Positions 1 to 64,000 of a DNA stretch of 64,000 bases are shown here, one piece after another (positions within the stretch are counted from its first letter, which is position 1; every line of letters begins with the position of its first letter). Made by a program: the position numbers and the translations under genes. Below the pieces are notes generated by a model, which made no database searches, was not told the DNA's origin, and saw nothing but the letters and a program-made list of their open reading frames with translations. This DNA is from Pedobacter nanyangensis (GTDB lineage: Bacteria; Bacteroidota; Bacteroidia; Sphingobacteriales; Sphingobacteriaceae): contig NZ_QMHO01000001.1 of assembly GCF_003313505.1 (NCBI RefSeq), forward strand, positions 434,001 to 498,000, in the 5' to 3' direction.

Positions 1-560
1 CGATCAAATCTGTGGTTGATAAACCGATTAAGTTTATTGGTACGGGCGAGAAGATGGAAGCTTTGGATGTTTTTTATCCAGACAGGATGGCTTCGCGTAT
101 TTTGGGCATGGGCGACGTGGTTTCCCTGGTAGAGCGTGCCCAGCAACAGTTTGACGAAAAGCAGGCTGCCGAACTACAGAAGAAAATCCGTAAGAACAAA
201 TTTGATTTCAACGACTTTTACGGACAGATCCAACAAATCAAGAAAATGGGCAACATGAAAGATTTGATGGGCATGATCCCGGGCGTTGGCAAGATGATGA
301 AAAACGTGGATATTGATGACGATGCCTTTAAAGGCGTAGAGTCGATTATCCAGTCGATGACTCCTTTTGAAAGGGAAAACCCAGATGCGATACAGCAAAG
401 CCGCAAGTTGCGGATTGCCAAAGGATCGGGCAATAAGCTGGAAGATGTGACCAAGCTATTGAAGCAATTTGAGGATATGCGAAAGGTGATGAAACAATTC
501 TCTAATCCTGCTGCTGCTGCAAAAATGATGCGCAACATGCCAAAAATGCCGCAGAGATAA
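1..560 (+). CDS. ffh: Signal recognition particle protein Ffh, C-terminal part (5' end outside window)
   Basis: This is the 3' end of the SRP GTPase that, with SRP RNA, targets ribosomes making membrane and exported proteins. The reading frame is open from the first bases (codons start at base 3), so the true start lies outside the window. The visible part begins at the end of the NG domain (PIKFIGTGEK, then DVFYPDRMASRILGMGD) and continues through the methionine-rich M domain (MKDLMGMIPGVGKMMK), the SRP RNA-binding stretch SRKLRIAKGSGN and a Met-rich tail (MMRNMPKMPQR). A stem-loop terminator follows. The assignment is secure. Only about 185 residues are present, and the GTPase motifs are not visible. 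Confidence 0.96.
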   Translation, partial: IKSVVDKPIKFIGTGEKMEALDVFYPDRMASRILGMGDVVSLVERAQQQFDEKQAAELQKKIRKNKFDFNDFYGQIQQIKKMGNMKDLMGMIPGVGKMMKNVDIDDDAFKGVESIIQSMTPFERENPDAIQQSRKLRIAKGSGNKLEDVTKLLKQFEDMRKVMKQFSNPAAAAKMMRNMPKMPQR

Positions 561-600
561 GACCCTCCAACCCTCCCTAAAGCGAGGCTTAAATAGTAAA

Positions 601-632
601 GCCCTAATATCTTAAAGATGTTAGGGCTTTTT
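601..632 (+). terminator. Rho-independent terminator after ffh
   Basis: An inverted repeat (gccctaatatct / agatgttagggc, one G-U-type mismatch) with a 3-base loop is followed by a run of T. It lies about 40 bp after the ffh stop and about 35 bp from the end of the convergent ybjQ-like gene, so it may serve both. Confidence 0.8.
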
Positions 633-665
633 TACGCCAATACTAAGCTCTTTTAGGGTTTAGGA

Positions 666-989
666 TTAATCTTCTAAAACAACCGCTGTTCCGCTGGCGG
701 TTACCATTAGCATGCTGCCGCCGTTGCCAACGGTTTCATAGTCTAAATCAACACCGATAACGGCATTGGCGCCCATAGCCGCGGCATATTGCTGCATTTC
801 GCTCACGGCAGTATTTTTGGCTTCGCGGAGTACTTGCTCATAGGAGCCTGAGCGTCCGCCTACAATATCCCTAAGGCCGGCCAAAATATCTTTAAAGAAA
901 TTTGCACCAATAATGGTTTCGCCAGTTACCAGGCCAATATATTTTACAACTTTCTTTCCTTCTACAGTATTTGTGGTGGTTATTAACAT
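666..989 (-). CDS. YbjQ/UPF0145 family protein
   Basis: A 107-residue protein matching the YbjQ (UPF0145) family, small pentameric cytosolic proteins sometimes labelled heavy-metal-binding. The family hallmarks are visible: [13 protein letters not shown] at the N terminus, [18 protein letters not shown], the [11 protein letters not shown] loop, REA..A...M...A...[13 protein letters not shown] in the middle, and a C-terminal strand ending in GTAVVLED. Length is normal for the family. It stands alone, convergent with ffh. Its biochemical role is not established and nothing nearby suggests one. Confidence 0.88.
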
Positions 990-1129
990 ATTTTTAAGTT
1001 TTTTTATTTCGACGATGATATGGTAAAGATGTTACACTAATTTAACATTTTTCTTTAACTATCTTTTCTTTTTCAACGGGTTATAAAAACAAGAAAAACA
1101 GCAATTTAACTTTTTTGTTTAAAAAAATC

Positions 1130-1137
1130 TATCTTTG
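1130..1137 (+). promoter_or_regulatory. Candidate Bacteroidetes -7 element (TATCTTTG)
   Basis: TATCTTTG fits the Bacteroidetes TAnnTTTG element and lies about 65 bp before the TPR gene in an AT-rich stretch. The upstream TTTG (1114-1117) is only 12 bp away instead of about 19-21, so the -33 half is poor. Confidence 0.4.
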
Positions 1138-1201
1138 CATGTAAAGTTAGTCTAACGATAACCAAACGTGACAGCTTTGGCTACAATGAAAATCCAATAA
1201 A

Positions 1202-1885
1202 ATGAAAAAATTCTGCCTGATAACGCTTCTCTGTGCTGCTGTATTTTCTGTAAAAGCGCAAAACACAGCTCCAGGCTTTGATCAAACTAATTCGCAGTTT
1301 TCTGTTAATTTGGCTGTATTAAGCAATAATACCCGTAGCTCGGCCGACAATTTGTTCGAGGAAGGAGAACGCTATGAACGTTTCGGGGATTTTGACAGTG
1401 CGGCTTTTATGTTCAATAAAGCGGCCAACGAGTACCGCCTGGACAAGAAATATAACTTATACGGGACCACCCTTATTCGGCTGAGCAATGTATATCTGTC
1501 ACAAGCCAACTTTACCGAGGCAGAGCATGTAGTGCTGAAACAGGTGCTGAAAAACTATGCCAGAACGGGCAGCAAGTCTGGACAGATGTCGGCCTATCAA
1601 CAATTGGGCAAAATTTACTTGGCGGCCAACAAATTGCCACAGGCCCTTTGGTTTTACACCCAACATGGCATATTGGCCCAGCAGCTTCAGGACAAAAATG
1701 CCTACATCGAATCTGTTTTGGGCATTGTGTCGGTAAAAATCAAAAAGAAAGATTACCTATTAGCTTCTAAAGACCTTAATACGGTAGAACTTCTTTCCAA
1801 AAATGCCAATACCGTTCAATACAATCAAATCATCAAAAACAACAGGGCATTAATTGCGGAAAAAACAATCAGTAAAAAAGGATAA
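1202..1885 (+). CDS. Exported tetratricopeptide-repeat protein
   Basis: A 227-residue protein with a clear Sec signal peptide (MKKFC, hydrophobic core, cleavage after about residue 19 at VKAQ). The remainder is helical TPR-like sequence: repeats around residues 48-80 (FEEGERYERFGDFDSAAFMFNKAA), 85-120 (LYGTTLIRLSNVYLSQANFTEAE) and 125-160 (GQMSAYQQLGKIYLAANKLPQAL). TPRs mediate protein-protein contacts; no partner is evident. A small LuxR-type HTH gene follows in another frame. In many Bacteroidetes proteins TPRs, a transmembrane helix and a LuxR HTH are fused in one chain, so the pair may be functionally linked, but that is inference. Confidence 0.75.
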   Translation: MKKFCLITLLCAAVFSVKAQNTAPGFDQTNSQFSVNLAVLSNNTRSSADNLFEEGERYERFGDFDSAAFMFNKAANEYRLDKKYNLYGTTLIRLSNVYLSQANFTEAEHVVLKQVLKNYARTGSKSGQMSAYQQLGKIYLAANKLPQALWFYTQHGILAQQLQDKNAYIESVLGIVSVKIKKKDYLLASKDLNTVELLSKNANTVQYNQIIKNNRALIAEKTISKKG

Positions 1886-1952
1886 CGGCGGTACAAAGCG
1901 CCTAACGATTACTTGTTTTTTTAAATGCGAATACGCTCCATACGCTCTCTCC

Positions 1953-2171
1953 ATGACTTCAAAAACCAACATTGCTGCTCTCTTGAGCAATCGCGAGCTG
2001 GAAATTATCCGGCTGATTACCCTTGAGTACAATAACCAAGATATTGCAAAACATTTAGACATTAGTAAAAGAACCGTTGAAACGCACCGCAAAAACATCT
2101 TTAAAAAAACCAAGGTAAAAAGTGTTGTTGGGCTGGTAGTTTTGGCCTTAAAGAATGGCTTGGTGCCATAG
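1953..2171 (+). CDS. Small stand-alone LuxR/GerE-type helix-turn-helix protein
   Basis: A DNA-binding protein of 72 residues consisting essentially of one GerE/LuxR HTH: LSNRELEIIRLI, then the turn-recognition region NNQDIAKHLDISKRTVETHRKNIFKK and the dimerisation-like tail VVGLVVLALKNGLV. An open frame extends upstream to 1854, but those residues overlap the TPR gene and look non-coding, so the ATG at 1953 is preferred. There is no receiver or sensory domain, so how it is controlled is unknown. It starts 67 bp after the TPR gene and is probably co-transcribed. Confidence 0.72.
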   Translation: MTSKTNIAALLSNRELEIIRLITLEYNNQDIAKHLDISKRTVETHRKNIFKKTKVKSVVGLVVLALKNGLVP

Positions 2172-2196
2172 TTTTAACTATTTTTAACAAACTTTA

Positions 2197-2231
2197 CAAA
2201 AAAGATACAGACTAAAACTGCATCTTTTTTG
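2197..2231 (+). terminator. Terminator after the HTH gene
   Basis: A 14-bp stem with one mismatch (caaaaaagatacag / ctgcatcttttttg), about 7-base loop, T-rich 3' arm, 26 bp after the stop codon. Confidence 0.65.
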
Positions 2232-2277
2232 TTTATTTAAGAAATTGGTATCATATTGGATAATGATTTTATAACGA

Positions 2278-4509
2278 ATGGACTTTAAAACAGTTAAAGA
2301 AATGCTGAGAAAAATATTTGCCGTTACCTTCGCCGCCGCAGTTTTGGCCTGCACAGCCTCTCCAAAGGCGCAAAAACCGGTGAACGGTATCCCGAACATA
2401 AAACCAGACGAACAACAAAGTTTGGTAACCAAGGAAGTGGTGGGCTTGCTAGAGAACTATAATTACAAGAAGCCCAAATTGAACGATTCTATTTCCTCGA
2501 TTGTTTTTGATCGATATATCAAGGCGCTGGACCCCTCTAGGTATTACTTTCTGGAAAGCGATATTAAGGAGTTTGAAGCCAACAGATACAACTTAGATGA
2601 TGATTTTAGGATTGGAGATCTGAGCACGCCTTTTTATATTTTTAACGTTTACCTGAAAAGATACAATGAGCGTGTGAACTACTCTATTTCGCAGATCAAA
2701 AACAAATATGATTTTAACCAGAACGATACTTACGTGTACGACAGGGAAAAATTGCCTTGGGCAAAAAGCGTTGCAGAGCTTGACGATATCTGGAAAAAAC
2801 GTGTGAAATACGAATTGGTGAATTTAAAAATTGCAGGTACTGATGATGCCAAAAACGTGGAAACTTTAACCAAACGTTATACCAGTTTAAAATCACAAGC
2901 AGCAAAATTCAACAACCAGGATGTTTTCCAAATTTTAATGGATGCATTTACCGAAGCCATTGATCCGCATACCAATTATTTCAACCCTCGTAATGCCGAA
3001 GCTTTCAACCAAGAAATGTCGCGTTCATTAGAAGGAATTGGGGCAGTGCTGCAATCGGAAAATGAAGTGACCAAAATTGCTTCGATTATGCCTGGAGGGC
3101 CTGCGTTCAAAAGCAAAAAATTAAATGCCGGCGATAAGATTATTGCCGTTGCCCAAGGTGCCGATGGTGAGTTTGAGGATATCATTGGCTGGAGAATTGA
3201 TAACGCCGTGTCAAAAATTAAAGGGCCAAAAGGCACTACCGTTCGTTTAAAAGTTATTCCGGTAGGGCAAGAGCTTTCGTCGAAACCACAAATCATTACC
3301 TTGGTAAGGGAAAAAATTATCTTGGCAGATCAATCGGCCAAAAAAATCGTGAAAACTGTAGAGAGCGATGGCAAACCTTATAAAATTGGTGTGATCAAAA
3401 TCCCTGCATTTTACGCTGATTTTAAAGCGGCAAACGCTGGGGATCCAAACTATAAAAGTACCACCAGAGATGTGAGGTTGTTGATTGACACTTTAAAAAA
3501 CATGGATAAAGTGGATGCTATTGTGGTTGATTTAAGAGCAAACGGAGGTGGTTCATTAAACGAAGCCATTGAACTTTCGGGCTTGTTTATTGGAAAAGGC
3601 CCGGTAGTACAGGTTAAAGATTATAGAAACAGTGTAAAGGTTTACAAGGATGAGGACAACAATATTGTTTGGGACGGTCCTATGGGCGTAATGATTGACC
3701 GCTTGAGTGCCTCAGCATCTGAGATTTTTGCAGGTGCGATACAGGATTATGGCCGCGGAATTGTGATGGGAACCCAATCTTATGGCAAGGGAACCGTGCA
3801 ATCATCCATAGATTTAAACTCGTTGATGAACTCCTCAATGCTGCAAAAACTAGCCGCACTGTTCAAAAAGAACGAAGGCGAAAAGAAAACCATTAACACC
3901 AAAGACGCCAATTCACCTACGGTAACTATTGTGGATAAGAACGGCGTGCCGCAGCTGGGGCAAATTAACCTGACCATGGCCAAGTTTTATCGTGTAAGCG
4001 GTAGCAGCACTCAACATAAAGGCGTTATTCCCGATATCAACTTCCCTTCTATTTATCCGTTGGATAAAATTGGAGAGGATACAGAACCTTCGGCCCTGCC
4101 TTTTGATATGGTTAACCCATCTACATATACTACTGTGTATGATTTGAATGCCGCAAAAGCTGCGTTGCTGAAATTGCACGAAAAGCGTATGTCTAAATCT
4201 TTAGATTACAAAATGTTAAAAGAAGATATTGCCGAAGGCAAGAAAAGAGAAAATGAAACCTCTATTACCCTTAACGAGACGAAACTGAAAGCGGAAAGAG
4301 ATGCGCTTGAAGCTAAATCGTTAGCAAGATTAAATCAGGTAAGAGCCGAAAAAGGTTTAGCACCATTGAAAAAAGGGGAAAAAACACCTAAACAAGAAGC
4401 TTCAGATTTTATTGAGGATGAGAGCATGAACATTATGGTGGATTTCATGAAGTTTAATGAAAGCACAAAATTGAGCAAAAACAATAACAAGGCTATACTT
4501 AATAAGTAA
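2278..4509 (+). CDS. prc: Carboxy-terminal (tail-specific) processing protease, S41A
   Basis: A 743-residue tail-specific protease of the Tsp/Prc type, which trims or degrades envelope proteins from their C termini. Visible are a signal region with a lipobox-like VLAC, an N-terminal helical domain (ALDPSRYYFLESDI), a PDZ domain around residues 245-345 and the S41 core with SASASE at 477-482. By alignment with E. coli Tsp the catalytic Ser is 479 and the Lys is 504 (YGKGTVQ), the same 25-residue spacing. A charged C-terminal Tsp domain follows. An alternative start at Met9 (2302) would give a shorter signal peptide. It is monocistronic, with a strong terminator after it. Confidence 0.93.
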   Translation: MDFKTVKEMLRKIFAVTFAAAVLACTASPKAQKPVNGIPNIKPDEQQSLVTKEVVGLLENYNYKKPKLNDSISSIVFDRYIKALDPSRYYFLESDIKEFEANRYNLDDDFRIGDLSTPFYIFNVYLKRYNERVNYSISQIKNKYDFNQNDTYVYDREKLPWAKSVAELDDIWKKRVKYELVNLKIAGTDDAKNVETLTKRYTSLKSQAAKFNNQDVFQILMDAFTEAIDPHTNYFNPRNAEAFNQEMSRSLEGIGAVLQSENEVTKIASIMPGGPAFKSKKLNAGDKIIAVAQGADGEFEDIIGWRIDNAVSKIKGPKGTTVRLKVIPVGQELSSKPQIITLVREKIILADQSAKKIVKTVESDGKPYKIGVIKIPAFYADFKAANAGDPNYKSTTRDVRLLIDTLKNMDKVDAIVVDLRANGGGSLNEAIELSGLFIGKGPVVQVKDYRNSVKVYKDEDNNIVWDGPMGVMIDRLSASASEIFAGAIQDYGRGIVMGTQSYGKGTVQSSIDLNSLMNSSMLQKLAALFKKNEGEKKTINTKDANSPTVTIVDKNGVPQLGQINLTMAKFYRVSGSSTQHKGVIPDINFPSIYPLDKIGEDTEPSALPFDMVNPSTYTTVYDLNAAKAALLKLHEKRMSKSLDYKMLKEDIAEGKKRENETSITLNETKLKAERDALEAKSLARLNQVRAEKGLAPLKKGEKTPKQEASDFIEDESMNIMVDFMKFNESTKLSKNNNKAILNK

Positions 4510-4518
4510 CCAACCTTG

Positions 4519-4562
4519 GCCATAAAAAAAGCGAGAAGATATCTTCTCGCTTTTTTTATGGC
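4519..4562. terminator. Perfect 44-bp palindromic terminator
   Basis: Two perfectly complementary 22-base arms (core aagcgagaag/cttctcgctt flanked by A7 and T7) lie 9 bp after the protease stop. The symmetric A and T tracts allow termination from either strand. Confidence 0.85.
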
Positions 4563-4593
4563 TATACTCGTCATTGCAGTGACAGTAATATCA

Positions 4594-4673
4594 CGTCATT
4601 GCGAGGAACGAAGCAATCTATAAGATGAAAATCCATCAATAGCTTTAAGATTGCTTCGTTCCTCGCAATGACG
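4594..4673. repeat. REP-like palindromic repeat, copy 1
   Basis: Two perfectly complementary 26-base arms (left 4594-4619, right 4648-4673; core ATTGCGAGGAACGAAGCAAT) enclose 28 bases. A truncated copy of the arm (gtcattgc) sits at 4570-4577. A related copy lies at 5481-5583, on the other side of the DsbA-like gene. This is the style of dispersed palindromic element common between genes in Bacteroidetes and other phyla. Confidence 0.8.
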
Positions 4674-4690
4674 AACTATGTTTTTAAGAC

Positions 4691-5410
4691 CTAAACCTCA
4701 CAGCCGTTTTCATCACAGGCATTGCCCGTAGTTTCATTTAAGTTTTTTAGCGGCGATGTTTGTTGCGTAGCCTGCCACTCGTTATAGCTTTGGGTAAGGG
4801 CTTGTTTAAACGCTTCTACGGGCTGTGCTCCCGAAAGTGCATACTTTCTGTCCATCACAAAAAACGGAACACCCCTAACGCCTAATTGTTGGCTTTCGTA
4901 AATATCATATCGCACTTCTTCTTCAAACGCATTTCCTTCCAATACCGTTTTGGTTTCCGCTTGATCCAATCCTAAACCAGCGGCAATTTCTAACAACACT
5001 TCAAGCTTATCAATGTCTTTTCCATCCGTAAAATGCGCTTTAAAAAGGTATTCTTCTGCTAAATCTTGTTGACCTTTACTTGCTGCAAAATGGATTAAGC
5101 GATGGGCATTAAAAGAGTTAGCAGGAATGCTTTTTCCGAAATCGATATCCAATCCCGCTTCGATGGCCATGGACGACACTTGCTGAGTCATTTGCTCAGC
5201 CTGTGCAATGCTTATCCCCTTGTTAGTAGACAAATATTGATAAAGGTTTTCTCCATCTACATTTTTATAGTCTGGATTAAGCTGGTAGCTTTTCCAATCA
5301 ACAGCTATTGCTTTGCCAAAAGGGAGTTCGGCTAAGGCCTTCTCTAAGTGTCTTTTACCAATGTAGCAAAAGGGGCACATCACATCTGACCATATTTCTA
5401 TTTTCATCAC
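4691..5410 (-). CDS. DsbA-family thiol oxidoreductase, FrnE-like
   Basis: A 239-residue protein of the DsbA/FrnE branch of the thioredoxin superfamily. It opens directly with the first strand and a CxxC active site (Cys12-Pro-Phe-Cys15 in WSDVMCPFCYIGKRHLE) and has no signal peptide, so it is probably cytosolic, as is usual for FrnE-like proteins. The helical insertion contains NAHRLIHFA and the conserved cis-Pro loop is GVRGVPFFVM. A second Cys pair (CDENGC) lies at the extreme C terminus. FrnE-like proteins act in disulfide chemistry or oxidative stress; the substrate here is unknown. REP-like palindromes flank the gene. Confidence 0.87.
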   Translation of the reverse strand: MMKIEIWSDVMCPFCYIGKRHLEKALAELPFGKAIAVDWKSYQLNPDYKNVDGENLYQYLSTNKGISIAQAEQMTQQVSSMAIEAGLDIDFGKSIPANSFNAHRLIHFAASKGQQDLAEEYLFKAHFTDGKDIDKLEVLLEIAAGLGLDQAETKTVLEGNAFEEEVRYDIYESQQLGVRGVPFFVMDRKYALSGAQPVEAFKQALTQSYNEWQATQQTSPLKNLNETTGNACDENGCEV

Positions 5411-5480
5411 TTTAAGTTTTATTGAGCAAAGGTAGGCACTTCGCCAAAAGCCTTGGTCTAAGGAAGGTAAAATAAAGCTT

Positions 5481-5583
5481 CGTCATTGCGAGCTTAGCGA
5501 AGCAATCTTAAAGTGATAGACCAAGTTTTCATCCTATGTATTTTGAGATTGCTTCGTGGTCGTTCCTCCTCCTCACAATGACG
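5481..5583. repeat. REP-like palindromic repeat, copy 2 (diverged)
   Basis: The left arm (5481-5508) shares CGTCATTGCGAG and GAAGCAATCT with copy 1 at 4594. The right arm (5546-5583) is the complement with an insertion of about 10 bases (gtggtcgttcctcctc), so the palindrome is imperfect. It occupies the otherwise empty 274-bp gap between the DsbA-like and M14 genes. Confidence 0.7.
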
Positions 5584-5684
5584 ACAGGAAAAACGGATGG
5601 CCCATTTCAATAAACAAAAATGGGCAGCCCAATGAAGAACTGCCCGAGAAAATCAAACACTATAATTTAATTTATAGCTTCTTT

Positions 5685-8366
5685 TTATTTATACAGCTGA
5701 TTGAACAGCCATTTAAATGTTCCATGGGTTTGCGCCCTAAAGGTAATTTCTGGTCCAAAGGCAAATAGCTTTCCTTTACCGTAGCCTGCTTCAAAAGCGG
5801 CAACACCATCTTTCAAATAAGCTTGTCCCCAAGCCCAACCACTGCGCAAAGGTTGATCTGTGGCAAACCATGCCAAAGGTTTAATTTTGCCATCGTTCTG
5901 GGTAATTTTAAACACTGGGCTATTGTCAAAATACACATCCGTATTTTCATCCAAGCCCCAGTTAGCCGCCAATTTAGCATCTGTTTTAACGCTCAGTACA
6001 CTTCCTGGCACGTAATATTTATCGTTCGGTAACCGTTTACCTTCTGCGGTAAGTAGGGCGTTTTTAACAGGGAGCCCTAAGTGCGCTGCCAAGTTTGTAG
6101 CCGAACCAATGGCCACAATGTTCCCCCCGTTCTCTAAAAAGGCTTTCAATTGAGGGACTGATTTTTCGGCAGTCATTCTACCTACCCTGCCCTTAAATTC
6201 ATCTGGAATGTTATCCACGGCTGGTGGATTAAACCCTCTTCCGCCACTTTCATTAGCCAATGCAGGTACCGAACCTCCAACCATAATCAGTACATCGTAG
6301 TTGTCTTTAAGTTTACCCGCATCAATATCTGGTGGATAAAGCACTGTAATGTCATAGTGATATTGCTCCATAATGTAGCGCATCCATCCCGAGGGCATAG
6401 ACCCGCCATAAGTATCCCACAAAGCAATTCGAGATGGCCTAACTTTTACTGCTCCTTTTGGTTTGCTAGCCGCAGTCACTTTCATTCCAAAATTATGCTC
6501 TGCTTTACTTAGCGCTGCTTTTGCCGCTGCGCTTGCAGGAACATAAAAAGAACCATCCGCAGGGTTACGCAATACTTCTACTTTTGCTTTCAACAATTCG
6601 TTTACGGCCAAATAGCTTTCGTTAGCTTGTGCGCTTAACGCAAAGCCACTAGCACTTGGCAAAGTTTGTGGAGTTGCCTTTAACAATTCGCCAAGAGGCA
6701 TTTTTTGGAAAGGTCCATTAAAGGCATTTAATACTCGGTCAAACTTCACGTTCATCAAATAAGCCAAGGTCCAACCCGCAGCATCATAAGGAGCCACTGG
6801 AGGGCCGCCTTCGTATTTAAAATCATTCGGATGATCTTGTGGTTCGAACATATCCAAAACGTGTGGTCTAAATGCTTGATCCGTTTTTACGATATAAGAG
6901 CCAGCAGGATATTGTTTGCCTTCCACCGTAAATGCTGCTGTGGCTTTTTGCACTTCTACACCTGTTCTGATCAGCGCATTTAAAAACCTAATGGCCGTGG
7001 TAAAATCGGGCTGGTTGGCAGAAATGATGTATCCTCTTGCATCTCGGTTTGCTGGGTCTTTCATCACTTCATCCAAATATTTTGGATCCATGCTTCTTCT
7101 ACCGCCCGCATTGTCCGATTTGTCTTTCTTTGCCGCTGCGTTAATGGCTTCTATTTTTTTAGGAGAGAAAGACCAAGTATCCTTAGCTCCCCTTTCGATA
7201 GAATTTTTGCCCATTTTATACATATTGAACAACAACTCATCGTGATAACGTTGTGCATAATTCAATACCGCATAGTTCATAGACACCGAATAATCGATGG
7301 CATTTTTAAAAAACCATTTTTGAGGCAGTACAGGGTTGGGTGAATCGCTATTCGGCAAGAGCCTCGAAGGAACCAAAGGAATTTCCATGGGCGTTGGGCT
7401 GCCCACAATTTCGGTAAGCAATCCGATCATGTTATGGAAATAAGTGGTCGTTCTCAACCCACCATTATACCAAGTAGAAAAAACAGAGCCATTTCTTTGG
7501 GTATAGCCTGGTTTATCCTCTACGTTTAAGCGATTGTGCATGGCGGCACCAACAGCATCTAAACTGGTCAGGATAATAGGGTCGAAAACATAGTTATGCG
7601 GATCACGGAATGGAGGCCCAGCCACTACTGTTCCCGCAGGGCCAGATTGGTGGTGGTTGTACATGATTTGTGGATTCCACTCAATAAACAACTGTCGGCC
7701 CATATTTTGCGTTTCCTTTAGGTTAAGCATAAAGAAATCGCGGTTGTTATCGTGTCCTGCATATTTTTGGTACAACACGGGCAAACCTGCCAAAGATCTT
7801 TTCTCAGGTATTTTTTCCCGCATGTACCAATTGCTCTGTAATTCTTGCCCATCAGGATTGGCATGGGTCATCAATACAATCACATCGTCCAAAATCCTTG
7901 TGGTTTCGGCATCGGTTCTGCTTGCCAAATTATAGGCCGTTTGGATCAATTGATGAGCCCCAACGGTTTCGTTGGCATGTAATCCACCATCAATCCAAAC
8001 CACTGCTTTGCCTTGCTGTGCCAAGCCTTTTGCTTCTTGCTCGGTCAACGCTTCGGCACGGGCCAATTTTTGGGAAATCGATTTGTATTTCGCCAAGTTC
8101 TGATGGTTTTCTGGAGAAGTAATGATCAGCATGTACTGACTTTTACCTTCTTCTGTTTTGCCAATATCTACCAATTTTACTCTTTTCGAGCTGGCGGCTA
8201 GTTTCTTAAAATAAGCTTCGGTTTGGGTGTAGTTGGCCAACTGGTAATTATCGCCTATGGCAAAGCCAAAATGCGATTTCGGACTTGGGACCTCCTGGGC
8301 AACCGCACTAAGGCTGCTGACCAAAAAGAACATCCAGGCGCCCTTGATCAAGTATCGTTTTATCAT
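5685..8366 (-). CDS. Secreted M14-family zinc carboxypeptidase-like protein
   Basis: The reading frame opens at 8429, but the Met at 8366 begins a proper signal peptide (MIKRYLIKGAWMFF to AVAQ), giving 893 residues. The M14 peptidase domain carries the zinc motif HANE (His130, Glu133), HDNNRDFF around 205-212 and the third His in MYNHHQSGPAG (238/239). A Glu in LTEIVGSPTP is a candidate for the catalytic residue. The C-terminal third (VLIMVGGSVPALAN to NGGNIVAIGSA) resembles a GATase1-like Rossmann domain, as in other large Bacteroidetes M14 proteins. It probably acts on peptides in the periplasm or outside the cell. The substrate is unknown. Confidence 0.88.
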   Translation of the reverse strand: MIKRYLIKGAWMFFLVSSLSAVAQEVPSPKSHFGFAIGDNYQLANYTQTEAYFKKLAASSKRVKLVDIGKTEEGKSQYMLIITSPENHQNLAKYKSISQKLARAEALTEQEAKGLAQQGKAVVWIDGGLHANETVGAHQLIQTAYNLASRTDAETTRILDDVIVLMTHANPDGQELQSNWYMREKIPEKRSLAGLPVLYQKYAGHDNNRDFFMLNLKETQNMGRQLFIEWNPQIMYNHHQSGPAGTVVAGPPFRDPHNYVFDPIILTSLDAVGAAMHNRLNVEDKPGYTQRNGSVFSTWYNGGLRTTTYFHNMIGLLTEIVGSPTPMEIPLVPSRLLPNSDSPNPVLPQKWFFKNAIDYSVSMNYAVLNYAQRYHDELLFNMYKMGKNSIERGAKDTWSFSPKKIEAINAAAKKDKSDNAGGRRSMDPKYLDEVMKDPANRDARGYIISANQPDFTTAIRFLNALIRTGVEVQKATAAFTVEGKQYPAGSYIVKTDQAFRPHVLDMFEPQDHPNDFKYEGGPPVAPYDAAGWTLAYLMNVKFDRVLNAFNGPFQKMPLGELLKATPQTLPSASGFALSAQANESYLAVNELLKAKVEVLRNPADGSFYVPASAAAKAALSKAEHNFGMKVTAASKPKGAVKVRPSRIALWDTYGGSMPSGWMRYIMEQYHYDITVLYPPDIDAGKLKDNYDVLIMVGGSVPALANESGGRGFNPPAVDNIPDEFKGRVGRMTAEKSVPQLKAFLENGGNIVAIGSATNLAAHLGLPVKNALLTAEGKRLPNDKYYVPGSVLSVKTDAKLAANWGLDENTDVYFDNSPVFKITQNDGKIKPLAWFATDQPLRSGWAWGQAYLKDGVAAFEAGYGKGKLFAFGPEITFRAQTHGTFKWLFNQLYK

Positions 8367-8627
8367 CCTGCTTTTTTGTTTGATGGTTAAATCAAATATA
8401 GGACAGATAAAAACTCCTTGTAGGACCACGTTAAATTTGTTACACGATTAATTTATGCCTGCCGCAGATGCACAAATATTTTTTTTGATCCGATTATTTA
8501 ACAAACCGTATAAGGACAATCTGGTAAGTGGTATTTCTGCGACGAACATAATATCCTTTACAAGTTTCTTTTCCTCGTCGCTATTGCATAACTTCGCCGT
8601 AACAAGTTCTTAACTTTATCTCAAATC
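8367..8627. other. Intergenic leader between the M14 gene and the metE riboswitch
   Basis: This part of the 614-bp gap between the two divergent genes holds no convincing coding sequence. It must contain both promoters. TAACTTTA near 8610 is a near-match to the Bacteroidetes -7 element and could serve metE, but has no clear -33 partner. Confidence 0.5.
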
Positions 8628-8812
8628 AAACCGATAACGGTTCCCGAGTAATATCGGGATTAATAGGGAATCGTGTGCAAATCACGAGCTGTCGCGCAAC
8701 TGTAAGTCCTCTTTTGCAAAAAAGAACAGCGCTATCAAAATGCCACTGTGCCAACAAGGTTGGAATGGGAAGGCGATAGTGCTGGGGATAAGTCAGGAGA
8801 CCTGCCTTTATT
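8628..8812 (+). promoter_or_regulatory. Cobalamin (AdoCbl/B12) riboswitch upstream of metE
   Basis: The leader shows the conserved landmarks in order: ggttcccgag...aatagggaatcgtgtg near the start (P3-P4 region), the B12-box-like core caaatcacgagctgtcgcgcaactgtaa, a variable arm (8715-8785), and the 3' box gataagtcaggagacctgcc. It lies 168 bp before the metE start on the same strand. Cobalamin riboswitches switch genes off when B12 is abundant, which fits control of the B12-independent methionine synthase. Confidence 0.93.
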
Positions 8813-8980
8813 GAACTGACAATGTCTTCGCGGAATAGGACAAGGGGTCAAGGTATGATGAGTAATGCCAGAAACTTTCAGCGGTTTGGTTGGCCATGCT
8901 TGTCTATGCGCCCTTTATTTCTTCCAAAAAAACATTATTTAGGGTTAGGGCTTAAATATTTTCATTTAAACCCTTTTAAA

Positions 8981-11284
8981 ATGCAAACTCAAGTATTGGG
9001 CTATCCGCGAATTGGTAGCCAAAGAGAATTGAAAAAGGCCTGCGAAAGCTATTGGGCAGGCACATCGGGGTACAAAAACGTACTTCAGGTTGGCAAAAAC
9101 ATCCGCCAGCAAAACTGGGAACTCCAAAAAAACCTGGGCGTAGATTTGATCCCCAGCAATGATTTTTCTTATTACGATCAGGTGCTGGACCACTCCTTAA
9201 TGTTTGGGGCTATTCCACAACGCTATAATGCGGTGGCCGTGCTGCCAAACCACGCAGAGCTAGACCTTTATTTTGCGATGGCCAGAGGTTATCAGCGAAA
9301 TGGATTGGATATTATTGCGATGGAAATGACCAAATGGTTTGATACCAATTACCATTACATTGTTCCCGAATTTCACAAAAACCAAACTTTCCACCTGTTT
9401 TCCACCAAGGTAATTGATGAATTTTACGAAGCCAAACAACTGGGCATCATCACCAAGCCTGTATTGATTGGCCCGGTAAGTTACCTGCTTTTAGGGAAAG
9501 AAAAAGAAGCCGGTTTTGATAAGATCGATCTACTTAAAAACCTGCTTCCTGTTTACATCGAGCTTTTAACCAGATTGAAAGCTTTGGGAGCAACGCACAT
9601 CCAGTTGGATGAACCTTTTTTGGTGCTGGATTTATCGGAAAAAGAGAAACAAGCCTACCAAACCGCCTATCAACAGCTCAGAAAAGCTTTCCCAGAATTA
9701 AACTTGATCCTTACCACTTACTTTGGCGCTCTAGAGGATAATTTAGACCTGGCCTGCAGCCTACCTGTAAACACTTTACATGTTGACTTGGTAAGAGCTC
9801 CACAACAATTGGAGGAACTGATTGACAAATTGCCACAAGAAAAAACACTTTCGTTAGGATTGGTTGATGGCCGAAATATCTGGAAGAACGATTTTGAAAA
9901 CTCCATCTCCATCATCAACCATGCAACAAAAGCCCTTGGTAAGGAAAGGGTTTGGATGGGCACTTCATGCTCATTGCTTCACACGCCCTGCGATTTAGAC
10001 CATGAAAAAAACGAGGCGATATTAACTGCCGAAATTAAGCAATGGATGGCCTTTGCCAAACAAAAAGTAGCCGAACTTACTACCCTAAAGCAGTTAACCA
10101 ATAACGAGGAAGCTACTTTGGCAAAAGAGAAGCTTGCGCAAAATGTTAAAGCCCAGCAAAGCCGAAAAACCTCACCATTAATCCACAATGAAGCGGTGAA
10201 AAATAAGGTTGCCAACATTAGCGAAAGCCACGGTAAACGCTCAAATGCTTTTGCCAAAAGGCGAATTTTACAACAGGAAGCCTTAAATCTTCCTTCCTTT
10301 GCCACCACTACTATTGGCTCCTTCCCACAAACTACCGAAGTAAGGAGCTGGCGGGCAAAACTCAAAAAGGGAAGTTTGAACCAGGCGCAATATGACCAAT
10401 TGATTGCCATTGAAACTGAAAAGGCAGTACGTTGGCAGGAAGAAATTGGCCTAGATGTTTTGGTGCATGGTGAGTTTGAACGAAATGACATGGTGGAATA
10501 TTTTGGCGAGCAGCTAAGCGGCTTTACCTTCTCCCAAAACGGCTGGGTACAAAGCTATGGCTCCCGTTGTGTAAAACCGCCCATCATTTACGGCGATGTT
10601 TACCGGCCAGAGGCGATGACCCTGAAATGGACCGAGTATGCGCAATCCTTAACTTCAAAGTACATGAAAGGGATGCTTACGGGGCCAGTAACCATTTTGC
10701 AATGGTCTTTTGTACGTAACGATCAACCACGATCAACCACCTGTACCCAAATTGCCTTGGCCATTAGAGATGAAGTGGTAGACTTAGAGCAAGCGGGGAT
10801 TAAAATCATCCAAATTGATGAGCCTGCCATTAGGGAAGGTTTACCTTTGCGCAAAGCCGAATGGCAAACTTATTTGGATTGGGCAGTTAAAGCCTTCCGT
10901 ATTTCGGCAAGCGGTGTACAGGACGAAACACAAATCCACACCCACATGTGCTACTCGGAGTTTAATGATATTATTGACAGCATTGCCGCCATGGATGCCG
11001 ATGTAATTACCATTGAAACCTCTCGTTCGCAAATGGAACTGCTGAATGCCTTTGCTGACTTCAAATATCCAAACGAAATTGGCCCTGGCGTTTACGATAT
11101 TCACTCGCCAAGAGTACCTAATAAGGACGAAATGGTATCATTATTAAAAAAGGCTGCTTTAGTAATTCCAAAAGAACAGCTTTGGGTAAACCCTGATTGT
11201 GGGCTTAAAACCCGTGGTTGGGATGAAACCAAGAAAGCATTGACGGAAATGGTGGAAGCCGCCAAAACCATGAGGAACAACTAA
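8981..11284 (+). CDS. metE: B12-independent methionine synthase MetE
   Basis: Cobalamin-independent homocysteine methyltransferase of 767 residues, making methionine from homocysteine and methyltetrahydrofolate polyglutamate. The open frame extends upstream to 8822, but the ATG at 8981 begins the canonical N terminus MQTQVLGYPRIGSQRELK. Both barrels are present. The zinc site is intact: His655 and Cys657 (HTHMC), Glu679 and Cys740 (NPDCGLKTRGW), with the same spacing as E. coli His641/Cys643/Glu665/Cys726. A cobalamin riboswitch lies in the leader, so expression is expected only when B12 is scarce, and the cell probably also has B12-dependent MetH elsewhere. Confidence 0.97.
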   Translation: MQTQVLGYPRIGSQRELKKACESYWAGTSGYKNVLQVGKNIRQQNWELQKNLGVDLIPSNDFSYYDQVLDHSLMFGAIPQRYNAVAVLPNHAELDLYFAMARGYQRNGLDIIAMEMTKWFDTNYHYIVPEFHKNQTFHLFSTKVIDEFYEAKQLGIITKPVLIGPVSYLLLGKEKEAGFDKIDLLKNLLPVYIELLTRLKALGATHIQLDEPFLVLDLSEKEKQAYQTAYQQLRKAFPELNLILTTYFGALEDNLDLACSLPVNTLHVDLVRAPQQLEELIDKLPQEKTLSLGLVDGRNIWKNDFENSISIINHATKALGKERVWMGTSCSLLHTPCDLDHEKNEAILTAEIKQWMAFAKQKVAELTTLKQLTNNEEATLAKEKLAQNVKAQQSRKTSPLIHNEAVKNKVANISESHGKRSNAFAKRRILQQEALNLPSFATTTIGSFPQTTEVRSWRAKLKKGSLNQAQYDQLIAIETEKAVRWQEEIGLDVLVHGEFERNDMVEYFGEQLSGFTFSQNGWVQSYGSRCVKPPIIYGDVYRPEAMTLKWTEYAQSLTSKYMKGMLTGPVTILQWSFVRNDQPRSTTCTQIALAIRDEVVDLEQAGIKIIQIDEPAIREGLPLRKAEWQTYLDWAVKAFRISASGVQDETQIHTHMCYSEFNDIIDSIAAMDADVITIETSRSQMELLNAFADFKYPNEIGPGVYDIHSPRVPNKDEMVSLLKKAALVIPKEQLWVNPDCGLKTRGWDETKKALTEMVEAAKTMRNN

Positions 11285-11298
11285 CAATTTTTACCATA

Positions 11299-11332
11299 GA
11301 CTTGCGAAGTTTTCAAGCTTCGCAAGTCTTTT
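11299..11332 (+). terminator. Terminator of metE
   Basis: An 11-bp perfect stem (gacttgcgaag / cttcgcaagtc), 8-base loop and four T residues, 14 bp after the metE stop. Confidence 0.85.
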
Positions 11333-11348
11333 AAATTTATCTTTGACC

Positions 11349-11735
11349 ATGACATTAGAAGAAAGGATACAGCGCTCTCAAACTAGTATTTTCAAAGCTG
11401 TTTTTCCGAGCACTACCAACCATTACGACACTTTATTTGGCGGTACTGCCATGCACATGATGGATGAAGTAGCCTTTATTACGGCCACCAGATTCAGCAG
11501 GCAAAGAATGGTAACCGTAAGTAGCGACAGGATTGACTTTAAGCAACCTATTCCTGCTGGAACATTTGTGGAGCTTGTAGGAAAGGTAACCTACGTTGGC
11601 AATACCAGCTTAAGGGTTAGTGTAGAAATTTATATTGAGCAAATGTATGCAGAAGGTAGGGAATTGGCCATTCACGGCGATTTTACTTTTGTGGCTTTAG
11701 ATGAAAATAAAAAACCTACGCCAGTAATTAAATAG
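11349..11735 (+). CDS. Acyl-CoA thioesterase, hotdog fold (YciA/ACOT type)
   Basis: A hotdog-fold protein of 128 residues that hydrolyses acyl-CoA thioesters. The ATG at 11349 is preferred to a TTG two codons upstream. Family signatures are visible: NHYDTLFGGTAMHMMDEVAFITATRFSRQRMVTVSSDRIDFKQPIPAG, with the catalytic Asp in the GG...MDE segment, followed by LVGKVTYVGNTSLRVSVEI. Chain-length preference cannot be told. It is monocistronic between the metE terminator and a repeat block. A TATCTTTG sequence (11338-11345) lies only 3 bp before the ATG; it resembles a -7 element, but there is no TTTG at the expected distance. Confidence 0.9.
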   Translation: MTLEERIQRSQTSIFKAVFPSTTNHYDTLFGGTAMHMMDEVAFITATRFSRQRMVTVSSDRIDFKQPIPAGTFVELVGKVTYVGNTSLRVSVEIYIEQMYAEGRELAIHGDFTFVALDENKKPTPVIK

Positions 11736-11787
11736 AGGTTAGTAATACTTTGCGTCCTTTGCGAAAACTTCATTCCACCTTTGCGGT
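11736..11787. repeat. Partial copy of the CTTTGCG repeat
   Basis: The segment ctttgcgtcctttgcgaaaa...ccacctttgcggtaaa is a diverged version of the right half of the 164-bp unit that follows, making a third, incomplete copy. Confidence 0.65.
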
Positions 11788-12121
11788 AAATACTTAACCG
11801 CGAAGAAAATAAAAGACACGCGAAGAACGCAAAGAAAACATTCATTGTTCGTAACAGACCTTTTGCATAATGTTAAGACAGGATCAGAAAACTTTGCGCC
11901 CTTTGCGAAACTTCATTACTCCTTTGCGGTAAATTTTTAAACTCGAAGAAAGTTAAAAAATACTTAACCGCGAAGAAAATAAAAGACACGCGAAGAACGC
12001 AAAGAAAACATTCATTGTTCGTAACAGACCTTTTGCATAATGTTAAGACAGGATCAGAAAACTTTGCGCCCTTTGCGAAACTTCATTACTCCTTTGCGGT
12101 AAATTTTTAAACTCGAAGAAA
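11788..12121. repeat. Perfect 164-bp tandem direct repeat (two copies, period 170)
   Basis: Copy 1 (11788-11951) and copy 2 (11958-12121) are identical base for base and separated by 6 bp. Each unit is itself roughly an inverted repeat: the left end (cttaaccgcgaagaaa...gaacgcaaag) is partly complementary to the right end (ctttgcgccctttgcgaaac...cctttgcggtaaat), around a central block starting cattcattgttcgtaac. No ORF crosses it. The repeats fill most of the 534-bp gap between the thioesterase and the small membrane protein; nothing else was seen there. Confidence 0.95.
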
Positions 12122-12269
12122 AAAGCCTGTCGTTTCTTTCTATCCCACCGTGTAAATAAGGCTATTTAGTCAATTAGAAAAAACAAATTTTGAGCATTCA
12201 ATAATCCCTGCTAATTTAGCTCAACGAAATTCCATGCTCAATTTAGACGTGGTTAACTTTATTAAATAG

Positions 12270-12518
12270 ATGAACCCACAACCATTTACAGCGCTATCTA
12301 CCGAAGAATTAAAGAAAAAAGCAAAAACATTGAAATTAGCTGTCATTTTCATGGGCTTCTCAGTGTTAATTATGCTCATCTGCGGCATTATTGTTTCTAT
12401 GAAAAAAGGCTTTAGTGCTTTAGCGGTTACCCCGGTGGCTTTTACGCCTTTGCTAATCATCTTTTCCATTCAGCTGAAACAAGTCAACAATGAGTTGAAA
12501 AAGCGAGAAACGGCTTAG
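12270..12518 (+). CDS. Small hypothetical membrane protein
   Basis: An 82-residue protein not recognised as a known family. It has a short polar N terminus (MNPQPFTALSTEELKKKAKTL), two hydrophobic segments (about residues 22-44, VIFMGFSVLIMLICGIIVSM, and 49-68, SALAVTPVAFTPLLIIFSIQL) and a charged C-terminal tail (KQVNNELKKRETA). The pattern is of an inner-membrane hairpin with both ends in the cytoplasm. It is convergent with cdsA, overlapping its end by 4 bp. Coding character is good for its size, but function is unknown. Confidence 0.65.
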   Translation: MNPQPFTALSTEELKKKAKTLKLAVIFMGFSVLIMLICGIIVSMKKGFSALAVTPVAFTPLLIIFSIQLKQVNNELKKRETA

Positions 12519-13324
12519 TGGATCAGCAAATAAAGGTACACATACACAATAGGCGCAGCAATCAATAAGCCGTCAAAACGGTCCAGAAAGCCACCATGCC
12601 CAGGCAAAAAGCTTCCTGAATCTTTCACCTCAAGGCTGCGCTTTAACATCGATTCTACCAAATCGCCAAGGGTGCCAAAGCACGAAATAATGGCCGCCAT
12701 TCCTGCCCAAACAACGGGTTCTACTTCCGTAAACTGAAAGGATAGGACAATAGATACCACCAGAGAGGTAAAAACGCCTCCAAAAAAGCCTTCCCACGAC
12801 TTTTTAGGAGAATGTCTTTCAAACAATTTACGCTTGCCTAATTTCATTCCAAACAAATAGGCTCCAGTATCATTTGCCCAAAGCATCAGTAAAAACGCCA
12901 ATGGGAAATGAAAGCTGTACTCCTCAAAATTCATCAAAAACCCTAACGAGTAAAAGAAACAGAAGGGAATGGTTACATATACAAAACCTACAAAGGTGTA
13001 GGAAATATTGGCAAACGGGATTTTGTTTTTCTTATACAGTTCGGCAATAAATATGGAAAATACCAATGGAATAATCAGCAATAGATATTTAAGCTCGAAC
13101 TGTAGAAAATGATAAGCTGCCGTGGTAATGTAAATAAGTGCTGCTACCACTACACCAATATTACGATGTGGACGGATCCCCCCTATTTTGATCATTTTAT
13201 AAAACTCTAACAGAGCAACCAAGCTCAATAAGAGATAAAAGCCCGAAAAAGTATAGGCACCCAATAAAATGGATCCTAACATTACAATGGTAAAAAAGAA
13301 AGCGGTAATGGCTCTGGTCTTCAT
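12515..13324 (-). CDS. cdsA: Phosphatidate cytidylyltransferase CdsA
   Basis: A 269-residue integral membrane enzyme that converts phosphatidate and CTP to CDP-diacylglycerol, the precursor of all phospholipids. The CDS family signature is complete near the C terminus: SMLKRSLEVKDSGSFLPGHG followed by GFLDRFD. Around seven hydrophobic segments precede it, with the conserved NDTGAYLFG and RHSPKKSWEG motifs in the middle. Length is normal. It follows the CPBP protease by 15 bp on the same strand, so the two are probably one operon. Confidence 0.96.
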   Translation of the reverse strand: MKTRAITAFFFTIVMLGSILLGAYTFSGFYLLLSLVALLEFYKMIKIGGIRPHRNIGVVVAALIYITTAAYHFLQFELKYLLLIIPLVFSIFIAELYKKNKIPFANISYTFVGFVYVTIPFCFFYSLGFLMNFEEYSFHFPLAFLLMLWANDTGAYLFGMKLGKRKLFERHSPKKSWEGFFGGVFTSLVVSIVLSFQFTEVEPVVWAGMAAIISCFGTLGDLVESMLKRSLEVKDSGSFLPGHGGFLDRFDGLLIAAPIVYVYLYLLIH

Positions 13325-13339
13325 ATAAAGGTATAGGGT

Positions 13340-14278
13340 TTAAGAAATAAGATTTTCCTCACTTACCTCATTTCCCTGAGTTTGTGTTGTTCTATCTTTC
13401 AAAAATTTGAACAAAGCTAAGGTTAAAATCATACTTATCAAGTATCCATACCAAGGCATTGGTATATCTTCGGCATTGGTGTATGATTGGTTGTTGGCCT
13501 GTAAGTAATAGGCCACACAAACGGCATAGGCATTGTTCAAAAAATGGGCAAATACCGCATACCAAATGCTGCCCGTCCAAAAATAAACATAACCAAATGC
13601 TGCGCCTAAAAGTAAACGGGGCAAAAATCCGTAAAACTGAAAGTGAATAGTACTAAAAATGGCAGCTGATAACCAAATAGCTGCGTGCGGATTGGATTTG
13701 ATACGGAAGATGGTTCGTTGTACGGCTCCCCTAAATATAAACTCCTCGCAAATGGCTGGAGTAACGGCAATCACCAATAAATTAACCAGCAATGTTGGAA
13801 CATCCTTCATTTTTAATATCGCCTCTGTGGTTTTAGCCGCCGTATCTTCCATTTCTCGCATCCATTTTTCTATGCCCTTTAAAAACTCCGGAAAAACCAT
13901 CTTTTGGTTCCACTCGTTGGCCAAGCCCATCAGGGGCATCCAACAAATGGAGAGTACGGCAACCCACAACAATAGGCTTGCTTTGGGGGCTTTCAATCCG
14001 TAAAATTTTGGCAGTTTTTTGCCTTGTACTACCGATAGCAGAATGGCAGGGGCAAGAAACAGGCCGATCTGCTGGGCAACCAATAAAATCTTCAATGGCG
14101 AAATGTATTGATCGCTTCCTGTAGCAGCCCCTTTTATTCCAGCCAATCCATCTGTAAAAAATACGATGACAAATCCTATGACCATAAATACAATCAATCC
14201 GCCAATGGCGAATAATAAAAGATACAGCATTTGGAAAAAGGGGCTGTCTTCGGGCTTGAATAGGGGCTTTTGATACAT
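13340..14278 (-). CDS. CPBP-family intramembrane glutamic protease
   Basis: A multi-pass membrane protein of 312 residues with the CPBP/Abi (Rce1-like) domain. The motif 1 pair EE plus R is seen in CEEFIFRGAVQRT, motif 2 as the His of FSTIHFQFYGFLPRLLLGAAFGY, and motif 3 as AVFAHFLNN. About eight hydrophobic segments are visible. CPBP proteins cleave membrane substrates or act in peptide modification and immunity. The cdsA neighbour suggests a housekeeping membrane role, but the substrate cannot be inferred. It is divergent from dusB. Confidence 0.9.
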   Translation of the reverse strand: MYQKPLFKPEDSPFFQMLYLLLFAIGGLIVFMVIGFVIVFFTDGLAGIKGAATGSDQYISPLKILLVAQQIGLFLAPAILLSVVQGKKLPKFYGLKAPKASLLLWVAVLSICWMPLMGLANEWNQKMVFPEFLKGIEKWMREMEDTAAKTTEAILKMKDVPTLLVNLLVIAVTPAICEEFIFRGAVQRTIFRIKSNPHAAIWLSAAIFSTIHFQFYGFLPRLLLGAAFGYVYFWTGSIWYAVFAHFLNNAYAVCVAYYLQANNQSYTNAEDIPMPWYGYLISMILTLALFKFLKDRTTQTQGNEVSEENLIS

Positions 14279-14301
14279 TTTATGAATTATGCGTAACTTT
14301 G
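14269..14301 (+). promoter_or_regulatory. Bacteroidetes-type promoter of dusB
   Basis: TTTG at 14269-14272, 21 bp, then TAACTTTG at 14294-14301, matching TTTG-N19-21-TAnnTTTG. The ATG of dusB lies 30 bp downstream. The -33 half overlaps the first codons of the divergent CPBP gene. Confidence 0.65.
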
Positions 14302-14331
14302 CAAAGTTTTAATTAGCTTGAAGATAGAAAA

Positions 14332-15339
14332 ATGTCTGTAAAGATAGGAAATATTGATTTGGGAGAGTTCCCTTTGTTGTTGGCACCCATGGAAGATGTG
14401 AGCGATCCGCCTTTCCGTTATGTGTGCAAACAAGGCGGAGCAGATATGATGTATACGGAGTTTATTTCCTCTGAAGGATTAATTCGCTCTGCGGCAAAAA
14501 GTAGGCAAAAGCTTGATATTTTTGAGTACGAGCGCCCAATAGGCATCCAAATTTTTGGAAGCGATATTGAAAGTATGCGTGAGGCTACGGAAATTGCCAC
14601 CTTGGCCGGCCCCGACCTGATGGATATTAACTACGGCTGTCCCGTTAAAAACGTTGCTTGTAGGGGAGCTGGTTCGGCATTGCTGCAAGATATCGATAAA
14701 ATGGTGAAGATGACCGAGGCGGTAGTTAAAGCCACCCATTTGCCCGTAACGGTAAAAACCCGCTTGGGCTGGGATGATAATACCAAGAATGTGGAAGAAG
14801 TTGCCGAACGTTTACAAGATGTGGGCATTCAAGCTTTAACCATTCACGGCCGTACCAGAGCCCAATTATACAAGGGCGAGGCAGATTGGACCCTAATTAG
14901 AGAAATTAAGCGTAACCCTCGCATTAAAATCCCAATTTTTGGGAATGGCGATATTGATAGCCCCGAAAAAGCAGCCAACTGGCGATTGGAATATGGGGTA
15001 GACGGGATGATGATTGGCAGAGCAGCCATTGGCTATCCTTGGATTTTCAGGGAAATAAAGCATTTTTTTGCTACAGGACAGCATTTGGCAGGGCCAACTT
15101 TAGAAGAACGTGTTGATGCTTGCCGCACACATTTTACCAAATCGTTGGAATGGAAAGGACCAAAGGTTGGCGTGTTTGAAATGCGACGTCATTACAGCAA
15201 TTATTTTAAAGGATTGCCAGATTTCAAACATTATCGTACTCAATTAGTTAAAGAGGAAAACATCGAAACGATCTATGCGTTGTTAGATGAAATTACTGAC
15301 AAATACGCCAATATAATGCCCGTTAACGAAATGGCGTGA
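14332..15339 (+). CDS. dusB: tRNA-dihydrouridine synthase DusB
   Basis: An FMN-dependent enzyme of 335 residues that reduces uridines to dihydrouridine in the tRNA D-loop. It shows the TIM-barrel Dus features: LAPMEDVSDPPFR at the N terminus, the substrate/FMN stretch MDINYGCPVKNVACRGAGSALL with the catalytic Cys at residue 110, TVKTRLGWDD, LTIHGRTRAQ, and IFGNGDIDSPE...GVDGMMIGRAAIGYPWIF. This is the DusB (NifR3) subfamily. apaG follows 34 bp downstream on the same strand. Confidence 0.95.
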   Translation: MSVKIGNIDLGEFPLLLAPMEDVSDPPFRYVCKQGGADMMYTEFISSEGLIRSAAKSRQKLDIFEYERPIGIQIFGSDIESMREATEIATLAGPDLMDINYGCPVKNVACRGAGSALLQDIDKMVKMTEAVVKATHLPVTVKTRLGWDDNTKNVEEVAERLQDVGIQALTIHGRTRAQLYKGEADWTLIREIKRNPRIKIPIFGNGDIDSPEKAANWRLEYGVDGMMIGRAAIGYPWIFREIKHFFATGQHLAGPTLEERVDACRTHFTKSLEWKGPKVGVFEMRRHYSNYFKGLPDFKHYRTQLVKEENIETIYALLDEITDKYANIMPVNEMA

Positions 15340-15373
15340 TTATTGAGTACATTTAACAGTTAAATTTACGGCT

Positions 15374-15760
15374 ATGGTTACAGCAATTACTGAAGGCATA
15401 AAAATTTCGGTCGATACCATTTATCAGGATGAACATTCTAATCCTGAAAATGGCCATTTCATGTTCGCCTATCGGATCAGCATTGAAAATCTTACTGATT
15501 TTGAAATACAGTTGATGCGCCGTCAGTGGTTCATTTTTGACTCTAACGGCACCGCAAGAGAAGTTGAGGGCGAAGGTGTTGTAGGTGTTCAACCGGTTAT
15601 TATACCTGGCGATAGCTATTCCTATGTTTCGGGTTGCAACCTAAAAACAGATATTGGAAGCATGCGTGGCAGATATTTGATGCGCCGCACCTTAGATGAT
15701 TCGGAGTTTTTAGTGGAAATTCCTGAATTTGAGTTAGTGGTCCCTTTCAGACTTAATTAA
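15374..15760 (+). CDS. apaG: ApaG domain protein (Co2+/Mg2+ efflux-associated, DUF525)
   Basis: A 128-residue protein spanning the whole ApaG domain, a fibronectin-III-like beta sandwich. Visible motifs are FMFAYRISIENLTDFEIQLMRRQWFIFDSNG, EVEGEGVVGVQPVIIPGDSYSYVSGCNLKTDIGSMRGRY and the terminal strand VEIPEFELVVPF. ApaG has been linked to Co2+ resistance and Mg2+ homeostasis in enterobacteria, but the biochemical role is unclear. Length is full. It is likely co-transcribed with dusB. Confidence 0.95.
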   Translation: MVTAITEGIKISVDTIYQDEHSNPENGHFMFAYRISIENLTDFEIQLMRRQWFIFDSNGTAREVEGEGVVGVQPVIIPGDSYSYVSGCNLKTDIGSMRGRYLMRRTLDDSEFLVEIPEFELVVPFRLN

Positions 15761-15847
15761 CCCTAGTTTTAAACAATCTTCTTTTTTAATCATGCATCTA
15801 ATTCCTATTCTTAAAGATGGGAACCAGTATGCAACGTTACTTTTTTT

Positions 15848-15903
15848 CTTTTGTCTTTTATAAGATGACTAACTAAAATTTATTCATCTTATAAAAACAA
15901 AAG
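15848..15903 (+). promoter_or_regulatory. Long leader hairpin abutting the DUF5694 start codon
   Basis: Left arm 15848-15868 and right arm 15884-15903 pair over 20 bp with one bulged base (core ttttataagatga / tcatcttataaaa) and a 15-base loop. The 3' arm ends 2 bp before the ATG at 15906, so in an mRNA starting upstream it would sequester the ribosome-binding region. It could also act as a terminator for apaG, but no T-run follows. Confidence 0.6.
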
Positions 15904-15905
15904 CC

Positions 15906-16787
15906 ATGTATTTAAAAAGTAAATTCATTATCCTCCTATCTATCTTTTCCATCGTGTTTCTAAAAACGCTTAATGCTCAAAATGGATTTTTAGATCCTGA
16001 TGTATTTTTGGTGAAAGATAAAAAAGCACCAAAAGTATTATTGGTTGGAAGCTGGCATTTTAATTATCCAGGGCTTGATGCACATAAAGCAAAAGAGGAA
16101 AATAAGATCAATATTTATAGCGAGCAGCGTCAAAAAGAATTAAAAAAGCTGCTAGACTATATCAGCAAATTCAAACCAACAAAAATAGCAGTGGAGTCTG
16201 GTCCGATAACGGGCTATCTTATTCATAATTTTAAAAGTTTTAAAGCTGGAAAAGAAAAGCTTTATGCAAACGAAAGAAGCCAGATAGGCATGAGATTGGT
16301 AGATAGATTTAATTTAGATACCATTTATGGGGTAGATGCTTACCCGCTTTTACTAGAACTGCGAGACAAAAAAGATACGCTACTTCCAAAGACTTATACC
16401 GATGAAATCTTGAAAAGACATTATTTTGGTGGGAGTGATGAGATTTCGAAAAGATATACTGAGTTTTATAATTATCGTGAAAGCATGACCGTAAAAAGAA
16501 CATTGCTCGATAATTTTAGATATATCAATTCGGATAAGGTGATAGACCGTATGTTCGGTGCCAGTATCGCGGGGGGTCAATTCGAATCTAAAAGATTTGA
16601 AGGTCCAGATGCCCTTTCAATGCATTGGATGAACAGAAATCTCAGGATTTTCAAAAAAATTAAAGATATCCCCCATGATGAAAACGATAGAATACTGGTT
16701 ATTTTTGGTGCCGGACATATTCCAATACTTAAATGGCTATTTCAAACCAGTCCACAATTTGAATTGGTAAAATTTAACGATCTTTAA
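15906..16787 (+). CDS. DUF5694-type exported protein
   Basis: A 293-residue protein with a Sec signal peptide (MYLKSKFIILLSIFSIVF to LNAQ). The mature part matches my recollection of the DUF5694 family: KVLLVGSWHFNYPGLDAHK near residue 44, IAVESGP around 96, and a C-terminal LVIFGAGHIPILKWLFQ. The conserved GxxHF/ExGP/GxGH pattern recalls TraB/PrgY-like and haem-scavenging-like domains, with His and Glu as possible metal ligands. Function is unknown. The codon use is AT-richer than its neighbours and a long hairpin precedes the start. Confidence 0.7.
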   Translation: MYLKSKFIILLSIFSIVFLKTLNAQNGFLDPDVFLVKDKKAPKVLLVGSWHFNYPGLDAHKAKEENKINIYSEQRQKELKKLLDYISKFKPTKIAVESGPITGYLIHNFKSFKAGKEKLYANERSQIGMRLVDRFNLDTIYGVDAYPLLLELRDKKDTLLPKTYTDEILKRHYFGGSDEISKRYTEFYNYRESMTVKRTLLDNFRYINSDKVIDRMFGASIAGGQFESKRFEGPDALSMHWMNRNLRIFKKIKDIPHDENDRILVIFGAGHIPILKWLFQTSPQFELVKFNDL

Positions 16788-16808
16788 AAGTCAGTAATTT
16801 AATGTTAA

Positions 16809-17615
16809 ATGGATGTTTCCTTCATCAGGCAATTATATATTCCCGTTCAACCTACTGTAAAATCTTATGGCGCGGTAAGCTATCAGGAGTTTTTACCTCA
16901 TGAACAACTACAAACTTATATTTATTGCTATTGGCAGTTAAAAACCAACCAAAAGCTCGACAGTCCTTTCACTTATCGTGTAGTCGCCGATGGTTGCATC
17001 GATATTTTTTTCGAGCTCAATCAACCTCAGGAAAATTTTGTAATGGGCTTCTGTAAAAAATATACGGAGTTTGATCTGGCCGAAGAGTTTAATTACATCG
17101 GCATTCGGTTTCTTCCTTCTATGTTCCCACAACTATTTGGTGTTGATGCTTCTAGCATTAGCAATAAGGCTGTGGAATTAAAAGAGGTGGTGCCGAAAGT
17201 TGCCGCTTTTATCCAAGCTCATTTAGGTGTCAATTTGAATATTGACAGGATTATTTCTCTATTAAATGAGTTCTTTTTAGCTCTTATACCCTTGGCTAAT
17301 TTTCAAAATGACGTTCGCCTTTACAACGCCATTGCGTTAATTATGAAAAATTACGGCGTGGTTGATATGACTGAAATTGATACCGGACTTAGCCACAGAC
17401 AGCTACGGAGGCTTTTTGATTTCTATATCGGCGATTCCATGAAAACCTTTAGCAAGGTAGTTCGTTTTCAAAACATTTTGAGGGCAAAACCATCTACCCA
17501 AAGTTTACGACAGAACAAATTGTTTTTTGATTCCGGGTTCTTCGATCAATCCCATTTTATTAAAGATTTTAAGCATTTTTACGGGGTAACTCCAAGTAAG
17601 GCTTTTGGCAGATAA
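16809..17615 (+). CDS. AraC-family transcriptional regulator
   Basis: A 268-residue protein with an N-terminal sensory domain of the DUF6597 type (LPHEQLQTYIYCYWQLK, RVVADGCIDIFFELN, FNYIGIRFLPSMFPQLFG) and a C-terminal AraC helix-turn-helix pair from about residue 185: IDTGLSHRQLRRLFDFYIGDSMKTFSKVVRFQNILR, then LFFDSGFFDQSHFIKDFKHFYGVTPSKAF. The second HTH is canonical (GFFDQSHFIKDFK). The first is shorter than usual. A VOC-family gene begins 51 bp downstream in the same direction and is a plausible target. The effector is unknown. Confidence 0.88.
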   Translation: MDVSFIRQLYIPVQPTVKSYGAVSYQEFLPHEQLQTYIYCYWQLKTNQKLDSPFTYRVVADGCIDIFFELNQPQENFVMGFCKKYTEFDLAEEFNYIGIRFLPSMFPQLFGVDASSISNKAVELKEVVPKVAAFIQAHLGVNLNIDRIISLLNEFFLALIPLANFQNDVRLYNAIALIMKNYGVVDMTEIDTGLSHRQLRRLFDFYIGDSMKTFSKVVRFQNILRAKPSTQSLRQNKLFFDSGFFDQSHFIKDFKHFYGVTPSKAFGR

Positions 17616-17666
17616 TTGTCCGATTTTTACAATTTTAGCCCCCAGTGTTTAGCCAATTTTGTGTTG

Positions 17667-18137
17667 ATGAAGTCAATAACGAAATATATAACGATGGTGC
17701 TGATGGGCTTATTTCTTGCCAAGGGTACCTATGGTCAAACTTTTAAAAACAAGATTGCGATGAAATTAAATGCAGGTGTAATCACCGAGAAATTAGCAGA
17801 AACAAAGAAATTCTACACGGAAGTTTTAGGATTTGGAATTACCTTCGAAAACGAGTTCTACTTATTATTGCATACGCCAAACAAAAGCGCAGAAATCAGT
17901 TTTCTTTTGCCCAACCACCCCACTCAACAGCTGTTGTTCCATCAACCGTTTAAAGGCCAGGGCATGTACCTTACCATCGAAGTGGAGGATGTAGATGCCC
18001 TATACCACCAACTCAAGGCAAAAGGTGTTGCCATTAAAATTGAGTTAAGGGATGAGCCTTGGGGCGATAGACACTTTGCCATTCAAGACCCCAACGGGAT
18101 TGGCATTGATCTCGTAAAATATTCGCCACAGCAGTAA
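17667..18137 (+). CDS. VOC (glyoxalase/bleomycin-resistance) family protein with signal-like leader
   Basis: The ATG at 17667 gives 156 residues. A TTG-initiated frame opens at 17616, but its extra residues are not convincing. Residues 1-24 form a signal-peptide-like segment (MKSITKYITMVLMGLFLAKG to YGQ). The VOC fold follows: NAGVITEKLAETKKFYTEVLGFGITFEN, YLTIEVEDVDALYHQLKAKGV, and DRHFAIQDPNGIGIDLVKY. VOC proteins are usually cytosolic and start near MKLNAG (17760), so either this one is exported or translation begins internally. The substrate is unknown. It is probably co-regulated by the adjacent AraC protein. Confidence 0.82.
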   Translation: MKSITKYITMVLMGLFLAKGTYGQTFKNKIAMKLNAGVITEKLAETKKFYTEVLGFGITFENEFYLLLHTPNKSAEISFLLPNHPTQQLLFHQPFKGQGMYLTIEVEDVDALYHQLKAKGVAIKIELRDEPWGDRHFAIQDPNGIGIDLVKYSPQQ

Positions 18138-18234
18138 CCCTATTTTTGATTTCTTAGCTGCCTTTGTGCCTTAGTGGGGTAACGGTGAACTATTTTCAAT
18201 TATTTTCTGCTATTTTCGCCATTATCTAAATTTT

Positions 18235-19149
18235 ATGATTCGGCTCGAGCTAATTGACATTGTTAAGGAACAATTTCCAGCACTGGATATCGCCACCAAA
18301 GATGGTATTATCAAGCTTTCTAAAATTATTAAGGCGGAAATTAAACTGAATGACGGCATTTCTGCACAAGATGTAGAAGATTTGGTTAACTTTTTGTCTG
18401 TTCATGGAAACAAATTTAACGCCTTAACAGGTCACAAAAATATAGCGGTTATTTTAAGGGGCGAGGGCGAAAGGATAACATTTTCTCCATTTAAGGATAA
18501 GGAAGTTGCGGCAGAAACCATCTACGAGTTTCAAGCGGTATTTAGTGAAAACATATCAAAGTACATTAAACAGAGTATTGCGCTAAACAATTGGAACAAT
18601 TTAAAAAGTTTATTCATTGTTTATCCGTTTATTGTAGCCGAAACCGTTAAACTAGATACCTTAGAGGCTTTACACTTAAAAAATCAAGCCCTGAGCCTGG
18701 CTTTGAGAAATGGGGAGCACGCTCCTTTTGCTGAGCAACATCCGTACGCAACAGATGGAGGTTATTTTTCGATGCTGAGCGCAATAGACAACTTGTATTT
18801 TGACGCAGATTTAAGGGATATCAACAATAGTGCGGCAGGTTGCCATAAAAATATGGTTGAAATCGCCGTACTTGGGAATATCATTTATGCCCTCACCTTT
18901 TACAACGCTTACGATGATGCACTAAACATGATATTGGGAGCCAATAAAAAAACGGCCCACTTCATGATGAACATTCATCAGAAGACCTCGGTGCATCGCC
19001 AAAATCGTATGGCAGAAACTGTGCTGTTTATTTTGCTCTTTTTGCTAGTTGGTGTTTTGGCTCTTACCATAGGCTCGCATATTCCAAGGGGAGTTTATAT
19101 CGTGGTCATCCTAGTGGTGAAGATCATTTTCCTGGTTTCCAAAAAATAG
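18235..19149 (+). CDS. Uncharacterised membrane-anchored protein, paralogue 1
   Basis: A 304-residue protein not recognised as a named family. A long soluble helical region (VKEQFPALDIATKDGIIKLS, DVEDLVNFLSVHGNKFN, HKNIAVILRGEGERI, then NNWNNLKSLFIVYPFIV and LKNQALSLALRNGEH) precedes two hydrophobic C-terminal segments (about 257-277 and 284-302) and a VSKK tail. The next gene (19221-20129) is clearly homologous over the whole length, so the pair arose by tandem duplication. The N-terminal bulk is probably cytosolic and anchored to the inner membrane. The pair runs tail-to-tail into an Hsp70-like gene. Function is unknown. Confidence 0.75.
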   Translation: MIRLELIDIVKEQFPALDIATKDGIIKLSKIIKAEIKLNDGISAQDVEDLVNFLSVHGNKFNALTGHKNIAVILRGEGERITFSPFKDKEVAAETIYEFQAVFSENISKYIKQSIALNNWNNLKSLFIVYPFIVAETVKLDTLEALHLKNQALSLALRNGEHAPFAEQHPYATDGGYFSMLSAIDNLYFDADLRDINNSAAGCHKNMVEIAVLGNIIYALTFYNAYDDALNMILGANKKTAHFMMNIHQKTSVHRQNRMAETVLFILLFLLVGVLALTIGSHIPRGVYIVVILVVKIIFLVSKK

Positions 19150-19220
19150 TGCGTTGGTTCCTGTTTTCTGATTTAGTTTTTTTTATCTTGAGCCATATTG
19201 CCACATTTCCAGAAGTTTAA

Positions 19221-20129
19221 ATGTTACAGCTCCACTACCTAGAATTTGCCGAAAAGCAACTATCGTCCCTAAATCTTGACAGCAAAAAAGATATTATTAG
19301 GCTGGAAAAAATTCTTAAGGCCGAGTCAAAAATCAACCCTGATTTCAATATCAATGCCATTGAAGCGCTGATTTTATTTTTAAACACGTACGGAACTAAA
19401 TTTATTCCCCTGCTTAAGCATAAAAATATGGCCACCATTTTAAAAGCAGAAGGAGATCACATTAATCCTGCGCCAATTAAAGAAGGAACTTTTGACGAAT
19501 TGCTGTTGGTGGAGTTTCGCGAAGTTTTTGAGGAAAATATCCTGGCCTACCTCAAAAGCTGCGTTAACAAAAATAACTGGGTCAGTATAAAAAGTGTCTT
19601 CAAAATCTATCCTTTTTTACTGACAGATTATATCTCACAGGAAATTATTGAAGCATTTAACCTGAAAAATCAAGCCATAATTGCCGCGCTTAAAACAAAC
19701 GGTTATCCTTTATTTGTAGCTGAACATGCTTATGCCTCGGATGTCGCTTATTTTGCTTTGCTGAGTGAAGTAGACGAGTATTTTTTTGACGATCAAATCC
19801 TTATGATCAATAATATCATCGCCGATAGGCAGCGAGATAAAATGGCCGATAAAGCTGCCCTTGGAAAAGTTTTGTATGCGGCGAGCTACTACAATGCTTT
19901 TTCCAGCGAACTGGCATTAACCTTGGAAAGCAACCAGGGTATTGCCCATGATTGGGTATATCCTGGTGGTGAAAAACCGGTTATATGGCCCACAAGCAAT
20001 GTTATTGCATTGGTCATCGCTATTTTAATTGCCGTTGTAATTTTAGCTTTTCTGCCTACCAACATAGGTGGCATAGCATGGATTTCCATTATTATGGGCA
20101 GATTGGCTTTTACACTACTCAAAAAGTAG
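19221..20129 (+). CDS. Uncharacterised membrane-anchored protein, paralogue 2
   Basis: A 302-residue paralogue of the preceding gene, roughly a third identical by eye. Shared blocks are KKDIIRLEKILKAESKIN, HKNMATILKAEGDHI, VEFREVFEENILAYLKS, NNWVSIKSVFKIYPFLLTD and LKNQAIIAALK, with HAYASDVAYFALLSEVDEYFFDD in the middle. The C terminus has two membrane segments (VIALVIAILIAVVILAFLP and IAWISIIMGRLAFTLL) and ends LKK. The linker to the anchor differs from paralogue 1. It ends 10 bp from the convergent Hsp70-like gene. No enzymatic motif is visible and the function is unknown. Confidence 0.75.
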   Translation: MLQLHYLEFAEKQLSSLNLDSKKDIIRLEKILKAESKINPDFNINAIEALILFLNTYGTKFIPLLKHKNMATILKAEGDHINPAPIKEGTFDELLLVEFREVFEENILAYLKSCVNKNNWVSIKSVFKIYPFLLTDYISQEIIEAFNLKNQAIIAALKTNGYPLFVAEHAYASDVAYFALLSEVDEYFFDDQILMINNIIADRQRDKMADKAALGKVLYAASYYNAFSSELALTLESNQGIAHDWVYPGGEKPVIWPTSNVIALVIAILIAVVILAFLPTNIGGIAWISIIMGRLAFTLLKK

Positions 20130-20139
20130 CATCCCCAGC

Positions 20140-22623
20140 TTATCTTAACCCTAAAGTTCCGTTTTGATCTTCAAAATAATCTTTAGGCTTTATTTTTAGC
20201 AAGTTGTAAAGTGCCGAAATAACTGATTTCAGTTCTGATATATTCCTTTTTTCAGCAGCTTGCTCCCCTTTTTCAAAAAGACTTTCAGCTTGGGCGGCAT
20301 TTTCATAAAACATCACATCAAGGTGCTTGTAATCGTAAAACAGCTCTATATAAGCATCGTCGTTTTGATAATACAATTCTCTCGAAAGTTTCTTCAGCTC
20401 TTTAATTTTGGATCTAATGATAGATAACTGATTAGAGTTGATGAAAATGTTTTCGTTCTTGATCAGATTATCAAAGGTTCTTTCGATTTTCAGGTTGGGC
20501 TTGTGCAACAATTCCTCTCTTATTTCTTGTTTGCAGGCTTGATATTCTTCAATTTCCAACAGGACATTCTTTTCCCTTACCAACTGGTCAAACTGCTGAA
20601 ATACCTTTCTTTTACGTTCGTCGATATTGAATATTTTGTCGGTTACGGCGTCATCTTCCGCTTCTATCAATTCCCTAAGCAGTTCTATGATCCCTATTCT
20701 GATTTCATTAAGGTTTTCGACCATATCGCCAGATTGGCTATAGGCATATCCTTCTATCTCCTCGTCTATATCGTTTAACACCCCGTTAAGCTCGCTTCGC
20801 ATTTTCTCTATGGAAATGTTCCTAGATGAGGCGTTGAACACTTCACGTTGCTCCAAACCAATCGAATCAATGTAAATACCGATCGCCAAGTCTCTCGATT
20901 CACTGATTTCGAAATTGATTTCGATATCGGTACCTTTCAATAAATTAGATTCCAGGTTTTTTGCATCAATTTCCAGATAGCCGATACAAAGGTTACTTGC
21001 GGGCGAGGTAGCCGCATTGCCCTCAACAACATTGAGGATCAATTTATCTGAAGTTCCTTTCAAAATGGTTTTTGAAATGGTTTTGTAGATTTTTTTTGAT
21101 AAGGGAAGTATCTCGTTTTTTTTAAATACTTTTTCCAGATAGGTTGTTCCCAAAGTATCATCTACCTCAATACAGATATCATTGGGCAATGGTTGGCCCG
21201 ATATGTTATAAATACCGTGGTTAATTGCCAGTGCGTCTTTTTCGTGAACGATATTCTGAAATTTATCTAAAATCTTAACGTTAAAATAGTTGGTAGCTTT
21301 TGGCAGTACTTTTAAAAATTCATTAAACCGGGAGTGGAATGGCATTAAACCGGTATCAAATCCTCCATCTGAACGCGTAATCCTGTAGTAGCCAGAAAAA
21401 TCTCCCTCTACCAGTCCTGTTAACAGTTCTTCCGAATCTTGTGTATTAACCTCATACACAAGTTTTACTGCTCGTTGCGGTTCTTTTGCGGCTACCGGAA
21501 TTTCCTTTTTAAGTTCATGGTTATCGGGCTTTAACGTTTTGGTTCCCGCAAAGTAGGCCGCACCCACAATAATAGCCGTTGTTGGGTCTATGGTAGAGTC
21601 AACGTAACATTCAAAACTTTTGGAAAGCGTGGTTCTGATATAGGGAATGTAAGTAGTGCCTCCTACCAGTATAATGCGGTCTATTTCAGCATTGCTAACA
21701 TTATTTTTTTCCAATAGAAGTTTGGTGAGCTTTATGGTTTCTGCTACTTTAGGCGCAATAAGCTCGTTAAATTGTTCTCTTGTTATTTCAAGTTCAATAA
21801 AGTTTCCATTAACCTCAATTTCTATAAAGGTAGATGTATTGATGGAAAGCTCCTTTTTTGCTTCCTCGGCCTTATATACCAGCTCTATAAGTAGCTTTTT
21901 ATAGGATGTTTGGTTAACGCCAACCATTTTTTTCCAAAGCTTTTCTTCGTTTAAAAGTGGCTCCAAACTGGGGCACAAGAGGTGTTCAACCATGAGCTGA
22001 TCAATATCTATCCCACCTAAAAAGTTATTGCCCTGGTGGTCTATCACCTTGAGCTCCCTATCGTTTATTTTCACCAGGGCAACGTCAAAAGTCCCGCCGC
22101 CAAAATCGTAAACCAGCCACTTTTTGGTTTCCGCTGTTTCTATATTTTGAGTATTTGCATAGGCTAGGCAAGCGGCAATGGGCTCTTGTAACAATACTAC
22201 TTCTTGAAAACCTGCTTGGTGCCCTGCGGTTTTCGTTGCATTAGATTGAATGGTATCAAATGAGGCGGGAATGGTGATTACCGCTCCTTTTGGCTTTTCT
22301 TCGCCCACAAAATTAACCAGTTCCTTCAGTATCAGCGTAGAAAAATCTATGGCACTTTTTTCCTCGTTGCTGTTTGGTATTTTATAGATAAACTCGCTGC
22401 CCATTTTCCTTTTGAACGAAGAAAAAACGTGCTCGGGGTTTACTTTTGTAAACTCCCTTGCTTTATCCCCTATTAAAATCCTGTCGTTTCTGTAAGCCAC
22501 CACTGATGGCAGGGTTTCCTTAAAGCCTACCGGATTTTTAAAAACAGTAACCTTTCCATTTTGAAATCTTCCAATTCCAGAGTTGGTCGTTCCCAAATCT
22601 ATCCCGAAATCAATATTTTCCAT
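20140..22623 (-). CDS. Non-canonical Hsp70 family protein
   Basis: An 827-residue Hsp70 relative, about 190 longer than DnaK. The ATPase domain is intact: phosphate-1 GIDLGTTNS (8-16), Lys71 in SSFKRKMG (DnaK Lys70), the proline-switch position in TIPASF (119), phosphate-2 VYDFGGGTFD (171-180), LGGIDID (202-208) and the adenosine motif LVGGTTYIP (319-327). The usual DVLLLDVTP linker is absent. Instead residues 395-465 form an extra beta-rich region, followed by a degenerate SBD-beta (LPNDICIEVDDT, ILNVVEGN...CIGYLEIDA) and a long helical C terminus (600-815). It starts 2 bp after the GrpE-like gene. No J-domain protein is present in the window. Confidence 0.88.
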   Translation of the reverse strand: MENIDFGIDLGTTNSGIGRFQNGKVTVFKNPVGFKETLPSVVAYRNDRILIGDKAREFTKVNPEHVFSSFKRKMGSEFIYKIPNSNEEKSAIDFSTLILKELVNFVGEEKPKGAVITIPASFDTIQSNATKTAGHQAGFQEVVLLQEPIAACLAYANTQNIETAETKKWLVYDFGGGTFDVALVKINDRELKVIDHQGNNFLGGIDIDQLMVEHLLCPSLEPLLNEEKLWKKMVGVNQTSYKKLLIELVYKAEEAKKELSINTSTFIEIEVNGNFIELEITREQFNELIAPKVAETIKLTKLLLEKNNVSNAEIDRIILVGGTTYIPYIRTTLSKSFECYVDSTIDPTTAIIVGAAYFAGTKTLKPDNHELKKEIPVAAKEPQRAVKLVYEVNTQDSEELLTGLVEGDFSGYYRITRSDGGFDTGLMPFHSRFNEFLKVLPKATNYFNVKILDKFQNIVHEKDALAINHGIYNISGQPLPNDICIEVDDTLGTTYLEKVFKKNEILPLSKKIYKTISKTILKGTSDKLILNVVEGNAATSPASNLCIGYLEIDAKNLESNLLKGTDIEINFEISESRDLAIGIYIDSIGLEQREVFNASSRNISIEKMRSELNGVLNDIDEEIEGYAYSQSGDMVENLNEIRIGIIELLRELIEAEDDAVTDKIFNIDERKRKVFQQFDQLVREKNVLLEIEEYQACKQEIREELLHKPNLKIERTFDNLIKNENIFINSNQLSIIRSKIKELKKLSRELYYQNDDAYIELFYDYKHLDVMFYENAAQAESLFEKGEQAAEKRNISELKSVISALYNLLKIKPKDYFEDQNGTLGLR

Positions 22624-22625
22624 AA

Positions 22626-22916
22626 CTACTCTACTATTACAACCGCTTTTTGAATTAGCGTATAAACGCCATCTACATTATGGTAAACAACTGGTTTCAA
22701 CACCTTGGTAATTTTTTGCCGGCCATTCTCGGTGAGCAGGTTAGCTTCTATTGATAGGTCTCTTTCATCGTATGTTTGGCCAATTGGATTAACGATTTTA
22801 TATCCTTTTTGCTCCAGTTCATAGTAAAGCCTTTCAAAATTGCGCTGTAGGTTCCCTTTCTCCTGGGTGTTGAGTTTGCTTTCTATTTCAAAAATCTGAT
22901 TGATTATATTTTTCAT
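22626..22916 (-). CDS. Miniature GrpE-like protein, partner of the adjacent Hsp70
   Basis: A 96-residue protein whose C-terminal half resembles the GrpE beta domain: a helix ending ELEQKGYKIVNPIGQTYDER, then ITKVLKPVVYHNVDGVYTLIQKAVVIVE. This mirrors GrpE's pattern of G-x-P-x-G-x-x-(F/Y)D, then V-x-x-x-GY and a final A-V-V-V strand. Only about 35 residues of N-terminal helix remain, against over 80 in GrpE, so the long thermosensing stalk is missing. Its 2-bp spacing to the Hsp70-like gene supports a dedicated nucleotide-exchange role. This is inference from pattern and context; a profile search would settle it. Confidence 0.6.
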   Translation of the reverse strand: MKNIINQIFEIESKLNTQEKGNLQRNFERLYYELEQKGYKIVNPIGQTYDERDLSIEANLLTENGRQKITKVLKPVVYHNVDGVYTLIQKAVVIVE

Positions 22917-23052
22917 CTGAATATTGCGAGTCGTTAAGTGCTAAGTTATCATTCTTAAATAGAAAAATAACATTGCGCCTTTTAAATTTTGCAAAGAAAG
23001 AGCACAAATGGCGAGGGGTGCCGCATTTTCAGTATCAGGGTAAGTAGGCATC

Positions 23053-23085
23053 AAAAAAAGCGATAGAGTTATTCCATCGCTTTTA
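23053..23085 (-). terminator. Terminator after the YugP-like protease gene
   Basis: Reading the minus strand, aaaagcgat / atcgctttt pair around an 11-base loop and are followed by a T-run, 22 bp past the protease stop codon. Confidence 0.75.
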
Positions 23086-23106
23086 ATTAAATTTTTACTT
23101 TTAGCA

Positions 23107-23802
23107 TTATTCTCGGTTTCTGCCAAACAGCATCGAAGCGTAGTAAAGCAGGTTTGCCAATGCGCCCAATGCAGCAACTACATAAGTCATAGCTGCCCAC
23201 CATAGTGCATCTTTGGCCTGTGTATTTTCTTCGGAGGTTCGCATTACTCCCTGGTTGTTCTTCAGCCAGAGCAGGGCTCTGTTACTGGCATCAAATTCCA
23301 CTGGTAGTGTAACAATACTGAACAAAGTAATAATGGCCAAGCCAACTACCCCAATGCCCAGTACAATTGGCGGGCCGTTAAAAGCAATTAATAATACCCC
23401 TATCAACAGTACCCATTGCAAAAGATTTGAGGAAATGCTTACAATAGGCACCATATTAGATCGAAACTGCAACCAGTTGTAGCTTTTAGCGTGTTGTATG
23501 GCATGCCCGCACTCATGCGCCGCTACCGCTGCTGCCGCAACACTTCTACCATAATATACATCGGTGCTTAAATTTACGGTCATATCTGCCGGATTGTAAT
23601 GATCCGTTAGCTGGCCTTCTGAACTTAGCACTTTCACATTGTAGATTCCATTGTCGTGTAGCATCTTCTCTGCTACCTCTTTTCCCGAAAAGCCTGAGTT
23701 AAGCTGCATTTCTGCATATTTCGAGAATTTATTTCTGAAACGCCACTGTACAAACATACTAAGCAGAAGTATCGGAATAAATAAAATTAAATACGTTTCC
23801 AT
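23107..23802 (-). CDS. YugP-family zinc metallopeptidase (membrane)
   Basis: A 231-residue membrane metallopeptidase of the YugP/Zn_peptidase_2 family. It has an N-terminal membrane segment (TYLILFIPILLLSMFVQW), the zinc motif AAHECGHAIQHA (HExxH variant HECGH) around residue 94, and three to four hydrophobic segments after it (IVSISSNLLQWVLLIGVLLIAF, GIGVVGLAIITLFSIVTLPVEFDAS, MTYVVAALGALANLLYYAS). The downstream VEFDAS sequence is typical and may supply the third ligand. Substrates are unknown. It is divergent from a DAO-family oxidase. Confidence 0.9.
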   Translation of the reverse strand: METYLILFIPILLLSMFVQWRFRNKFSKYAEMQLNSGFSGKEVAEKMLHDNGIYNVKVLSSEGQLTDHYNPADMTVNLSTDVYYGRSVAAAAVAAHECGHAIQHAKSYNWLQFRSNMVPIVSISSNLLQWVLLIGVLLIAFNGPPIVLGIGVVGLAIITLFSIVTLPVEFDASNRALLWLKNNQGVMRTSEENTQAKDALWWAAMTYVVAALGALANLLYYASMLFGRNRE

Positions 23803-23885
23803 TTTTCAAATGTTTGTGTTATTCGGTTTCGCTAAATCAAAAAGTGTTCCCATCTTTATAAAAACTTAAATTTTTTACAATTTTC

Positions 23886-25028
23886 ATGCGATTGCCTAAC
23901 ATATCCTATTGGGAAAAGCGCCATTTTTACCGGGCCGATGTTATTATTGTGGGCAGCGGAATTGTAGGATTAAGCGCAGCCATTGCCATCAAAAAAGAAC
24001 GGGTAGATACGCACGTAATCGTATTGGAAAGGGGTTTTCTGCCGTCTGGAGCCAGTACCAAAAATGCTGGCTTTGCCTGTTTTGGAAGTATCTCAGAACT
24101 GATTGAACAGGAAAAAATTTGTGGTACCGATGGTTTACACACGCTTGTAAAAAAACGTTGGCTTGGTCTTCAAAAACTGCGTTCCCTGGTTGGTGATCCT
24201 AAGCTTGAGCTACAAATTAATGGCGGGTTTGAGCTTTTCAACAAAGAAGATGAACCGCTAGCGGAAGAATGTGTATCGAAAATTGGGCATTACAACCACT
24301 TGATAAAGGACATTACCCAAGAAACCAACGCATTTGCTACGGCAAACGAAAAGCTTAAATCCTTTGGCTTTGGAAACATAGGTTGCCTTATATCAAACAA
24401 ATTGGAAGGGCAGCTCGATCCTGGAAAAATGATCAGGTCACTGAGCGAAATAGCCGCCTCACTTGGCATTTGCATCTTAAACTGTTGTGAAGTTACAGGT
24501 TTTGAAGAAAGGGAAAACGAACAGGTTATTTTTAGCAATCAAGGTAGTTTTAACGCAAAAAAAATCTTATTTTGTACCAATGCCTTTGCCAATCAATTAT
24601 TTCCTCAGCTTGCATTAAAGCCAGGCCGTGGACAAGTATTAATTACCAAACCTATTGAAAACTTAAATTGGAAAGGTACTTTTCACTACAACAAAGGTTA
24701 CTATTACTTTAGAAATGTTGGTAATAGGGTATTGCTTGGTGGTGGTAGAAACCTTGATTTTTTTACCGAGGAAACCCACCAATTTGGCGAAACTCCTTTG
24801 GTACAAAACAGCCTTTTGCACTTAATGAGATCGGTGATCTTACCAGAAAAATCTTTTGAGATAGAACAAAAATGGAGCGGTATCATGGCTTTTGGACCAA
24901 CGCTCTCTCCTATTATCAAAGAAGTAAGCCCAAATATATTTTGCGCTGTACGTTGTAACGGAATGGGCATTGCCATTGGCAGCCAAACAGGTCAAGAAGC
25001 GGCAGCGCTGGTACTGAGGAGCTTTTAA
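23886..25028 (+). CDS. FAD-dependent oxidoreductase (DAO/glycine-oxidase-like)
   Basis: A 380-residue flavoprotein of the D-amino-acid oxidase superfamily. The N-terminal dinucleotide motif is VIIVGSGIVGLSAAIAIKKE, followed by VIVLERGFLPSGASTKNAGFACFGS, where the STKNAG loop binds FAD. The C terminus has GIMAFGPTLSPIIKEV and the closing FAD segment AVRCNGMGIAIGSQTGQEAA. There is no signal peptide, so it is cytosolic. Amine or amino-acid substrates are typical of the family, but the exact one cannot be read. The decayed purU lies just downstream on the other strand. Confidence 0.88.
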   Translation: MRLPNISYWEKRHFYRADVIIVGSGIVGLSAAIAIKKERVDTHVIVLERGFLPSGASTKNAGFACFGSISELIEQEKICGTDGLHTLVKKRWLGLQKLRSLVGDPKLELQINGGFELFNKEDEPLAEECVSKIGHYNHLIKDITQETNAFATANEKLKSFGFGNIGCLISNKLEGQLDPGKMIRSLSEIAASLGICILNCCEVTGFEERENEQVIFSNQGSFNAKKILFCTNAFANQLFPQLALKPGRGQVLITKPIENLNWKGTFHYNKGYYYFRNVGNRVLLGGGRNLDFFTEETHQFGETPLVQNSLLHLMRSVILPEKSFEIEQKWSGIMAFGPTLSPIIKEVSPNIFCAVRCNGMGIAIGSQTGQEAAALVLRSF

Positions 25029-25032
25029 TTCA

Positions 25033-25429
25033 TCACTCAAAAACAATGGTCTTGTTTCCAACCACAAAAACGCAGTCGTCAAATACCAGTTCCAAGGCCT
25101 TGCTCAGTACCTATTTTTCGATTTCCCTTCCTGCAATAGCCACCTGTTTGGCGCCGTATATGGTTTATGTGAATAGTTTGCTGATTGATAATTGGTCCTT
25201 CGTCCAAATCATCCGTTACAAAATGAGCTGTTGCTCCAATATAACCTCAGTTCCTCTGTATTTTTAAACTATTGCTGCACGATATTCTTGCAAAAAATCG
25301 CTTTTCTTCTTCGTCTATAAACTTACGCATGGCAATAATGTTAAGCTGATGGTTAGCTAAAATATGGGTGATATTTGCCACTAAACCAACTTCATCTTTA
25401 CATTGTATTAAAACTAAAAGTTTATTCAT
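25033..25429 (-). pseudogene. purU: Remnant of formyltetrahydrofolate deformylase purU
   Basis: On the minus strand residues 1-50 (MNKLLVLIQCKDEVGLVANI, then THILANHQLNIIAMRKFIDE) are the N-terminal ACT domain of PurU. The frame then reads through a TGA straight into IGATAHFVTDDLDEGPIIN, a C-terminal PurU motif, so most of the central formyl-transferase domain is missing. After INQQTIHINH the frame shifts (YGAKQVAIAGREIEK), meets a TAG, and ends VLSKALELVFDDCVFVVGNK-TIVFE. Thus an internal deletion, two stops and at least one frameshift are visible. Full PurU is about 280 residues; only the two ends remain. A free-standing ACT peptide of 60 residues could still be made. Confidence 0.88.
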
Positions 25430-25568
25430 GAACTAAATATTAGGATTTAAGTAAAATCAAATATAGACCACCACGTTAATTTCGTTACTTTGTATTCTTA
25501 TTGTTCAAATAAACCTCATAGACACATCGTTTTTATAAGCTATTTCTCTATGCTTTAAATAAATTTTT

Positions 25569-26852
25569 ATGGAAATTGCTATTGTTGCCTTATTAGTTAT
25601 TGTGTTGATTTTCTTGGTGGTATTAATCAGTAGAAAGCCCAATAAACCCGCTGAGCAGGATCTTTTTTCGGTTAACTTTTTAAAGGATGAAAATCAAAAA
25701 CTACAACAAGAACTGGTGCAATTGCGGGCCAATTACATCAACGAAAATAACCGTGCTACCCGGGCCGAAGAAAATTTGAAGGCACAACGCGAAATTTCAC
25801 AAAAGCAACAGCAAAATCTGGAGGAGTTGCAACAACGGTTCACCTTGGAATTTGCTAACATTGCCAACAAATTATTGGATGAAAAATCGGCGAAGTTTAC
25901 TGCACAGAACCAAAGTAACTTAGATCAAATTCTTAATCCACTAAAAGCAAATATCAAGTCTTTTGAAGAAAAAGTAGAAAAGGTTTATCAAACAGAAGCC
26001 GCAGAAAGAAGCCAGTTAAAAGGCGTGATTTTCCAATTAATGGACCAAAGCAAACAAATCCAAACGGATGCAAATAACCTAACCAAGGCTTTAAAGGGCG
26101 ATAACAAAAAGCAGGGCACTTGGGGCGAAATCGTATTGGAGCGTGTGCTGGAAACTTCGGGCCTTGTGAAGGATAGAGAATATAGTATCCAAAGAAGCTT
26201 AAATAACGCCGAAGGCGCCCGTTTGCAACCAGATGTGATTATTAACCTGCCTGACGAAAAAAACTTGATTGTAGACGCTAAAATTTCGTTGGTTGCTTAT
26301 GAAAGAATGGTAAATGCGGAAGACGAAGCCGAAAAAGTGATCTATCTTAAACAACATCTTCTCGCTATCAAAAATCATATTGACGGTTTGTCTGCTAAAA
26401 ACTATCAGCATTTGTATGAGATCAGCTCCCCGGATTTTGTTCTTTTATTTTTACCCATAGAAGCTTCATTTAGCGTTACTGTGCAGGCTGATACAGAACT
26501 TTTCAACTATGCTTGGAACAAAAAAGTGGTTTTGGTAAGCCCAACTACCCTGTTGGCCACTTTACGTACCATTGCCAGTATTTGGAAAGTAGACAGGCAA
26601 AATAAAAACGTTTTTGAAATAGCCGAAGAAGCAGGTGCCTTGTATGATAAGTTTGTAGGTTTTTTGAATGATATGGAGAAAATAGGAAAGCATATTGAAC
26701 AAACCCAAAAAGCGCACGACGATGCTTTCAAAAAATTACAGTATGGCAGTGGCAATTTGATCGGAAAGGTTGAAAAAATCAAGAAGTTGGGCGCAAAAAC
26801 AAAATCAAATAAACATATCGATACCAAGTTTCTGGACAACGAAGAATTATAG
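25569..26852 (+). CDS. rmuC: DNA recombination protein RmuC
   Basis: A 427-residue RmuC family protein, linked to limiting inversions at short inverted repeats and carrying a restriction-endonuclease-like fold. An N-terminal transmembrane helix (IAIVALLVIVLIFLVVLI) anchors a long coiled coil (about 35-190, Q/E/K-rich). The nuclease-like domain follows with KKQGTWGEIVLERVLETSGLV, LQPDVIINLPDEKNLIVDAKISLVAYERM and FVLLFLPIEASF. Length and order are normal. It overlaps the end of the convergent glycosyltransferase gene by 6 bp. Confidence 0.94.
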   Translation: MEIAIVALLVIVLIFLVVLISRKPNKPAEQDLFSVNFLKDENQKLQQELVQLRANYINENNRATRAEENLKAQREISQKQQQNLEELQQRFTLEFANIANKLLDEKSAKFTAQNQSNLDQILNPLKANIKSFEEKVEKVYQTEAAERSQLKGVIFQLMDQSKQIQTDANNLTKALKGDNKKQGTWGEIVLERVLETSGLVKDREYSIQRSLNNAEGARLQPDVIINLPDEKNLIVDAKISLVAYERMVNAEDEAEKVIYLKQHLLAIKNHIDGLSAKNYQHLYEISSPDFVLLFLPIEASFSVTVQADTELFNYAWNKKVVLVSPTTLLATLRTIASIWKVDRQNKNVFEIAEEAGALYDKFVGFLNDMEKIGKHIEQTQKAHDDAFKKLQYGSGNLIGKVEKIKKLGAKTKSNKHIDTKFLDNEEL

Positions 26853-28094
26853 TGCCGCAATCAGCTTTATCAATTTTTCTTCCTGAAACTGCCTGCTAAA
26901 CTCATAAAGTTCTTCATTGGTGCGGTTTATGCGTTGCGGCTGCCCGTTAAAATGTTTATCTAACGATTCCTTTAATAAGTTTACGATCTCTTGTTCGTTA
27001 TGGCATATAAAGCCAGCATTGTTCTTTTGGATACTTTCCGCTAAATCGCCATGGTCATTTATAGGCAATAGGATAGGTTTTTGGAAAGCCAAGTATTCGT
27101 ATTGCTTGGTCGTAATAATCTCTCGCCGATCTCCATATTTCAGGTGAAAAAACATTGCTGCACTATATAGCTCGGTATATACTTCCTCAATTGGCATTTT
27201 TGCACTGATGGAGGTATAGGGCTCCAGGTTATAGTTCCTAATTAGCTCCTTAAGCCTGATGGATTCATCCGTTCCCACAAACCTGATCTGGAAATACTGG
27301 GGCTGGATCGTGAACTGATCAATAAACTTTCTTACGGCTTTAAAAAACGTGGTATCCTGTAACTGGTCATTATAAACAGAGCCCAGGTAAACTAATTTGA
27401 AAGTATAGGGATGGTCTTTTATCTTCTTAAAATCAATTTTCTTAAGATCATATCCATTCCTGATGACCTGTACCTGATCTCGATATTTCTCCGGAAAAAG
27501 CCTGCGGATAGACTCGGAGATGGTTACGATCAGGTCTGCATTTTTCAGGTTTCGCATTTCTCTTCTTTTCAGGAAAAATTTCCTCAGAAATGACAATAGT
27601 TTGCTGTCTTCGATAGATGGATAGCCAAAAACCCCCGGGTCTCTAAAATCCAATACCAGCTTGCATCCAAATTCCTGCTTGAGCGCATTTCCTAAATTAT
27701 GGATTGCGATAGAAGGAAATGAAGCAAAAATAACATCATTTGGGGTAATATTGATATTGGTTTTCCTTTTGTACTTGGCAAATTCCCTACCCAAATCAAA
27801 AATTTCTTTCCCCGTAAAAAAGTAATAGGTAATCAACAATAATTTAGAAAAACCCCGCCTGCCATTTTCCAACAGGCTTTTATAAAAATTGTGGAAAAAA
27901 CCAGGGGTATAACTTAAGGGTATTTCAATAAGGGTACCTTTAATTTTTATGGGCTTTTTTACTTTATTTTTGTTTCCATAAACAAAGTGCACTTCGTAAG
28001 CCTGGGAGAGCGCTTCGGAAATACTTAATAGCCTGTTAAATCCAGTTTGGTAGGTTTCCCTACCATGATAAGAAAATACAAATATTCTCTTCAA
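26847..28094 (-). CDS. Glycosyltransferase, GT-B fold (family 4-like)
   Basis: A 415-residue predicted glycosyltransferase. The N terminus is MKRIFVFSYHGRETYQTGFNRLLSISEAL, with an acceptor-domain segment VLDFRDPGVFGYPSIEDS and IVTISESIRRLFP, and the C-terminal donor half has VIRNGYDLKKI, KLVYLGSVYNDQ, QIRFVGTDE and YEYLAFQKPILLPINDHGDLAESI. The order DFRDP / NGYD / G..Y / E-aFxKP fits GT4 enzymes of the Bacteroidetes. It is alone rather than in a polysaccharide cluster, so donor and acceptor are unknown. Its end overlaps rmuC tail-to-tail. Confidence 0.82.
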   Translation of the reverse strand: MKRIFVFSYHGRETYQTGFNRLLSISEALSQAYEVHFVYGNKNKVKKPIKIKGTLIEIPLSYTPGFFHNFYKSLLENGRRGFSKLLLITYYFFTGKEIFDLGREFAKYKRKTNINITPNDVIFASFPSIAIHNLGNALKQEFGCKLVLDFRDPGVFGYPSIEDSKLLSFLRKFFLKRREMRNLKNADLIVTISESIRRLFPEKYRDQVQVIRNGYDLKKIDFKKIKDHPYTFKLVYLGSVYNDQLQDTTFFKAVRKFIDQFTIQPQYFQIRFVGTDESIRLKELIRNYNLEPYTSISAKMPIEEVYTELYSAAMFFHLKYGDRREIITTKQYEYLAFQKPILLPINDHGDLAESIQKNNAGFICHNEQEIVNLLKESLDKHFNGQPQRINRTNEELYEFSRQFQEEKLIKLIAAL

Positions 28095-28168
28095 TAGTTA
28101 TGGTTTGTTTATGCAGCCAATATATTGAATATGGAATGATTTTATCAAATAAAATTGATTAATCACAA

Positions 28169-29209
28169 CTACTTTTTAAAAGCATTCCAGCCTTGGGCGG
28201 TCAATTCGTGAACAACATCAGACTTTGAAATCATTTTTACGCCCGAGTTTTTATCGGTGATATGTCCAATAATACTGATGTCTACATCATTTTTAATTTT
28301 CTCATAATCAGCCTGTTTAATTGTAAAAAGCAGTTCATAATCTTCACCACCGTTAAGTGCACAAACTGATGGGTCTAAGCCTAGTTCCCTGGCGGTTTCA
28401 TAGGTTACCGGGTCTATGGGAAGTTTGTCCTCATAAATGGTGCAACCTTTATCACTTTGGGTGGTGATATGCAGAATTTCAGAGGCCAAACCGTCAGAAA
28501 CATCAATCATAGCGGTAGGTTTTATCTTCAATTGGGCCAATAAATCCACTACATCCCTACGTCCTTCGGGCTTCAATTGGCGTTCTATGATATAATCTTT
28601 TCCTTCCAGGTCAGGTTGTATTTGCGGGTTTTCCAAAAAAATCTGCTTTTCACGCTCCAAAATCTGCAAGCCTACATAAGCGCCTCCCAAATCGCCCGAA
28701 ACACACAGCAAATCGCCTTCCTGAGCACCATTTCTATAGGTAACATCTTCTTTGGCAGCATAGCCGATGCTAGTTACGCTGATAACTAAGCCCTGCCTGC
28801 TTGCCGAAGTATCTCCACCAATTAAATCAATATTGAATTTATTGCAGGCCAATTCAATTCCTTTATAAATTTCTTCCACGGCTTCCAACGGAAATTTACT
28901 GGAAACACCTAGCGAAACCGTAATTTGTGTAGCCACACCATTCATAGCGTAGATATCGCTCAAATTTACTTGTACCGCTTTATAGCCCAAATGCATTAAA
29001 GGCACATAAGATAGGTCAAAATGAATGCCTTCCAATAAAAGATCTGTAGAAATTAAAGCTTGTTTGTCTTTAAAGTCAAGTACGGCTGCGTCATCTCCAA
29101 TACCTTTTATCGAGCTGTCGTGCCTTAACTGGAAATTTTCAGTGAGGTGCTTGATCAGGCCAAATTCTCCCAATTCCTCTAGCGAAGTACGCTCTTTATT
29201 TTCGAACAT
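28169..29209 (-). CDS. thiL: Thiamine-monophosphate kinase ThiL
   Basis: A 346-residue ATP-dependent kinase making thiamine diphosphate from thiamine monophosphate. Signatures of the PurM-like fold are present: GIGDDAAVLDFKDKQALISTDLLLEGIHFDLSY, VNLSDIYAMNGVATQITVSLGV, NIDLIGGDTSAS, LLCVSGDLGGAYVGLQIL and AMIDVSDGLASEI, followed by LNGGEDYELLFT. All key Asp residues (GDDAA, STD, DLGG, DVSDG) are intact. Its start overlaps the S41 peptidase gene by 14 bp, so the pair with nadA forms one transcription unit devoted to NAD and thiamine cofactors plus a protease. Confidence 0.95.
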   Translation of the reverse strand: MFENKERTSLEELGEFGLIKHLTENFQLRHDSSIKGIGDDAAVLDFKDKQALISTDLLLEGIHFDLSYVPLMHLGYKAVQVNLSDIYAMNGVATQITVSLGVSSKFPLEAVEEIYKGIELACNKFNIDLIGGDTSASRQGLVISVTSIGYAAKEDVTYRNGAQEGDLLCVSGDLGGAYVGLQILEREKQIFLENPQIQPDLEGKDYIIERQLKPEGRRDVVDLLAQLKIKPTAMIDVSDGLASEILHITTQSDKGCTIYEDKLPIDPVTYETARELGLDPSVCALNGGEDYELLFTIKQADYEKIKNDVDISIIGHITDKNSGVKMISKSDVVHELTAQGWNAFKK

Positions 29210-30761
29210 TATTTTTTTCTTTTATATCTGTTAAAACCCATTGCAACTCCCTGTCATAGTTGCTTATTCTATCTTTTAGGTCCGATTGTATTTCCACGTC
29301 CGGAAACACCCCTCTACCCACTTCTTTTTGTTGATAAACTGGCGCCATCCTGTTTAAGCCAAAACGCAAACCTAATTTACTGTTTTTCAAGGTAACAATT
29401 GGTATTCTGCCAGCGGTACACTGGTTTGCGCCACCACCTGTTTCTGTTCCCACAAATGTTGCTCTGTTAATGGCCTTTAAGTTGGCACTTAACAACGAAG
29501 ATGCCGAAAAGCTAAACTCATTGATCAATACATAAACCTTGCCCTTATAATTGTTTTTTTGTGCTTTTTGCGGGCTATATCCTTTCATAAAAGAAAAGAA
29601 ATTACCTTGATCATCTTCATAAAGCCTGCTGTCATCGTTTAAACCGGTAAGGTAATAAGTGAGTTTTTGCAAGCCATTTCCATATTTGTTGGCACTAAAA
29701 TGGCCATTATTAATGGGCTTATCCAAATAAACAAAATCCTTATCGGTTAAATAGGCAAACAAGGCCAAACTGGCGCTTAAGGTACCACCCGGATTATTCC
29801 TGATATCAATAACCAGGTTTTTGGTTCTGGACAGCGCAATACTGTCAAAACATTGTTTATAAAAAAGTGGAAAATTAGCTGTTGGTACCGAAAAACTCTT
29901 TATTTTAAGATATGCTATCTGCTTTTCCTGATCTAGGAACCTGAAATCTAACTGATATTCATCATTCACTTTCTTGCCCCGATATTTGATGGAACCAGGT
30001 ATTTTCTTGGTGGCCGCTTTTTCAATTGTTTTACCGGTATCTGTCTTTTTCTTCAGTTCTTCCGCTTTCTTTTTGTCGTAAAACGATATATAGCTACTGG
30101 TAACTACACTGTCTTTTTTAAATTTTATGTACAAACTATCCTGTTCCGAAAAATATATTTTGTACAGCTGCGGAAAACTACGTTCTATTCGTTTGTTGCG
30201 AGACTGCGAATTAAAACCGTCATAACTAAAACCTGTGGAAATAATATTGAAAATCTCCTTGGGCGCTAAACCATCTATTTCCAAAATCTCAGTACCGGTT
30301 TTAATCGTTTTATCTTTACTCTTATTGTTGATCACGATAAGTTTATCATCAACTACTGCATAGGTAAACTGCTGCAGCGGATAAATCTTATTTTTTATCC
30401 TTTCCCGCTCATGTTTATCTTTTTCTATTACTGAGGGATATCTTAAAGCCGTATGTCCACATCTAATGGCAGCAATTACCGGCGAAAGCTTCTGATAGAA
30501 TTGTGCCGTGGTTAGTGGTTCGTCAATCGCCTTTTTTAAACTATCAAATTTATCGTCGAGCGCCTTTTTTGAGATATACCAGTATAAGCCCGGATGCCCT
30601 TCTTTAAGGATTTGGTAAGAAAGATCCACGTCTTGTTTTAACGCTTCTGCACGGTGTTTTTTCTCCGTAATGGCATAATTATAATCCTTTACAGAGGAGC
30701 AAGCACCTAAAAAAACGGTACTCATCAACAACACATGTGCAAAAAATCGCCTTTTCAACAT
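29196..30761 (-). CDS. S41-family peptidase lipoprotein
   Basis: A 521-residue exported protein with a lipoprotein signal (MLKRRFFAHVLLMSTVFLGAC, lipobox LGAC). The mature part has an N-terminal helical domain, a PDZ-like segment (TGTEILEIDGLAPKEIFN) and an S41 (tail-specific protease) core: LAYLKIKSFS, NLVIDIRNNPGGTLSASLALFAYL and VLINEFSFSASSLLSANLKAINRATFVGTETGGGANQ, where the Ser of FSFSASS is the expected nucleophile. The Lys of canonical C-terminal proteases is not obvious; many S41 lipoproteins (tricorn-like) use a different base. It lies 1 bp after nadA and overlaps thiL. Confidence 0.87.
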   Translation of the reverse strand: MLKRRFFAHVLLMSTVFLGACSSVKDYNYAITEKKHRAEALKQDVDLSYQILKEGHPGLYWYISKKALDDKFDSLKKAIDEPLTTAQFYQKLSPVIAAIRCGHTALRYPSVIEKDKHERERIKNKIYPLQQFTYAVVDDKLIVINNKSKDKTIKTGTEILEIDGLAPKEIFNIISTGFSYDGFNSQSRNKRIERSFPQLYKIYFSEQDSLYIKFKKDSVVTSSYISFYDKKKAEELKKKTDTGKTIEKAATKKIPGSIKYRGKKVNDEYQLDFRFLDQEKQIAYLKIKSFSVPTANFPLFYKQCFDSIALSRTKNLVIDIRNNPGGTLSASLALFAYLTDKDFVYLDKPINNGHFSANKYGNGLQKLTYYLTGLNDDSRLYEDDQGNFFSFMKGYSPQKAQKNNYKGKVYVLINEFSFSASSLLSANLKAINRATFVGTETGGGANQCTAGRIPIVTLKNSKLGLRFGLNRMAPVYQQKEVGRGVFPDVEIQSDLKDRISNYDRELQWVLTDIKEKNNVRK

Positions 30762-30762
30762 G

Positions 30763-31755
30763 TTATAAACCTAATTTTGCCGAAATCTCCAGCATTCTTT
30801 CGATAGGTTTCTTGGCTTCTACAATGATATTTTCAGGTACGGTTACCTCTGGCATTCCATTTTTCATACATAGATAGAGTTTTTCCAAAGTATTTCTCTT
30901 CATGTAAGGGCAATCATTACAGGCACAAGCATTGGTAGGAGGTGCCGGAATGAAAGTTTTATCTGGATTAGCTTTTTCCATTTGGTGGATAATACCACTT
31001 TCCGTAGCTACAATAAACTCCTTAGCTTCACTATTGATGGTATATTTCAGTAATCCGGTGGTAGAACCAATATAATCGGCCATTTTCAACACAGCTTCTT
31101 CGCATTCAGGATGCGCAATGAACTTGGCATTTGGATGGCGTTCCTTTAATTTGGTAATTTTTTCCCTCGAGAAAATTTCGTGTACCATACAGGCACCATT
31201 CCATAAAACCAGGTCCCTACCAGTTTTTTTGGCTACCCAAGCACCCAAGTTTTTGTCAGGACCAAAAATGATTTTCTGATCTTTAGGCAAACTTTCCACA
31301 ATCTGTACCGCATTTGTTGACGTACAAACAATATCACTTAAAGCTTTTAGCTCTGCGGTACAGTTTACATAAGTGATGACCAAATGATCAGGATATTTTT
31401 CCTTAAATTTTTTGAACAAATGTGGTGGACAACTATCCGCCAAAGAGCATCCCGCCTTTAAATCTGGTAATAAAACCTTCTTTTGTGGGGATAAAATCTT
31501 GGCTGTTTCGGCCATAAAATGCACACCAGCAAATACAATAACGTCTGCTTCCGTTTTTGCAGCTTCCTGAGATAAACCTAAACTATCCCCTATATAATCT
31601 GCAATATCTTGTATATCAGGATCTTGGTAATAATGCGCCAAAATAATTGCATTCTTTTCCTTTTTTAGCTTCTCTATTTCTACAAACAAATCCAGTGTTG
31701 GATCTATTTTTTCTTCTACGTAACCTTTTCTATGAAGTTCTTCTAAAATTTCCAT
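30763..31755 (-). CDS. nadA: Quinolinate synthase NadA
   Basis: A 330-residue [4Fe-4S] enzyme that condenses iminoaspartate with dihydroxyacetone phosphate to quinolinate in de novo NAD synthesis. Motifs: [50 protein letters not shown] (Cys103), [31 protein letters not shown] (Cys189), [10 protein letters not shown] and a C-terminal CACNDCPYM (Cys282 is the likely third cluster ligand). It belongs with nadB, which is divergently transcribed 468 bp away. An S41 peptidase and thiL follow in the same operon. Confidence 0.97.
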
Positions 31756-31892
31756 CGATATGCCTATTAGCTATTAATCGCCTTTTAATTTTTTTTGTAA
31801 AGATACAGAGCTTTCAACTTTATCAACGCCTCAAACAAAATATAATTTAATTAAATAAATAGATTCTTATTCTTTATTAGTGTGTTGAAACT

Positions 31893-31909
31893 GTTAGAAA
31901 TATTCTAAC
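31893..31909. promoter_or_regulatory. 17-bp inverted repeat, possible operator
   Basis: GTTAGAA-ATA-TTCTAAC: perfect 7-bp arms around three bases, between the divergent nadA and nadB. The size and symmetry suit a dimeric regulator, but no NAD-repressor motif is recognised. Confidence 0.4.
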
Positions 31910-32171
31910 AAAAAATGTTGTTAAATGAGTTTTCCCATAGTTACCAACAATTTTTACGATTTTTTATTTTAAACTTCCGTTGATTTTCAATGTTATAGTT
32001 TTTACTTCATTAAATTATCAATATAGAAATGTGTATTGTTAGTAGTGTGATGAAAAGTGGATAACCTGGGTAAAGCTGCTTAAAAATTATGTAAAAGATT
32101 GTTCCAAATTTGGCTTTTTACCTTAGCTTTAAACATTCAAATTTATTTGTTAGGATAATTTATACACGCAA

Positions 32172-32187
32172 TTCACAAGCTTGTGAA
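32172..32187. promoter_or_regulatory. Perfect 16-bp palindrome next to two DnaA-like boxes
   Basis: TTCACAAGCTTGTGAA is a perfect dyad lying between DnaA-box-like sequences at 32160 and 32190, 36 bp before the nadB ATG. It could be an operator of nadB or part of an origin. Confidence 0.4.
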
Positions 32188-32223
32188 CTTTATCCACATA
32201 CTTGTTACTATAGGTTTAAATTA

Positions 32224-33810
32224 ATGAGAAAGGTCGATTTTTTAGTCATAGGATCTGGAATTGCAGGCTTAAGTTTTGCACTTAAAGCCGCCAAGTTTGG
32301 TAAAGTGTTGATAGTGACCAAGTCTAACGAAGACGAATCAAATACGAAGTATGCCCAAGGTGGCGTAGCTGTAGTTGTAGATAAATCAGATTCCTTTGAA
32401 AAACACATTCAGGATACCCTGATAGCAGGGGATGGCCTGTGTGACGAAAGCATTGTGGAAATTGTGGTGAAAGAAGGGCCTGAGCGTATACAGGAGATTA
32501 TCGACTACGGAATTAACTTCGATAAAAACCCTGCCGGCGTATTTGATTTGGCCAAAGAAGGAGGCCACTCAGAACACCGAGTGCTTCATTATAAGGATAT
32601 TACGGGTTACGAAATCGAAAGCGTTTTGTTGAAGCAAATTCATCAGAATGAGAACATAGAGATATTAACACATTACTTTTGTTTAGAGCTGATTACGCAG
32701 CATCACTTGGGAAAACATGTGGATAAGAGTAGTAAAGATATCAATTGTTATGGCATATATGCCTTTAACACAGAAAGTAACAATGTGGAAAAGATATTGG
32801 CAAACGTAACCGTAATGGCCAGTGGCGGAGCAGGACACATTTATGCCAATACTACTAATCCTATAATTGCCACCGGAGACGGAATGGCCATGGTTTATCG
32901 TGCTAAGGGAAAGATCAGGAATATGGAATTTATCCAATTTCATCCCACTGCTTTATACCATCCTGGTGAATATCCTTCTTTTTTGATTTCTGAAGCGGTG
33001 CGGGGATTTGGCGGCGTACTTCGCAGGAGAACTGGCGAGGAATTTATGTATGAATATGATGAAAGAGGTTCGCTCGCTTCTCGTGACATTGTTGCACGCG
33101 CCATCGATAACGAGATGAAAAAATCAGGAGATGATTTTGTTTATCTGGATATTACCATGAGAAGCAAGGCCGATATCCTTAAACATTTTCCTAACATTTA
33201 TGCCAAGTGTTTATCCATTGGTATTGATATGACGAAGGATTTTATTCCCGTAACGCCGGCCTGTCATTATATGTGTGGCGGCGTAATGGTTGATGAAGAT
33301 GGCAAGTCATCTATTAATCATTTATATGCCTGCGGCGAGGTTTCTTCTACCGGTTTGCATGGGGCCAATCGTTTGGCTTCCAATTCATTGTTGGAGGCAA
33401 CTGTTTTTGCACACCGTATATTTTTATCGGCTATCGAAAACTATAAGCAAAATATTATTCCGGAGAATATCCCTGAATGGGATGATAAAGGCGTGATACA
33501 GTCTAATGAAGATATTTTGGTTACGCATAATTTACGTGAAACCCAAAAAATTATGAGTGATTATGTGGGTATTGTACGGTCCGATTTTAGATTGGACAGA
33601 GCCATGCGCAGACTTTATTTACTTTACGAAGAAACAGAAGAATTTTACAAGAATAATAAAGTTTCGGTAAAGCTCTGCGAAGTAAGAAATGTGATTCAGG
33701 TGGCCTATCTGGTAATAAAATCGGCTATGCAGCGCAAGGAAAGTAGGGGATTGCATTATACTACGGATTATCCAAAACATGCAAAAGAATTAATTGATAC
33801 AATAATTTAG
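32224..33810 (+). CDS. nadB: L-aspartate oxidase NadB
   Basis: The ATG at 32224 (not the upstream in-frame codon at 32110) begins the canonical N terminus MRKVDFLVIGSGIAGLSFAL, giving 528 residues. NadB oxidises L-aspartate to iminoaspartate with FAD, feeding NadA. Visible are the SNTKYAQGGVAVV loop, HRVLHYKDITGYEIE, MASGGAGHIY, GDGMAMVYRAKGKIRNMEFIQFHPTAL with the substrate-site HPTAL, RRRTGEEFM, TPACHYMCGGV and GANRLASNSLLE. A helical C-terminal domain completes it. It is divergent from nadA and shares its regulatory region. Confidence 0.97.
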   Translation: MRKVDFLVIGSGIAGLSFALKAAKFGKVLIVTKSNEDESNTKYAQGGVAVVVDKSDSFEKHIQDTLIAGDGLCDESIVEIVVKEGPERIQEIIDYGINFDKNPAGVFDLAKEGGHSEHRVLHYKDITGYEIESVLLKQIHQNENIEILTHYFCLELITQHHLGKHVDKSSKDINCYGIYAFNTESNNVEKILANVTVMASGGAGHIYANTTNPIIATGDGMAMVYRAKGKIRNMEFIQFHPTALYHPGEYPSFLISEAVRGFGGVLRRRTGEEFMYEYDERGSLASRDIVARAIDNEMKKSGDDFVYLDITMRSKADILKHFPNIYAKCLSIGIDMTKDFIPVTPACHYMCGGVMVDEDGKSSINHLYACGEVSSTGLHGANRLASNSLLEATVFAHRIFLSAIENYKQNIIPENIPEWDDKGVIQSNEDILVTHNLRETQKIMSDYVGIVRSDFRLDRAMRRLYLLYEETEEFYKNNKVSVKLCEVRNVIQVAYLVIKSAMQRKESRGLHYTTDYPKHAKELIDTII

Positions 33811-33845
33811 GTTTTAAGTAATTATACGTTAGTCTCAATATCTAT

Positions 33846-34358
33846 ATGTCTATTATATTGCCAGTAAAAGGAGTTAGCCCAGCGTTTGGAAGTGATTGCT
33901 TCATCGCACCAAATGCCACTATTGTGGGTGATGTTAAAATTGGAAAAAACTGTTCAATTTGGTTTAATGCTGTGGTTAGGGGAGATGTTAACAGCATTAC
34001 CATTGGCAACGAAAGTAATATCCAGGATGGGGCGGTAATTCATGCTACCTATTTAAAAGCGGCCACCTTTATTGGAAATAGGGTAAACGTTGGGCATAAT
34101 GCCATTGTACATGGTTGCACGGTTAAAGATAATGTTTTGATAGGCATGGGAGCCATTGTAATGGACCACGCTATTATCGACGAATACTGTATTATTGCCG
34201 CTGGTTCTGTAGTACTGGAGAATACCGTTTGTGAGAGCGGTTATATCTATGCCGGGGCCCCTGCCAAAAAAATAAAGCCCATTACTGACGAGCAAAGGGC
34301 TTTATTGAACAAGTTACCTGATAATTATATCATGTATTCAGACTGGTTTAAGCCTTAA
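33846..34358 (+). CDS. Gamma-class carbonic anhydrase family protein (YrdA-like)
   Basis: A left-handed beta-helix protein of 170 residues built from hexapeptide repeats (APNATIVGDVKIGKNCSIWFNAVVRGDVNSITIGNE onward). The three zinc His are present: His66 (VIHATYL), His84 (VGHNAIV) and His89 (IVHGCTV), with the RGD (45-47) and QDG (60-62) motifs. It is a trimer in the family. Family members are either carbonic anhydrases or inactive scaffolds, and the catalytic Glu residues of Cam are not clearly present. It lies 35 bp after nadB and may be co-transcribed. Confidence 0.92.
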   Translation: MSIILPVKGVSPAFGSDCFIAPNATIVGDVKIGKNCSIWFNAVVRGDVNSITIGNESNIQDGAVIHATYLKAATFIGNRVNVGHNAIVHGCTVKDNVLIGMGAIVMDHAIIDEYCIIAAGSVVLENTVCESGYIYAGAPAKKIKPITDEQRALLNKLPDNYIMYSDWFKP

Positions 34359-36070
34359 TTTCCTCCTGGCCTGCTCCTTTGAGCCTGAGGAATAACGGGC
34401 GGTTTTACTTCTTTTTTCTCTTTAGGTTTGGGGCTTGGGAGTGGGGCAACCAATGGAATTTTGATGATCTCATTTCTATCCCAATTTGCTCTGATAGACA
34501 GCTCTTTAGGTTCATACCAAATAGCCTCTGGTTGTAAACCTTTTTTCAAGTTACCGGTATCCCAAATGCCATTTTTATTTTCATCGTAAACTATTCGGCC
34601 GTAGTATATCCCCTGTTTATATTTATCCAGTTTAACAGATGTTTTTTTAATAATTGGGAAACTAGAAATGATATTCTTGTCTTTGTTCACAATTTCAAGA
34701 ATATAGCTTTTAGTAGTATCTGGAGGTTCTATAGCAAGTGTTAACGTGCCATAGTCGTTGGCATCACCCAATGTAAATGTCTTTTTTAATTCTTTGTTTT
34801 TAGCATCAAAAATTGCTGTAGCGGCGTTTTCTCGTAGCAATAAGATATATTCTTCTTTAGCACGCCATTTATACTTAATATGATATTTAAGCAAATTGGC
34901 GCTGTCTTTTACCAGCGTGAATTTTCTTGGAATACTATCTTCTAATAGCAATATTTTACTTTCATCTAAATTCTTTATTGGAAAATTGAAGCTAATTACC
35001 AAGTCTTTAAACGGATTTAAGGTACCGCCATCCAAGTTGTCAGAGATGTTAAGTATTCGATTGTAGGTATCTCTTTTTGATCTGGTTAACTTTACGGTAT
35101 CTAATATTTTCCCGTCATCTTTTATAGCTACTTTTACCGAGTCGAACGACAAATCATTTAGCCAAAGTGTTACGCTGTCTTTTGTTTTACTGAACTGCAG
35201 TAGCTTTCCTTGATCAATATTGCTGGGAAATATCACCGTTAGATCGGGATTTTTCAACTTTTGATTGAAATTCATGAAAATACTTCCATCAGCATTTAGC
35301 TTTCTATCAAGAGTTCTAAACTCAGGGGCTAGTTCTTTAAATACATTCAGGTGCAAGCTATCAATGTTCTTGTCTAATAAAAAAGGCTCCTTGATAAATC
35401 CAATTTCATCGCTTACTTGTTGATAGATCCTATCACCGCCTTTTTCCTTTAAGGCATAAATCTTATAGGTATCTTTTTTTAAATTGTTAAGCTTGAAATT
35501 TCCACTGCTATCTGTTAGGGTAAAAATAGCTGCACGTTTTTTTCCAAAAAGGCTGTCTCTGGATAGGGGAAGGATAAAAACCGTCGTTTCAATTTCTGGC
35601 TCCAGGGTGAGTGCATTGGTAACATTTCCACTAATACTTAACGAATCTATGGTTGGGCCTGTTGAGAAAGCATAGCTGAAATTTTTAAGTTCGTTGCTCT
35701 CGTTAAGGTCCACAATTGATTTTCCAAAATTTAGCGTATAGGTAGTATTTTTTTCCAAAGTGTCTGGCAACGTTATTTCCAGTCTTTTTAATTTGGCTTT
35801 TAGTTCTGGCGTTCTTTCCAGTTCTGGAGAAATGGAAAATTCTTTAAATTCATTATTGAGTTTAATGTACTCGTCAAATTCTATGACTATTTTTTTTGCG
35901 CTAAAATTTGTGGTCAAATTTTCTGGAATCATTTTTAGCACTTTTGGCGGAGTGGTGTCTTTTGGTCCACCTTGTGGTGTTTGCATGGCGGCGCAACCGT
36001 AAATAAGCGTAGCCAATGCCAAAAGCGCTAAAAAAATGCTGTAAAAAGAGTCTTTGTTGTTTTTTGCCAT
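34355..36070 (-). CDS. Ig-like (SbsA/Big_5-type) domain lipoprotein
   Basis: A 571-residue exported protein with a lipobox near residue 26 (ATLIYGCAAMQTPQGGPKDTTPP). The first mature domain is the Ig-like fold common in Bacteroidetes: DTTPPKVLKMIPENLTTNFSAKKIVIEFDEYIKL, FSISPEL, TLEKNTTYTLNFGKSIVDLNESN. A carboxypeptidase-regulatory-like segment follows (SISGNVTNALTLEPE...GNFKLNNLKKDTYKIYALKEKGGDRIY), then beta-rich repeats, and a Pro/Lys-rich tail. It is probably a surface or periplasmic lipoprotein. Function is unknown. Its stop overlaps the gamma-carbonic-anhydrase gene tail-to-tail by 4 bp. Confidence 0.87.
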   Translation of the reverse strand: MAKNNKDSFYSIFLALLALATLIYGCAAMQTPQGGPKDTTPPKVLKMIPENLTTNFSAKKIVIEFDEYIKLNNEFKEFSISPELERTPELKAKLKRLEITLPDTLEKNTTYTLNFGKSIVDLNESNELKNFSYAFSTGPTIDSLSISGNVTNALTLEPEIETTVFILPLSRDSLFGKKRAAIFTLTDSSGNFKLNNLKKDTYKIYALKEKGGDRIYQQVSDEIGFIKEPFLLDKNIDSLHLNVFKELAPEFRTLDRKLNADGSIFMNFNQKLKNPDLTVIFPSNIDQGKLLQFSKTKDSVTLWLNDLSFDSVKVAIKDDGKILDTVKLTRSKRDTYNRILNISDNLDGGTLNPFKDLVISFNFPIKNLDESKILLLEDSIPRKFTLVKDSANLLKYHIKYKWRAKEEYILLLRENAATAIFDAKNKELKKTFTLGDANDYGTLTLAIEPPDTTKSYILEIVNKDKNIISSFPIIKKTSVKLDKYKQGIYYGRIVYDENKNGIWDTGNLKKGLQPEAIWYEPKELSIRANWDRNEIIKIPLVAPLPSPKPKEKKEVKPPVIPQAQRSRPGGN

Positions 36071-36191
36071 TTATAAGCGTTTTAATCTATTTTTACTTTT
36101 TTTGGAACAATAACATTAAAATTTTGAGTTATGCTTTTATAACGCTTTATTTTAATTTGTATTTTTAATATATTAAATATCTGTAAATCAG

Positions 36192-38054
36192 TTATTTAGC
36201 TATATGAACCATTAAAACTGAAATATCTGAAGGCGAAACCCCAGAAATTCGGGATGCCTGGCCCAAAGTTCTAGGTTTTATCTTCAATAATTTTTCTCTC
36301 GCTTCTTTTGATAAAGATACTAAAGTGTTGTAATCAAAATCCGGATTAATTGCTTTGTCTTCCATCTTTTGCATTTTTGCAACAATCTCCTGTTCTTTTT
36401 CAAAATAGCTTTCGTATTTGATTTTGATTTCAGCTTGCTCTATAGTTTCCTTTTCAAATTGGTTGAGTATATCGTTAAAAGGTTCGCTCACTTTTCGCAG
36501 GTCACTGATGTTTACTTGGGGCCTACTTAATATGCTAAATAATTTTACATTTTGTGTTAAAGCCGAAGTTCCTAGTTCTTCTAATAACCCATTTGCTTCC
36601 GACATTTCTATTCCTTGTTTTTTTGTGAAAGCAACGATATCGTCGGAGTCTTTTATTTTTTGATTAACAATGTCTAAGCGCTCATCATTTACCAAGCCTA
36701 GTTCATGGGCAATAGGAGTGAGGCGGATATCGGCATTGTCTTGTCTTAATAATAAACGATGTTCAGCTCTGGAGGTAAACATACGGTAAGGTTCTTCTGT
36801 ACCTTTTGTTACCAAATCATCTATCAAAACACCTATATACGACTCAGAACGTTTCATGATCAGCTCATGTTTGTCATATACCTTCTGATGGGCATTAATT
36901 CCTGCGATAAAACCTTGACTAGCAGCTTCTTCATATCCAGTAGTACCATTAATTTGGCCTGCAAAGAACAAGTTGCTGATCAGTTTGGTTTCCAAGGTTA
37001 AGGAGAGCTGGGTAGGGGGGAAGTAATCGTATTCAATCGCATATCCTGGCCTAAACATCTTCGCATTTTCAAACCCAGGAATTTGGGTAAGTGCTTTGTA
37101 CTGTACATCTTCCGGTAACGAAGTAGAAAATCCATTCACATATATCTCACAAGTATTCCATCCTTCTGGTTCTACAAATATCTGATGACGTTCTCTTTCT
37201 GCAAAGCGATTGATTTTGTCCTCGATAGAAGGGCAATAGCGAGGACCTAATCCTTTGATTCTGCCCGTAAACATAGGAGATTTTTCGAAGCCTTCTTTTA
37301 GCGTTTCGTGAACTTTATCATTGGTATAGGTAATCCAGCAGCAGCGCTGATCAGTGGGTAGTGCTACATTTGTGTAAGAAAACCTGCCTCTTTCTTCGTC
37401 TCCCCATTGTTCTTCCATCAAGGAATAGTTAAGCGAACGACCATCAATTCTGGGAGGGGTGCCCGTTTTCATGCGGCCTGCCTCAAAACCTAATTCTACC
37501 AATTGTTCCGTTAAACCAGTAGCCGATTTTTCTCCCGTTCTGCCGCCACCCATTTTTTTCTCACCGATATGAATTACTCCATTAAGGAAAGTACCATTGG
37601 TAAGCACTACAGATTTTGCTTTTATTTCTACCCCAAGATTAGTTTTTACTCCTATAACAGTATTGTTTTTTATTAATAATGAACTAACCATTTCTTGCCA
37701 AAAATCAATATTTGGAGTTCTTTCTAAGGCTAGTCGCCATTCTTCCGCAAATCTTTTTCTATCATTTTGAGTACGGGGACTCCACATCGCAGGGCCTTTG
37801 GATTTATTTAACATCCTAAATTGAATGGTGGTTTTATCGGCAATAATACCCGAGTATCCGCCCATAGCGTCTATTTCTCTAACAATTTGGCCTTTGGCCA
37901 CGCCGCCCATTGCTGGGTTACAGCTCATTTGGGCAATAGTTTCCATATTCATTGTGATCAACAAAACCGATGATCCCAGATTTGCAGCAGCAGCGGCAGC
38001 TTCGCAACCAGCATGACCAGCGCCAACTACAATTACGTCGTATTCTTTAAACAT
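36192..38054 (-). CDS. mnmG: tRNA uridine-5-carboxymethylaminomethyl modification enzyme MnmG (GidA)
   Basis: A 620-residue FAD enzyme that, with MnmE, installs carboxymethylaminomethyl groups on wobble U34 of tRNAs. The N terminus has the FAD motif [21 protein letters not shown], then [84 protein letters not shown] and [16 protein letters not shown]. The C-terminal MnmE-binding domain ends with [20 protein letters not shown]. MnmG (GidA) is often origin-proximal in bacteria, and two parS-like sites lie 12-70 bp upstream of its start. Confidence 0.98.
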
Positions 38055-38065
38055 ATATTTTATGA

Positions 38066-38081
38066 TGTTCCACGTGAAACA
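38066..38081. promoter_or_regulatory. parS site (ParB binding), copy 1
   Basis: TGTTCCACGTGAAACA matches the bacterial chromosomal parS consensus TGTTnCACGTGAAACA exactly. It lies 12 bp upstream of the mnmG start. ParB nucleates at such sites, which cluster near the origin. Confidence 0.85.
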
Positions 38082-38100
38082 TTAAATTTTTATTAGGGTA

Positions 38101-38132
38101 TTCTTCAATGTTCCACGTGGAACATTGAAGAA
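38101..38132. promoter_or_regulatory. parS-like site, copy 2, within a perfect 32-bp palindrome
   Basis: TGTTCCACGTGGAACA (38109-38124) differs from the parS consensus by one base and is fully symmetric. The symmetry extends to 16-base arms (38101-38116 and 38117-38132; outer arm TTCTTCAA / TTGAAGAA). Its centre is 43 bp from that of copy 1. Placed 6 bp after the ABC-F stop codon, it could also form a terminator-like hairpin, though without a T-run. Confidence 0.8.
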
Positions 38133-38138
38133 TGATAT

Positions 38139-40001
38139 TTATTTTTCAGATAATTCCATCCATCTTTCCATATCTGTTTCGATGGTTTGGTTGATTTTTT
38201 CTATCGATTCAGATAAATCTTGAATTTTGATATAGTCTGAAGGATCTGTACTGTTTAATTCTTGGGTGAGTTTTTTAATCTTGTTTTCGTTTTCTGCTAA
38301 AGCTTCTTCTAGTTTTTTAAATTCTTGCTGTTCTTTAAAACTTAATTTATTACTGCTTGAAGGGGATGTTGATTTTTGCTCTTGTGTTTTTTCTTTTTTT
38401 GTGGCTGCTTCTTTCTCTTGTTCAATTGCATTTCTATGCTCTGAATAGTTGCCGTTAAAAATTTTAACTTTTCCGTTGCCTTCCATAATGAATAGCTGAT
38501 CACTCATTTTATCTAACAAGTATCTGTCGTGTGAAACCAAAACCAATACCCCTGGAAAATTTTCTAGAAATTCTTCCAACACATTTAAAGTGTCTATATC
38601 CAAATCATTGGTTGGCTCATCTAAAATTAAAAAGTTTGGATTTTGCATTAAAACTTTCATTAAATGGAGGCGTTTTTTCTCCCCACCACTTAGTTTTTCT
38701 ACCAAACCATGTTGTTTTTTTGGAGGAAATAAAAATAAAGTTAATAGGGCAGAGGCGGAGATTGTTTGCCCATCGGCCATTTTAATATATTCTGCATCGG
38801 CTTTTACAATATCAATTACCCTATCTTTTTCGTTGAAATTTAAACCACCCTGTTTGTAATATCCAAACTTTGTCGTTTCCCCTAAATCTACCTTTCCACT
38901 ATCTGGGATTAAATTTCCTGTAATAATGTTTAGTAACGTAGATTTTCCAGTGCCGTTCTTGCCGGCGAGTCCAATTCTGTCGCCTCTCTTAAATATGTAA
39001 GTAAAATTATCAATGATATTTTGATCATTAAAGGCCTGTTTAATATTTTCCAGCTCCAGAATTTTATTTCCTTGCCTGGCCATTTTTACGTTTAAGGTTA
39101 CTTTTTGATGATCTACTCGCTGTTTTGTTTTTTCTTCTAGATCGTAAAATGAATCTATTCTTGCTTGAGATTTGGTTCCCCTAGCTTGCGGCATTCTGCG
39201 CATCCATTCTAGTTCTTTTTTTAATAGGTTTTTGTTTTTTTGATAAGTGGCATCGTCCTGAGCTTCTCTTTCCGCTTTCTTTTCGAGAAAATATGCATAA
39301 TTTCCATGGTAAGTAAATGTTTTACCTCGCTCTAGCTCTACGATGGTGTTACAGATGTTATCCAGAAAATACCTGTCGTGGGTTACCAGTAACAGGGTTT
39401 TATTTCCTGAAGTCAGTAATTTTTCCAACCATTCGATCGTATCAATGTCTAAATGATTGGTTGGCTCATCTAGTACGTAAATGTCTGGATCTTCAATTAA
39501 AAGTTTAGCTAAGGCCAGCCTTTTGCGTTGGCCGCCAGATAGCGTATGTATTTTTTGCTGTAGATGGTTGATGCCCATTCTACTGAGGATTGTTTTAATT
39601 TGATGTTCGTATTCCCAAGCGTTATGTTCACTTAATTCCTCATATAATCTGTTGAGCTTCTTTTCATCAGGGTGCTCTTGCTCAACTAATTCTTCATATG
39701 CTCTAATCAACTGTTGTTGTTTGTTTTCGGAGGAGAAAATGAAGTCGCTAATACTGGCGTTATCTGGAAAGGAAGGCTCTTGGTCAAGAAAACCGATCCT
39801 TACCGATTTGTTCTTTACGATTTTTCCTTCCAAGGGCGCAAAGCGTTCAGCTAGTAATTTCATGAGGGTACTTTTACCAGCGCCATTTACGCCAACAAGC
39901 GCCACACGCTGCCCCGCATTAATTCCTAATGTTAAGTTTTTAAATAGCCATTCGTCGTGATAGGCATGGCCAAGCCCTTCTGCTGCAATTAGTGTACTCA
40001 A
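38139..40001 (-). CDS. ABC-F family ATPase (Uup-like)
   Basis: A 620-residue cytosolic protein with two ABC domains and no membrane segments, of the ABC-F class that acts on ribosomes or nucleic acids. Domain 1 has Walker A GVNGAGKST, signature LSGGQRKRLALA and Walker B IYVLDEPTNHLD. Domain 2 has GKNGTGKST, LSGGEKKRLHLM and FLILDEPTNDLD. An arm/linker lies between them and a charged coiled coil follows (540-620, KKEKTQEQKSTSPSS to IEKINQTIETDMERWMELSE). The C-terminal coiled coil and length suggest the Uup branch rather than an antibiotic-resistance factor. Confidence 0.93.
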   Translation of the reverse strand: MSTLIAAEGLGHAYHDEWLFKNLTLGINAGQRVALVGVNGAGKSTLMKLLAERFAPLEGKIVKNKSVRIGFLDQEPSFPDNASISDFIFSSENKQQQLIRAYEELVEQEHPDEKKLNRLYEELSEHNAWEYEHQIKTILSRMGINHLQQKIHTLSGGQRKRLALAKLLIEDPDIYVLDEPTNHLDIDTIEWLEKLLTSGNKTLLLVTHDRYFLDNICNTIVELERGKTFTYHGNYAYFLEKKAEREAQDDATYQKNKNLLKKELEWMRRMPQARGTKSQARIDSFYDLEEKTKQRVDHQKVTLNVKMARQGNKILELENIKQAFNDQNIIDNFTYIFKRGDRIGLAGKNGTGKSTLLNIITGNLIPDSGKVDLGETTKFGYYKQGGLNFNEKDRVIDIVKADAEYIKMADGQTISASALLTLFLFPPKKQHGLVEKLSGGEKKRLHLMKVLMQNPNFLILDEPTNDLDIDTLNVLEEFLENFPGVLVLVSHDRYLLDKMSDQLFIMEGNGKVKIFNGNYSEHRNAIEQEKEAATKKEKTQEQKSTSPSSSNKLSFKEQQEFKKLEEALAENENKIKKLTQELNSTDPSDYIKIQDLSESIEKINQTIETDMERWMELSEK

Positions 40002-40133
40002 GGTGATTTGAAACGAATTATATAATCAAAAATTGTTGCAAAAGTACGGATTATAAACTGCTTAACGCTTTGTGGCTAGCAGATTAGTGCGCCTGAAGGT
40101 AAATAATTACGATACGATGTTACACGTTTCTGG

Positions 40134-40709
40134 CTAATTGGAGGAGAGCGCAATAATACACTGCTCTCTTATTTGCCAAAGTTCTTCCATTGAAACCATT
40201 AGATTTTGTTGTGTTTTGAGCCAATTGGCCAGAAAATTTTGGTGAAAGCTAACTTTAAAATTAGATATTTGATTGGTGCGGATTTCTATTTCTTCCAAGA
40301 GGTCATTTGCAAAATCACTTGGTTTTGAATGTTCATTTGTGTAATCCAGGATTTCGTTTTTCCACTTCAGATAGGTGTGTGCTTCGGGGAGGTAAGGCAG
40401 TTGATTTTTAGCTAAGGTAGCGGCAATTTTTGGCGTATTGGCTGCATTCATTTTGAAAATTCCAATCATCAGTTTGAAACCAACGATGTTGTTTTCTTCG
40501 GAAAGCCGCTTTAAAAGGGCATGTTTAGTACTGCAGGTTCCGCATTTGTCGTCAAATACAGTGCTTAAATCAGCTTTATTTTTATTTCTGCTGTAGCGGA
40601 GTTTTCTGACAAAATTTGCCGCTTCACTAAACGTGTGGATATTATGCAGCAGAAACTTTTTAGAAATGATGCCGGTTGGATGGATCTCGAAATTTATGCG
40701 TTCGGACAT
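40134..40709 (-). CDS. Hypothetical protein with transglutaminase-like Cys-His-Asp pattern
   Basis: A 191-residue protein without a signal peptide, not recognised as a named family. The pattern CGTCSTKHALL (Cys59), LPEAHTYLKW (His111) and EILDYT (Asp122) follows the order and local sequence of the transglutaminase-like/cysteine-peptidase core (G-x-C-S...A-L-L; H-x-W/Y; D-x-T). This suggests a papain-like cysteine hydrolase or amidase, but it is inference from the motif alone. The flanking helices are not informative. It lies between the ABC-F and four-helix-bundle genes on the same strand. Confidence 0.6.
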   Translation of the reverse strand: MSERINFEIHPTGIISKKFLLHNIHTFSEAANFVRKLRYSRNKNKADLSTVFDDKCGTCSTKHALLKRLSEENNIVGFKLMIGIFKMNAANTPKIAATLAKNQLPYLPEAHTYLKWKNEILDYTNEHSKPSDFANDLLEEIEIRTNQISNFKVSFHQNFLANWLKTQQNLMVSMEELWQIREQCIIALSSN

Positions 40710-40726
40710 TTTGGAACGGAGGTGTT

Positions 40727-41413
40727 TTAATTCAAATTGAACTTATCGTTCCTGATATTCATCACGTTTGAAGCAAAAATAATAGAAACAATAAGCACAC
40801 CGATAATGATGGCCAAGATGAGCTGAAGGGTAGAATAGAGGTTTGTTCCCGTCACAATTTTTTGGGATTCTTCTTTAAGCTGTTCGCCTACTACGGTTTG
40901 TATTTTGGTAAGCTGGGAAAGCAAACTGGAAATACCGCTAAAAGATTGCTCTGCACTGCTGTCATATAGGCTTCTAAGAGTGACCTTCTCTAATGTTTCG
41001 GCATTCAATAAAATATTTTTTTCCAATACTTTATTTTCAAGTAATTTAACTTTTAATTCAGTTAAATGATTTTTTTCGTTTTTAACCAAAAACGTTTTTT
41101 CGTACTTGGCCAAAAGCGTATCAATTTCTCTATCTAGTCCCTTTAATTTGTTGTTTAACTGTTGGGGGCTAAGTTTGTTTTTGTCACTATAAACGAAAGT
41201 TTCCAATAGAAAGCGCTTGGCGTATAGCTTTTCTGAAATGTAGAAAATATCCGTTGCTGGAACCAACCTGTCGTTGTAGAGCGATGAAAACGCTTTTTCC
41301 ATATTTTTAATACTACGGTCTTCCAATACCCTGATCAATATTGTACAGGCCATAATCAGAAAAAGGAGGATGGCAATTTTGGTTTTTTGCTTTAGAGAAT
41401 AGGCTATTTTCAT
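40727..41413 (-). CDS. Membrane protein with a chemoreceptor-like four-helix-bundle domain, no output domain
   Basis: A 228-residue protein with a short basic N terminus, TM1 (about 12-30, AILLFLIMACTILIRVL), an extracytoplasmic helical domain of about 160 residues (30-190) and TM2 (about 193-215, LILAIIIGVLIVSIIFAS), ending 12 residues later. The arrangement matches the 4HB_MCP ligand-binding module of chemoreceptors and kinases, but the HAMP, signalling and kinase domains are all absent. The 3' end is an ordinary stop, not a frameshift into such a domain. Its partner, if any, is unknown. It sits 17 bp upstream of the transglutaminase-like gene. Confidence 0.7.
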   Translation of the reverse strand: MKIAYSLKQKTKIAILLFLIMACTILIRVLEDRSIKNMEKAFSSLYNDRLVPATDIFYISEKLYAKRFLLETFVYSDKNKLSPQQLNNKLKGLDREIDTLLAKYEKTFLVKNEKNHLTELKVKLLENKVLEKNILLNAETLEKVTLRSLYDSSAEQSFSGISSLLSQLTKIQTVVGEQLKEESQKIVTGTNLYSTLQLILAIIIGVLIVSIIFASNVMNIRNDKFNLN

Positions 41414-41587
41414 CTTTGATGGAATAAAATAACCCCCAATATAGTGATTATTTAAAGCATTATGGTGCTAGGGTTGGCAAGTTGGTAGAATTGCATTGAA
41501 ATGGAGAATCGCGGAAAAAGAAAAAGCGGGCATCCACCCGCTTGATTAACTAAAACTAAACTAAATTTATATGTGTGTATATGAATT

Positions 41588-42220
41588 TTAAAACAAGGTC
41601 AAAAGATCTTCAGTAGGCAAGCCTGTTACTGTTGATTGTTTTTGCGCTACAGCCGTATTTTTAGCTTGGATGCTGCTGTTTTCGGCAGTAAATTTTTCAG
41701 CGCTTAAAGAAGCAAGGCTACCAATTACCGCATTGTAATCTGTGGTTGATCCGCTTAAATTTAAGCTTGCTTTGTTGTTTACGTTAGCAAATAAATCAAC
41801 GGTATAGGTATTTAGGTTAGCTTTTGCTTGATCTTTCAAATTAATTTCCAAACTAAGCGTGTTAAATTTGCCGTTGGTTTTTACTACCGCATTGTCGCTA
41901 GCGGTAATTTCATTTAATTGGCTAGCATAAACTACCACAGTTAAGGTTTCTTTATCAAAAGAGCTAATTCTCAATTCGCCATTTCTTTCTTGAACCAGGG
42001 CATTTTTTGCATAGTAATTGTCGTATACCTGTACGCTTGGGTTGGCACTTTGAACCAAAATTACTTCTACGTTGCCCGCAACACTTAGTTTGTTGAAGCT
42101 TTTTACCGAGTTTAATACGGTTACTTTTTTAGCTTCCTTTGCATTTGCGAAAGCTGGAACACTTGCACTAATTGCTATCGTTAAGATGGCTGCGAATAGA
42201 TTTTTAATAGCGGTTTTCAT
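41588..42220 (-). CDS. GIN-domain (DUF2807) exported protein
   Basis: A 210-residue secreted protein. It has a signal peptide (MKTAIKNLFAAILTIAISASVPAFANA) and a beta-helical GIN/DUF2807 domain: VKSFNKLSVAGNVEVILVQSANPSVQVYDNYY, LRISSFDKETLTVVVYASQLNEITASDNAVVKTNGKF, LSLEINLKDQAKANLNTYTVDLFANVNNKASLNLSGSTTDYNAVIGS. These are common in Bacteroidetes and annotated as putative adhesin-like heads without proven function. The C-terminal 35 residues are divergent. It is divergent from the ApbE/DUF2271 gene, sharing a 271-bp upstream region. Confidence 0.85.
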   Translation of the reverse strand: MKTAIKNLFAAILTIAISASVPAFANAKEAKKVTVLNSVKSFNKLSVAGNVEVILVQSANPSVQVYDNYYAKNALVQERNGELRISSFDKETLTVVVYASQLNEITASDNAVVKTNGKFNTLSLEINLKDQAKANLNTYTVDLFANVNNKASLNLSGSTTDYNAVIGSLASLSAEKFTAENSSIQAKNTAVAQKQSTVTGLPTEDLLTLF

Positions 42221-42345
42221 ATTGTGTGTTTTTTATATCGTTATTTTAATTTTTGTTGTTTTTGTAAACTTGTTACATCTATAAGACCTCCAAACCCTAA
42301 AAAGGTTGCATGGCAGCGGGATGTTTTATACCATCACGAATAAAG

Positions 42346-42380
42346 TTTCGACCAACGGGGATAATTTTTCGACCAACGGG
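42346..42380. promoter_or_regulatory. Two 14-bp direct repeats at 21-bp spacing, candidate activator site
   Basis: TTTCGACCAACGGG occurs at 42346-42359 and 42367-42380, a 21-bp period (two helical turns). In the complement each reads CCCGTTGGTCG, close to LytTR-type half-sites (core GTTn[A/G][T/C]) with the same ~21-bp phasing. They lie about 110 bp before the ApbE/DUF2271 gene and 126 bp from the GIN gene. Confidence 0.55.
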
Positions 42381-42491
42381 ATAAGCCAAAAAGTAAAATT
42401 TGTGCTTTTAGGGGCAGAAAAAAGAGAAAACTGCCGTTAATGTCACTGTAACCCCTAACTTTGGTCGGTTGAAAATCAAAAAATTATCACA

Positions 42492-44009
42492 GTGAAAATA
42501 CTAGCCACCATTTTTACTTCTTTAACCTTAATTAGCCTTCAGCCTAATGTAGAGGAGAAGCCCTTAAAGTCCCAATTGTATGTTTTAAACCATGAGCAGG
42601 TATTGGGAACGTCGTTGGAATTGAAAATCATCAGCACCTCGGAAACGGAGGTGTACAAAGCTGAGCAAGCTGCAATTGAGGAAATTAATAGGCTTTCTAA
42701 CATCCTTAGCGCTTACCATGGTCATAGTGAATTTAGCCGGTGGATGAAAAGTAGCCTGAATGTGCCAGTTAAGGTTTCGAAGGAACTTTTTGAGGTGTTG
42801 AGTTTATTTGAACAATGGAAAAGGCAAACCAACGGGGCTTTGGATCCCTCCGTAGCGGTAGCTTCAAAACTTTGGCGTGAAGCAGCTTTGAACCAAAACC
42901 TGCCCACCAAATCAGCTGTTCAAAAAGCGATATTTCAAATGCAGGCAAAGCACTATCAATTAGATTTAACCAACCTTACCGCAACCAGATTAGACTTGGT
43001 TCCCTTGGTTATGAATTCATTTGCCAAAAGTTACATTATCAACAAAGCTTGTGATGCAGCGTTGGCCGCCGGAAAGATAGAGAATATAGTGGTGAATATA
43101 GGTGGAGATTTGGTGACAAAGGGAGGCGAGAGGGATTTGGTATATGTAACCAATCCATTGAAAAACGCCGAGAATGATGCCCCGCTAGCGAAGCTTACGG
43201 TAATGAACAAGGCCGTGGCAACCAGTGGGAATTATCGTAGGGGCCAACAAATTGGGAAAAACTGGTATTCGCATATTATTGATCCTAGAACCGCTAAGCC
43301 CGTTGGGCAAATTATCAGCGCCACGGTAATTGCCGAAAATGCCATAGATGCAGGTGCTTTGGCTACTGCCTTTAATATACTGTCGTTGCAAGAAAGTAAA
43401 CTTTTGGCCGAAAAATCGGGGGCTGCTTATCTGATCGTGACCCGGGAAGGCAAAATTGTTGAAAGTGCAAATTGGGATGCATATGTGCTTGCTGCCGAAG
43501 TTGAGGAAACGCCGGTGGTTGCCAGGTCTACGTATGCTGAAAATCAAAAAATGTGGGACCCGAAATTTGAGCTAACGATTAATTTCAGATTGAATGCAAT
43601 TGAAGATAACAGCCACCGTCCGTATGCGGCCATTTGGGTAGAAAATGAAAAAAGAGAATCCGTTAGAAACCTGGCTTTATGGTACCGTAAAACGAATTGG
43701 ATCCCTGATTTGAGGAACTGGTATCGAATCCATGGCGAACGTTTTAAGGCCGATAAGGACAACTACGCATCGGTGACTGGAGCCACCCGAAATCCGGGGA
43801 GTTATACGTTAAAATGGGACGGTAAGGATGATAAAGGAAATTACGTGCCACAGGGAAGATATACCGTAATTATTGAAACGGCAAAGGAGCACGGCACCAA
43901 TGAAATCATCCGCCAGGCTTTGGAATTAAAAAAGACCCCCATTAAAGCAGTAAGCGCCGGCAATGTAGAGGTTGCAGCGGTAAATTTCGAATTTGGAAAA
44001 AGGAAATAA
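42492..44009 (+). CDS. ApbE-like FAD:protein FMN transferase domain fused to DUF2271
   Basis: Starts at GTG. A 505-residue exported protein with a short N-terminal signal (MKILATIFTSLTLIS). Residues 28-330 match ApbE flavin transferases: NHEQVLGTSLELKI, EINRLSNILSAYH, NGALDPSV, IVVNIGGDLVTKGG (GGD 204-206), HIIDPRT (261-267) and DAGALATAFNIL. The usual GG(I/V)AKG motif is replaced by VMNSFAKS (173-180), so catalysis may be altered or lost. Residues about 345-500 are DUF2271 (FELTINFRL, RPYAAIWVENEKRESVRNLALWY, YTLKWDGKDDKGNYVPQGRYTVIIE). DUF2271, PepSY and ApbE are known to co-occur in flavin-based extracytosolic electron transfer. A PepSY gene follows 4 bp later. Confidence 0.87.
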   Translation: MKILATIFTSLTLISLQPNVEEKPLKSQLYVLNHEQVLGTSLELKIISTSETEVYKAEQAAIEEINRLSNILSAYHGHSEFSRWMKSSLNVPVKVSKELFEVLSLFEQWKRQTNGALDPSVAVASKLWREAALNQNLPTKSAVQKAIFQMQAKHYQLDLTNLTATRLDLVPLVMNSFAKSYIINKACDAALAAGKIENIVVNIGGDLVTKGGERDLVYVTNPLKNAENDAPLAKLTVMNKAVATSGNYRRGQQIGKNWYSHIIDPRTAKPVGQIISATVIAENAIDAGALATAFNILSLQESKLLAEKSGAAYLIVTREGKIVESANWDAYVLAAEVEETPVVARSTYAENQKMWDPKFELTINFRLNAIEDNSHRPYAAIWVENEKRESVRNLALWYRKTNWIPDLRNWYRIHGERFKADKDNYASVTGATRNPGSYTLKWDGKDDKGNYVPQGRYTVIIETAKEHGTNEIIRQALELKKTPIKAVSAGNVEVAAVNFEFGKRK

Positions 44010-44013
44010 CAGA

Positions 44014-44634
44014 TTGAGCACGAAAAAGAAAAAAAGGGGGGACGCCAAAAGAGGCGTTGCCAAATTATCACGATGGTTACATATTTATCTTTCCATGGTG
44101 AGTTTTGCCATTGTTTTGTTCTTTTCGTTTACGGGCTTAACACTTAACCATCCGAAGTGGTTTGGGGCCGAAGAACAGCTAGAGGAAAAGTACAAGGGGA
44201 AATTAAATATAAAATGGGTAGATCATCCGGACACCAATAAGGTAGCAAAATTAGAAATCGTGGAGTTTTTACGCAGCAAATACCAGCTAAAAGGAGCCGT
44301 TAGCGATTTCAGGATGGACGATTATGAGTTAAGCATCTCTTTCAGAGGCCCGGCATACTCGGCTGATGTTTTTATCGACCGAGAAAAAGGGGATTATGAG
44401 GTTACCGAAATCAAAAAGGGAATGGTGGCCATTTGGAACGATTTGCACAAAGGCAGAGATTCAGGAAAGCGATGGAGTTGGGTTATTGATGTTTCCGCTA
44501 TTTTTCTCCTCATCATTTCTTTAAGTGGATTGATTTTGTTGCTGTTTATCAAAAAGAAACGGATTTCAGGAATTGTGACGGCTGTTTTAGGGCTGGTTTT
44601 AAGCTATCTGATTTATTTGGTTTTTGTGCCTTAA
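44014..44634 (+). CDS. PepSY-associated transmembrane protein
   Basis: About 206 residues from the TTG at 44014, 4 bp after the ApbE/DUF2271 stop. An alternative TTG at 43993 would overlap it by 17 bp. The N terminus is basic (LSTKKKKRGDAKRGVAKLSRWLHIYLSM), followed by TM1 (VSFAIVLFFSFTGLTLN), where WLHIYLSM and LNHP recall the PepSY_TM family, with an extracytoplasmic PepSY domain (about 65-140, FRMDDYELSISFRGPAYSADVFIDREKGDYEV). TM2-3 (IDVSAIFLLIISLSGLILLLFI, GIVTAVLGLVLSYLIYLVF) close it. His residues in W-LHI and DLHKG could bind haem. It is likely the membrane electron carrier for its operon partner. Confidence 0.82.
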   Translation: MSTKKKKRGDAKRGVAKLSRWLHIYLSMVSFAIVLFFSFTGLTLNHPKWFGAEEQLEEKYKGKLNIKWVDHPDTNKVAKLEIVEFLRSKYQLKGAVSDFRMDDYELSISFRGPAYSADVFIDREKGDYEVTEIKKGMVAIWNDLHKGRDSGKRWSWVIDVSAIFLLIISLSGLILLLFIKKKRISGIVTAVLGLVLSYLIYLVFVP

Positions 44635-44648
44635 GGAAATTTAAAGAC

Positions 44649-44675
44649 TTACGAGTTTTCAAAAACTCCGTAAGG
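44649..44675. terminator. Weak stem-loop between convergent PepSY and serine-hydrolase genes
   Basis: Cttacgagttt pairs with aaactccgtaag (one bulge). No long T-run follows, so termination is only suggested. Confidence 0.35.
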
Positions 44676-44723
44676 GCGAAAGAAAAATATGGACTCTTTG
44701 TTCCGCTGGCATAAAAGCTGATC

Positions 44724-46157
44724 CTATAGATTCAGATCCTTGGCTTTTCTCATCACATTATTGGTAAGCACAATCAAATCGGTATCAAAACTATTTTCCG
44801 TGCTTCTTGAGTTTAAAAGAATAGCCACACTATACTCGGGGCCATAGATCCAAAAAGTAGCGGTACCTATCAAATTTCCGCCATGGTAAAATCCTTCAAA
44901 TAAAGAGTGGCCAGTGCGCCAGCCTAAGGTATAATTGGCCACAGGCGATTTGGTGAACATCAGCGTTCGGGTAGCGGCATTTAAGATATCTGGTTTTATG
45001 GCGCCACCATCAACCGCATACAATACTTTAAAAAGGTTATCTACATTGATGGATACCCCACCGGCGGCCTTATAGATCTGGACATCATTGCCGTAGGCAT
45101 TGGCGCTTCCCTGAGGATAACAGATGGCTTCTTTGGCTCGCCTGGAAGTGGGCGAAGATGAGGTAAGGTTAACAGCAACACCCGCTGGCGTATAAATCTC
45201 TTTCAAATAAGCGCCGTATTCTTTGCCTGATACGAGCTCGATAATTTTGCCGAGCACACCATAGCCCATATTGTAATAGTAATAGGAAGTGCCCGGCTCA
45301 TTTTGCGCTGAGCCTAGCATGGTTTGAATTTTTTGATCTAGGGTTGTTCCGGCGCTGCTGCTGAACATGGGGTCGCCTAGGTAATATCCCGCGGTATGTT
45401 CCAGGAGATGTTTTACGGTAACCTTGGCAGATTTTGGACCTACCGTTGGGAAAGAAGCTTTTAATATCCCCGTAGGGCCAAAAACCAGGTCATTAAGCCC
45501 AATTTTACCTTGTTGTACCAGGGTCATCACGGCTATCGATGTATGTTGCTTGGTCATAGAGGCCAACCTGAACTCATAATCGGGCTGGGCACGTTCTTTG
45601 GCATCTACGTTGGCAAAACCACAAGCATTTTTGTAAATGATATCTTCGACGCTGTTTTTGCCAATGGCATATGAGGCCGCGGGGATATTGTATTTTTCGA
45701 TGAAAGGATATATCATCTCATCAATTTCCTTGATGCCAATTTGCGCCAAAATGGTATAGGTGGCTACATCGCCATTTTCGGCCGTAACTACTGCGGTAAG
45801 CGTTTTGCTTAAATCTAAGTTTCCGGTGTTGTTGGCAAGCATTATGCCATCTACTTTGATGGTCGCTTTGCTAGATAGCGTAAAGTTGACCTTTACGTTA
45901 TTTAAATTAGAATTTAGCGGGATTGTGATGTAAATTTTAGAGGCGCTTTTGAAGTAGTACCCGTTGCCGGTGAGATTGGCATTTTCAGCTTTTAAAATAC
46001 TGATGTTGATGATTTCCTTAGCGGCAGAAGCCGCTGTGGCATTTGGAGGATTGCCTGGAACGGGATCATTTTTTTTGGAACAGGAAGCCAAAACAGCAAT
46101 AAACAGGGAAAGCACAAGGCAAAACTTGGCCTTTTCTCCAAGCGAGATCATCATCAT
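44724..46157 (-). CDS. Serine hydrolase (class C beta-lactamase fold) lipoprotein
   Basis: A 477-residue lipoprotein (lipobox VLASC, Cys26). Residues 43-140 form a small Ig-like/DUF5018-type domain (IINISILKAENANLTG...). The rest is a beta-lactamase/D-Ala-D-Ala-peptidase-like domain: SMTK at 200-203 (catalytic Ser200, Lys203), a YYYNMGYGVLG segment carrying the YxN motif and FYHGGNL near the C terminus as the HxG equivalent. Family members are esterases, DD-peptidases or lactamases. Specificity cannot be told. It is convergent with the PepSY gene. Confidence 0.88.
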   Translation of the reverse strand: MMMISLGEKAKFCLVLSLFIAVLASCSKKNDPVPGNPPNATAASAAKEIINISILKAENANLTGNGYYFKSASKIYITIPLNSNLNNVKVNFTLSSKATIKVDGIMLANNTGNLDLSKTLTAVVTAENGDVATYTILAQIGIKEIDEMIYPFIEKYNIPAASYAIGKNSVEDIIYKNACGFANVDAKERAQPDYEFRLASMTKQHTSIAVMTLVQQGKIGLNDLVFGPTGILKASFPTVGPKSAKVTVKHLLEHTAGYYLGDPMFSSSAGTTLDQKIQTMLGSAQNEPGTSYYYYNMGYGVLGKIIELVSGKEYGAYLKEIYTPAGVAVNLTSSSPTSRRAKEAICYPQGSANAYGNDVQIYKAAGGVSINVDNLFKVLYAVDGGAIKPDILNAATRTLMFTKSPVANYTLGWRTGHSLFEGFYHGGNLIGTATFWIYGPEYSVAILLNSRSTENSFDTDLIVLTNNVMRKAKDLNL

Positions 46158-46310
46158 TATTGTTTGGTTTAGGTTTAATTTGCAAAACGGCAGAAATTCG
46201 CAACAATGTTTTGTAAATCAAGCTATTTTAGAAAAAATGCCGCACAAAACCTAATTTAATTGCAGAATGTTTACAGCCGCACAAAATATTTGGCGATGTG
46301 AATGCCCAAA

Positions 46311-46730
46311 CTAACGTCTGTTCAAATAAAAATCTTCCTTGGCGGTCATCTCCAGCTTGGCTTTTTTGGTTTTATCTCTGTAGCCCAACAAATGCAGCGT
46401 ACCGTGGATCATGATGCGGCATAACTCATCGTGAATAGTGGCATTATGTTGTTTGGCATTATCCCTCACTCTGTCAATGCTGATAAAAATATCCCCTAAA
46501 ATCATTTTAAGCTCCTCTGAGTTGTCAAAAGTGATTACGTCGGTATAGTAGTCGTGTTGAAGGAAATCTTGGTTTACGCGCAGTAAATATTCGTCGGAGC
46601 AAAAAATGAAGTTGAGTTCATTGAGCACATAACCTTCGTGTGCAATTGTTTCACTAATCCATTTCCTAATGGAGGTTTTTCCTTTTAGGGCGTAATTGGT
46701 GTCTTCAGTAAAGAAATTGATTTTTGACAT
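46311..46730 (-). CDS. ybeY: rRNA maturation endoribonuclease YbeY
   Basis: A 139-residue YbeY, a zinc RNase for 16S rRNA 3' maturation and ribosome quality control. The metal motif is IMIHGTLHLLGYRDKTKKA: His109 and His113 are present, but the third ligand position (His124 in E. coli) is Asp119. I recall Asp at this place being usual in Bacteroidetes homologues. Upstream features EYLLRVNQDFLQHDYYTDVITFD and LGDIFISIDRVRDNAKQH are canonical. It lies 109 bp from the DUF4175 gene on the same strand. Confidence 0.93.
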   Translation of the reverse strand: MSKINFFTEDTNYALKGKTSIRKWISETIAHEGYVLNELNFIFCSDEYLLRVNQDFLQHDYYTDVITFDNSEELKMILGDIFISIDRVRDNAKQHNATIHDELCRIMIHGTLHLLGYRDKTKKAKLEMTAKEDFYLNRR

Positions 46731-46839
46731 GGGGATGAAATAAAAGGCAAAAGTAAAAATTCAGAACGGATAGTTGTTGAATTAAGGCCCAAAGAATAAC
46801 TTGCTGCCCTTGCCAAGTAGGGAGCAAATGATTGGGAAA

Positions 46840-49800
46840 TTACTTTTTGGGAGCGTTTAGCAATCTAAAATATTCTGCCACTTTGCTTTTGTAATAGTAG
46901 TTAAGGTTTGGCGGCAGCTTTTGGATCAGTTCACTTTCGCTTTGCATGCTTTTTTTGAATTTGTCTAGCATTTGCTGATATGAAGGAGGGAATTGCTTGG
47001 CGGCATTACTTTCTCTTTTCGAATCCTGATCCTGTTCTCGTTGGGCTTTTTCTGCATCCAATAATTTAACCATCAGGTTTTTTTGCCTGTTGATGGTTTC
47101 TTGGGAAATACGTTTGTTCACCAAGTCCAACTCAGATTGTTTCATTTCCTGAATGGCCTGGTTCAAATTGCCCATGGATCCCTTTCCATCTTTGTTATCT
47201 TCTTTGTTGATTTTTTCCAGGGCTTCCCTAATCATTTGCTGCTGTTGGGCCATTTTTGCAAATTCTTGGCTCATTTGGCCCTTGGGCACGGTGCCCTGGT
47301 TGCCTTCTCGTTCCATCTTCTCCTTGGCTTGCTGCATGTTTTTATTCAGTTGCTCCTGCATTTGCTGCAATTGTTGCATGCCCTGTTTCTGTTTGCCCTT
47401 TCCGCTTTTGGCATTTTTCATGGCGTTTTGCAGTTGCTCCAAAGCTTCGTTAAGCATTAAAGCCAAATTATTTAAGGAGGTCATGGCAAACTGCTGCGAA
47501 CGGTTGGCCTCTCCGGTTCTTCTGTCTCCCAAAAAATCAATGGCTTTGCCAATGTTGAAGTTGATTTTATCCACTTCCGTATTGACAGTGCTTTCTATCT
47601 GTGGTACCCGTTTGCTTAATGAAAAGAGACTATCGGCAATGGTTTTCATGTTATCCCTTATCATGTTCTGTTTTTGTGCCTGTTGCACATAGGCAGGATC
47701 TGAGGAGTTCATTTTGCGGAAAGTTTCCATTACCTTTTCCTGTTCAAAGGAAGTACTCAGCAAATTTTCGAGCAGCTTGCGGAGCTCTTGTGCATTTACC
47801 TTGTTCTCTTGCTCGGCGCCTTCTTGCTGCTGCTCCTGCATTTGTTGGGCCAGTTGCTGCATTTGCTGGCCGGCCTGCTGCTGTTTTTCAGAAGCCTTTT
47901 GCTTGTTGTTCTGGTTCAGCTGATCTTTACTGTCCTGTTGGTTTTTTGCGATCTGGTTGGTTTCCTTTTCAGGATTTTTATATTCATTTGGGCGCTCAAG
48001 AGCCTGGTTTTTTTGATCCAGGTCCTGAAGTTCCTTTTTCAAGTCCTTAAAATCTTTATTGAGTTGATCTTGTTTCTCTTTAAGGTCCTGCGCCGAGGAG
48101 CTTTTGTCCTTGCTTTGGTCTGCCAGGTCTTTTTGCTGCTTGGCCATTTCGTTCAAGCGGTCAATTTTGTTCTGCAGGTTTTGTTCAAACTCCAATTGTT
48201 TGTAAAGTTCAAGGATGCGGTCGAGCTCATTTTTAACCGACTTATTATCCATTTGCATTTTCGACAGTTCGTTGCGGGTTTGCTCTTTATTGTTTTTATC
48301 CATCAACTGTTGTAGTTTTTGCAAAAGCTCCTTGGTTTTTTCATCAAGGACATTGTTGAACAGCTCATCAATTTTTTTCTGTTTTTCCTTGAGCTCTTCG
48401 GTAAGGGCATTGTTTTCCTGCTTGTCGAAATTGTTTTTTTCGTTCTGGGCTTTGATCTCCTTTACTGCCTCTTCCAGTTGTTTTTGTTTGTCCAGTAGCT
48501 GCTCAATCTGCTTTTTATCTTCAAAGTTAAGCTGCTTTTTCTCTAACAGATTTTCGCTTAATTTCTTACTTTCCTTTTCTATGGTGCTGGCCAGTTTAAT
48601 GGTCTGCTCCATTTTCTGTTTCAGCGATTGGCTTCCTTCTGCCAATTTTTCGGCAATTTGTTGTGGTGTAGGGGCCTGGTAGGTTTTAGTTTCCGATCGG
48701 GCTATTTTTGCTCCGTTTACACCATCGTTATCAGCTATTTCAAAAAAATATTCAATAATTTGCCCTGGTTTGGCTTGAAGTTCGTTTAGGTTCCAAAAAT
48801 GGAAGAAGTTGTTTTCGGTTTGATTGTTTTTAATCGCAATGGCCTTTGAGCCTTGGGCGATAAGCTTGTTTTGTTCTTTAATTTGATATTTGAATTTTAA
48901 GGACGAAAAGCCATAATCATCAGTCACCACCCCATTAAAATAAAGGGCTTTGCTGCTTAAACTATCGGGAGTTTCGGTAACCGAGATGGTGGGGTATTGG
49001 TCTACAATAACGTTGAGCTGATGGCTCAGCGAATCTTGGAGGCTTACATATTTGTTTTTTGGGACGATTTGGTAATTGCCGTTTGTCCTAATTGTTGCGC
49101 TAAAACTTGCTTGGTTGCCTTCCACCAAAAGCTGATGGGCTTTCTGCTGAAGGATAAAACTAATTTCTTCACTGTTTTCGGTTTTTAGTTTCCAGGTTAT
49201 CCTTGTCCCTTCGGGGATAAGTAAATCGCCAACGTTGGGCACCTCTTCGGGTTTTCGGTGAAGATAGGCAGGGTAAATTAAGGTTGCGCTGAGGTTTAGG
49301 AGGGATGGGCGTGGTTTTACGCTGATGGTGTGGCTGGCTGAGCTAAATCCGCCGCCCGAAAAACGGATTGCTTTATCTTGCTGAATATTCTTGAAGGTAT
49401 GGCTAAAGTGGCTGATATCCTGCTTCTCCAGTTTATAATTGTTCACCCCATCTTCTACATAAATATCCTGGGGGAATTCGTTGCCGGTAAGCTTAACTTT
49501 AATGGTTAAGTCATCGCCCTGCGTAACATTTAAATGCTGGTTTTCTATTAAAAATTGGAAAGGGGCTTGTGGCAATACCTCCTGGTTGTAGCGGATAAAG
49601 CTGCTGGTACCTTCTCTCAAAATGGCTGGGGCCAAAATGCCGATCAACAAAATGATGGCTAAGGGAAGCGCAATGTACTTGAGGTGTTTCTTATTGTCGC
49701 CAAGGTTAACGGCGCTCGAAAAAGGGATCGGTTTTAGTTCGTTGATTTTTTGGTCGATGCCAGCAAGAATAAGTGCGCTATTTTGTGGCGAGCTATTGGC

Positions 49801-50154
49801 CAGATCTTTTAGCTGTAAAGTATTCAGTAACCTATCCTTAACATTAAAGAAATGGTTTCCGATTAAATTTGCGGCATCTTCGAGGCCAATGGTTTTGCTT
49901 AACTTGAAATAGGAGAGCGCTGGTTTGACAATCCAAAGGCAAATGGCCAATAGCGAAATGCCAACAAACGAGAAGAAAAGCAGGGTTTTGGTAGAGATGC
50001 TCGGATAGGTGTAGAAAATGTAAACGAAAAGACAAAGATAGAGGCTTAAAATAAGCGCAGCGGCATATATACTCCCTCTTAAAAGTTTATTTAGATAAAA
50101 CTTTCGGGTGAACTCGTTGATTTTAGCGATCAGTAAGTTATAGTTATTGCCCAT
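46840..50154 (-). CDS. Large DUF4175 membrane/coiled-coil protein
   Basis: A 1104-residue protein matching DUF4175. Three membrane segments lie near the N terminus (about 26-48, SIYAAALILSLYLCLFVYIFY; 55-76, TLLFFSFVGISLLAICLW; 157-175, YIALPLAIILLIGILAPAI). A beta-rich region (190-500) follows, then about 600 residues of extremely Gln/Lys/Glu-rich helix (QKQLEEAVKEIKAQNEK, KQQQAGQQMQQLAQQMQEQQ). The low complexity creates several long antisense frames, which are shadows. The protein is probably an inner-membrane-anchored periplasmic coiled coil. Its function is unknown, though it is widely kept in Bacteroidetes. Confidence 0.88.
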   Translation of the reverse strand: MGNNYNLLIAKINEFTRKFYLNKLLRGSIYAAALILSLYLCLFVYIFYTYPSISTKTLLFFSFVGISLLAICLWIVKPALSYFKLSKTIGLEDAANLIGNHFFNVKDRLLNTLQLKDLANSSPQNSALILAGIDQKINELKPIPFSSAVNLGDNKKHLKYIALPLAIILLIGILAPAILREGTSSFIRYNQEVLPQAPFQFLIENQHLNVTQGDDLTIKVKLTGNEFPQDIYVEDGVNNYKLEKQDISHFSHTFKNIQQDKAIRFSGGGFSSASHTISVKPRPSLLNLSATLIYPAYLHRKPEEVPNVGDLLIPEGTRITWKLKTENSEEISFILQQKAHQLLVEGNQASFSATIRTNGNYQIVPKNKYVSLQDSLSHQLNVIVDQYPTISVTETPDSLSSKALYFNGVVTDDYGFSSLKFKYQIKEQNKLIAQGSKAIAIKNNQTENNFFHFWNLNELQAKPGQIIEYFFEIADNDGVNGAKIARSETKTYQAPTPQQIAEKLAEGSQSLKQKMEQTIKLASTIEKESKKLSENLLEKKQLNFEDKKQIEQLLDKQKQLEEAVKEIKAQNEKNNFDKQENNALTEELKEKQKKIDELFNNVLDEKTKELLQKLQQLMDKNNKEQTRNELSKMQMDNKSVKNELDRILELYKQLEFEQNLQNKIDRLNEMAKQQKDLADQSKDKSSSAQDLKEKQDQLNKDFKDLKKELQDLDQKNQALERPNEYKNPEKETNQIAKNQQDSKDQLNQNNKQKASEKQQQAGQQMQQLAQQMQEQQQEGAEQENKVNAQELRKLLENLLSTSFEQEKVMETFRKMNSSDPAYVQQAQKQNMIRDNMKTIADSLFSLSKRVPQIESTVNTEVDKINFNIGKAIDFLGDRRTGEANRSQQFAMTSLNNLALMLNEALEQLQNAMKNAKSGKGKQKQGMQQLQQMQEQLNKNMQQAKEKMEREGNQGTVPKGQMSQEFAKMAQQQQMIREALEKINKEDNKDGKGSMGNLNQAIQEMKQSELDLVNKRISQETINRQKNLMVKLLDAEKAQREQDQDSKRESNAAKQFPPSYQQMLDKFKKSMQSESELIQKLPPNLNYYYKSKVAEYFRLLNAPKK

Positions 50155-50355
50155 CTTTTAATTTAAACGACAATAAAGATAAAAAATGTGCGCTTAAATT
50201 AAAATTGGACAAATTTTATCCTAAGCTTTCAATTTGTTTTTAAAACAAACCTTTTAGCTGTAAATTAGAAATAAAATATAATCAATAAAAACAAAAAATA
50301 ACACCAAAGGCTGTATATTGCAGCATTCAACCCATTCAAAAAAATACTTATACAC

Positions 50356-51141
50356 ATGAACAGAAAAATTTTTGTGGCTATTTTAGCACTGATGACTACC
50401 GGAACAGCCTTCGCACAAAAGCAATTTAAATCGTGGAATAAAAACTTGGTAATTGCCCATCGTGGAGCATTTAAGGCCCAGGGCCTTCCTGAAAACTCTA
50501 TTGCTTCTTTAAATGAAGCCATCCGTATTGGGTGTTTTGGAAGTGAGTTTGATGTTCAGCTTACCGCTGATGGAGTTCCTGTGGTTAACCATAATGCTGA
50601 TTTTTTAGGAAAGGATATCGCAACGAGCACCTACCAGGAGTTGGTAGAATACAAAAAATTGAGTAACGGCGAGAGTATTCCAACCTTGGAAGCGTACTTG
50701 AAAGCTGGCATGAAGCAGAAAAAGACTAAACTGATTTTGGAAGTTAAGCCTCAGAAAACCCAAGAAAGGGAAGAGGAGCTTACCAAAAAAATAATTGCCA
50801 TGGTAAATGAGCTTAAGGCAGGGCCTTGGATCGAGTACATTAGCTTTAGTCATTATATCTGTAAATATTTGATTGCCAACGTACCGGGAGCAAGGGTTTC
50901 TTACTTAAATGGGGAAATTGAGCCCGCAAAATTAAAGGAGCAAGGCTTTTATGGTTTGGATTATAACCAGGGGGTGTTCAAGAAAAACCCTGATTGGATT
51001 GCACAAGCGAAAGCCGCAGGGTTAATAGTTAACGTTTGGACAGTAAATGCCGCCAAGGATATGGATTGGTTGTTGGAACAAAAAGTTGATTACATGACCA
51101 CCAACGAACCAGAATTGCTGTTCACCAAAATCAAGAAATAG
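50356..51141 (+). CDS. Glycerophosphodiester phosphodiesterase, exported
   Basis: A 261-residue GDPD of the TIM-barrel family with a signal peptide (MNRKIFVAILALMTTGTAFA). The active-site set is present: His35-Arg36 (AHRGAFKAQGLPENSIASL), Glu46 (PEN), Glu64 and Asp66 (GSEFDVQLT), His79 (VNHNADF), a Glu-x-Lys strand LILEVKP, and the barrel end AGLIVNVWTVN. It cleaves glycerophosphodiesters from lipid turnover in the periplasm to alcohol and glycerol 3-phosphate. Length is normal. It is divergent from the DUF4175 gene. Confidence 0.94.
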   Translation: MNRKIFVAILALMTTGTAFAQKQFKSWNKNLVIAHRGAFKAQGLPENSIASLNEAIRIGCFGSEFDVQLTADGVPVVNHNADFLGKDIATSTYQELVEYKKLSNGESIPTLEAYLKAGMKQKKTKLILEVKPQKTQEREEELTKKIIAMVNELKAGPWIEYISFSHYICKYLIANVPGARVSYLNGEIEPAKLKEQGFYGLDYNQGVFKKNPDWIAQAKAAGLIVNVWTVNAAKDMDWLLEQKVDYMTTNEPELLFTKIKK

Positions 51142-51168
51142 GGAATATCTCTTGATTTCTTTTGAAAT

Positions 51169-51200
51169 AAAAAAGTCCCGCATTTTGCGGGACTTTTTTT
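51169..51200. terminator. Bidirectional terminator between GDPD and cold-shock genes
   Basis: A 13-bp perfect stem (aaaaaagtcccgc / gcgggactttttt) with a 5-base loop, A-tract on the left and T-tract on the right, 17-28 bp from both convergent genes' stops. Confidence 0.9.
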
Positions 51201-51217
51201 GGTAAATATGATAATAA

Positions 51218-51409
51218 TTAGATTACTTTCACATTAACGGCGTTCAAGCCTTTTCTACCGTTTTCAACATCGTACTGAACTTTATCGTTTTCACGAATTT
51301 CATCGATAAGGCCTGTTGAATGTACAAAAATTTCGGCATCTCCATTTGAAGGGATAATGAAACCGAAACCTTTGGTTACATTAAAGAATTTTACTGTTCC
51401 TTCTTGCAT
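51218..51409 (-). CDS. Cold-shock domain protein (CspA family)
   Basis: A 63-residue single cold-shock domain. The Met at 51409 gives MQEGTVKFFNVTKGFGFIIP; a 9-codon longer frame upstream is not expected in the family. RNP1 (KGFGFI) and RNP2 (EIFVH) are intact, and the C-terminal strand is KVQYDVENGRKGLNAVNVKV. These proteins bind single-stranded RNA or DNA as chaperones. The leader upstream (51410-51497) could hold the usual cold-responsive structure, but no specific motif was identified. Confidence 0.95.
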   Translation of the reverse strand: MQEGTVKFFNVTKGFGFIIPSNGDAEIFVHSTGLIDEIRENDKVQYDVENGRKGLNAVNVKVI

Positions 51410-51497
51410 TATTATTTTAATTAAGTAAGTTGGCAAGGTACAGATTAAATTCGGGATAACCGCAAAATGTACCGTTAATTTTTTGTGAGTATTTTAT

Positions 51498-52448
51498 TTA
51501 TAGGTTACCCACTAGGTTGATTGTCACCTCACTAGAATGCGGAATGCCCATGGTAGTGCCCGGTTTGATATGAAGCAGGTTCTTCAAATAAACATCGGCA
51601 ATGCCTTGTATCAACTTCTTTCGAGCGGCCATGTCTTCGGGCAAAACACCTTCAATTCTATTGACATGTAAGTTGCCTTTGATATCAACCACCATCGAAA
51701 AACGGTAGCGAAAAGCCTTGTAGGATTTGTTGATTTCGATCCGGTACTCGGGATACATATAGGCGTATGATTTTTTGGCCTGGGCACTGTCTGCGTAGGC
51801 AAGCTTTTCCACTTTTACATTTTTGCTGTTGGGTTCAAAAACTACCGGTTCGGTTGCCGCAAAAGCCGTATCCGGATTTGCGGGATGCCTGTAGGTGGCG
51901 GCGGATAGCTTTTTGATAAAGGCGGTATCGGCTTTGCTGGGCCTTTGTAGCTCGCCAATGGTTGTTTTCAGTACTTTCTCTATGTAGTCCCTGGTATAAT
52001 AGGTACAGTTCACATCAGACACTTCTCCCTTGGAAATTACCCGGGCGTCTACCTGTAAACGTTGTAATACCAAGCTGTCCTTGGCAATCATTTTTACCCT
52101 GAAAAACTCTCTGGCAAAATTGTACACTCTGCCATGATCAAATTGTAGGTAAAAGGCTTCCATTCCCCTTTTTTCGGGGCTGTAGGCCAGCATGGTGTCC
52201 GGCGCTTTGTATTCTAAAATCCAGGTAGGAACCAGCATAAAGCCATCTTTATTGAAAGAAAGGCCATTGCTAAACCTTCGTTTTACTTCATAAAAACGAA
52301 CACCATCCACATCTCTAAAAGTAAGGCTTTCTGCGGAAGCGGAGCTGTTTTTTTCTGTGGTCTTCTTTTCGGGTTTACTGTTGCAGGCGTATAGGGCAAG
52401 GGAAAGTAAAGCGGCAATAAAAAAGGATTGTTTAAAGCTCATTTGCAA
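51498..52448 (-). CDS. Hypothetical lipoprotein
   Basis: A 316-residue exported protein with a lipoprotein signal (SFFIAALLSLALYAC, lipobox Cys22) and a Lys/Ser-rich linker. No named family is recognised. The last 60 residues (DIKGNLHVNRIEGVLPEDMA, IADVYLKNLLHIKPGTTMGIPHSSEVTINLVG) weakly recall the TonB C-terminal pattern (DG-x-V...I-x-PG-x-x-G-x-P...V-x-I), though that may be coincidence. It is transcribed with the NAGPA-like and aspartyl-protease genes. Each gap is under 30 bp, suggesting one operon of envelope proteins. Confidence 0.72.
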   Translation of the reverse strand: MQMSFKQSFFIAALLSLALYACNSKPEKKTTEKNSSASAESLTFRDVDGVRFYEVKRRFSNGLSFNKDGFMLVPTWILEYKAPDTMLAYSPEKRGMEAFYLQFDHGRVYNFAREFFRVKMIAKDSLVLQRLQVDARVISKGEVSDVNCTYYTRDYIEKVLKTTIGELQRPSKADTAFIKKLSAATYRHPANPDTAFAATEPVVFEPNSKNVKVEKLAYADSAQAKKSYAYMYPEYRIEINKSYKAFRYRFSMVVDIKGNLHVNRIEGVLPEDMAARKKLIQGIADVYLKNLLHIKPGTTMGIPHSSEVTINLVGNL

Positions 52449-52475
52449 ATAAAGGGAATAAATAGCGGCACAAAG

Positions 52476-53342
52476 TTATGGTTTGGCTTTGATATAAATA
52501 ACGTTGGCAACTTTTCTTTCGCCTTCATGATCCCATTTTTTGTTGTCAGACGGATGGTTTACCACGCCATTTTCGCCATATCCTTTTACCCAGAGGGTGG
52601 TTGATCCGCCTCCGTCCAAATTGATGGCGCTGCTGCAACCCAACCACTTCATGATTTTGGCGAGCTCAAAAAGGCTCATGCCGGCCGAATTTTGCTGCCT
52701 GCCATCAACGGTGAGCATTAGTACCGTACCATTGGGTTTAATGCCCAAAGCTGTACGTGGATGGCGCAGTTTGTTGAACGGAACCGAATCTAGCTTCTCT
52801 TGCTCGTGGTTGAGGATCAGGAGCGGCCCGCTGAGCATGATATTTTTGTCGGTGAGATTATTTTCCCAAGTGTTTGTGCTGTCCCACTTTTTGATGTGGA
52901 GCAAATGGTTGTTGATTACAATGGCGGCACGTTGGTGCAGGGCACGGACCTTGTTTTTTTCTTCTCTGTTTTGATTGATGATGGTATCGTTTACTTTCAG
53001 AAAATCAACTGAGCCACCATTTTTGATATCGAAAAAAGTGCCGTTTATTACAGCGATGGCTTGATATTTTTGTGCAAATGCAGAGGTTTTGATCAGTTCT
53101 TTTTTATCATGGCCAATAAAAAAACCAGGAGCTTTTTTGTGGTTTTTAATTTCTACAAAGCTGATGTACTGATTGGCCGCAAATAAACTGCTGTCTGCAA
53201 ATTGATGGGTGAAAAGTTTGGTTTTCCTTGCAACGGAAGTTTTTTGCCATTTGGCTTTTGAAAAGTTAAGCGAATCCGCATTTTGGGCATAAACGTGGCA
53301 CGAAATGAGCGTTAATAGGAACACACGGAAAATAGCTTTCAT
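52476..53342 (-). CDS. Phosphodiester glycosidase (NAGPA-like) family protein
   Basis: A 288-residue exported protein (signal MKAIFRVFLLTLISCHVYAQ). The core matches the NAGPA/DUF2233 domain: KYQAIAVINGTFFDIKNGGSVDFLKVND, HPRTALGIKPNGTVLMLTVDGRQQNSAGMSLFELAKIMKWLGCSSAINLDGGGSTTLWVKG. The LDGGGST signature and the VDGR strand are typical. Members cleave phosphodiester-linked sugars. The substrate here is unknown but is likely a cell-envelope or extracellular glycan. Confidence 0.9.
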   Translation of the reverse strand: MKAIFRVFLLTLISCHVYAQNADSLNFSKAKWQKTSVARKTKLFTHQFADSSLFAANQYISFVEIKNHKKAPGFFIGHDKKELIKTSAFAQKYQAIAVINGTFFDIKNGGSVDFLKVNDTIINQNREEKNKVRALHQRAAIVINNHLLHIKKWDSTNTWENNLTDKNIMLSGPLLILNHEQEKLDSVPFNKLRHPRTALGIKPNGTVLMLTVDGRQQNSAGMSLFELAKIMKWLGCSSAINLDGGGSTTLWVKGYGENGVVNHPSDNKKWDHEGERKVANVIYIKAKP

Positions 53343-53350
53343 CTTTGGGT

Positions 53351-54592
53351 TTATATGCGTTTTTTAAGTTTTAATAATTTGATCATAAAGGATTTGTCCC
53401 TCCAAATTTCAATAATTACACTATAGCCATTTTTGGCCTTAAGGATATTGCCAACTTCCCCCATTGGATAGTCATCTATCTTTTTAAAGTTGATGGTCAA
53501 AATTTCATCGCCCTCTTTTAAGCCTATTTGCTCGGCAGGCGAGTCGGGTTCAATCGCGGAAATTATGGTTCGCGACGGAGGACCACTTTCAGTATAGAGC
53601 TCAATACCGGCCATGTCATGTTCAAAAGGATGGTTAAACCGCTCATTTTTTTTTAGGTACATGCACAAATTTCGGTAATCGTAGGTGATATTGAACCTTC
53701 CAAGGATTTCGGCGCCCAAATTGGCATTTCTTTCCTGTTTTGCAACAGAGTCAATTCGATATTCCGGATAATTGGCCAATACGTCGTTTAAAACGAAACT
53801 GCCTAATTTCAAATGCTCAATTCTCCCCATTCTGCCATTTATGGGGCCGGTCAATCCATTCCCCAAATTGGCCTGTATCGTGAACTTTGGTAGCGGAAAT
53901 GGCTTTAAGGCCAACGATTCTAGGGAAATAGGATGGCTGGCCCCGCAATCAACCAAAGTTCTTATCGTTCTTGTGCCCAAACCTGCCTGAACGATATCCA
54001 GTTTCACGTAGGGCTTGTTTTCAAAAAGCTCTATGGGGATTTTTTCCCCCTTGGGCTTGGTTTTTTTTTCGGGAGAGGTAAACCTCAAAGATTTATAGCT
54101 ATAGTTAATCTTTACCACAAAACTGTTGAAAAAGTTAAAGCCAATTAGCCCGTATATTTTTTTGCCTACATGGCCGCTTAAGGACAACACGTCGTTTTTA
54201 AGGAAAACCGTCGGAATGTTTTCTCCTTCTGCTTCGCCTATAGTTACATTGGTAGCACCCAAAAAAGCGTCTACACCATCAAAATTTCCATAACCGCCAA
54301 TTTTAACGTTGCGTACGTATGGCACTTTTAAACTTTCTTTTAAAGTAGAATCGGTAACCAGCATGGGATTTACACCAGTATCCAAAACAAAATCAAAAGG
54401 ACCTTTTCCGTTAATATAAATTGGAATAATAATAAGATTTTTGATGAGACTGAAACTGATGGTCTGTTGTTTTCGGTCGGTGGTAAATTTAAATTCTTGC
54501 CCATTAACTCTCCAGGGACTTAAAAAGAGGCATAACGATACCAAAAAAGCACTTAAAAAGTGGAAATGTATTTTTGGTTTGCCATGGTTCAT
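53351..54592 (-). CDS. Aspartyl-protease-like protein with C-terminal PDZ domain
   Basis: A 413-residue exported protein. Two retropepsin-like halves are seen: FDFVLDTGVNPML (Asp71) and TLVDCGASHPISL (Asp215, where Cys replaces the Thr/Ser of DTG/DSG). A PDZ domain closes it (about 325-405: ISAIEPDSPAEQIGLKEGDEILTINFKKIDDYPM). The order matches a family of Bacteroidetes aspartyl-protease/PDZ proteins. An N-terminal hydrophobic stretch (LSAFLVSLCLFLSPW) acts as the signal. The Cys in motif 2 leaves activity open. Confidence 0.87.
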   Translation of the reverse strand: MNHGKPKIHFHFLSAFLVSLCLFLSPWRVNGQEFKFTTDRKQQTISFSLIKNLIIIPIYINGKGPFDFVLDTGVNPMLVTDSTLKESLKVPYVRNVKIGGYGNFDGVDAFLGATNVTIGEAEGENIPTVFLKNDVLSLSGHVGKKIYGLIGFNFFNSFVVKINYSYKSLRFTSPEKKTKPKGEKIPIELFENKPYVKLDIVQAGLGTRTIRTLVDCGASHPISLESLALKPFPLPKFTIQANLGNGLTGPINGRMGRIEHLKLGSFVLNDVLANYPEYRIDSVAKQERNANLGAEILGRFNITYDYRNLCMYLKKNERFNHPFEHDMAGIELYTESGPPSRTIISAIEPDSPAEQIGLKEGDEILTINFKKIDDYPMGEVGNILKAKNGYSVIIEIWRDKSFMIKLLKLKKRI

Positions 54593-54691
54593 GAAACTAA
54601 ATTAATAAATTAGTGTACACTTGTATAAATTTTAAAAGTAAAATCAACCAAACTATTGCTGTTGCGGTAGTGTGCAGGTTGCAAATTTCTT

Positions 54692-56020
54692 ATGGATAAA
54701 ATCAAACTAAAAAGCGTAATAATTAATGGGCTGCTTGTTGTTGTTTCTTTAGTTTACTCATGTAAACCCAATCAAATAATCTCCAAAAAGGTTTCAAAGG
54801 AGATCAAAAACTCCCAAATGCTGGGTAAATATCAAGTTGGATTTGCTTTGTATGATCCCGCCACAAAGGAGATGGTTTTGGAAAAAGATGCCGACAAGTA
54901 TTTTACGCCCGCCTCTAATACCAAGCTATTTACCTTTTATGCCGGGCTAAAAATCACCCCCGATTCTATCCCCTCATTAAGATATGTGGAACGTGGCGAT
55001 TCGCTCATCTTTTGGGGAACCGGTGATCCTTCGCTGTTGCATACCGTGGTGAAAGGCACAAAAGCAATTCAATTACTAAAAAACACCCATAAAAAGTTGT
55101 TTTTCGCCGCAGGACGATATACCGGGAATTTTTTTGGAAACGGCTGGAGCTGGGATGATTACAACGATTACTACCAGCCAGAAATTACCGAACTTCCCTT
55201 GTTTGACAATGTGGTGCTGATTACTTCAAAACAGGCAGGAGAAATGAAGGTTTCGCCCGCCATTTTTAATGCTTGCTTTGTGATTGACAGTAGCAGCAAG
55301 GCGACAAGATTTGAGGTTAAGCGAGAGTTCCTAAGCAATAAATTTCATTTTCCGCCAGTAAAAATTTCTGCAAGTTACGAGCAGCAAATACCCTTTAAAA
55401 CGGGAACCAATATCACTTTGGCCCTGCTTGCAGATACGCTGAAAAAGGAGGTCCAGGTAATTAGCGAAACCCTTCCTGCCAACGCAAAAACGGTTTATAG
55501 CGCCAAGAGCGACGATGTTTTTAGGCAACTGATGCTGCCTTCCGACAATTTTGTGGCGGAGCAACTATTGCTTACCTATGCCGATCAGCTGGGGATAGAA
55601 ATGAATGCTTCCAAGGTAATTGCTTTAGTTAAGGAACGATACCTCAAAGACCTGCCCGATCAGCCCAAATGGGTAGACGGCTCTGGACTATCAAGGGGCA
55701 ATTTGTTTACACCAAGATCTATCATCAAACTTTTGGATATGATTTACCATGAAGTGAACAACCAACAAAGGCTTTTCAGCATGCTGCCGGCCGGAGGCAA
55801 AAGCGGAACATTGAGAAACGCTTACGCCAAAACCGATACGCCGTTTGTGTACGGCAAAACAGGCACGCTCTCTGGAGTACATAATCAAAGCGGATATCTG
55901 ATTACCAAAAAAGGCAAGTTGTTGTATTATTCTTTTATGAACAACAATTACGTGCAACCAACCGCCGAGGTAAGAAAAGAAATGGTTAGGATTATGACAT
56001 TTGTACATGATCGCTTTTAA
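54692..56020 (+). CDS. dacB: D-alanyl-D-alanine carboxypeptidase/endopeptidase, PBP4 (DacB) type
   Basis: A 442-residue class C penicillin-binding protein. It has a lipoprotein-like signal (LLVVVSLVYSC). The active-site motifs are SNTK (Ser75, Lys78; FTPASNTKLF), SDN in MLPSDNFVAEQLL, and KTG in VYGKTGTLSG. PBP4 trims the terminal D-Ala of peptidoglycan stem peptides or cuts crosslinks in the periplasm. The released D-alanine could feed the D-Ala-D-Ala dipeptidase/alanine dehydrogenase pair located 2 kb further on; this is inference. Confidence 0.93.
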   Translation: MDKIKLKSVIINGLLVVVSLVYSCKPNQIISKKVSKEIKNSQMLGKYQVGFALYDPATKEMVLEKDADKYFTPASNTKLFTFYAGLKITPDSIPSLRYVERGDSLIFWGTGDPSLLHTVVKGTKAIQLLKNTHKKLFFAAGRYTGNFFGNGWSWDDYNDYYQPEITELPLFDNVVLITSKQAGEMKVSPAIFNACFVIDSSSKATRFEVKREFLSNKFHFPPVKISASYEQQIPFKTGTNITLALLADTLKKEVQVISETLPANAKTVYSAKSDDVFRQLMLPSDNFVAEQLLLTYADQLGIEMNASKVIALVKERYLKDLPDQPKWVDGSGLSRGNLFTPRSIIKLLDMIYHEVNNQQRLFSMLPAGGKSGTLRNAYAKTDTPFVYGKTGTLSGVHNQSGYLITKKGKLLYYSFMNNNYVQPTAEVRKEMVRIMTFVHDRF

Positions 56021-56185
56021 AAAAGATTTTTTAGCTTTGAGTATGAGTTGCTTAGGATCCTTTATACTGCTAAGCGCCAAATTACAAGCCATGGAAACAC
56101 GATTATTTTGATTTAATAAATGGTTTTGGCGGATAGCCTGATGAGCCAATATCAAAGTAACAAACTATAAACCGAGCCGAAACGA

Positions 56186-57238
56186 TTGATGAATTTTAAG
56201 CAACCATTTAACCAACTAGACCAAAAGTTATCTGCAACAATTGCCGTTAACGAAAGCAAGTACCTTTATTTTGGCGGAACAGCCTATCTGGGGATTCCCC
56301 AAAATCAGGAATTTATCAAACGATACATGGAGGGCATATCGCGTTATGGCCTTAACAACGGAACAAGCAGGGGCAACAACGTACAATTGGGGATATATGA
56401 TGAAGCCGAAGCGTTTGCTGCGCAAAAATTTGGCGCTCAAGCAGCCCTGATCAGCTCCAGCGGATATTTGGCCGCAAAGCTGGTCGTGCAACACTATGCC
56501 GCTTTTGGCAACATCAGGTATGCGCCCAACAGCCACCCCGCTATTTGGTTGCATGGAGATCCCGAAAACAGGCTGGAATTTGAAGATTGGAGCAGGCAAA
56601 TAGTTGAGGAAATCAATTCCAGCAAAGCTGAAAAATGGGTTTTATTGAGCAATTCGATGAACAATCTTTACCCAGAAATTTATGATTTCAGTTTTATATC
56701 GAACATCAATCCAGATAAAAAAATTGTTTTAATCATCGACGATTCGCACGGTATCGGCATCCTTAATGCGGGAACCGGAGTGTTTACAGGTGTTCCCAAA
56801 CTTGGGCACGTTGAGCTGGTTGTTGTGGCATCAATGGCCAAGGCGCTCGGACTAGATGCCGGCGTGGTTTTGGGCTCAAAACAAGCCATTCAGGAACTCA
56901 AACAAAGCGATGAATTTTATGGCGCTTCACCGCCAGCAGCGGCGGGTCTATACGCATTGATCAGGGCAGATGAGATTTACCAAAAAGCCTATGAAAAACT
57001 TCAGCATAACGTAAAAAAATTTGCTGAACTATTGCCTAATCAATCCTTATGGCACTTTGTGGATAAATTTCCGGTATTTTTATGTAAACAGGACCATGTA
57101 GAACGGCAATTGTTGGAAGAAAAAATTTTAATTTCGTCTTTCCCATATCCTGATAAGAACGGAAAAATTTTAAATCGGATTGTACTGTCGAGCTGGCATA
57201 ATGATCCCGATATTTTAAAATTGATTTCGGCTTTGTAA
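56186..57238 (+). CDS. PLP-dependent alpha-oxoamine synthase/aminotransferase-like protein
   Basis: A 350-residue fold-type I PLP enzyme, shorter than AONS/KBL enzymes (380-400). GLNNGTSRGNNVQLGIYDEAEAFAAQKFGAQAALISSSGYLAA matches the N-terminal AONS region and IIDDSHGIGILNAGTGVF has the PLP-binding Asp and His (D185/D186, H188). The Schiff-base Lys is Lys219 in VVVASMAKALGLDAG, where the usual TLSK is SMAK. Alpha-oxoamine synthases join an amino acid with an acyl-CoA. The substrates here are unknown: no biotin or sphingolipid genes are adjacent. A phosphatase follows 38 bp later. Confidence 0.8.
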   Translation: MMNFKQPFNQLDQKLSATIAVNESKYLYFGGTAYLGIPQNQEFIKRYMEGISRYGLNNGTSRGNNVQLGIYDEAEAFAAQKFGAQAALISSSGYLAAKLVVQHYAAFGNIRYAPNSHPAIWLHGDPENRLEFEDWSRQIVEEINSSKAEKWVLLSNSMNNLYPEIYDFSFISNINPDKKIVLIIDDSHGIGILNAGTGVFTGVPKLGHVELVVVASMAKALGLDAGVVLGSKQAIQELKQSDEFYGASPPAAAGLYALIRADEIYQKAYEKLQHNVKKFAELLPNQSLWHFVDKFPVFLCKQDHVERQLLEEKILISSFPYPDKNGKILNRIVLSSWHNDPDILKLISAL

Positions 57239-57276
57239 ACACAGGCGTAAGGATTAGGGCTTTAAATTAATTGGAA

Positions 57277-57804
57277 ATGAAGAAATTGATATTTGCATTT
57301 GTTTTGTTGTTTGGGTTGCAGCAAATGGCCCATGCTCAAAAAACACTGAAAGTTTGGATTGTTAGGCACGCCGAAAAAGACACTTCAGATCCTAAGGATA
57401 AAGACCCCGAACTGTCTGATGCAGGGGCTCAGCGTGCAGAGGCACTAAAAAAAGTGCTAAAAAGCCAACGGTTGGATACGATTTATTCTACCGATTACAA
57501 ACGAACCAAACTGACCGGTTTTCCTTTGGCAGATATTACGGGCATCAGTATTCAAACCTATGACCCGGCTAAAGGAGCGCAATTGGTTAAATCGCTAAAA
57601 GCTAACGCCGCAGGCAAAAAAATATTGATTGTGGGACATTCTAATACGGTTTTGGAACTGATAGAAGCTTTTGGAGCAAAACGCCCCGTGCCTTCTATCG
57701 CAGATGACGAGTACGACTATCTGTTTTCTTTAACCATTAAGGGAGATAAGGCGGAAGTAAAAACCGAAAAGTACGGCGCAAAAAGCAAGCAAGAGCAGCT
57801 ATAG
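57277..57804 (+). CDS. SixA-like histidine phosphatase, exported
   Basis: The ATG at 57277 (a TTG is two codons upstream) gives 175 residues with a signal peptide (MKKLIFAFVLLFGLQQMAHA). The histidine-phosphatase core has RHAEKD (Arg30, His31, the phosphorylated His) and IVGHSNT (His121). The branch is that of phosphoglycerate-mutase-like SixA proteins. A periplasmic location is unusual for SixA itself, so its substrate is more likely a small phosphomonoester. The end overlaps the convergent VanX-type gene by 6 bp. Confidence 0.85.
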   Translation: MKKLIFAFVLLFGLQQMAHAQKTLKVWIVRHAEKDTSDPKDKDPELSDAGAQRAEALKKVLKSQRLDTIYSTDYKRTKLTGFPLADITGISIQTYDPAKGAQLVKSLKANAAGKKILIVGHSNTVLELIEAFGAKRPVPSIADDEYDYLFSLTIKGDKAEVKTEKYGAKSKQEQL

Positions 57805-58485
57805 TTTTTCGAAAGGGATATCCATTAGGTCATAATCCTGCCAGCCAAGGAAATCGAAGTGCCACCACTCGTTGTAAATTACCTTAAAGCCATGGGCTTG
57901 CATGGTGTTGATCAAGAAATCGCGGTTTTTGATGATAGGAGCAGGCAGCTCATTGTAATGAGGAGCTGCGGCGGGCTCAAAGCTATCATAAGGAGTTGGC
58001 ATGGGAACATCCTTGCCCGTTTTTAAATCAATAATGCTCAAATCCACGGCACAACCCCTATTATGTTTGGAGCCTTTGGCTGGATTGGCCACAAAATTTT
58101 TGTCGCTAGCTTTTTCGTAAAACGATACCGTTACGGCATAAGGGCGATAACCGTCGTATATTTTAAGTCCGTAGCCCTTTTTCTTTAGCTCGATCTGGAT
58201 CAGCTTTAGTTTTTCAACCACCGGCCTGCGTGCAAAAGCCCGGGCCTGTTTGTACATGGTTTGGCCCATGAAGTTGTTTTTGGTTGCATAGCGAATATCC
58301 AGAACTACATCGGGAATGGCTTTTTTAATCTCAACCAGCTCCAAATTAGGGTTTTTGGCCACCTGGGCCTGGTAGGTTTTAAAATCACTGATGATTTTGA
58401 GGCCATATTTATTTTGGCCGTTTTTTTGCGCACAGGCACTTAAACTAAGGCTAAGGAAAAGGACAAATAGCAGATTTTTTTTCAT
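57799..58485 (-). CDS. ddpX: D-alanyl-D-alanine dipeptidase (VanX/DdpX, M15D)
   Basis: A 228-residue zinc dipeptidase with a lipoprotein-like signal (LSLSACA, Cys18). The M15D motifs are GSKHNRGCAVDLSIID (His and Asp ligands) and NEWWHFDF (Glu and His). The YGLKIYDGYRPYAV strand is also typical. It cleaves D-Ala-D-Ala, here probably in peptidoglycan recycling, as there is no van operon. It lies 3 bp after alanine dehydrogenase on the same strand, so together they could turn wall-derived alanine into pyruvate (with a racemase elsewhere). Confidence 0.94.
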   Translation of the reverse strand: MKKNLLFVLFLSLSLSACAQKNGQNKYGLKIISDFKTYQAQVAKNPNLELVEIKKAIPDVVLDIRYATKNNFMGQTMYKQARAFARRPVVEKLKLIQIELKKKGYGLKIYDGYRPYAVTVSFYEKASDKNFVANPAKGSKHNRGCAVDLSIIDLKTGKDVPMPTPYDSFEPAAAPHYNELPAPIIKNRDFLINTMQAHGFKVIYNEWWHFDFLGWQDYDLMDIPFEKL

Positions 58486-58488
58486 GGC

Positions 58489-59715
58489 CTATTGATTGGA
58501 AAGTACCAATAATTCTAAATCTTTATAAGGCAGGTTATACATGGTTGCCAAATCTTTATTGGTTAAATGCCCTTGGTAACAATATAGGCCCTCTCTAATT
58601 CCTGGTTTGCTCCAAACCATGTTCATTAGTCCGCCCATATCGCCAATATCCACCAAAATAGGGGCAAAGATGTTCGTTAAGGCGTATGAAGCGGTACGCG
58701 GCACCCTTGAGGCAATATTTGGCACGCAGTAATGGATTACATCATGCTTCACAAAAATAGGATCTTTATGGTTGGTCACTTCTGAGGTTTCAAAACAACC
58801 GCCCTGGTCAATGCTCACATCAACAACCACCGAGTGTGGTTTCATTTTGGCTACAGTTTCTTCCATTACTACACAGGGGCTTCGGCCGTGGTCAGATCTG
58901 ATGGCCCCAATCACTACATCGCAGGTGGTAATGGCTTTAGCCAATACAATGGGCTGCATTACCGAGGTAAAAACCCTACTTCCCAGATTATTCTGTAGCC
59001 TTCTCAGCTTAAATATCGAACTGTCAAAAACCTTTACTTCGGCGCCCAGGGAAAGGGCTGTTCGGGCTGCGTACTCGCCTACGGTACCTGCTCCTAAAAT
59101 TACAATTTCGGTAGGGGGCACGCCCGTAAACCCTCCTAGCATCAAGCCTTTTCCGCCAAAGGCGCTGCTTAAGTACTCGGCTGCAATAAAAATAGAGGTT
59201 GCCCCAACAATTTCGCTCATGGCCCGTACCACGGTAAGTACATTCCCCTCATCGCGGATGTTCTCAAAACAGAGGGCATTAATTTTCTTGTTCAGCAAAC
59301 CTTTAAGCACCTCGGCTTTTAGGGTGCCAATTTGCAGGGCCGAAATCAGGGTTTGGCCTTTGTGCATTAGGCCAATTTCCTCTAGTGTTGGCGGGGCAAT
59401 TTTAACGATAATATCTGCCGCCCAAACATCTTTTTTGTTGAAAGAAATTTGAGCGCCCTGCTCGCTGTAATCTTTGTCGCTGAAATTTGCGCCATCTCCC
59501 GCACCGGCTTCTAAAACAACCTTGTGGCCATTATTTACCAAAAGCGCAACGGATAGCGGAGTTAAGGCAATCCTACACTCCTGGTAGGATTTTTCTTTTG
59601 GAATGCCAATAAACAAACTGTTGCTTTTCTTTCCGGTTTCTAGCATTGCTTCTTGGGTTTGCAATAACCCTCTTTGAGCAATGGCCGCCATTTCGTCGCG
59701 AAGTCCTGTAGCCAT
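58489..59715 (-). CDS. ald: Alanine dehydrogenase
   Basis: A 408-residue NAD-dependent alanine dehydrogenase of the Ald/PNT-alpha family. Visible are IGIPKEKSYQECRIALTP near residue 37, VVLEAGAGDGANFSDKDY, the NAD motif IVILGAGTVGEYAARTALSLGAEVKVFDSS, DVVIGAIRSDHGRSPCVVMEE, SVVVDVSIDQGGCFETS and HYCVPNIASRVPRTASYALTN. It has a roughly 35-residue N-terminal extension (MATGLRDEMAAIAQRGLLQT). It deaminates L-alanine to pyruvate or runs in reverse. The D-Ala-D-Ala dipeptidase follows in the same operon. Confidence 0.95.
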   Translation of the reverse strand: MATGLRDEMAAIAQRGLLQTQEAMLETGKKSNSLFIGIPKEKSYQECRIALTPLSVALLVNNGHKVVLEAGAGDGANFSDKDYSEQGAQISFNKKDVWAADIIVKIAPPTLEEIGLMHKGQTLISALQIGTLKAEVLKGLLNKKINALCFENIRDEGNVLTVVRAMSEIVGATSIFIAAEYLSSAFGGKGLMLGGFTGVPPTEIVILGAGTVGEYAARTALSLGAEVKVFDSSIFKLRRLQNNLGSRVFTSVMQPIVLAKAITTCDVVIGAIRSDHGRSPCVVMEETVAKMKPHSVVVDVSIDQGGCFETSEVTNHKDPIFVKHDVIHYCVPNIASRVPRTASYALTNIFAPILVDIGDMGGLMNMVWSKPGIREGLYCYQGHLTNKDLATMYNLPYKDLELLVLSNQ

Positions 59716-60006
59716 TATTTATGGTGTGGTTTTGAGCATTGAAGATACAAAAAGTTATTGACAGTAACATCTTTATTCAACATTTGCCTGGTGGGCTTAT
59801 TCCCTTCCTTTGGTCGTCTCAACCAATTATGTATCATAAAAAATAGTTGTTTTACTGAAGCTGTTTTAAAAATAAATATTTTGTAGGCAGTGTTTTGCGG
59901 AACAGCACAACTTACTTGATAGCCAAAGGGGGACCTGTGTGTGTTTCCTTTCGATGCTTACTACCGAAGTGAAAGGATAATTATGATTAAAACCGAAAAA
60001 GAGGAA

Positions 60007-60429
60007 CTATTCTACCACTTTTGAAAATTCAAATAACCGTTGTTCATGGTCGGTAACCGTTATTTGAACTTTAATATATTCTTCGGGAAGTAACGCGTCT
60101 ACTTTCGACGGCCATTCTATCAAACAATAGCTGTCGCTATAAAAATATTCCTCGTAGCCAATGTCGTAAGCCTCTTGCAGGTTTTTAAGCCTGTAAAAAT
60201 CAAAATGGTACACCGGCCCTTGATTACTTTCATATTCGTTAACAATAGAAAAAGTAGGGCTGCTCACCACATCGCTAACGCCCAAAGCTTCACAAAAAGC
60301 TTTAATAAAGGTGGTTTTTCCCGCGGCCATTTCTCCTTCAAAAACGAAAAATTTTTGACCGTTGGCATAATTAACAAGCGCTTGGGCTACTTTGGGTAGT
60401 TCGCCGGGAGTATTAATGGTTAGCTGCAT
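60007..60429 (-). CDS. tsaE: tRNA threonylcarbamoyladenosine biosynthesis ATPase TsaE
   Basis: A 140-residue TsaE with Walker A GEMAAGKTTFIKAFCEALGV, then VVSSPTFSIVNEYE, VYHFDFYRLKNLQEAYDIGYEEYFYSDSYCLIEWPSKVDALLP. TsaE helps TsaB/TsaD make the t6A37 modification of ANN-decoding tRNAs. Its start is exactly adjacent to the porX stop, so the two are co-transcribed. The 291-bp stretch between tsaE and ald (59716-60006) contains no convincing gene. Confidence 0.97.
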   Translation of the reverse strand: MQLTINTPGELPKVAQALVNYANGQKFFVFEGEMAAGKTTFIKAFCEALGVSDVVSSPTFSIVNEYESNQGPVYHFDFYRLKNLQEAYDIGYEEYFYSDSYCLIEWPSKVDALLPEEYIKVQITVTDHEQRLFEFSKVVE

Positions 60430-61983
60430 TTATCTGGCACTATAAGTTACAATGGGGATAATCATTTCTTCCATCGAAATACCGCCATGTTGGAAAGTTT
60501 CGTTATAATAATTCACAAACTGGTTGTAATTGTTCTGGTAAACAAAGTATTGGTCTTCTTTGGCAAAGATATAATTAGAGCTGATATTTATTTTGGGTAA
60601 TTTGGCCTCATGCGGGTTTTTAATCAAAAATACTTCCTTAGGGTTATAATTTAGGTTTTTACCCTGTTTGTAGCGCAAATTGGTGTTGGTGCTTCTGTCG
60701 CCAATTACCTTGCTCGGTGTTTTTACGCGGATGGTGCCGTGGTCAGTGGTGATCACTAATTTAACCCTTTTTTGCGAAAGTTTCTTGATCAGGTCCAGTA
60801 AGGGCGAGTGTTCAAACCACGATAGGGTTAACGATCTGTAGGCCGCATCGTCATTGGCAAGTTCCCTAATCATCTGCATATCGGTTCGGGCATGGGAAAG
60901 CATATCCACAAAATTGAAAACAATCGCATTAAAGTCGTTATGCATCAAATTGTTCACCTGATCTACAAGATCTTTTCCTTGGTCAAAAGTAAGTATTTTG
61001 TGATAGCTAAATTTACAGTCCTTCCTTAACGAGCGTTTAATCTGATCCTCTAAAAACGTTTCTTCGTGTAGGTTTTTACCGCCCTCATCATCGTCATTTT
61101 GCCATAAGGAAGGAAATCTTTTTTCCATATCCAAGGGGGTAAGCCCCGAGAAGATGGCATTTCTGGCATATTGCGTTGCCGTAGGTAAAATACTAGAATA
61201 AGTATCTTCTTCCTCTAAACGGAAATACTCGCTGATTAATGGGTTGATGATTTTCCACTGGTCATATCTTAAATTATCGATTAAGATAAAAAACACGGGA
61301 CTGGTATTGTTGATTAGCGGAAATACCTTTTTCTTCAATAATTCATGTGAGAACAAAGGCGCATCGGCGCTGCCGTTAATCCAGTCCAGGTAGTGGTTTT
61401 CTACAAATTTAGAGAATTGCATGTTGGCCTCTGCCTTTTGCATGGTTAATATTTCGTGCATTTGGGGGTCATCCAATTTCTCCAGTTCCAGTTCCCAAAA
61501 AACCAGTTTTTTGTACACATCCACCCACTCATCGTAGCTTAATTTATCATTCAGGGTCATCCCCAGTCGCCTAAAATCTTGCTGATATGCGGAAGATGTT
61601 TTGGCACTTACCAACCTTTTATTGTCAATCAATTTCTTAATGGTCAGCAGTACCTGCTTGGGATTTACGGGCTTGATCAGGTAGTCGTCTATTTTTGAAC
61701 CGATGGCATCTTCCATCAAATTCTCCTCTTCACTTTTGGTAATCAGCACCACGGGCACATCAGACCGAATGTTTTTAATGGCCGAAAGCGTTTCTAATCC
61801 TGTAAGGCCAGGCATATTCTCATCCAAAAAAACCAAGTCAAAATGTTCTTTTGCAAATGCTTCTAACGCATCGTTGCCGTTGGTGAAAGTGCTCACGGCG
61901 TAGCCTTTTTCGTTCAGCAACAAAATATGCGGTTTCAGTAGGTTAATTTCGTCATCTGCCCATAATATCTTGGTTTCCTGCAT
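60430..61983 (-). CDS. porX: PorX: T9SS response regulator with PglZ-type phosphodiesterase domain
   Basis: A 517-residue protein with a receiver domain (phospho-acceptor Asp54 in VFLDENMPG; acidic pocket Asp10, Asp11; Lys104 in DYLIKPVNP) fused to a PglZ/alkaline-phosphatase-superfamily domain (IDNLRYDQWK at 235-244; PTATQYARNAIFSG, where Thr270 aligns with the P. gingivalis nucleophile near Thr272; LVITTDHGTIRV). PorX controls the type IX secretion system with PorY and SigP and cleaves cyclic oligonucleotides and related phosphodiesters in other species. The porY gene is not in the window. tsaE is directly downstream. Confidence 0.96.
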   Translation of the reverse strand: MQETKILWADDEINLLKPHILLLNEKGYAVSTFTNGNDALEAFAKEHFDLVFLDENMPGLTGLETLSAIKNIRSDVPVVLITKSEEENLMEDAIGSKIDDYLIKPVNPKQVLLTIKKLIDNKRLVSAKTSSAYQQDFRRLGMTLNDKLSYDEWVDVYKKLVFWELELEKLDDPQMHEILTMQKAEANMQFSKFVENHYLDWINGSADAPLFSHELLKKKVFPLINNTSPVFFILIDNLRYDQWKIINPLISEYFRLEEEDTYSSILPTATQYARNAIFSGLTPLDMEKRFPSLWQNDDDEGGKNLHEETFLEDQIKRSLRKDCKFSYHKILTFDQGKDLVDQVNNLMHNDFNAIVFNFVDMLSHARTDMQMIRELANDDAAYRSLTLSWFEHSPLLDLIKKLSQKRVKLVITTDHGTIRVKTPSKVIGDRSTNTNLRYKQGKNLNYNPKEVFLIKNPHEAKLPKINISSNYIFAKEDQYFVYQNNYNQFVNYYNETFQHGGISMEEMIIPIVTYSAR

Positions 61984-62102
61984 GTTGTATCCTTTTTTTG
62001 TAAATTAAAAGATTAAAAAGCGTTAGGCTTTTTTACTGTCGATAAAAATAGCAATTTTTGTACCGCAATAAATAAAGTTGGCAGTTTTTAGTTTGCGGTT
62101 GA

Positions 62103-62139
62103 CAACGTTCCAACCTCCTAACTTTTTCAACGTTCCAAC
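62103..62139. repeat. Two 12-bp direct repeats (CAACGTTCCAAC)
   Basis: Perfect copies at 62103-62114 and 62128-62139 in the divergent porX / HD-gene intergenic region, 25 bp apart centre-to-centre, just upstream of the HD start. Possibly a regulator site or a dispersed repeat. Confidence 0.5.
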
Positions 62140-62149
62140 AAATTAAAGA

Positions 62150-63373
62150 ATGAATAAAAAGAAAATCATCAACGACCCCGTTTACGGTTTCATTACCATA
62201 CCCTCGGAACTTGTTTTTGACCTCATTTCGCATCCCTACTTTCAGCGCTTAAGGTATATTAAGCAGTTGGCCATGACGCATATTGTTTATCCAGGGGCAT
62301 TGAACACCAGATTTCACCATGCCCTAGGAGCGATGCACCTGATGAGCCTGGCACTTGAAGTGCTCAAAAGTAAGGGACATGACATTAGCCCCGACGAAGA
62401 AGAGGCAGCAAACATTGCTATTTTATTGCACGATATTGGCCATGGCCCTTTTTCGCACGCCTTAGAGCACACTTTGGCCCAGGGAATTAAGCACGAAGAC
62501 ATCTCGTTGTTGATGATGAACAAGCTGAATGAACAATTTGGCGGACGGTTAAATAAGGCCATCAGCATATTTAAAGGGCAATACCCACGGAAATTTTTCT
62601 GCCAGCTCATTTCCGGGCAGGTTGATCTTGACCGGATGGATTATCTTAACCGCGACAGTTTTTACACCGGGGTAAGCGAGGGAGTAATTAGTTTTGACCG
62701 CATCATCAAAATGTTTAATGTGGTTGATGACCAATTGGTGGTAGAGGAGAAAGGAATTTATTCCGTAGAAAAATTTTTGATAGCCCGAAGATTGATGTAC
62801 TGGCAGGTGTATCTCCATAAAACCGTAATTGCCGGAGAACAGCTTCTGGTGAAGATTTTGGAAAGGGCCAAAGCGCTTACCTCAAGGGGGCAGGTACTTT
62901 TTGCTACGCCCGCACTTCAGCATTTCCTTCAGAATGATGTTAGCAGCGCTAATTTTTTTGAGGAAGACCTCCATTTGGCACAATTTGCGAAACTGGATGA
63001 TCAGGATATTTATGCCTCTATCAAGGTTTGGGCCGATAATGACGATCACATCCTGGCCAAGTTATGCAGAATGCTTAGCGCCCGCCAGCTTTACAAGGTT
63101 GAAATTAGCAACGAACCGCCAGATCCGGAAAGAGTAGAAAAATTAGCGCTTAGAACCGCCCAGGCTTTGGATGTAGGAGAAGATGATCTTTCATACTTTG
63201 TTTTTACAGATACTATTACCAATAGGGCTTATAACGCCGAGAGCAGCAATATTAACATTTTAATGAAAAATGGGACACTGTCTGATATCGCAAAAGCCTC
63301 AGATTTGTCTAATTTAGAATCATTGGATAGAACGGTTAAAAAATATATACTGTGCTACGTAAGAGATATTTAG
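62150..63373 (+). CDS. HD-domain phosphohydrolase (dGTPase/SAMHD1-like)
   Basis: A 407-residue cytosolic HD protein. Metal ligands are visible in TRFHHALGAMHLM (His57), ILLHDIGHGPFSHALEH (His94, Asp95) and the conserved GQVDLDRMDYLNRD. The N terminus PVYGFITIPSELVFDLISHPYFQRLRYIKQL is typical of the SAMHD1-like bacterial family. Such enzymes often hydrolyse dNTPs or related nucleotides. The substrate is unproven. It is divergent from porX and precedes lpxD. Confidence 0.9.
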   Translation: MNKKKIINDPVYGFITIPSELVFDLISHPYFQRLRYIKQLAMTHIVYPGALNTRFHHALGAMHLMSLALEVLKSKGHDISPDEEEAANIAILLHDIGHGPFSHALEHTLAQGIKHEDISLLMMNKLNEQFGGRLNKAISIFKGQYPRKFFCQLISGQVDLDRMDYLNRDSFYTGVSEGVISFDRIIKMFNVVDDQLVVEEKGIYSVEKFLIARRLMYWQVYLHKTVIAGEQLLVKILERAKALTSRGQVLFATPALQHFLQNDVSSANFFEEDLHLAQFAKLDDQDIYASIKVWADNDDHILAKLCRMLSARQLYKVEISNEPPDPERVEKLALRTAQALDVGEDDLSYFVFTDTITNRAYNAESSNINILMKNGTLSDIAKASDLSNLESLDRTVKKYILCYVRDI

Positions 63374-63440
63374 CTTTTTTTAACAAAATAACGAGCTAAT
63401 TTTCTCGTTATTTGAACTCATCAATATTGAAGCGTGACAA

Positions 63441-63471
63441 TTTGTTCATATCAATTTAACATTTAACTTTG
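63441..63471 (+). promoter_or_regulatory. Strong Bacteroidetes promoter of lpxD
   Basis: TTTG at 63441-63444, 19 bp, TAACTTTG at 63464-63471: an ideal TTTG-N19-TAnnTTTG. The lpxD ATG starts 4 bp after the last base, so the transcript may be leaderless or nearly so. Confidence 0.8.
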
Positions 63472-63475
63472 TAGG

Positions 63476-64000
63476 ATGCAATTTACTGCCAAGCAGATAG
63501 GCGAATTTTTAAATGGAACCATAGAAGGCGATGAAAACGCTCAAGTGAGTACGCTTTCTAAAATAGAGGATGGCGCTGCTGGCTCCCTTTGCTTTTTATC
63601 CAACCCCAAATACGAGAATTATCTCTATAAAACAGAAGCATCTGTGGTCATTGTTTCCCAAGACTTTGTGCCGGTGCAACCCGTAAAAAGTACCTTGGTT
63701 AAGGTAAAAGACCCTTACAGCGCTTTTTCCGTTTTGTTAGACAAATACAACGAAGTGGTTAACATGAGCCAGGATGAGGTTGGGATACACAATTCATCCT
63801 ATGTCCATCCCTCGGCAAAAATTGGCCAAAATGTATACGTGGGGCCGTTTTGTTGTATTGATAGCAATGTAGAGATTGGAGACAATACCAAAATATATGC
63901 TCAAACCTACATCGGCGCCGATACTAAGGTGGGCACTGATGGGATCATTTTTCCGGGGGTTAAGCTTTATAAGCACACCGTGGTAGGCAATAGGGTAATT
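63476..64000 (+). CDS. lpxD: UDP-3-O-acylglucosamine N-acyltransferase LpxD, 5' part (runs off the window)
   Basis: A start ATG at 63476 opens a frame of 175 codons to the window edge. The N-terminal uridine-binding domain is MQFTAKQIGEFLNGTIEGDE, DGAAGSLCFLSNPKYENYLYKTEASVVIVSQDF and VKDPYSAFSVLLDKYNE. Hexapeptide repeats of the left-handed beta-helix then begin (VHPSAKIGQNVYVGPFCCIDSNVEIGDNTKIYAQTYIGADTKVGTDGIIFPGVKLYKHTVVG). LpxD adds the second fatty acyl chain to UDP-glucosamine in lipid A synthesis. In Bacteroidetes a bifunctional LpxC-FabZ and LpxA usually follow. Confidence 0.95.
   Translation, partial: MQFTAKQIGEFLNGTIEGDENAQVSTLSKIEDGAAGSLCFLSNPKYENYLYKTEASVVIVSQDFVPVQPVKSTLVKVKDPYSAFSVLLDKYNEVVNMSQDEVGIHNSSYVHPSAKIGQNVYVGPFCCIDSNVEIGDNTKIYAQTYIGADTKVGTDGIIFPGVKLYKHTVVGNRVI

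Follow-up and report, generated by a model that had tools for sequence, protein, structure and literature searches.

Two parS sites at mnmG near the probable replication origin of Pedobacter nanyangensis, one of them extended into a 34-bp palindrome with covarying arms

The window analysed here is a stretch of 64,000 nucleotides from Pedobacter nanyangensis (contig 1, positions 434001–498000). On its minus strand an ABC-F ATPase gene (38139–40001) is followed by mnmG, also called gidA, for a tRNA uridine modification enzyme (36192–38054), the gene at which parS sites are anchored across the phylum. The 84-bp intergenic gap between them (38055–38138) contains two parS sites, the mnmG-proximal site 1 at 38066–38081 (TGTTCCACGTGAAACA), which read on the minus strand occupies −27 to −12 relative to the mnmG ATG, and the ABC-F-proximal, fully symmetric site 2 at 38109–38124 (TGTTCCACGTGGAACA). 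Both match the 16-bp parS consensus TGTTNCACGTGNAACA exactly (0 mismatches), and their start-to-start distance is 43 bp. With up to 2 mismatches allowed, 0.20 matches were expected from the shuffled window and two were found, both perfect. The initial annotation had already reported parS-type sites at 38066–38081 and 38109–38124, 43 bp apart and between the ABC-F and mnmG genes, and we find it right on all of these points. It had further described site 2 as lying in a perfect palindrome of 32 bp. The perfection and the full symmetry are borne out, and the length is 34 bp: the palindrome (38100–38133), centred on site 2, consists of two 17-nt arms with no spacer, adding 9 bp to the symmetry of the site on each side, and it begins 5 nt past the stop codon of the ABC-F gene.

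A scan of the 4.7-Mb draft genome (25 contigs, 99.55% complete) gave no further parS match at 0–1 mismatch. Each of the 11 other matches has 2 mismatches and the reversed-pattern control gave 16, so there is no excess. A profile search of the whole draft found one ParB above the curated cut-off, encoded on contig 3 with a ParA-type ATPase ORF immediately upstream (L014); the presence of this parB gene answers the initial annotation, in which a genome lacking one would have counted against the parS assignment. The protein aligns with solved ParB/Spo0J chains over the N-terminal and DNA-binding region, and its recognition region is GKNRTTVANYLRLLK...SMGHARA (GKNR...GHARA). An Arg and a Gly are absolutely conserved in parS-binding ParB (PMC7383237), and the ParB here carries both, as R173 and G201 in Caulobacter numbering, which we carried over by eye using the HTH motif. 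A Noc/NBS system does not fit, since Noc needs Q and R at the two decisive specificity positions, where the sole ParB-family protein of this genome has R and G.

The association of parS with mnmG extends across Bacteroidota. The 14-bp core GTTYCACGTGRAAC was present in 57 of 60 genomes spread over the phylum, mostly exactly twice, against 0 for the reversed control, and in 54 of the 57 it lay within 2.5 kb of mnmG, whether upstream, downstream or with one copy per side. Sites away from mnmG were found in G212, G232 and G235, and the exact core was absent from G231, G245 and G253; one ParB each was present in G212, G232, G231, G245 and G253. All 80 named mnmG loci had an upstream parS at 0–2 mismatches, and 78 had two or more. 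We also considered that the two sites might be chance palindromes of E-box-like type or copies of a mobile repeat. Conservation refutes this: the sites are unique in the genome, their core is invariant amid diverged flanks, and the anchoring holds phylum-wide; nothing was found in favour, and we give the idea practically no weight. As established here from sequence, the putative centromere of Bacteroidota is normally one to a few parS sites tied to mnmG at the origin. Separately, one genome (G223) has five additional parS cores at the start of its contig 1 (bases 261–559), plus four around mnmG.

The position of site 1 raises the question of gene control, in which ParB bound at the promoter or 5' leader would repress or tune mnmG and the proximal site would mainly serve that purpose. 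The proximal core begins about 20–45 nt ahead of the ATG in most loci and, read by eye, often stands right behind a TAnnTTTG-like element and right before GGAGG, which agrees with such a role. But in many members of the phylum the sites flank mnmG or are confined to its downstream side, which a promoter role would not explain, and the genomes G212, G232 and G235 carry theirs elsewhere, so we regard regulation of mnmG as an improbable main function. In the loci themselves, the TAnnTTTG-like element abuts the proximal parS on its upstream side in L042, L046, L082, L090 and others, and in many GGAGG follows directly 3' of the site, as if the mnmG leader began at parS. Mucilaginibacter loci (L048, L056, L037 and others) have a small ORF between the ABC-F gene and mnmG, and the distal parS, about 60–75 bp before mnmG, falls within its final codons, where the core reads in frame as V-P-R-G-T (in L048, ...FINVPRGTSK and stop).

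The sites lie close to a candidate replication origin. GC skew along contig 1 (272–672 kb) is mostly negative before the sites and positive after them, and over this surrounding 400 kb the cumulative skew reaches its minimum at about 31.5 kb of the window, 6.5 kb from the parS sites, with a second low at about 39.5 kb. At the minimum is a 354-bp, 75% AT gap between the divergent genes nadA and nadB (31756–32109) with conserved DnaA-box-like motifs. We found nadB no more than about 6 kb from mnmG in 13 of 13 genus genomes checked, this one included, and in the family member G014; the gap upstream of nadB was AT-rich in nine of nine examined, with conserved motifs common to genus members, and its counterpart in G014 (L307) has six DnaA-box matches where 0.19 were expected. 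Strict-type DnaA boxes showed no enrichment in the 64-kb window as a whole. The nadA–nadB gap looks like a good oriC candidate, and a position of the parS sites near the origin is well supported. The initial annotation had likewise taken this segment to be probably origin-proximal and had proposed that all parS copies should lie near a skew minimum; both good copies in the genome do.

Complete chromosomes extend the comparison, at positions that are coarse (20-kb pieces, 20 points per genome, partly denser at mnmG). In G227, G204, G255 and G241 the fitted skew origin lies 0–6% of the chromosome from mnmG and 16–34%, or 555–924 kb, from dnaA. The complete chromosome of G014 departs from this skew pattern, which counts against it, and four of the five sampled chromosomes agree. 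The combination of mnmG and parS could serve as a simple, phylum-wide landmark for the Bacteroidota chromosome origin where dnaA misleads.

In other bacteria ParB loads SMC–ScpAB, a property that is common in ParABS systems, though not universal and not strictly defining. No canonical SMC (TIGR02168) scored over the cut-off in this genome, and the same was true of 8 of the 18 other genus members sampled. In mnmG, the 8 congeners without SMC are 86–90% identical to the window and the 10 with SMC 80–82%, and the parS sites are retained in both groups. This suggests that canonical SMC was lost in the branch to which the window belongs, and that parS was kept for an SMC-independent reason or that another condensin is present. 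Part of the textbook ParB mechanism may not apply here because canonical SMC was not found. A clade in which ParB–parS persists without canonical SMC would offer direct test ground for SMC-independent work of ParB.

The arrangement can be set beside known systems. With the chromosomal ParABS systems of Bacillus subtilis, Pseudomonas and Caulobacter (parS TGTTNCACGTGAAACA) it has in common the 16-bp consensus, a ParB whose specificity residues are the conserved R and G, and clustering near the skew origin. It differs in having only two sites, which stand beside mnmG instead of parAB, in the canonical SMC that was not found, and in the one copy inside a 34-bp palindrome with covarying arms. In gut bacteria, Bacteroides among them, parS clusters are reported to mark an ori that lies away from dnaA (PMC10197239), and the present sites share several traits with the clusters of Bacteroides caecimuris and Muribaculum intestinale: few parS sites mark ori by skew, the origin is not always tied to dnaA, and known condensins were not found; the parts of that paper available to us mention neither mnmG nor extended palindromes, unlike the present case. 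Ori-Finder placed the skew origin at mnmG in two single Flavobacteriaceae genomes (PMC11278836, PMC12843772), in the former away from dnaA; the available sections of these two reports give no parS, whereas here the pattern was tested over 60 genomes. The literature searched, outside which the main parS survey (Livny et al. 2007) falls, contained no paper joining parS and mnmG in Bacteroidota.

We next consider the palindrome around site 2. The initial annotation had called the extended symmetry unusual, and this symmetry is real and recurrent. A perfect palindrome of such length is rare in the genome but not unique. The surrounding 400 kb contain eight perfect palindromes of at least 26 bp (26–44 bp), a number of them resembling bidirectional terminators, and we dropped the idea that a perfect palindrome of 34 bp is extraordinary in itself. 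More telling is its evolution. The mnmG tree places the window in one well-supported branch of 8 rows, within which the arms are unlike in sequence yet complementary (ATTCTTCAAT, ATTTATCGT, TTATATGAT, TTTATTTGT, TTTTTTCGGT, TTTTCAGTT), and although the arms evolve fast, 7 of the 8 members keep a palindrome that is at least 28 bp long. Over seven sequences 96% of cells pair and nine pairs have changed on both sides; none of 500 shuffles scored as high, and the slid control came nowhere near. Family-wide, nine sites have at least nine extra pairs, against 0.09 expected from re-paired flanks. On the mnmG tree, palindromes of at least 28 bp require six changes, of which well-supported branches force at least four; other genera have such palindromes too, as do phylum loci beyond the family (L114, L116, L136, L145). 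Judged by these alignments and the tree, long palindromes have arisen repeatedly, and the one here is a genuine feature of its lineage. Because the arms are unlike yet complementary and the changes are forced on the tree, the symmetry has been rebuilt or maintained and not simply inherited.

The initial annotation had suggested that site 2 might combine ParB loading with RNA termination. In this account the palindrome would be parS and at the same time the intrinsic terminator of the ABC-F gene. Folded as a single site, it forms an RNA hairpin with a 15-bp stem and a 4-nt loop (−21 kcal/mol, z −8.5), which is strong and starts just past the ABC-F stop; in a fold of the whole gap the two parS copies pair together, which is uninformative on the extended arms. 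Long palindromes are also concentrated where the ABC-F stop is at most 105 nt from mnmG (9 of 21 such loci vs 2 of 56 others; Fisher p 7e-5, a value that ignores kinship and is hence inflated). But the stable hairpin is not followed by a U-tract: past the palindrome the strand of the ABC-F gene and mnmG reads ACCCTAATAAAAATTTAATG. The arms of the clade are T-rich on the 5' side and A-rich on the 3' side, the inverse of the A-then-T order in a terminator, and the terminator scan gave a single match, antisense to both genes. The window does contain a canonical palindromic terminator that has A- and T-tracts (4519–4562), and a long palindrome is missing from 12 of the 21 compact loci. Canonical intrinsic termination is rejected on the missing U-tract and the reversed arm composition, and a double role as parS and terminator is unlikely overall. 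Rfam gave no family match at the sites at gathering scores, and the gap shows no known RNA leader or riboswitch.

This leaves the question of how the arms came to match. Template switching makes perfect hairpins with multi-base compensatory change in RNA genes (PMC8794818), and the palindrome resembles these in its perfect stem and in the type of compensation, the difference being that it is built on a protein-binding palindrome. Since the compensation here is perfect, multi-base and Watson–Crick, we favour template switching, with the parS core as its seed, as the most likely and best-fitting origin, the product perhaps being kept as a 3' hairpin of the ABC-F mRNA. Selection on the arms beyond mutation, for an RNA hairpin (mRNA 3'-end stability, insulation of mnmG) or for a DNA cruciform, is a possibility that we rate below even. 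The retention of at least 28 bp in most of the clade while the arms evolve fast speaks for it, as do the covariation that no shuffle reproduced, the link to compact ABC-F/mnmG loci, itself a hint inflated by kinship, and two spaced loci (L030, L032) in which parS lies far from the stop and the ABC-F gene is followed by a strong hairpin of its own. Nearly all varying pairs, on the other hand, are Watson–Crick with few G–U intermediates, as template switching predicts; mnmG-proximal sites show excess symmetry as well, as does another class whose neighbours differ, and many compact loci have no extended symmetry. Both processes may act together, switching creating the palindrome and selection keeping it.

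Taken jointly, we are confident that the two sites represent the chromosomal parS centromere and that the palindrome is site 2 extended, most likely by template switching. By its sequence this parS is an ordinary centromere in identity, with an unusual and well-supported structural elaboration. By analogy with the ParB family, the single chromosomal ParB, whose gene lies elsewhere together with that for ParA, would recognise both sites, become loaded as a CTP clamp and spread from there across mnmG, the ABC-F gene and the origin close by, letting ParA move the sister origins apart. The palindromic core of site 2 would prime template switching during replication, in which copying turns one flank into the reverse complement of the other, and in a compact gap the resulting hairpin, right after the ABC-F stop, may persist at the 3' end of the mRNA. 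More tentatively, and in our opinion with rather low probability, the core would be held fixed by ParB and the arms, quickly evolving yet self-complementary and rebuilt several times in the phylum, would form a selected nucleic-acid hairpin, with parS having a condensin-independent role in the SMC-less clade. Loci of this kind may show in nature how a protein-binding palindrome expands into one that is long and perfect.

Three other features of the window were recorded. The palindrome at 4519–4562 is perfect over 44 bp, has A7 and T7 tracts and lies between convergent ORFs, as in a textbook bidirectional terminator. A hairpin (acttacgagttttcaaaaactccgtaag / acttacgaagttttaaaaacttcgtaagt) at 44635–44723 has a similar counterpart upstream of mnmG in L045; a clear T-tract is absent at either place, and it may be a dispersed repeat. 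The sole Rfam match is a cobalamin riboswitch (RF00174, 100.6 bits) on the plus strand at 8621–8823, right before an ORF at 8822.
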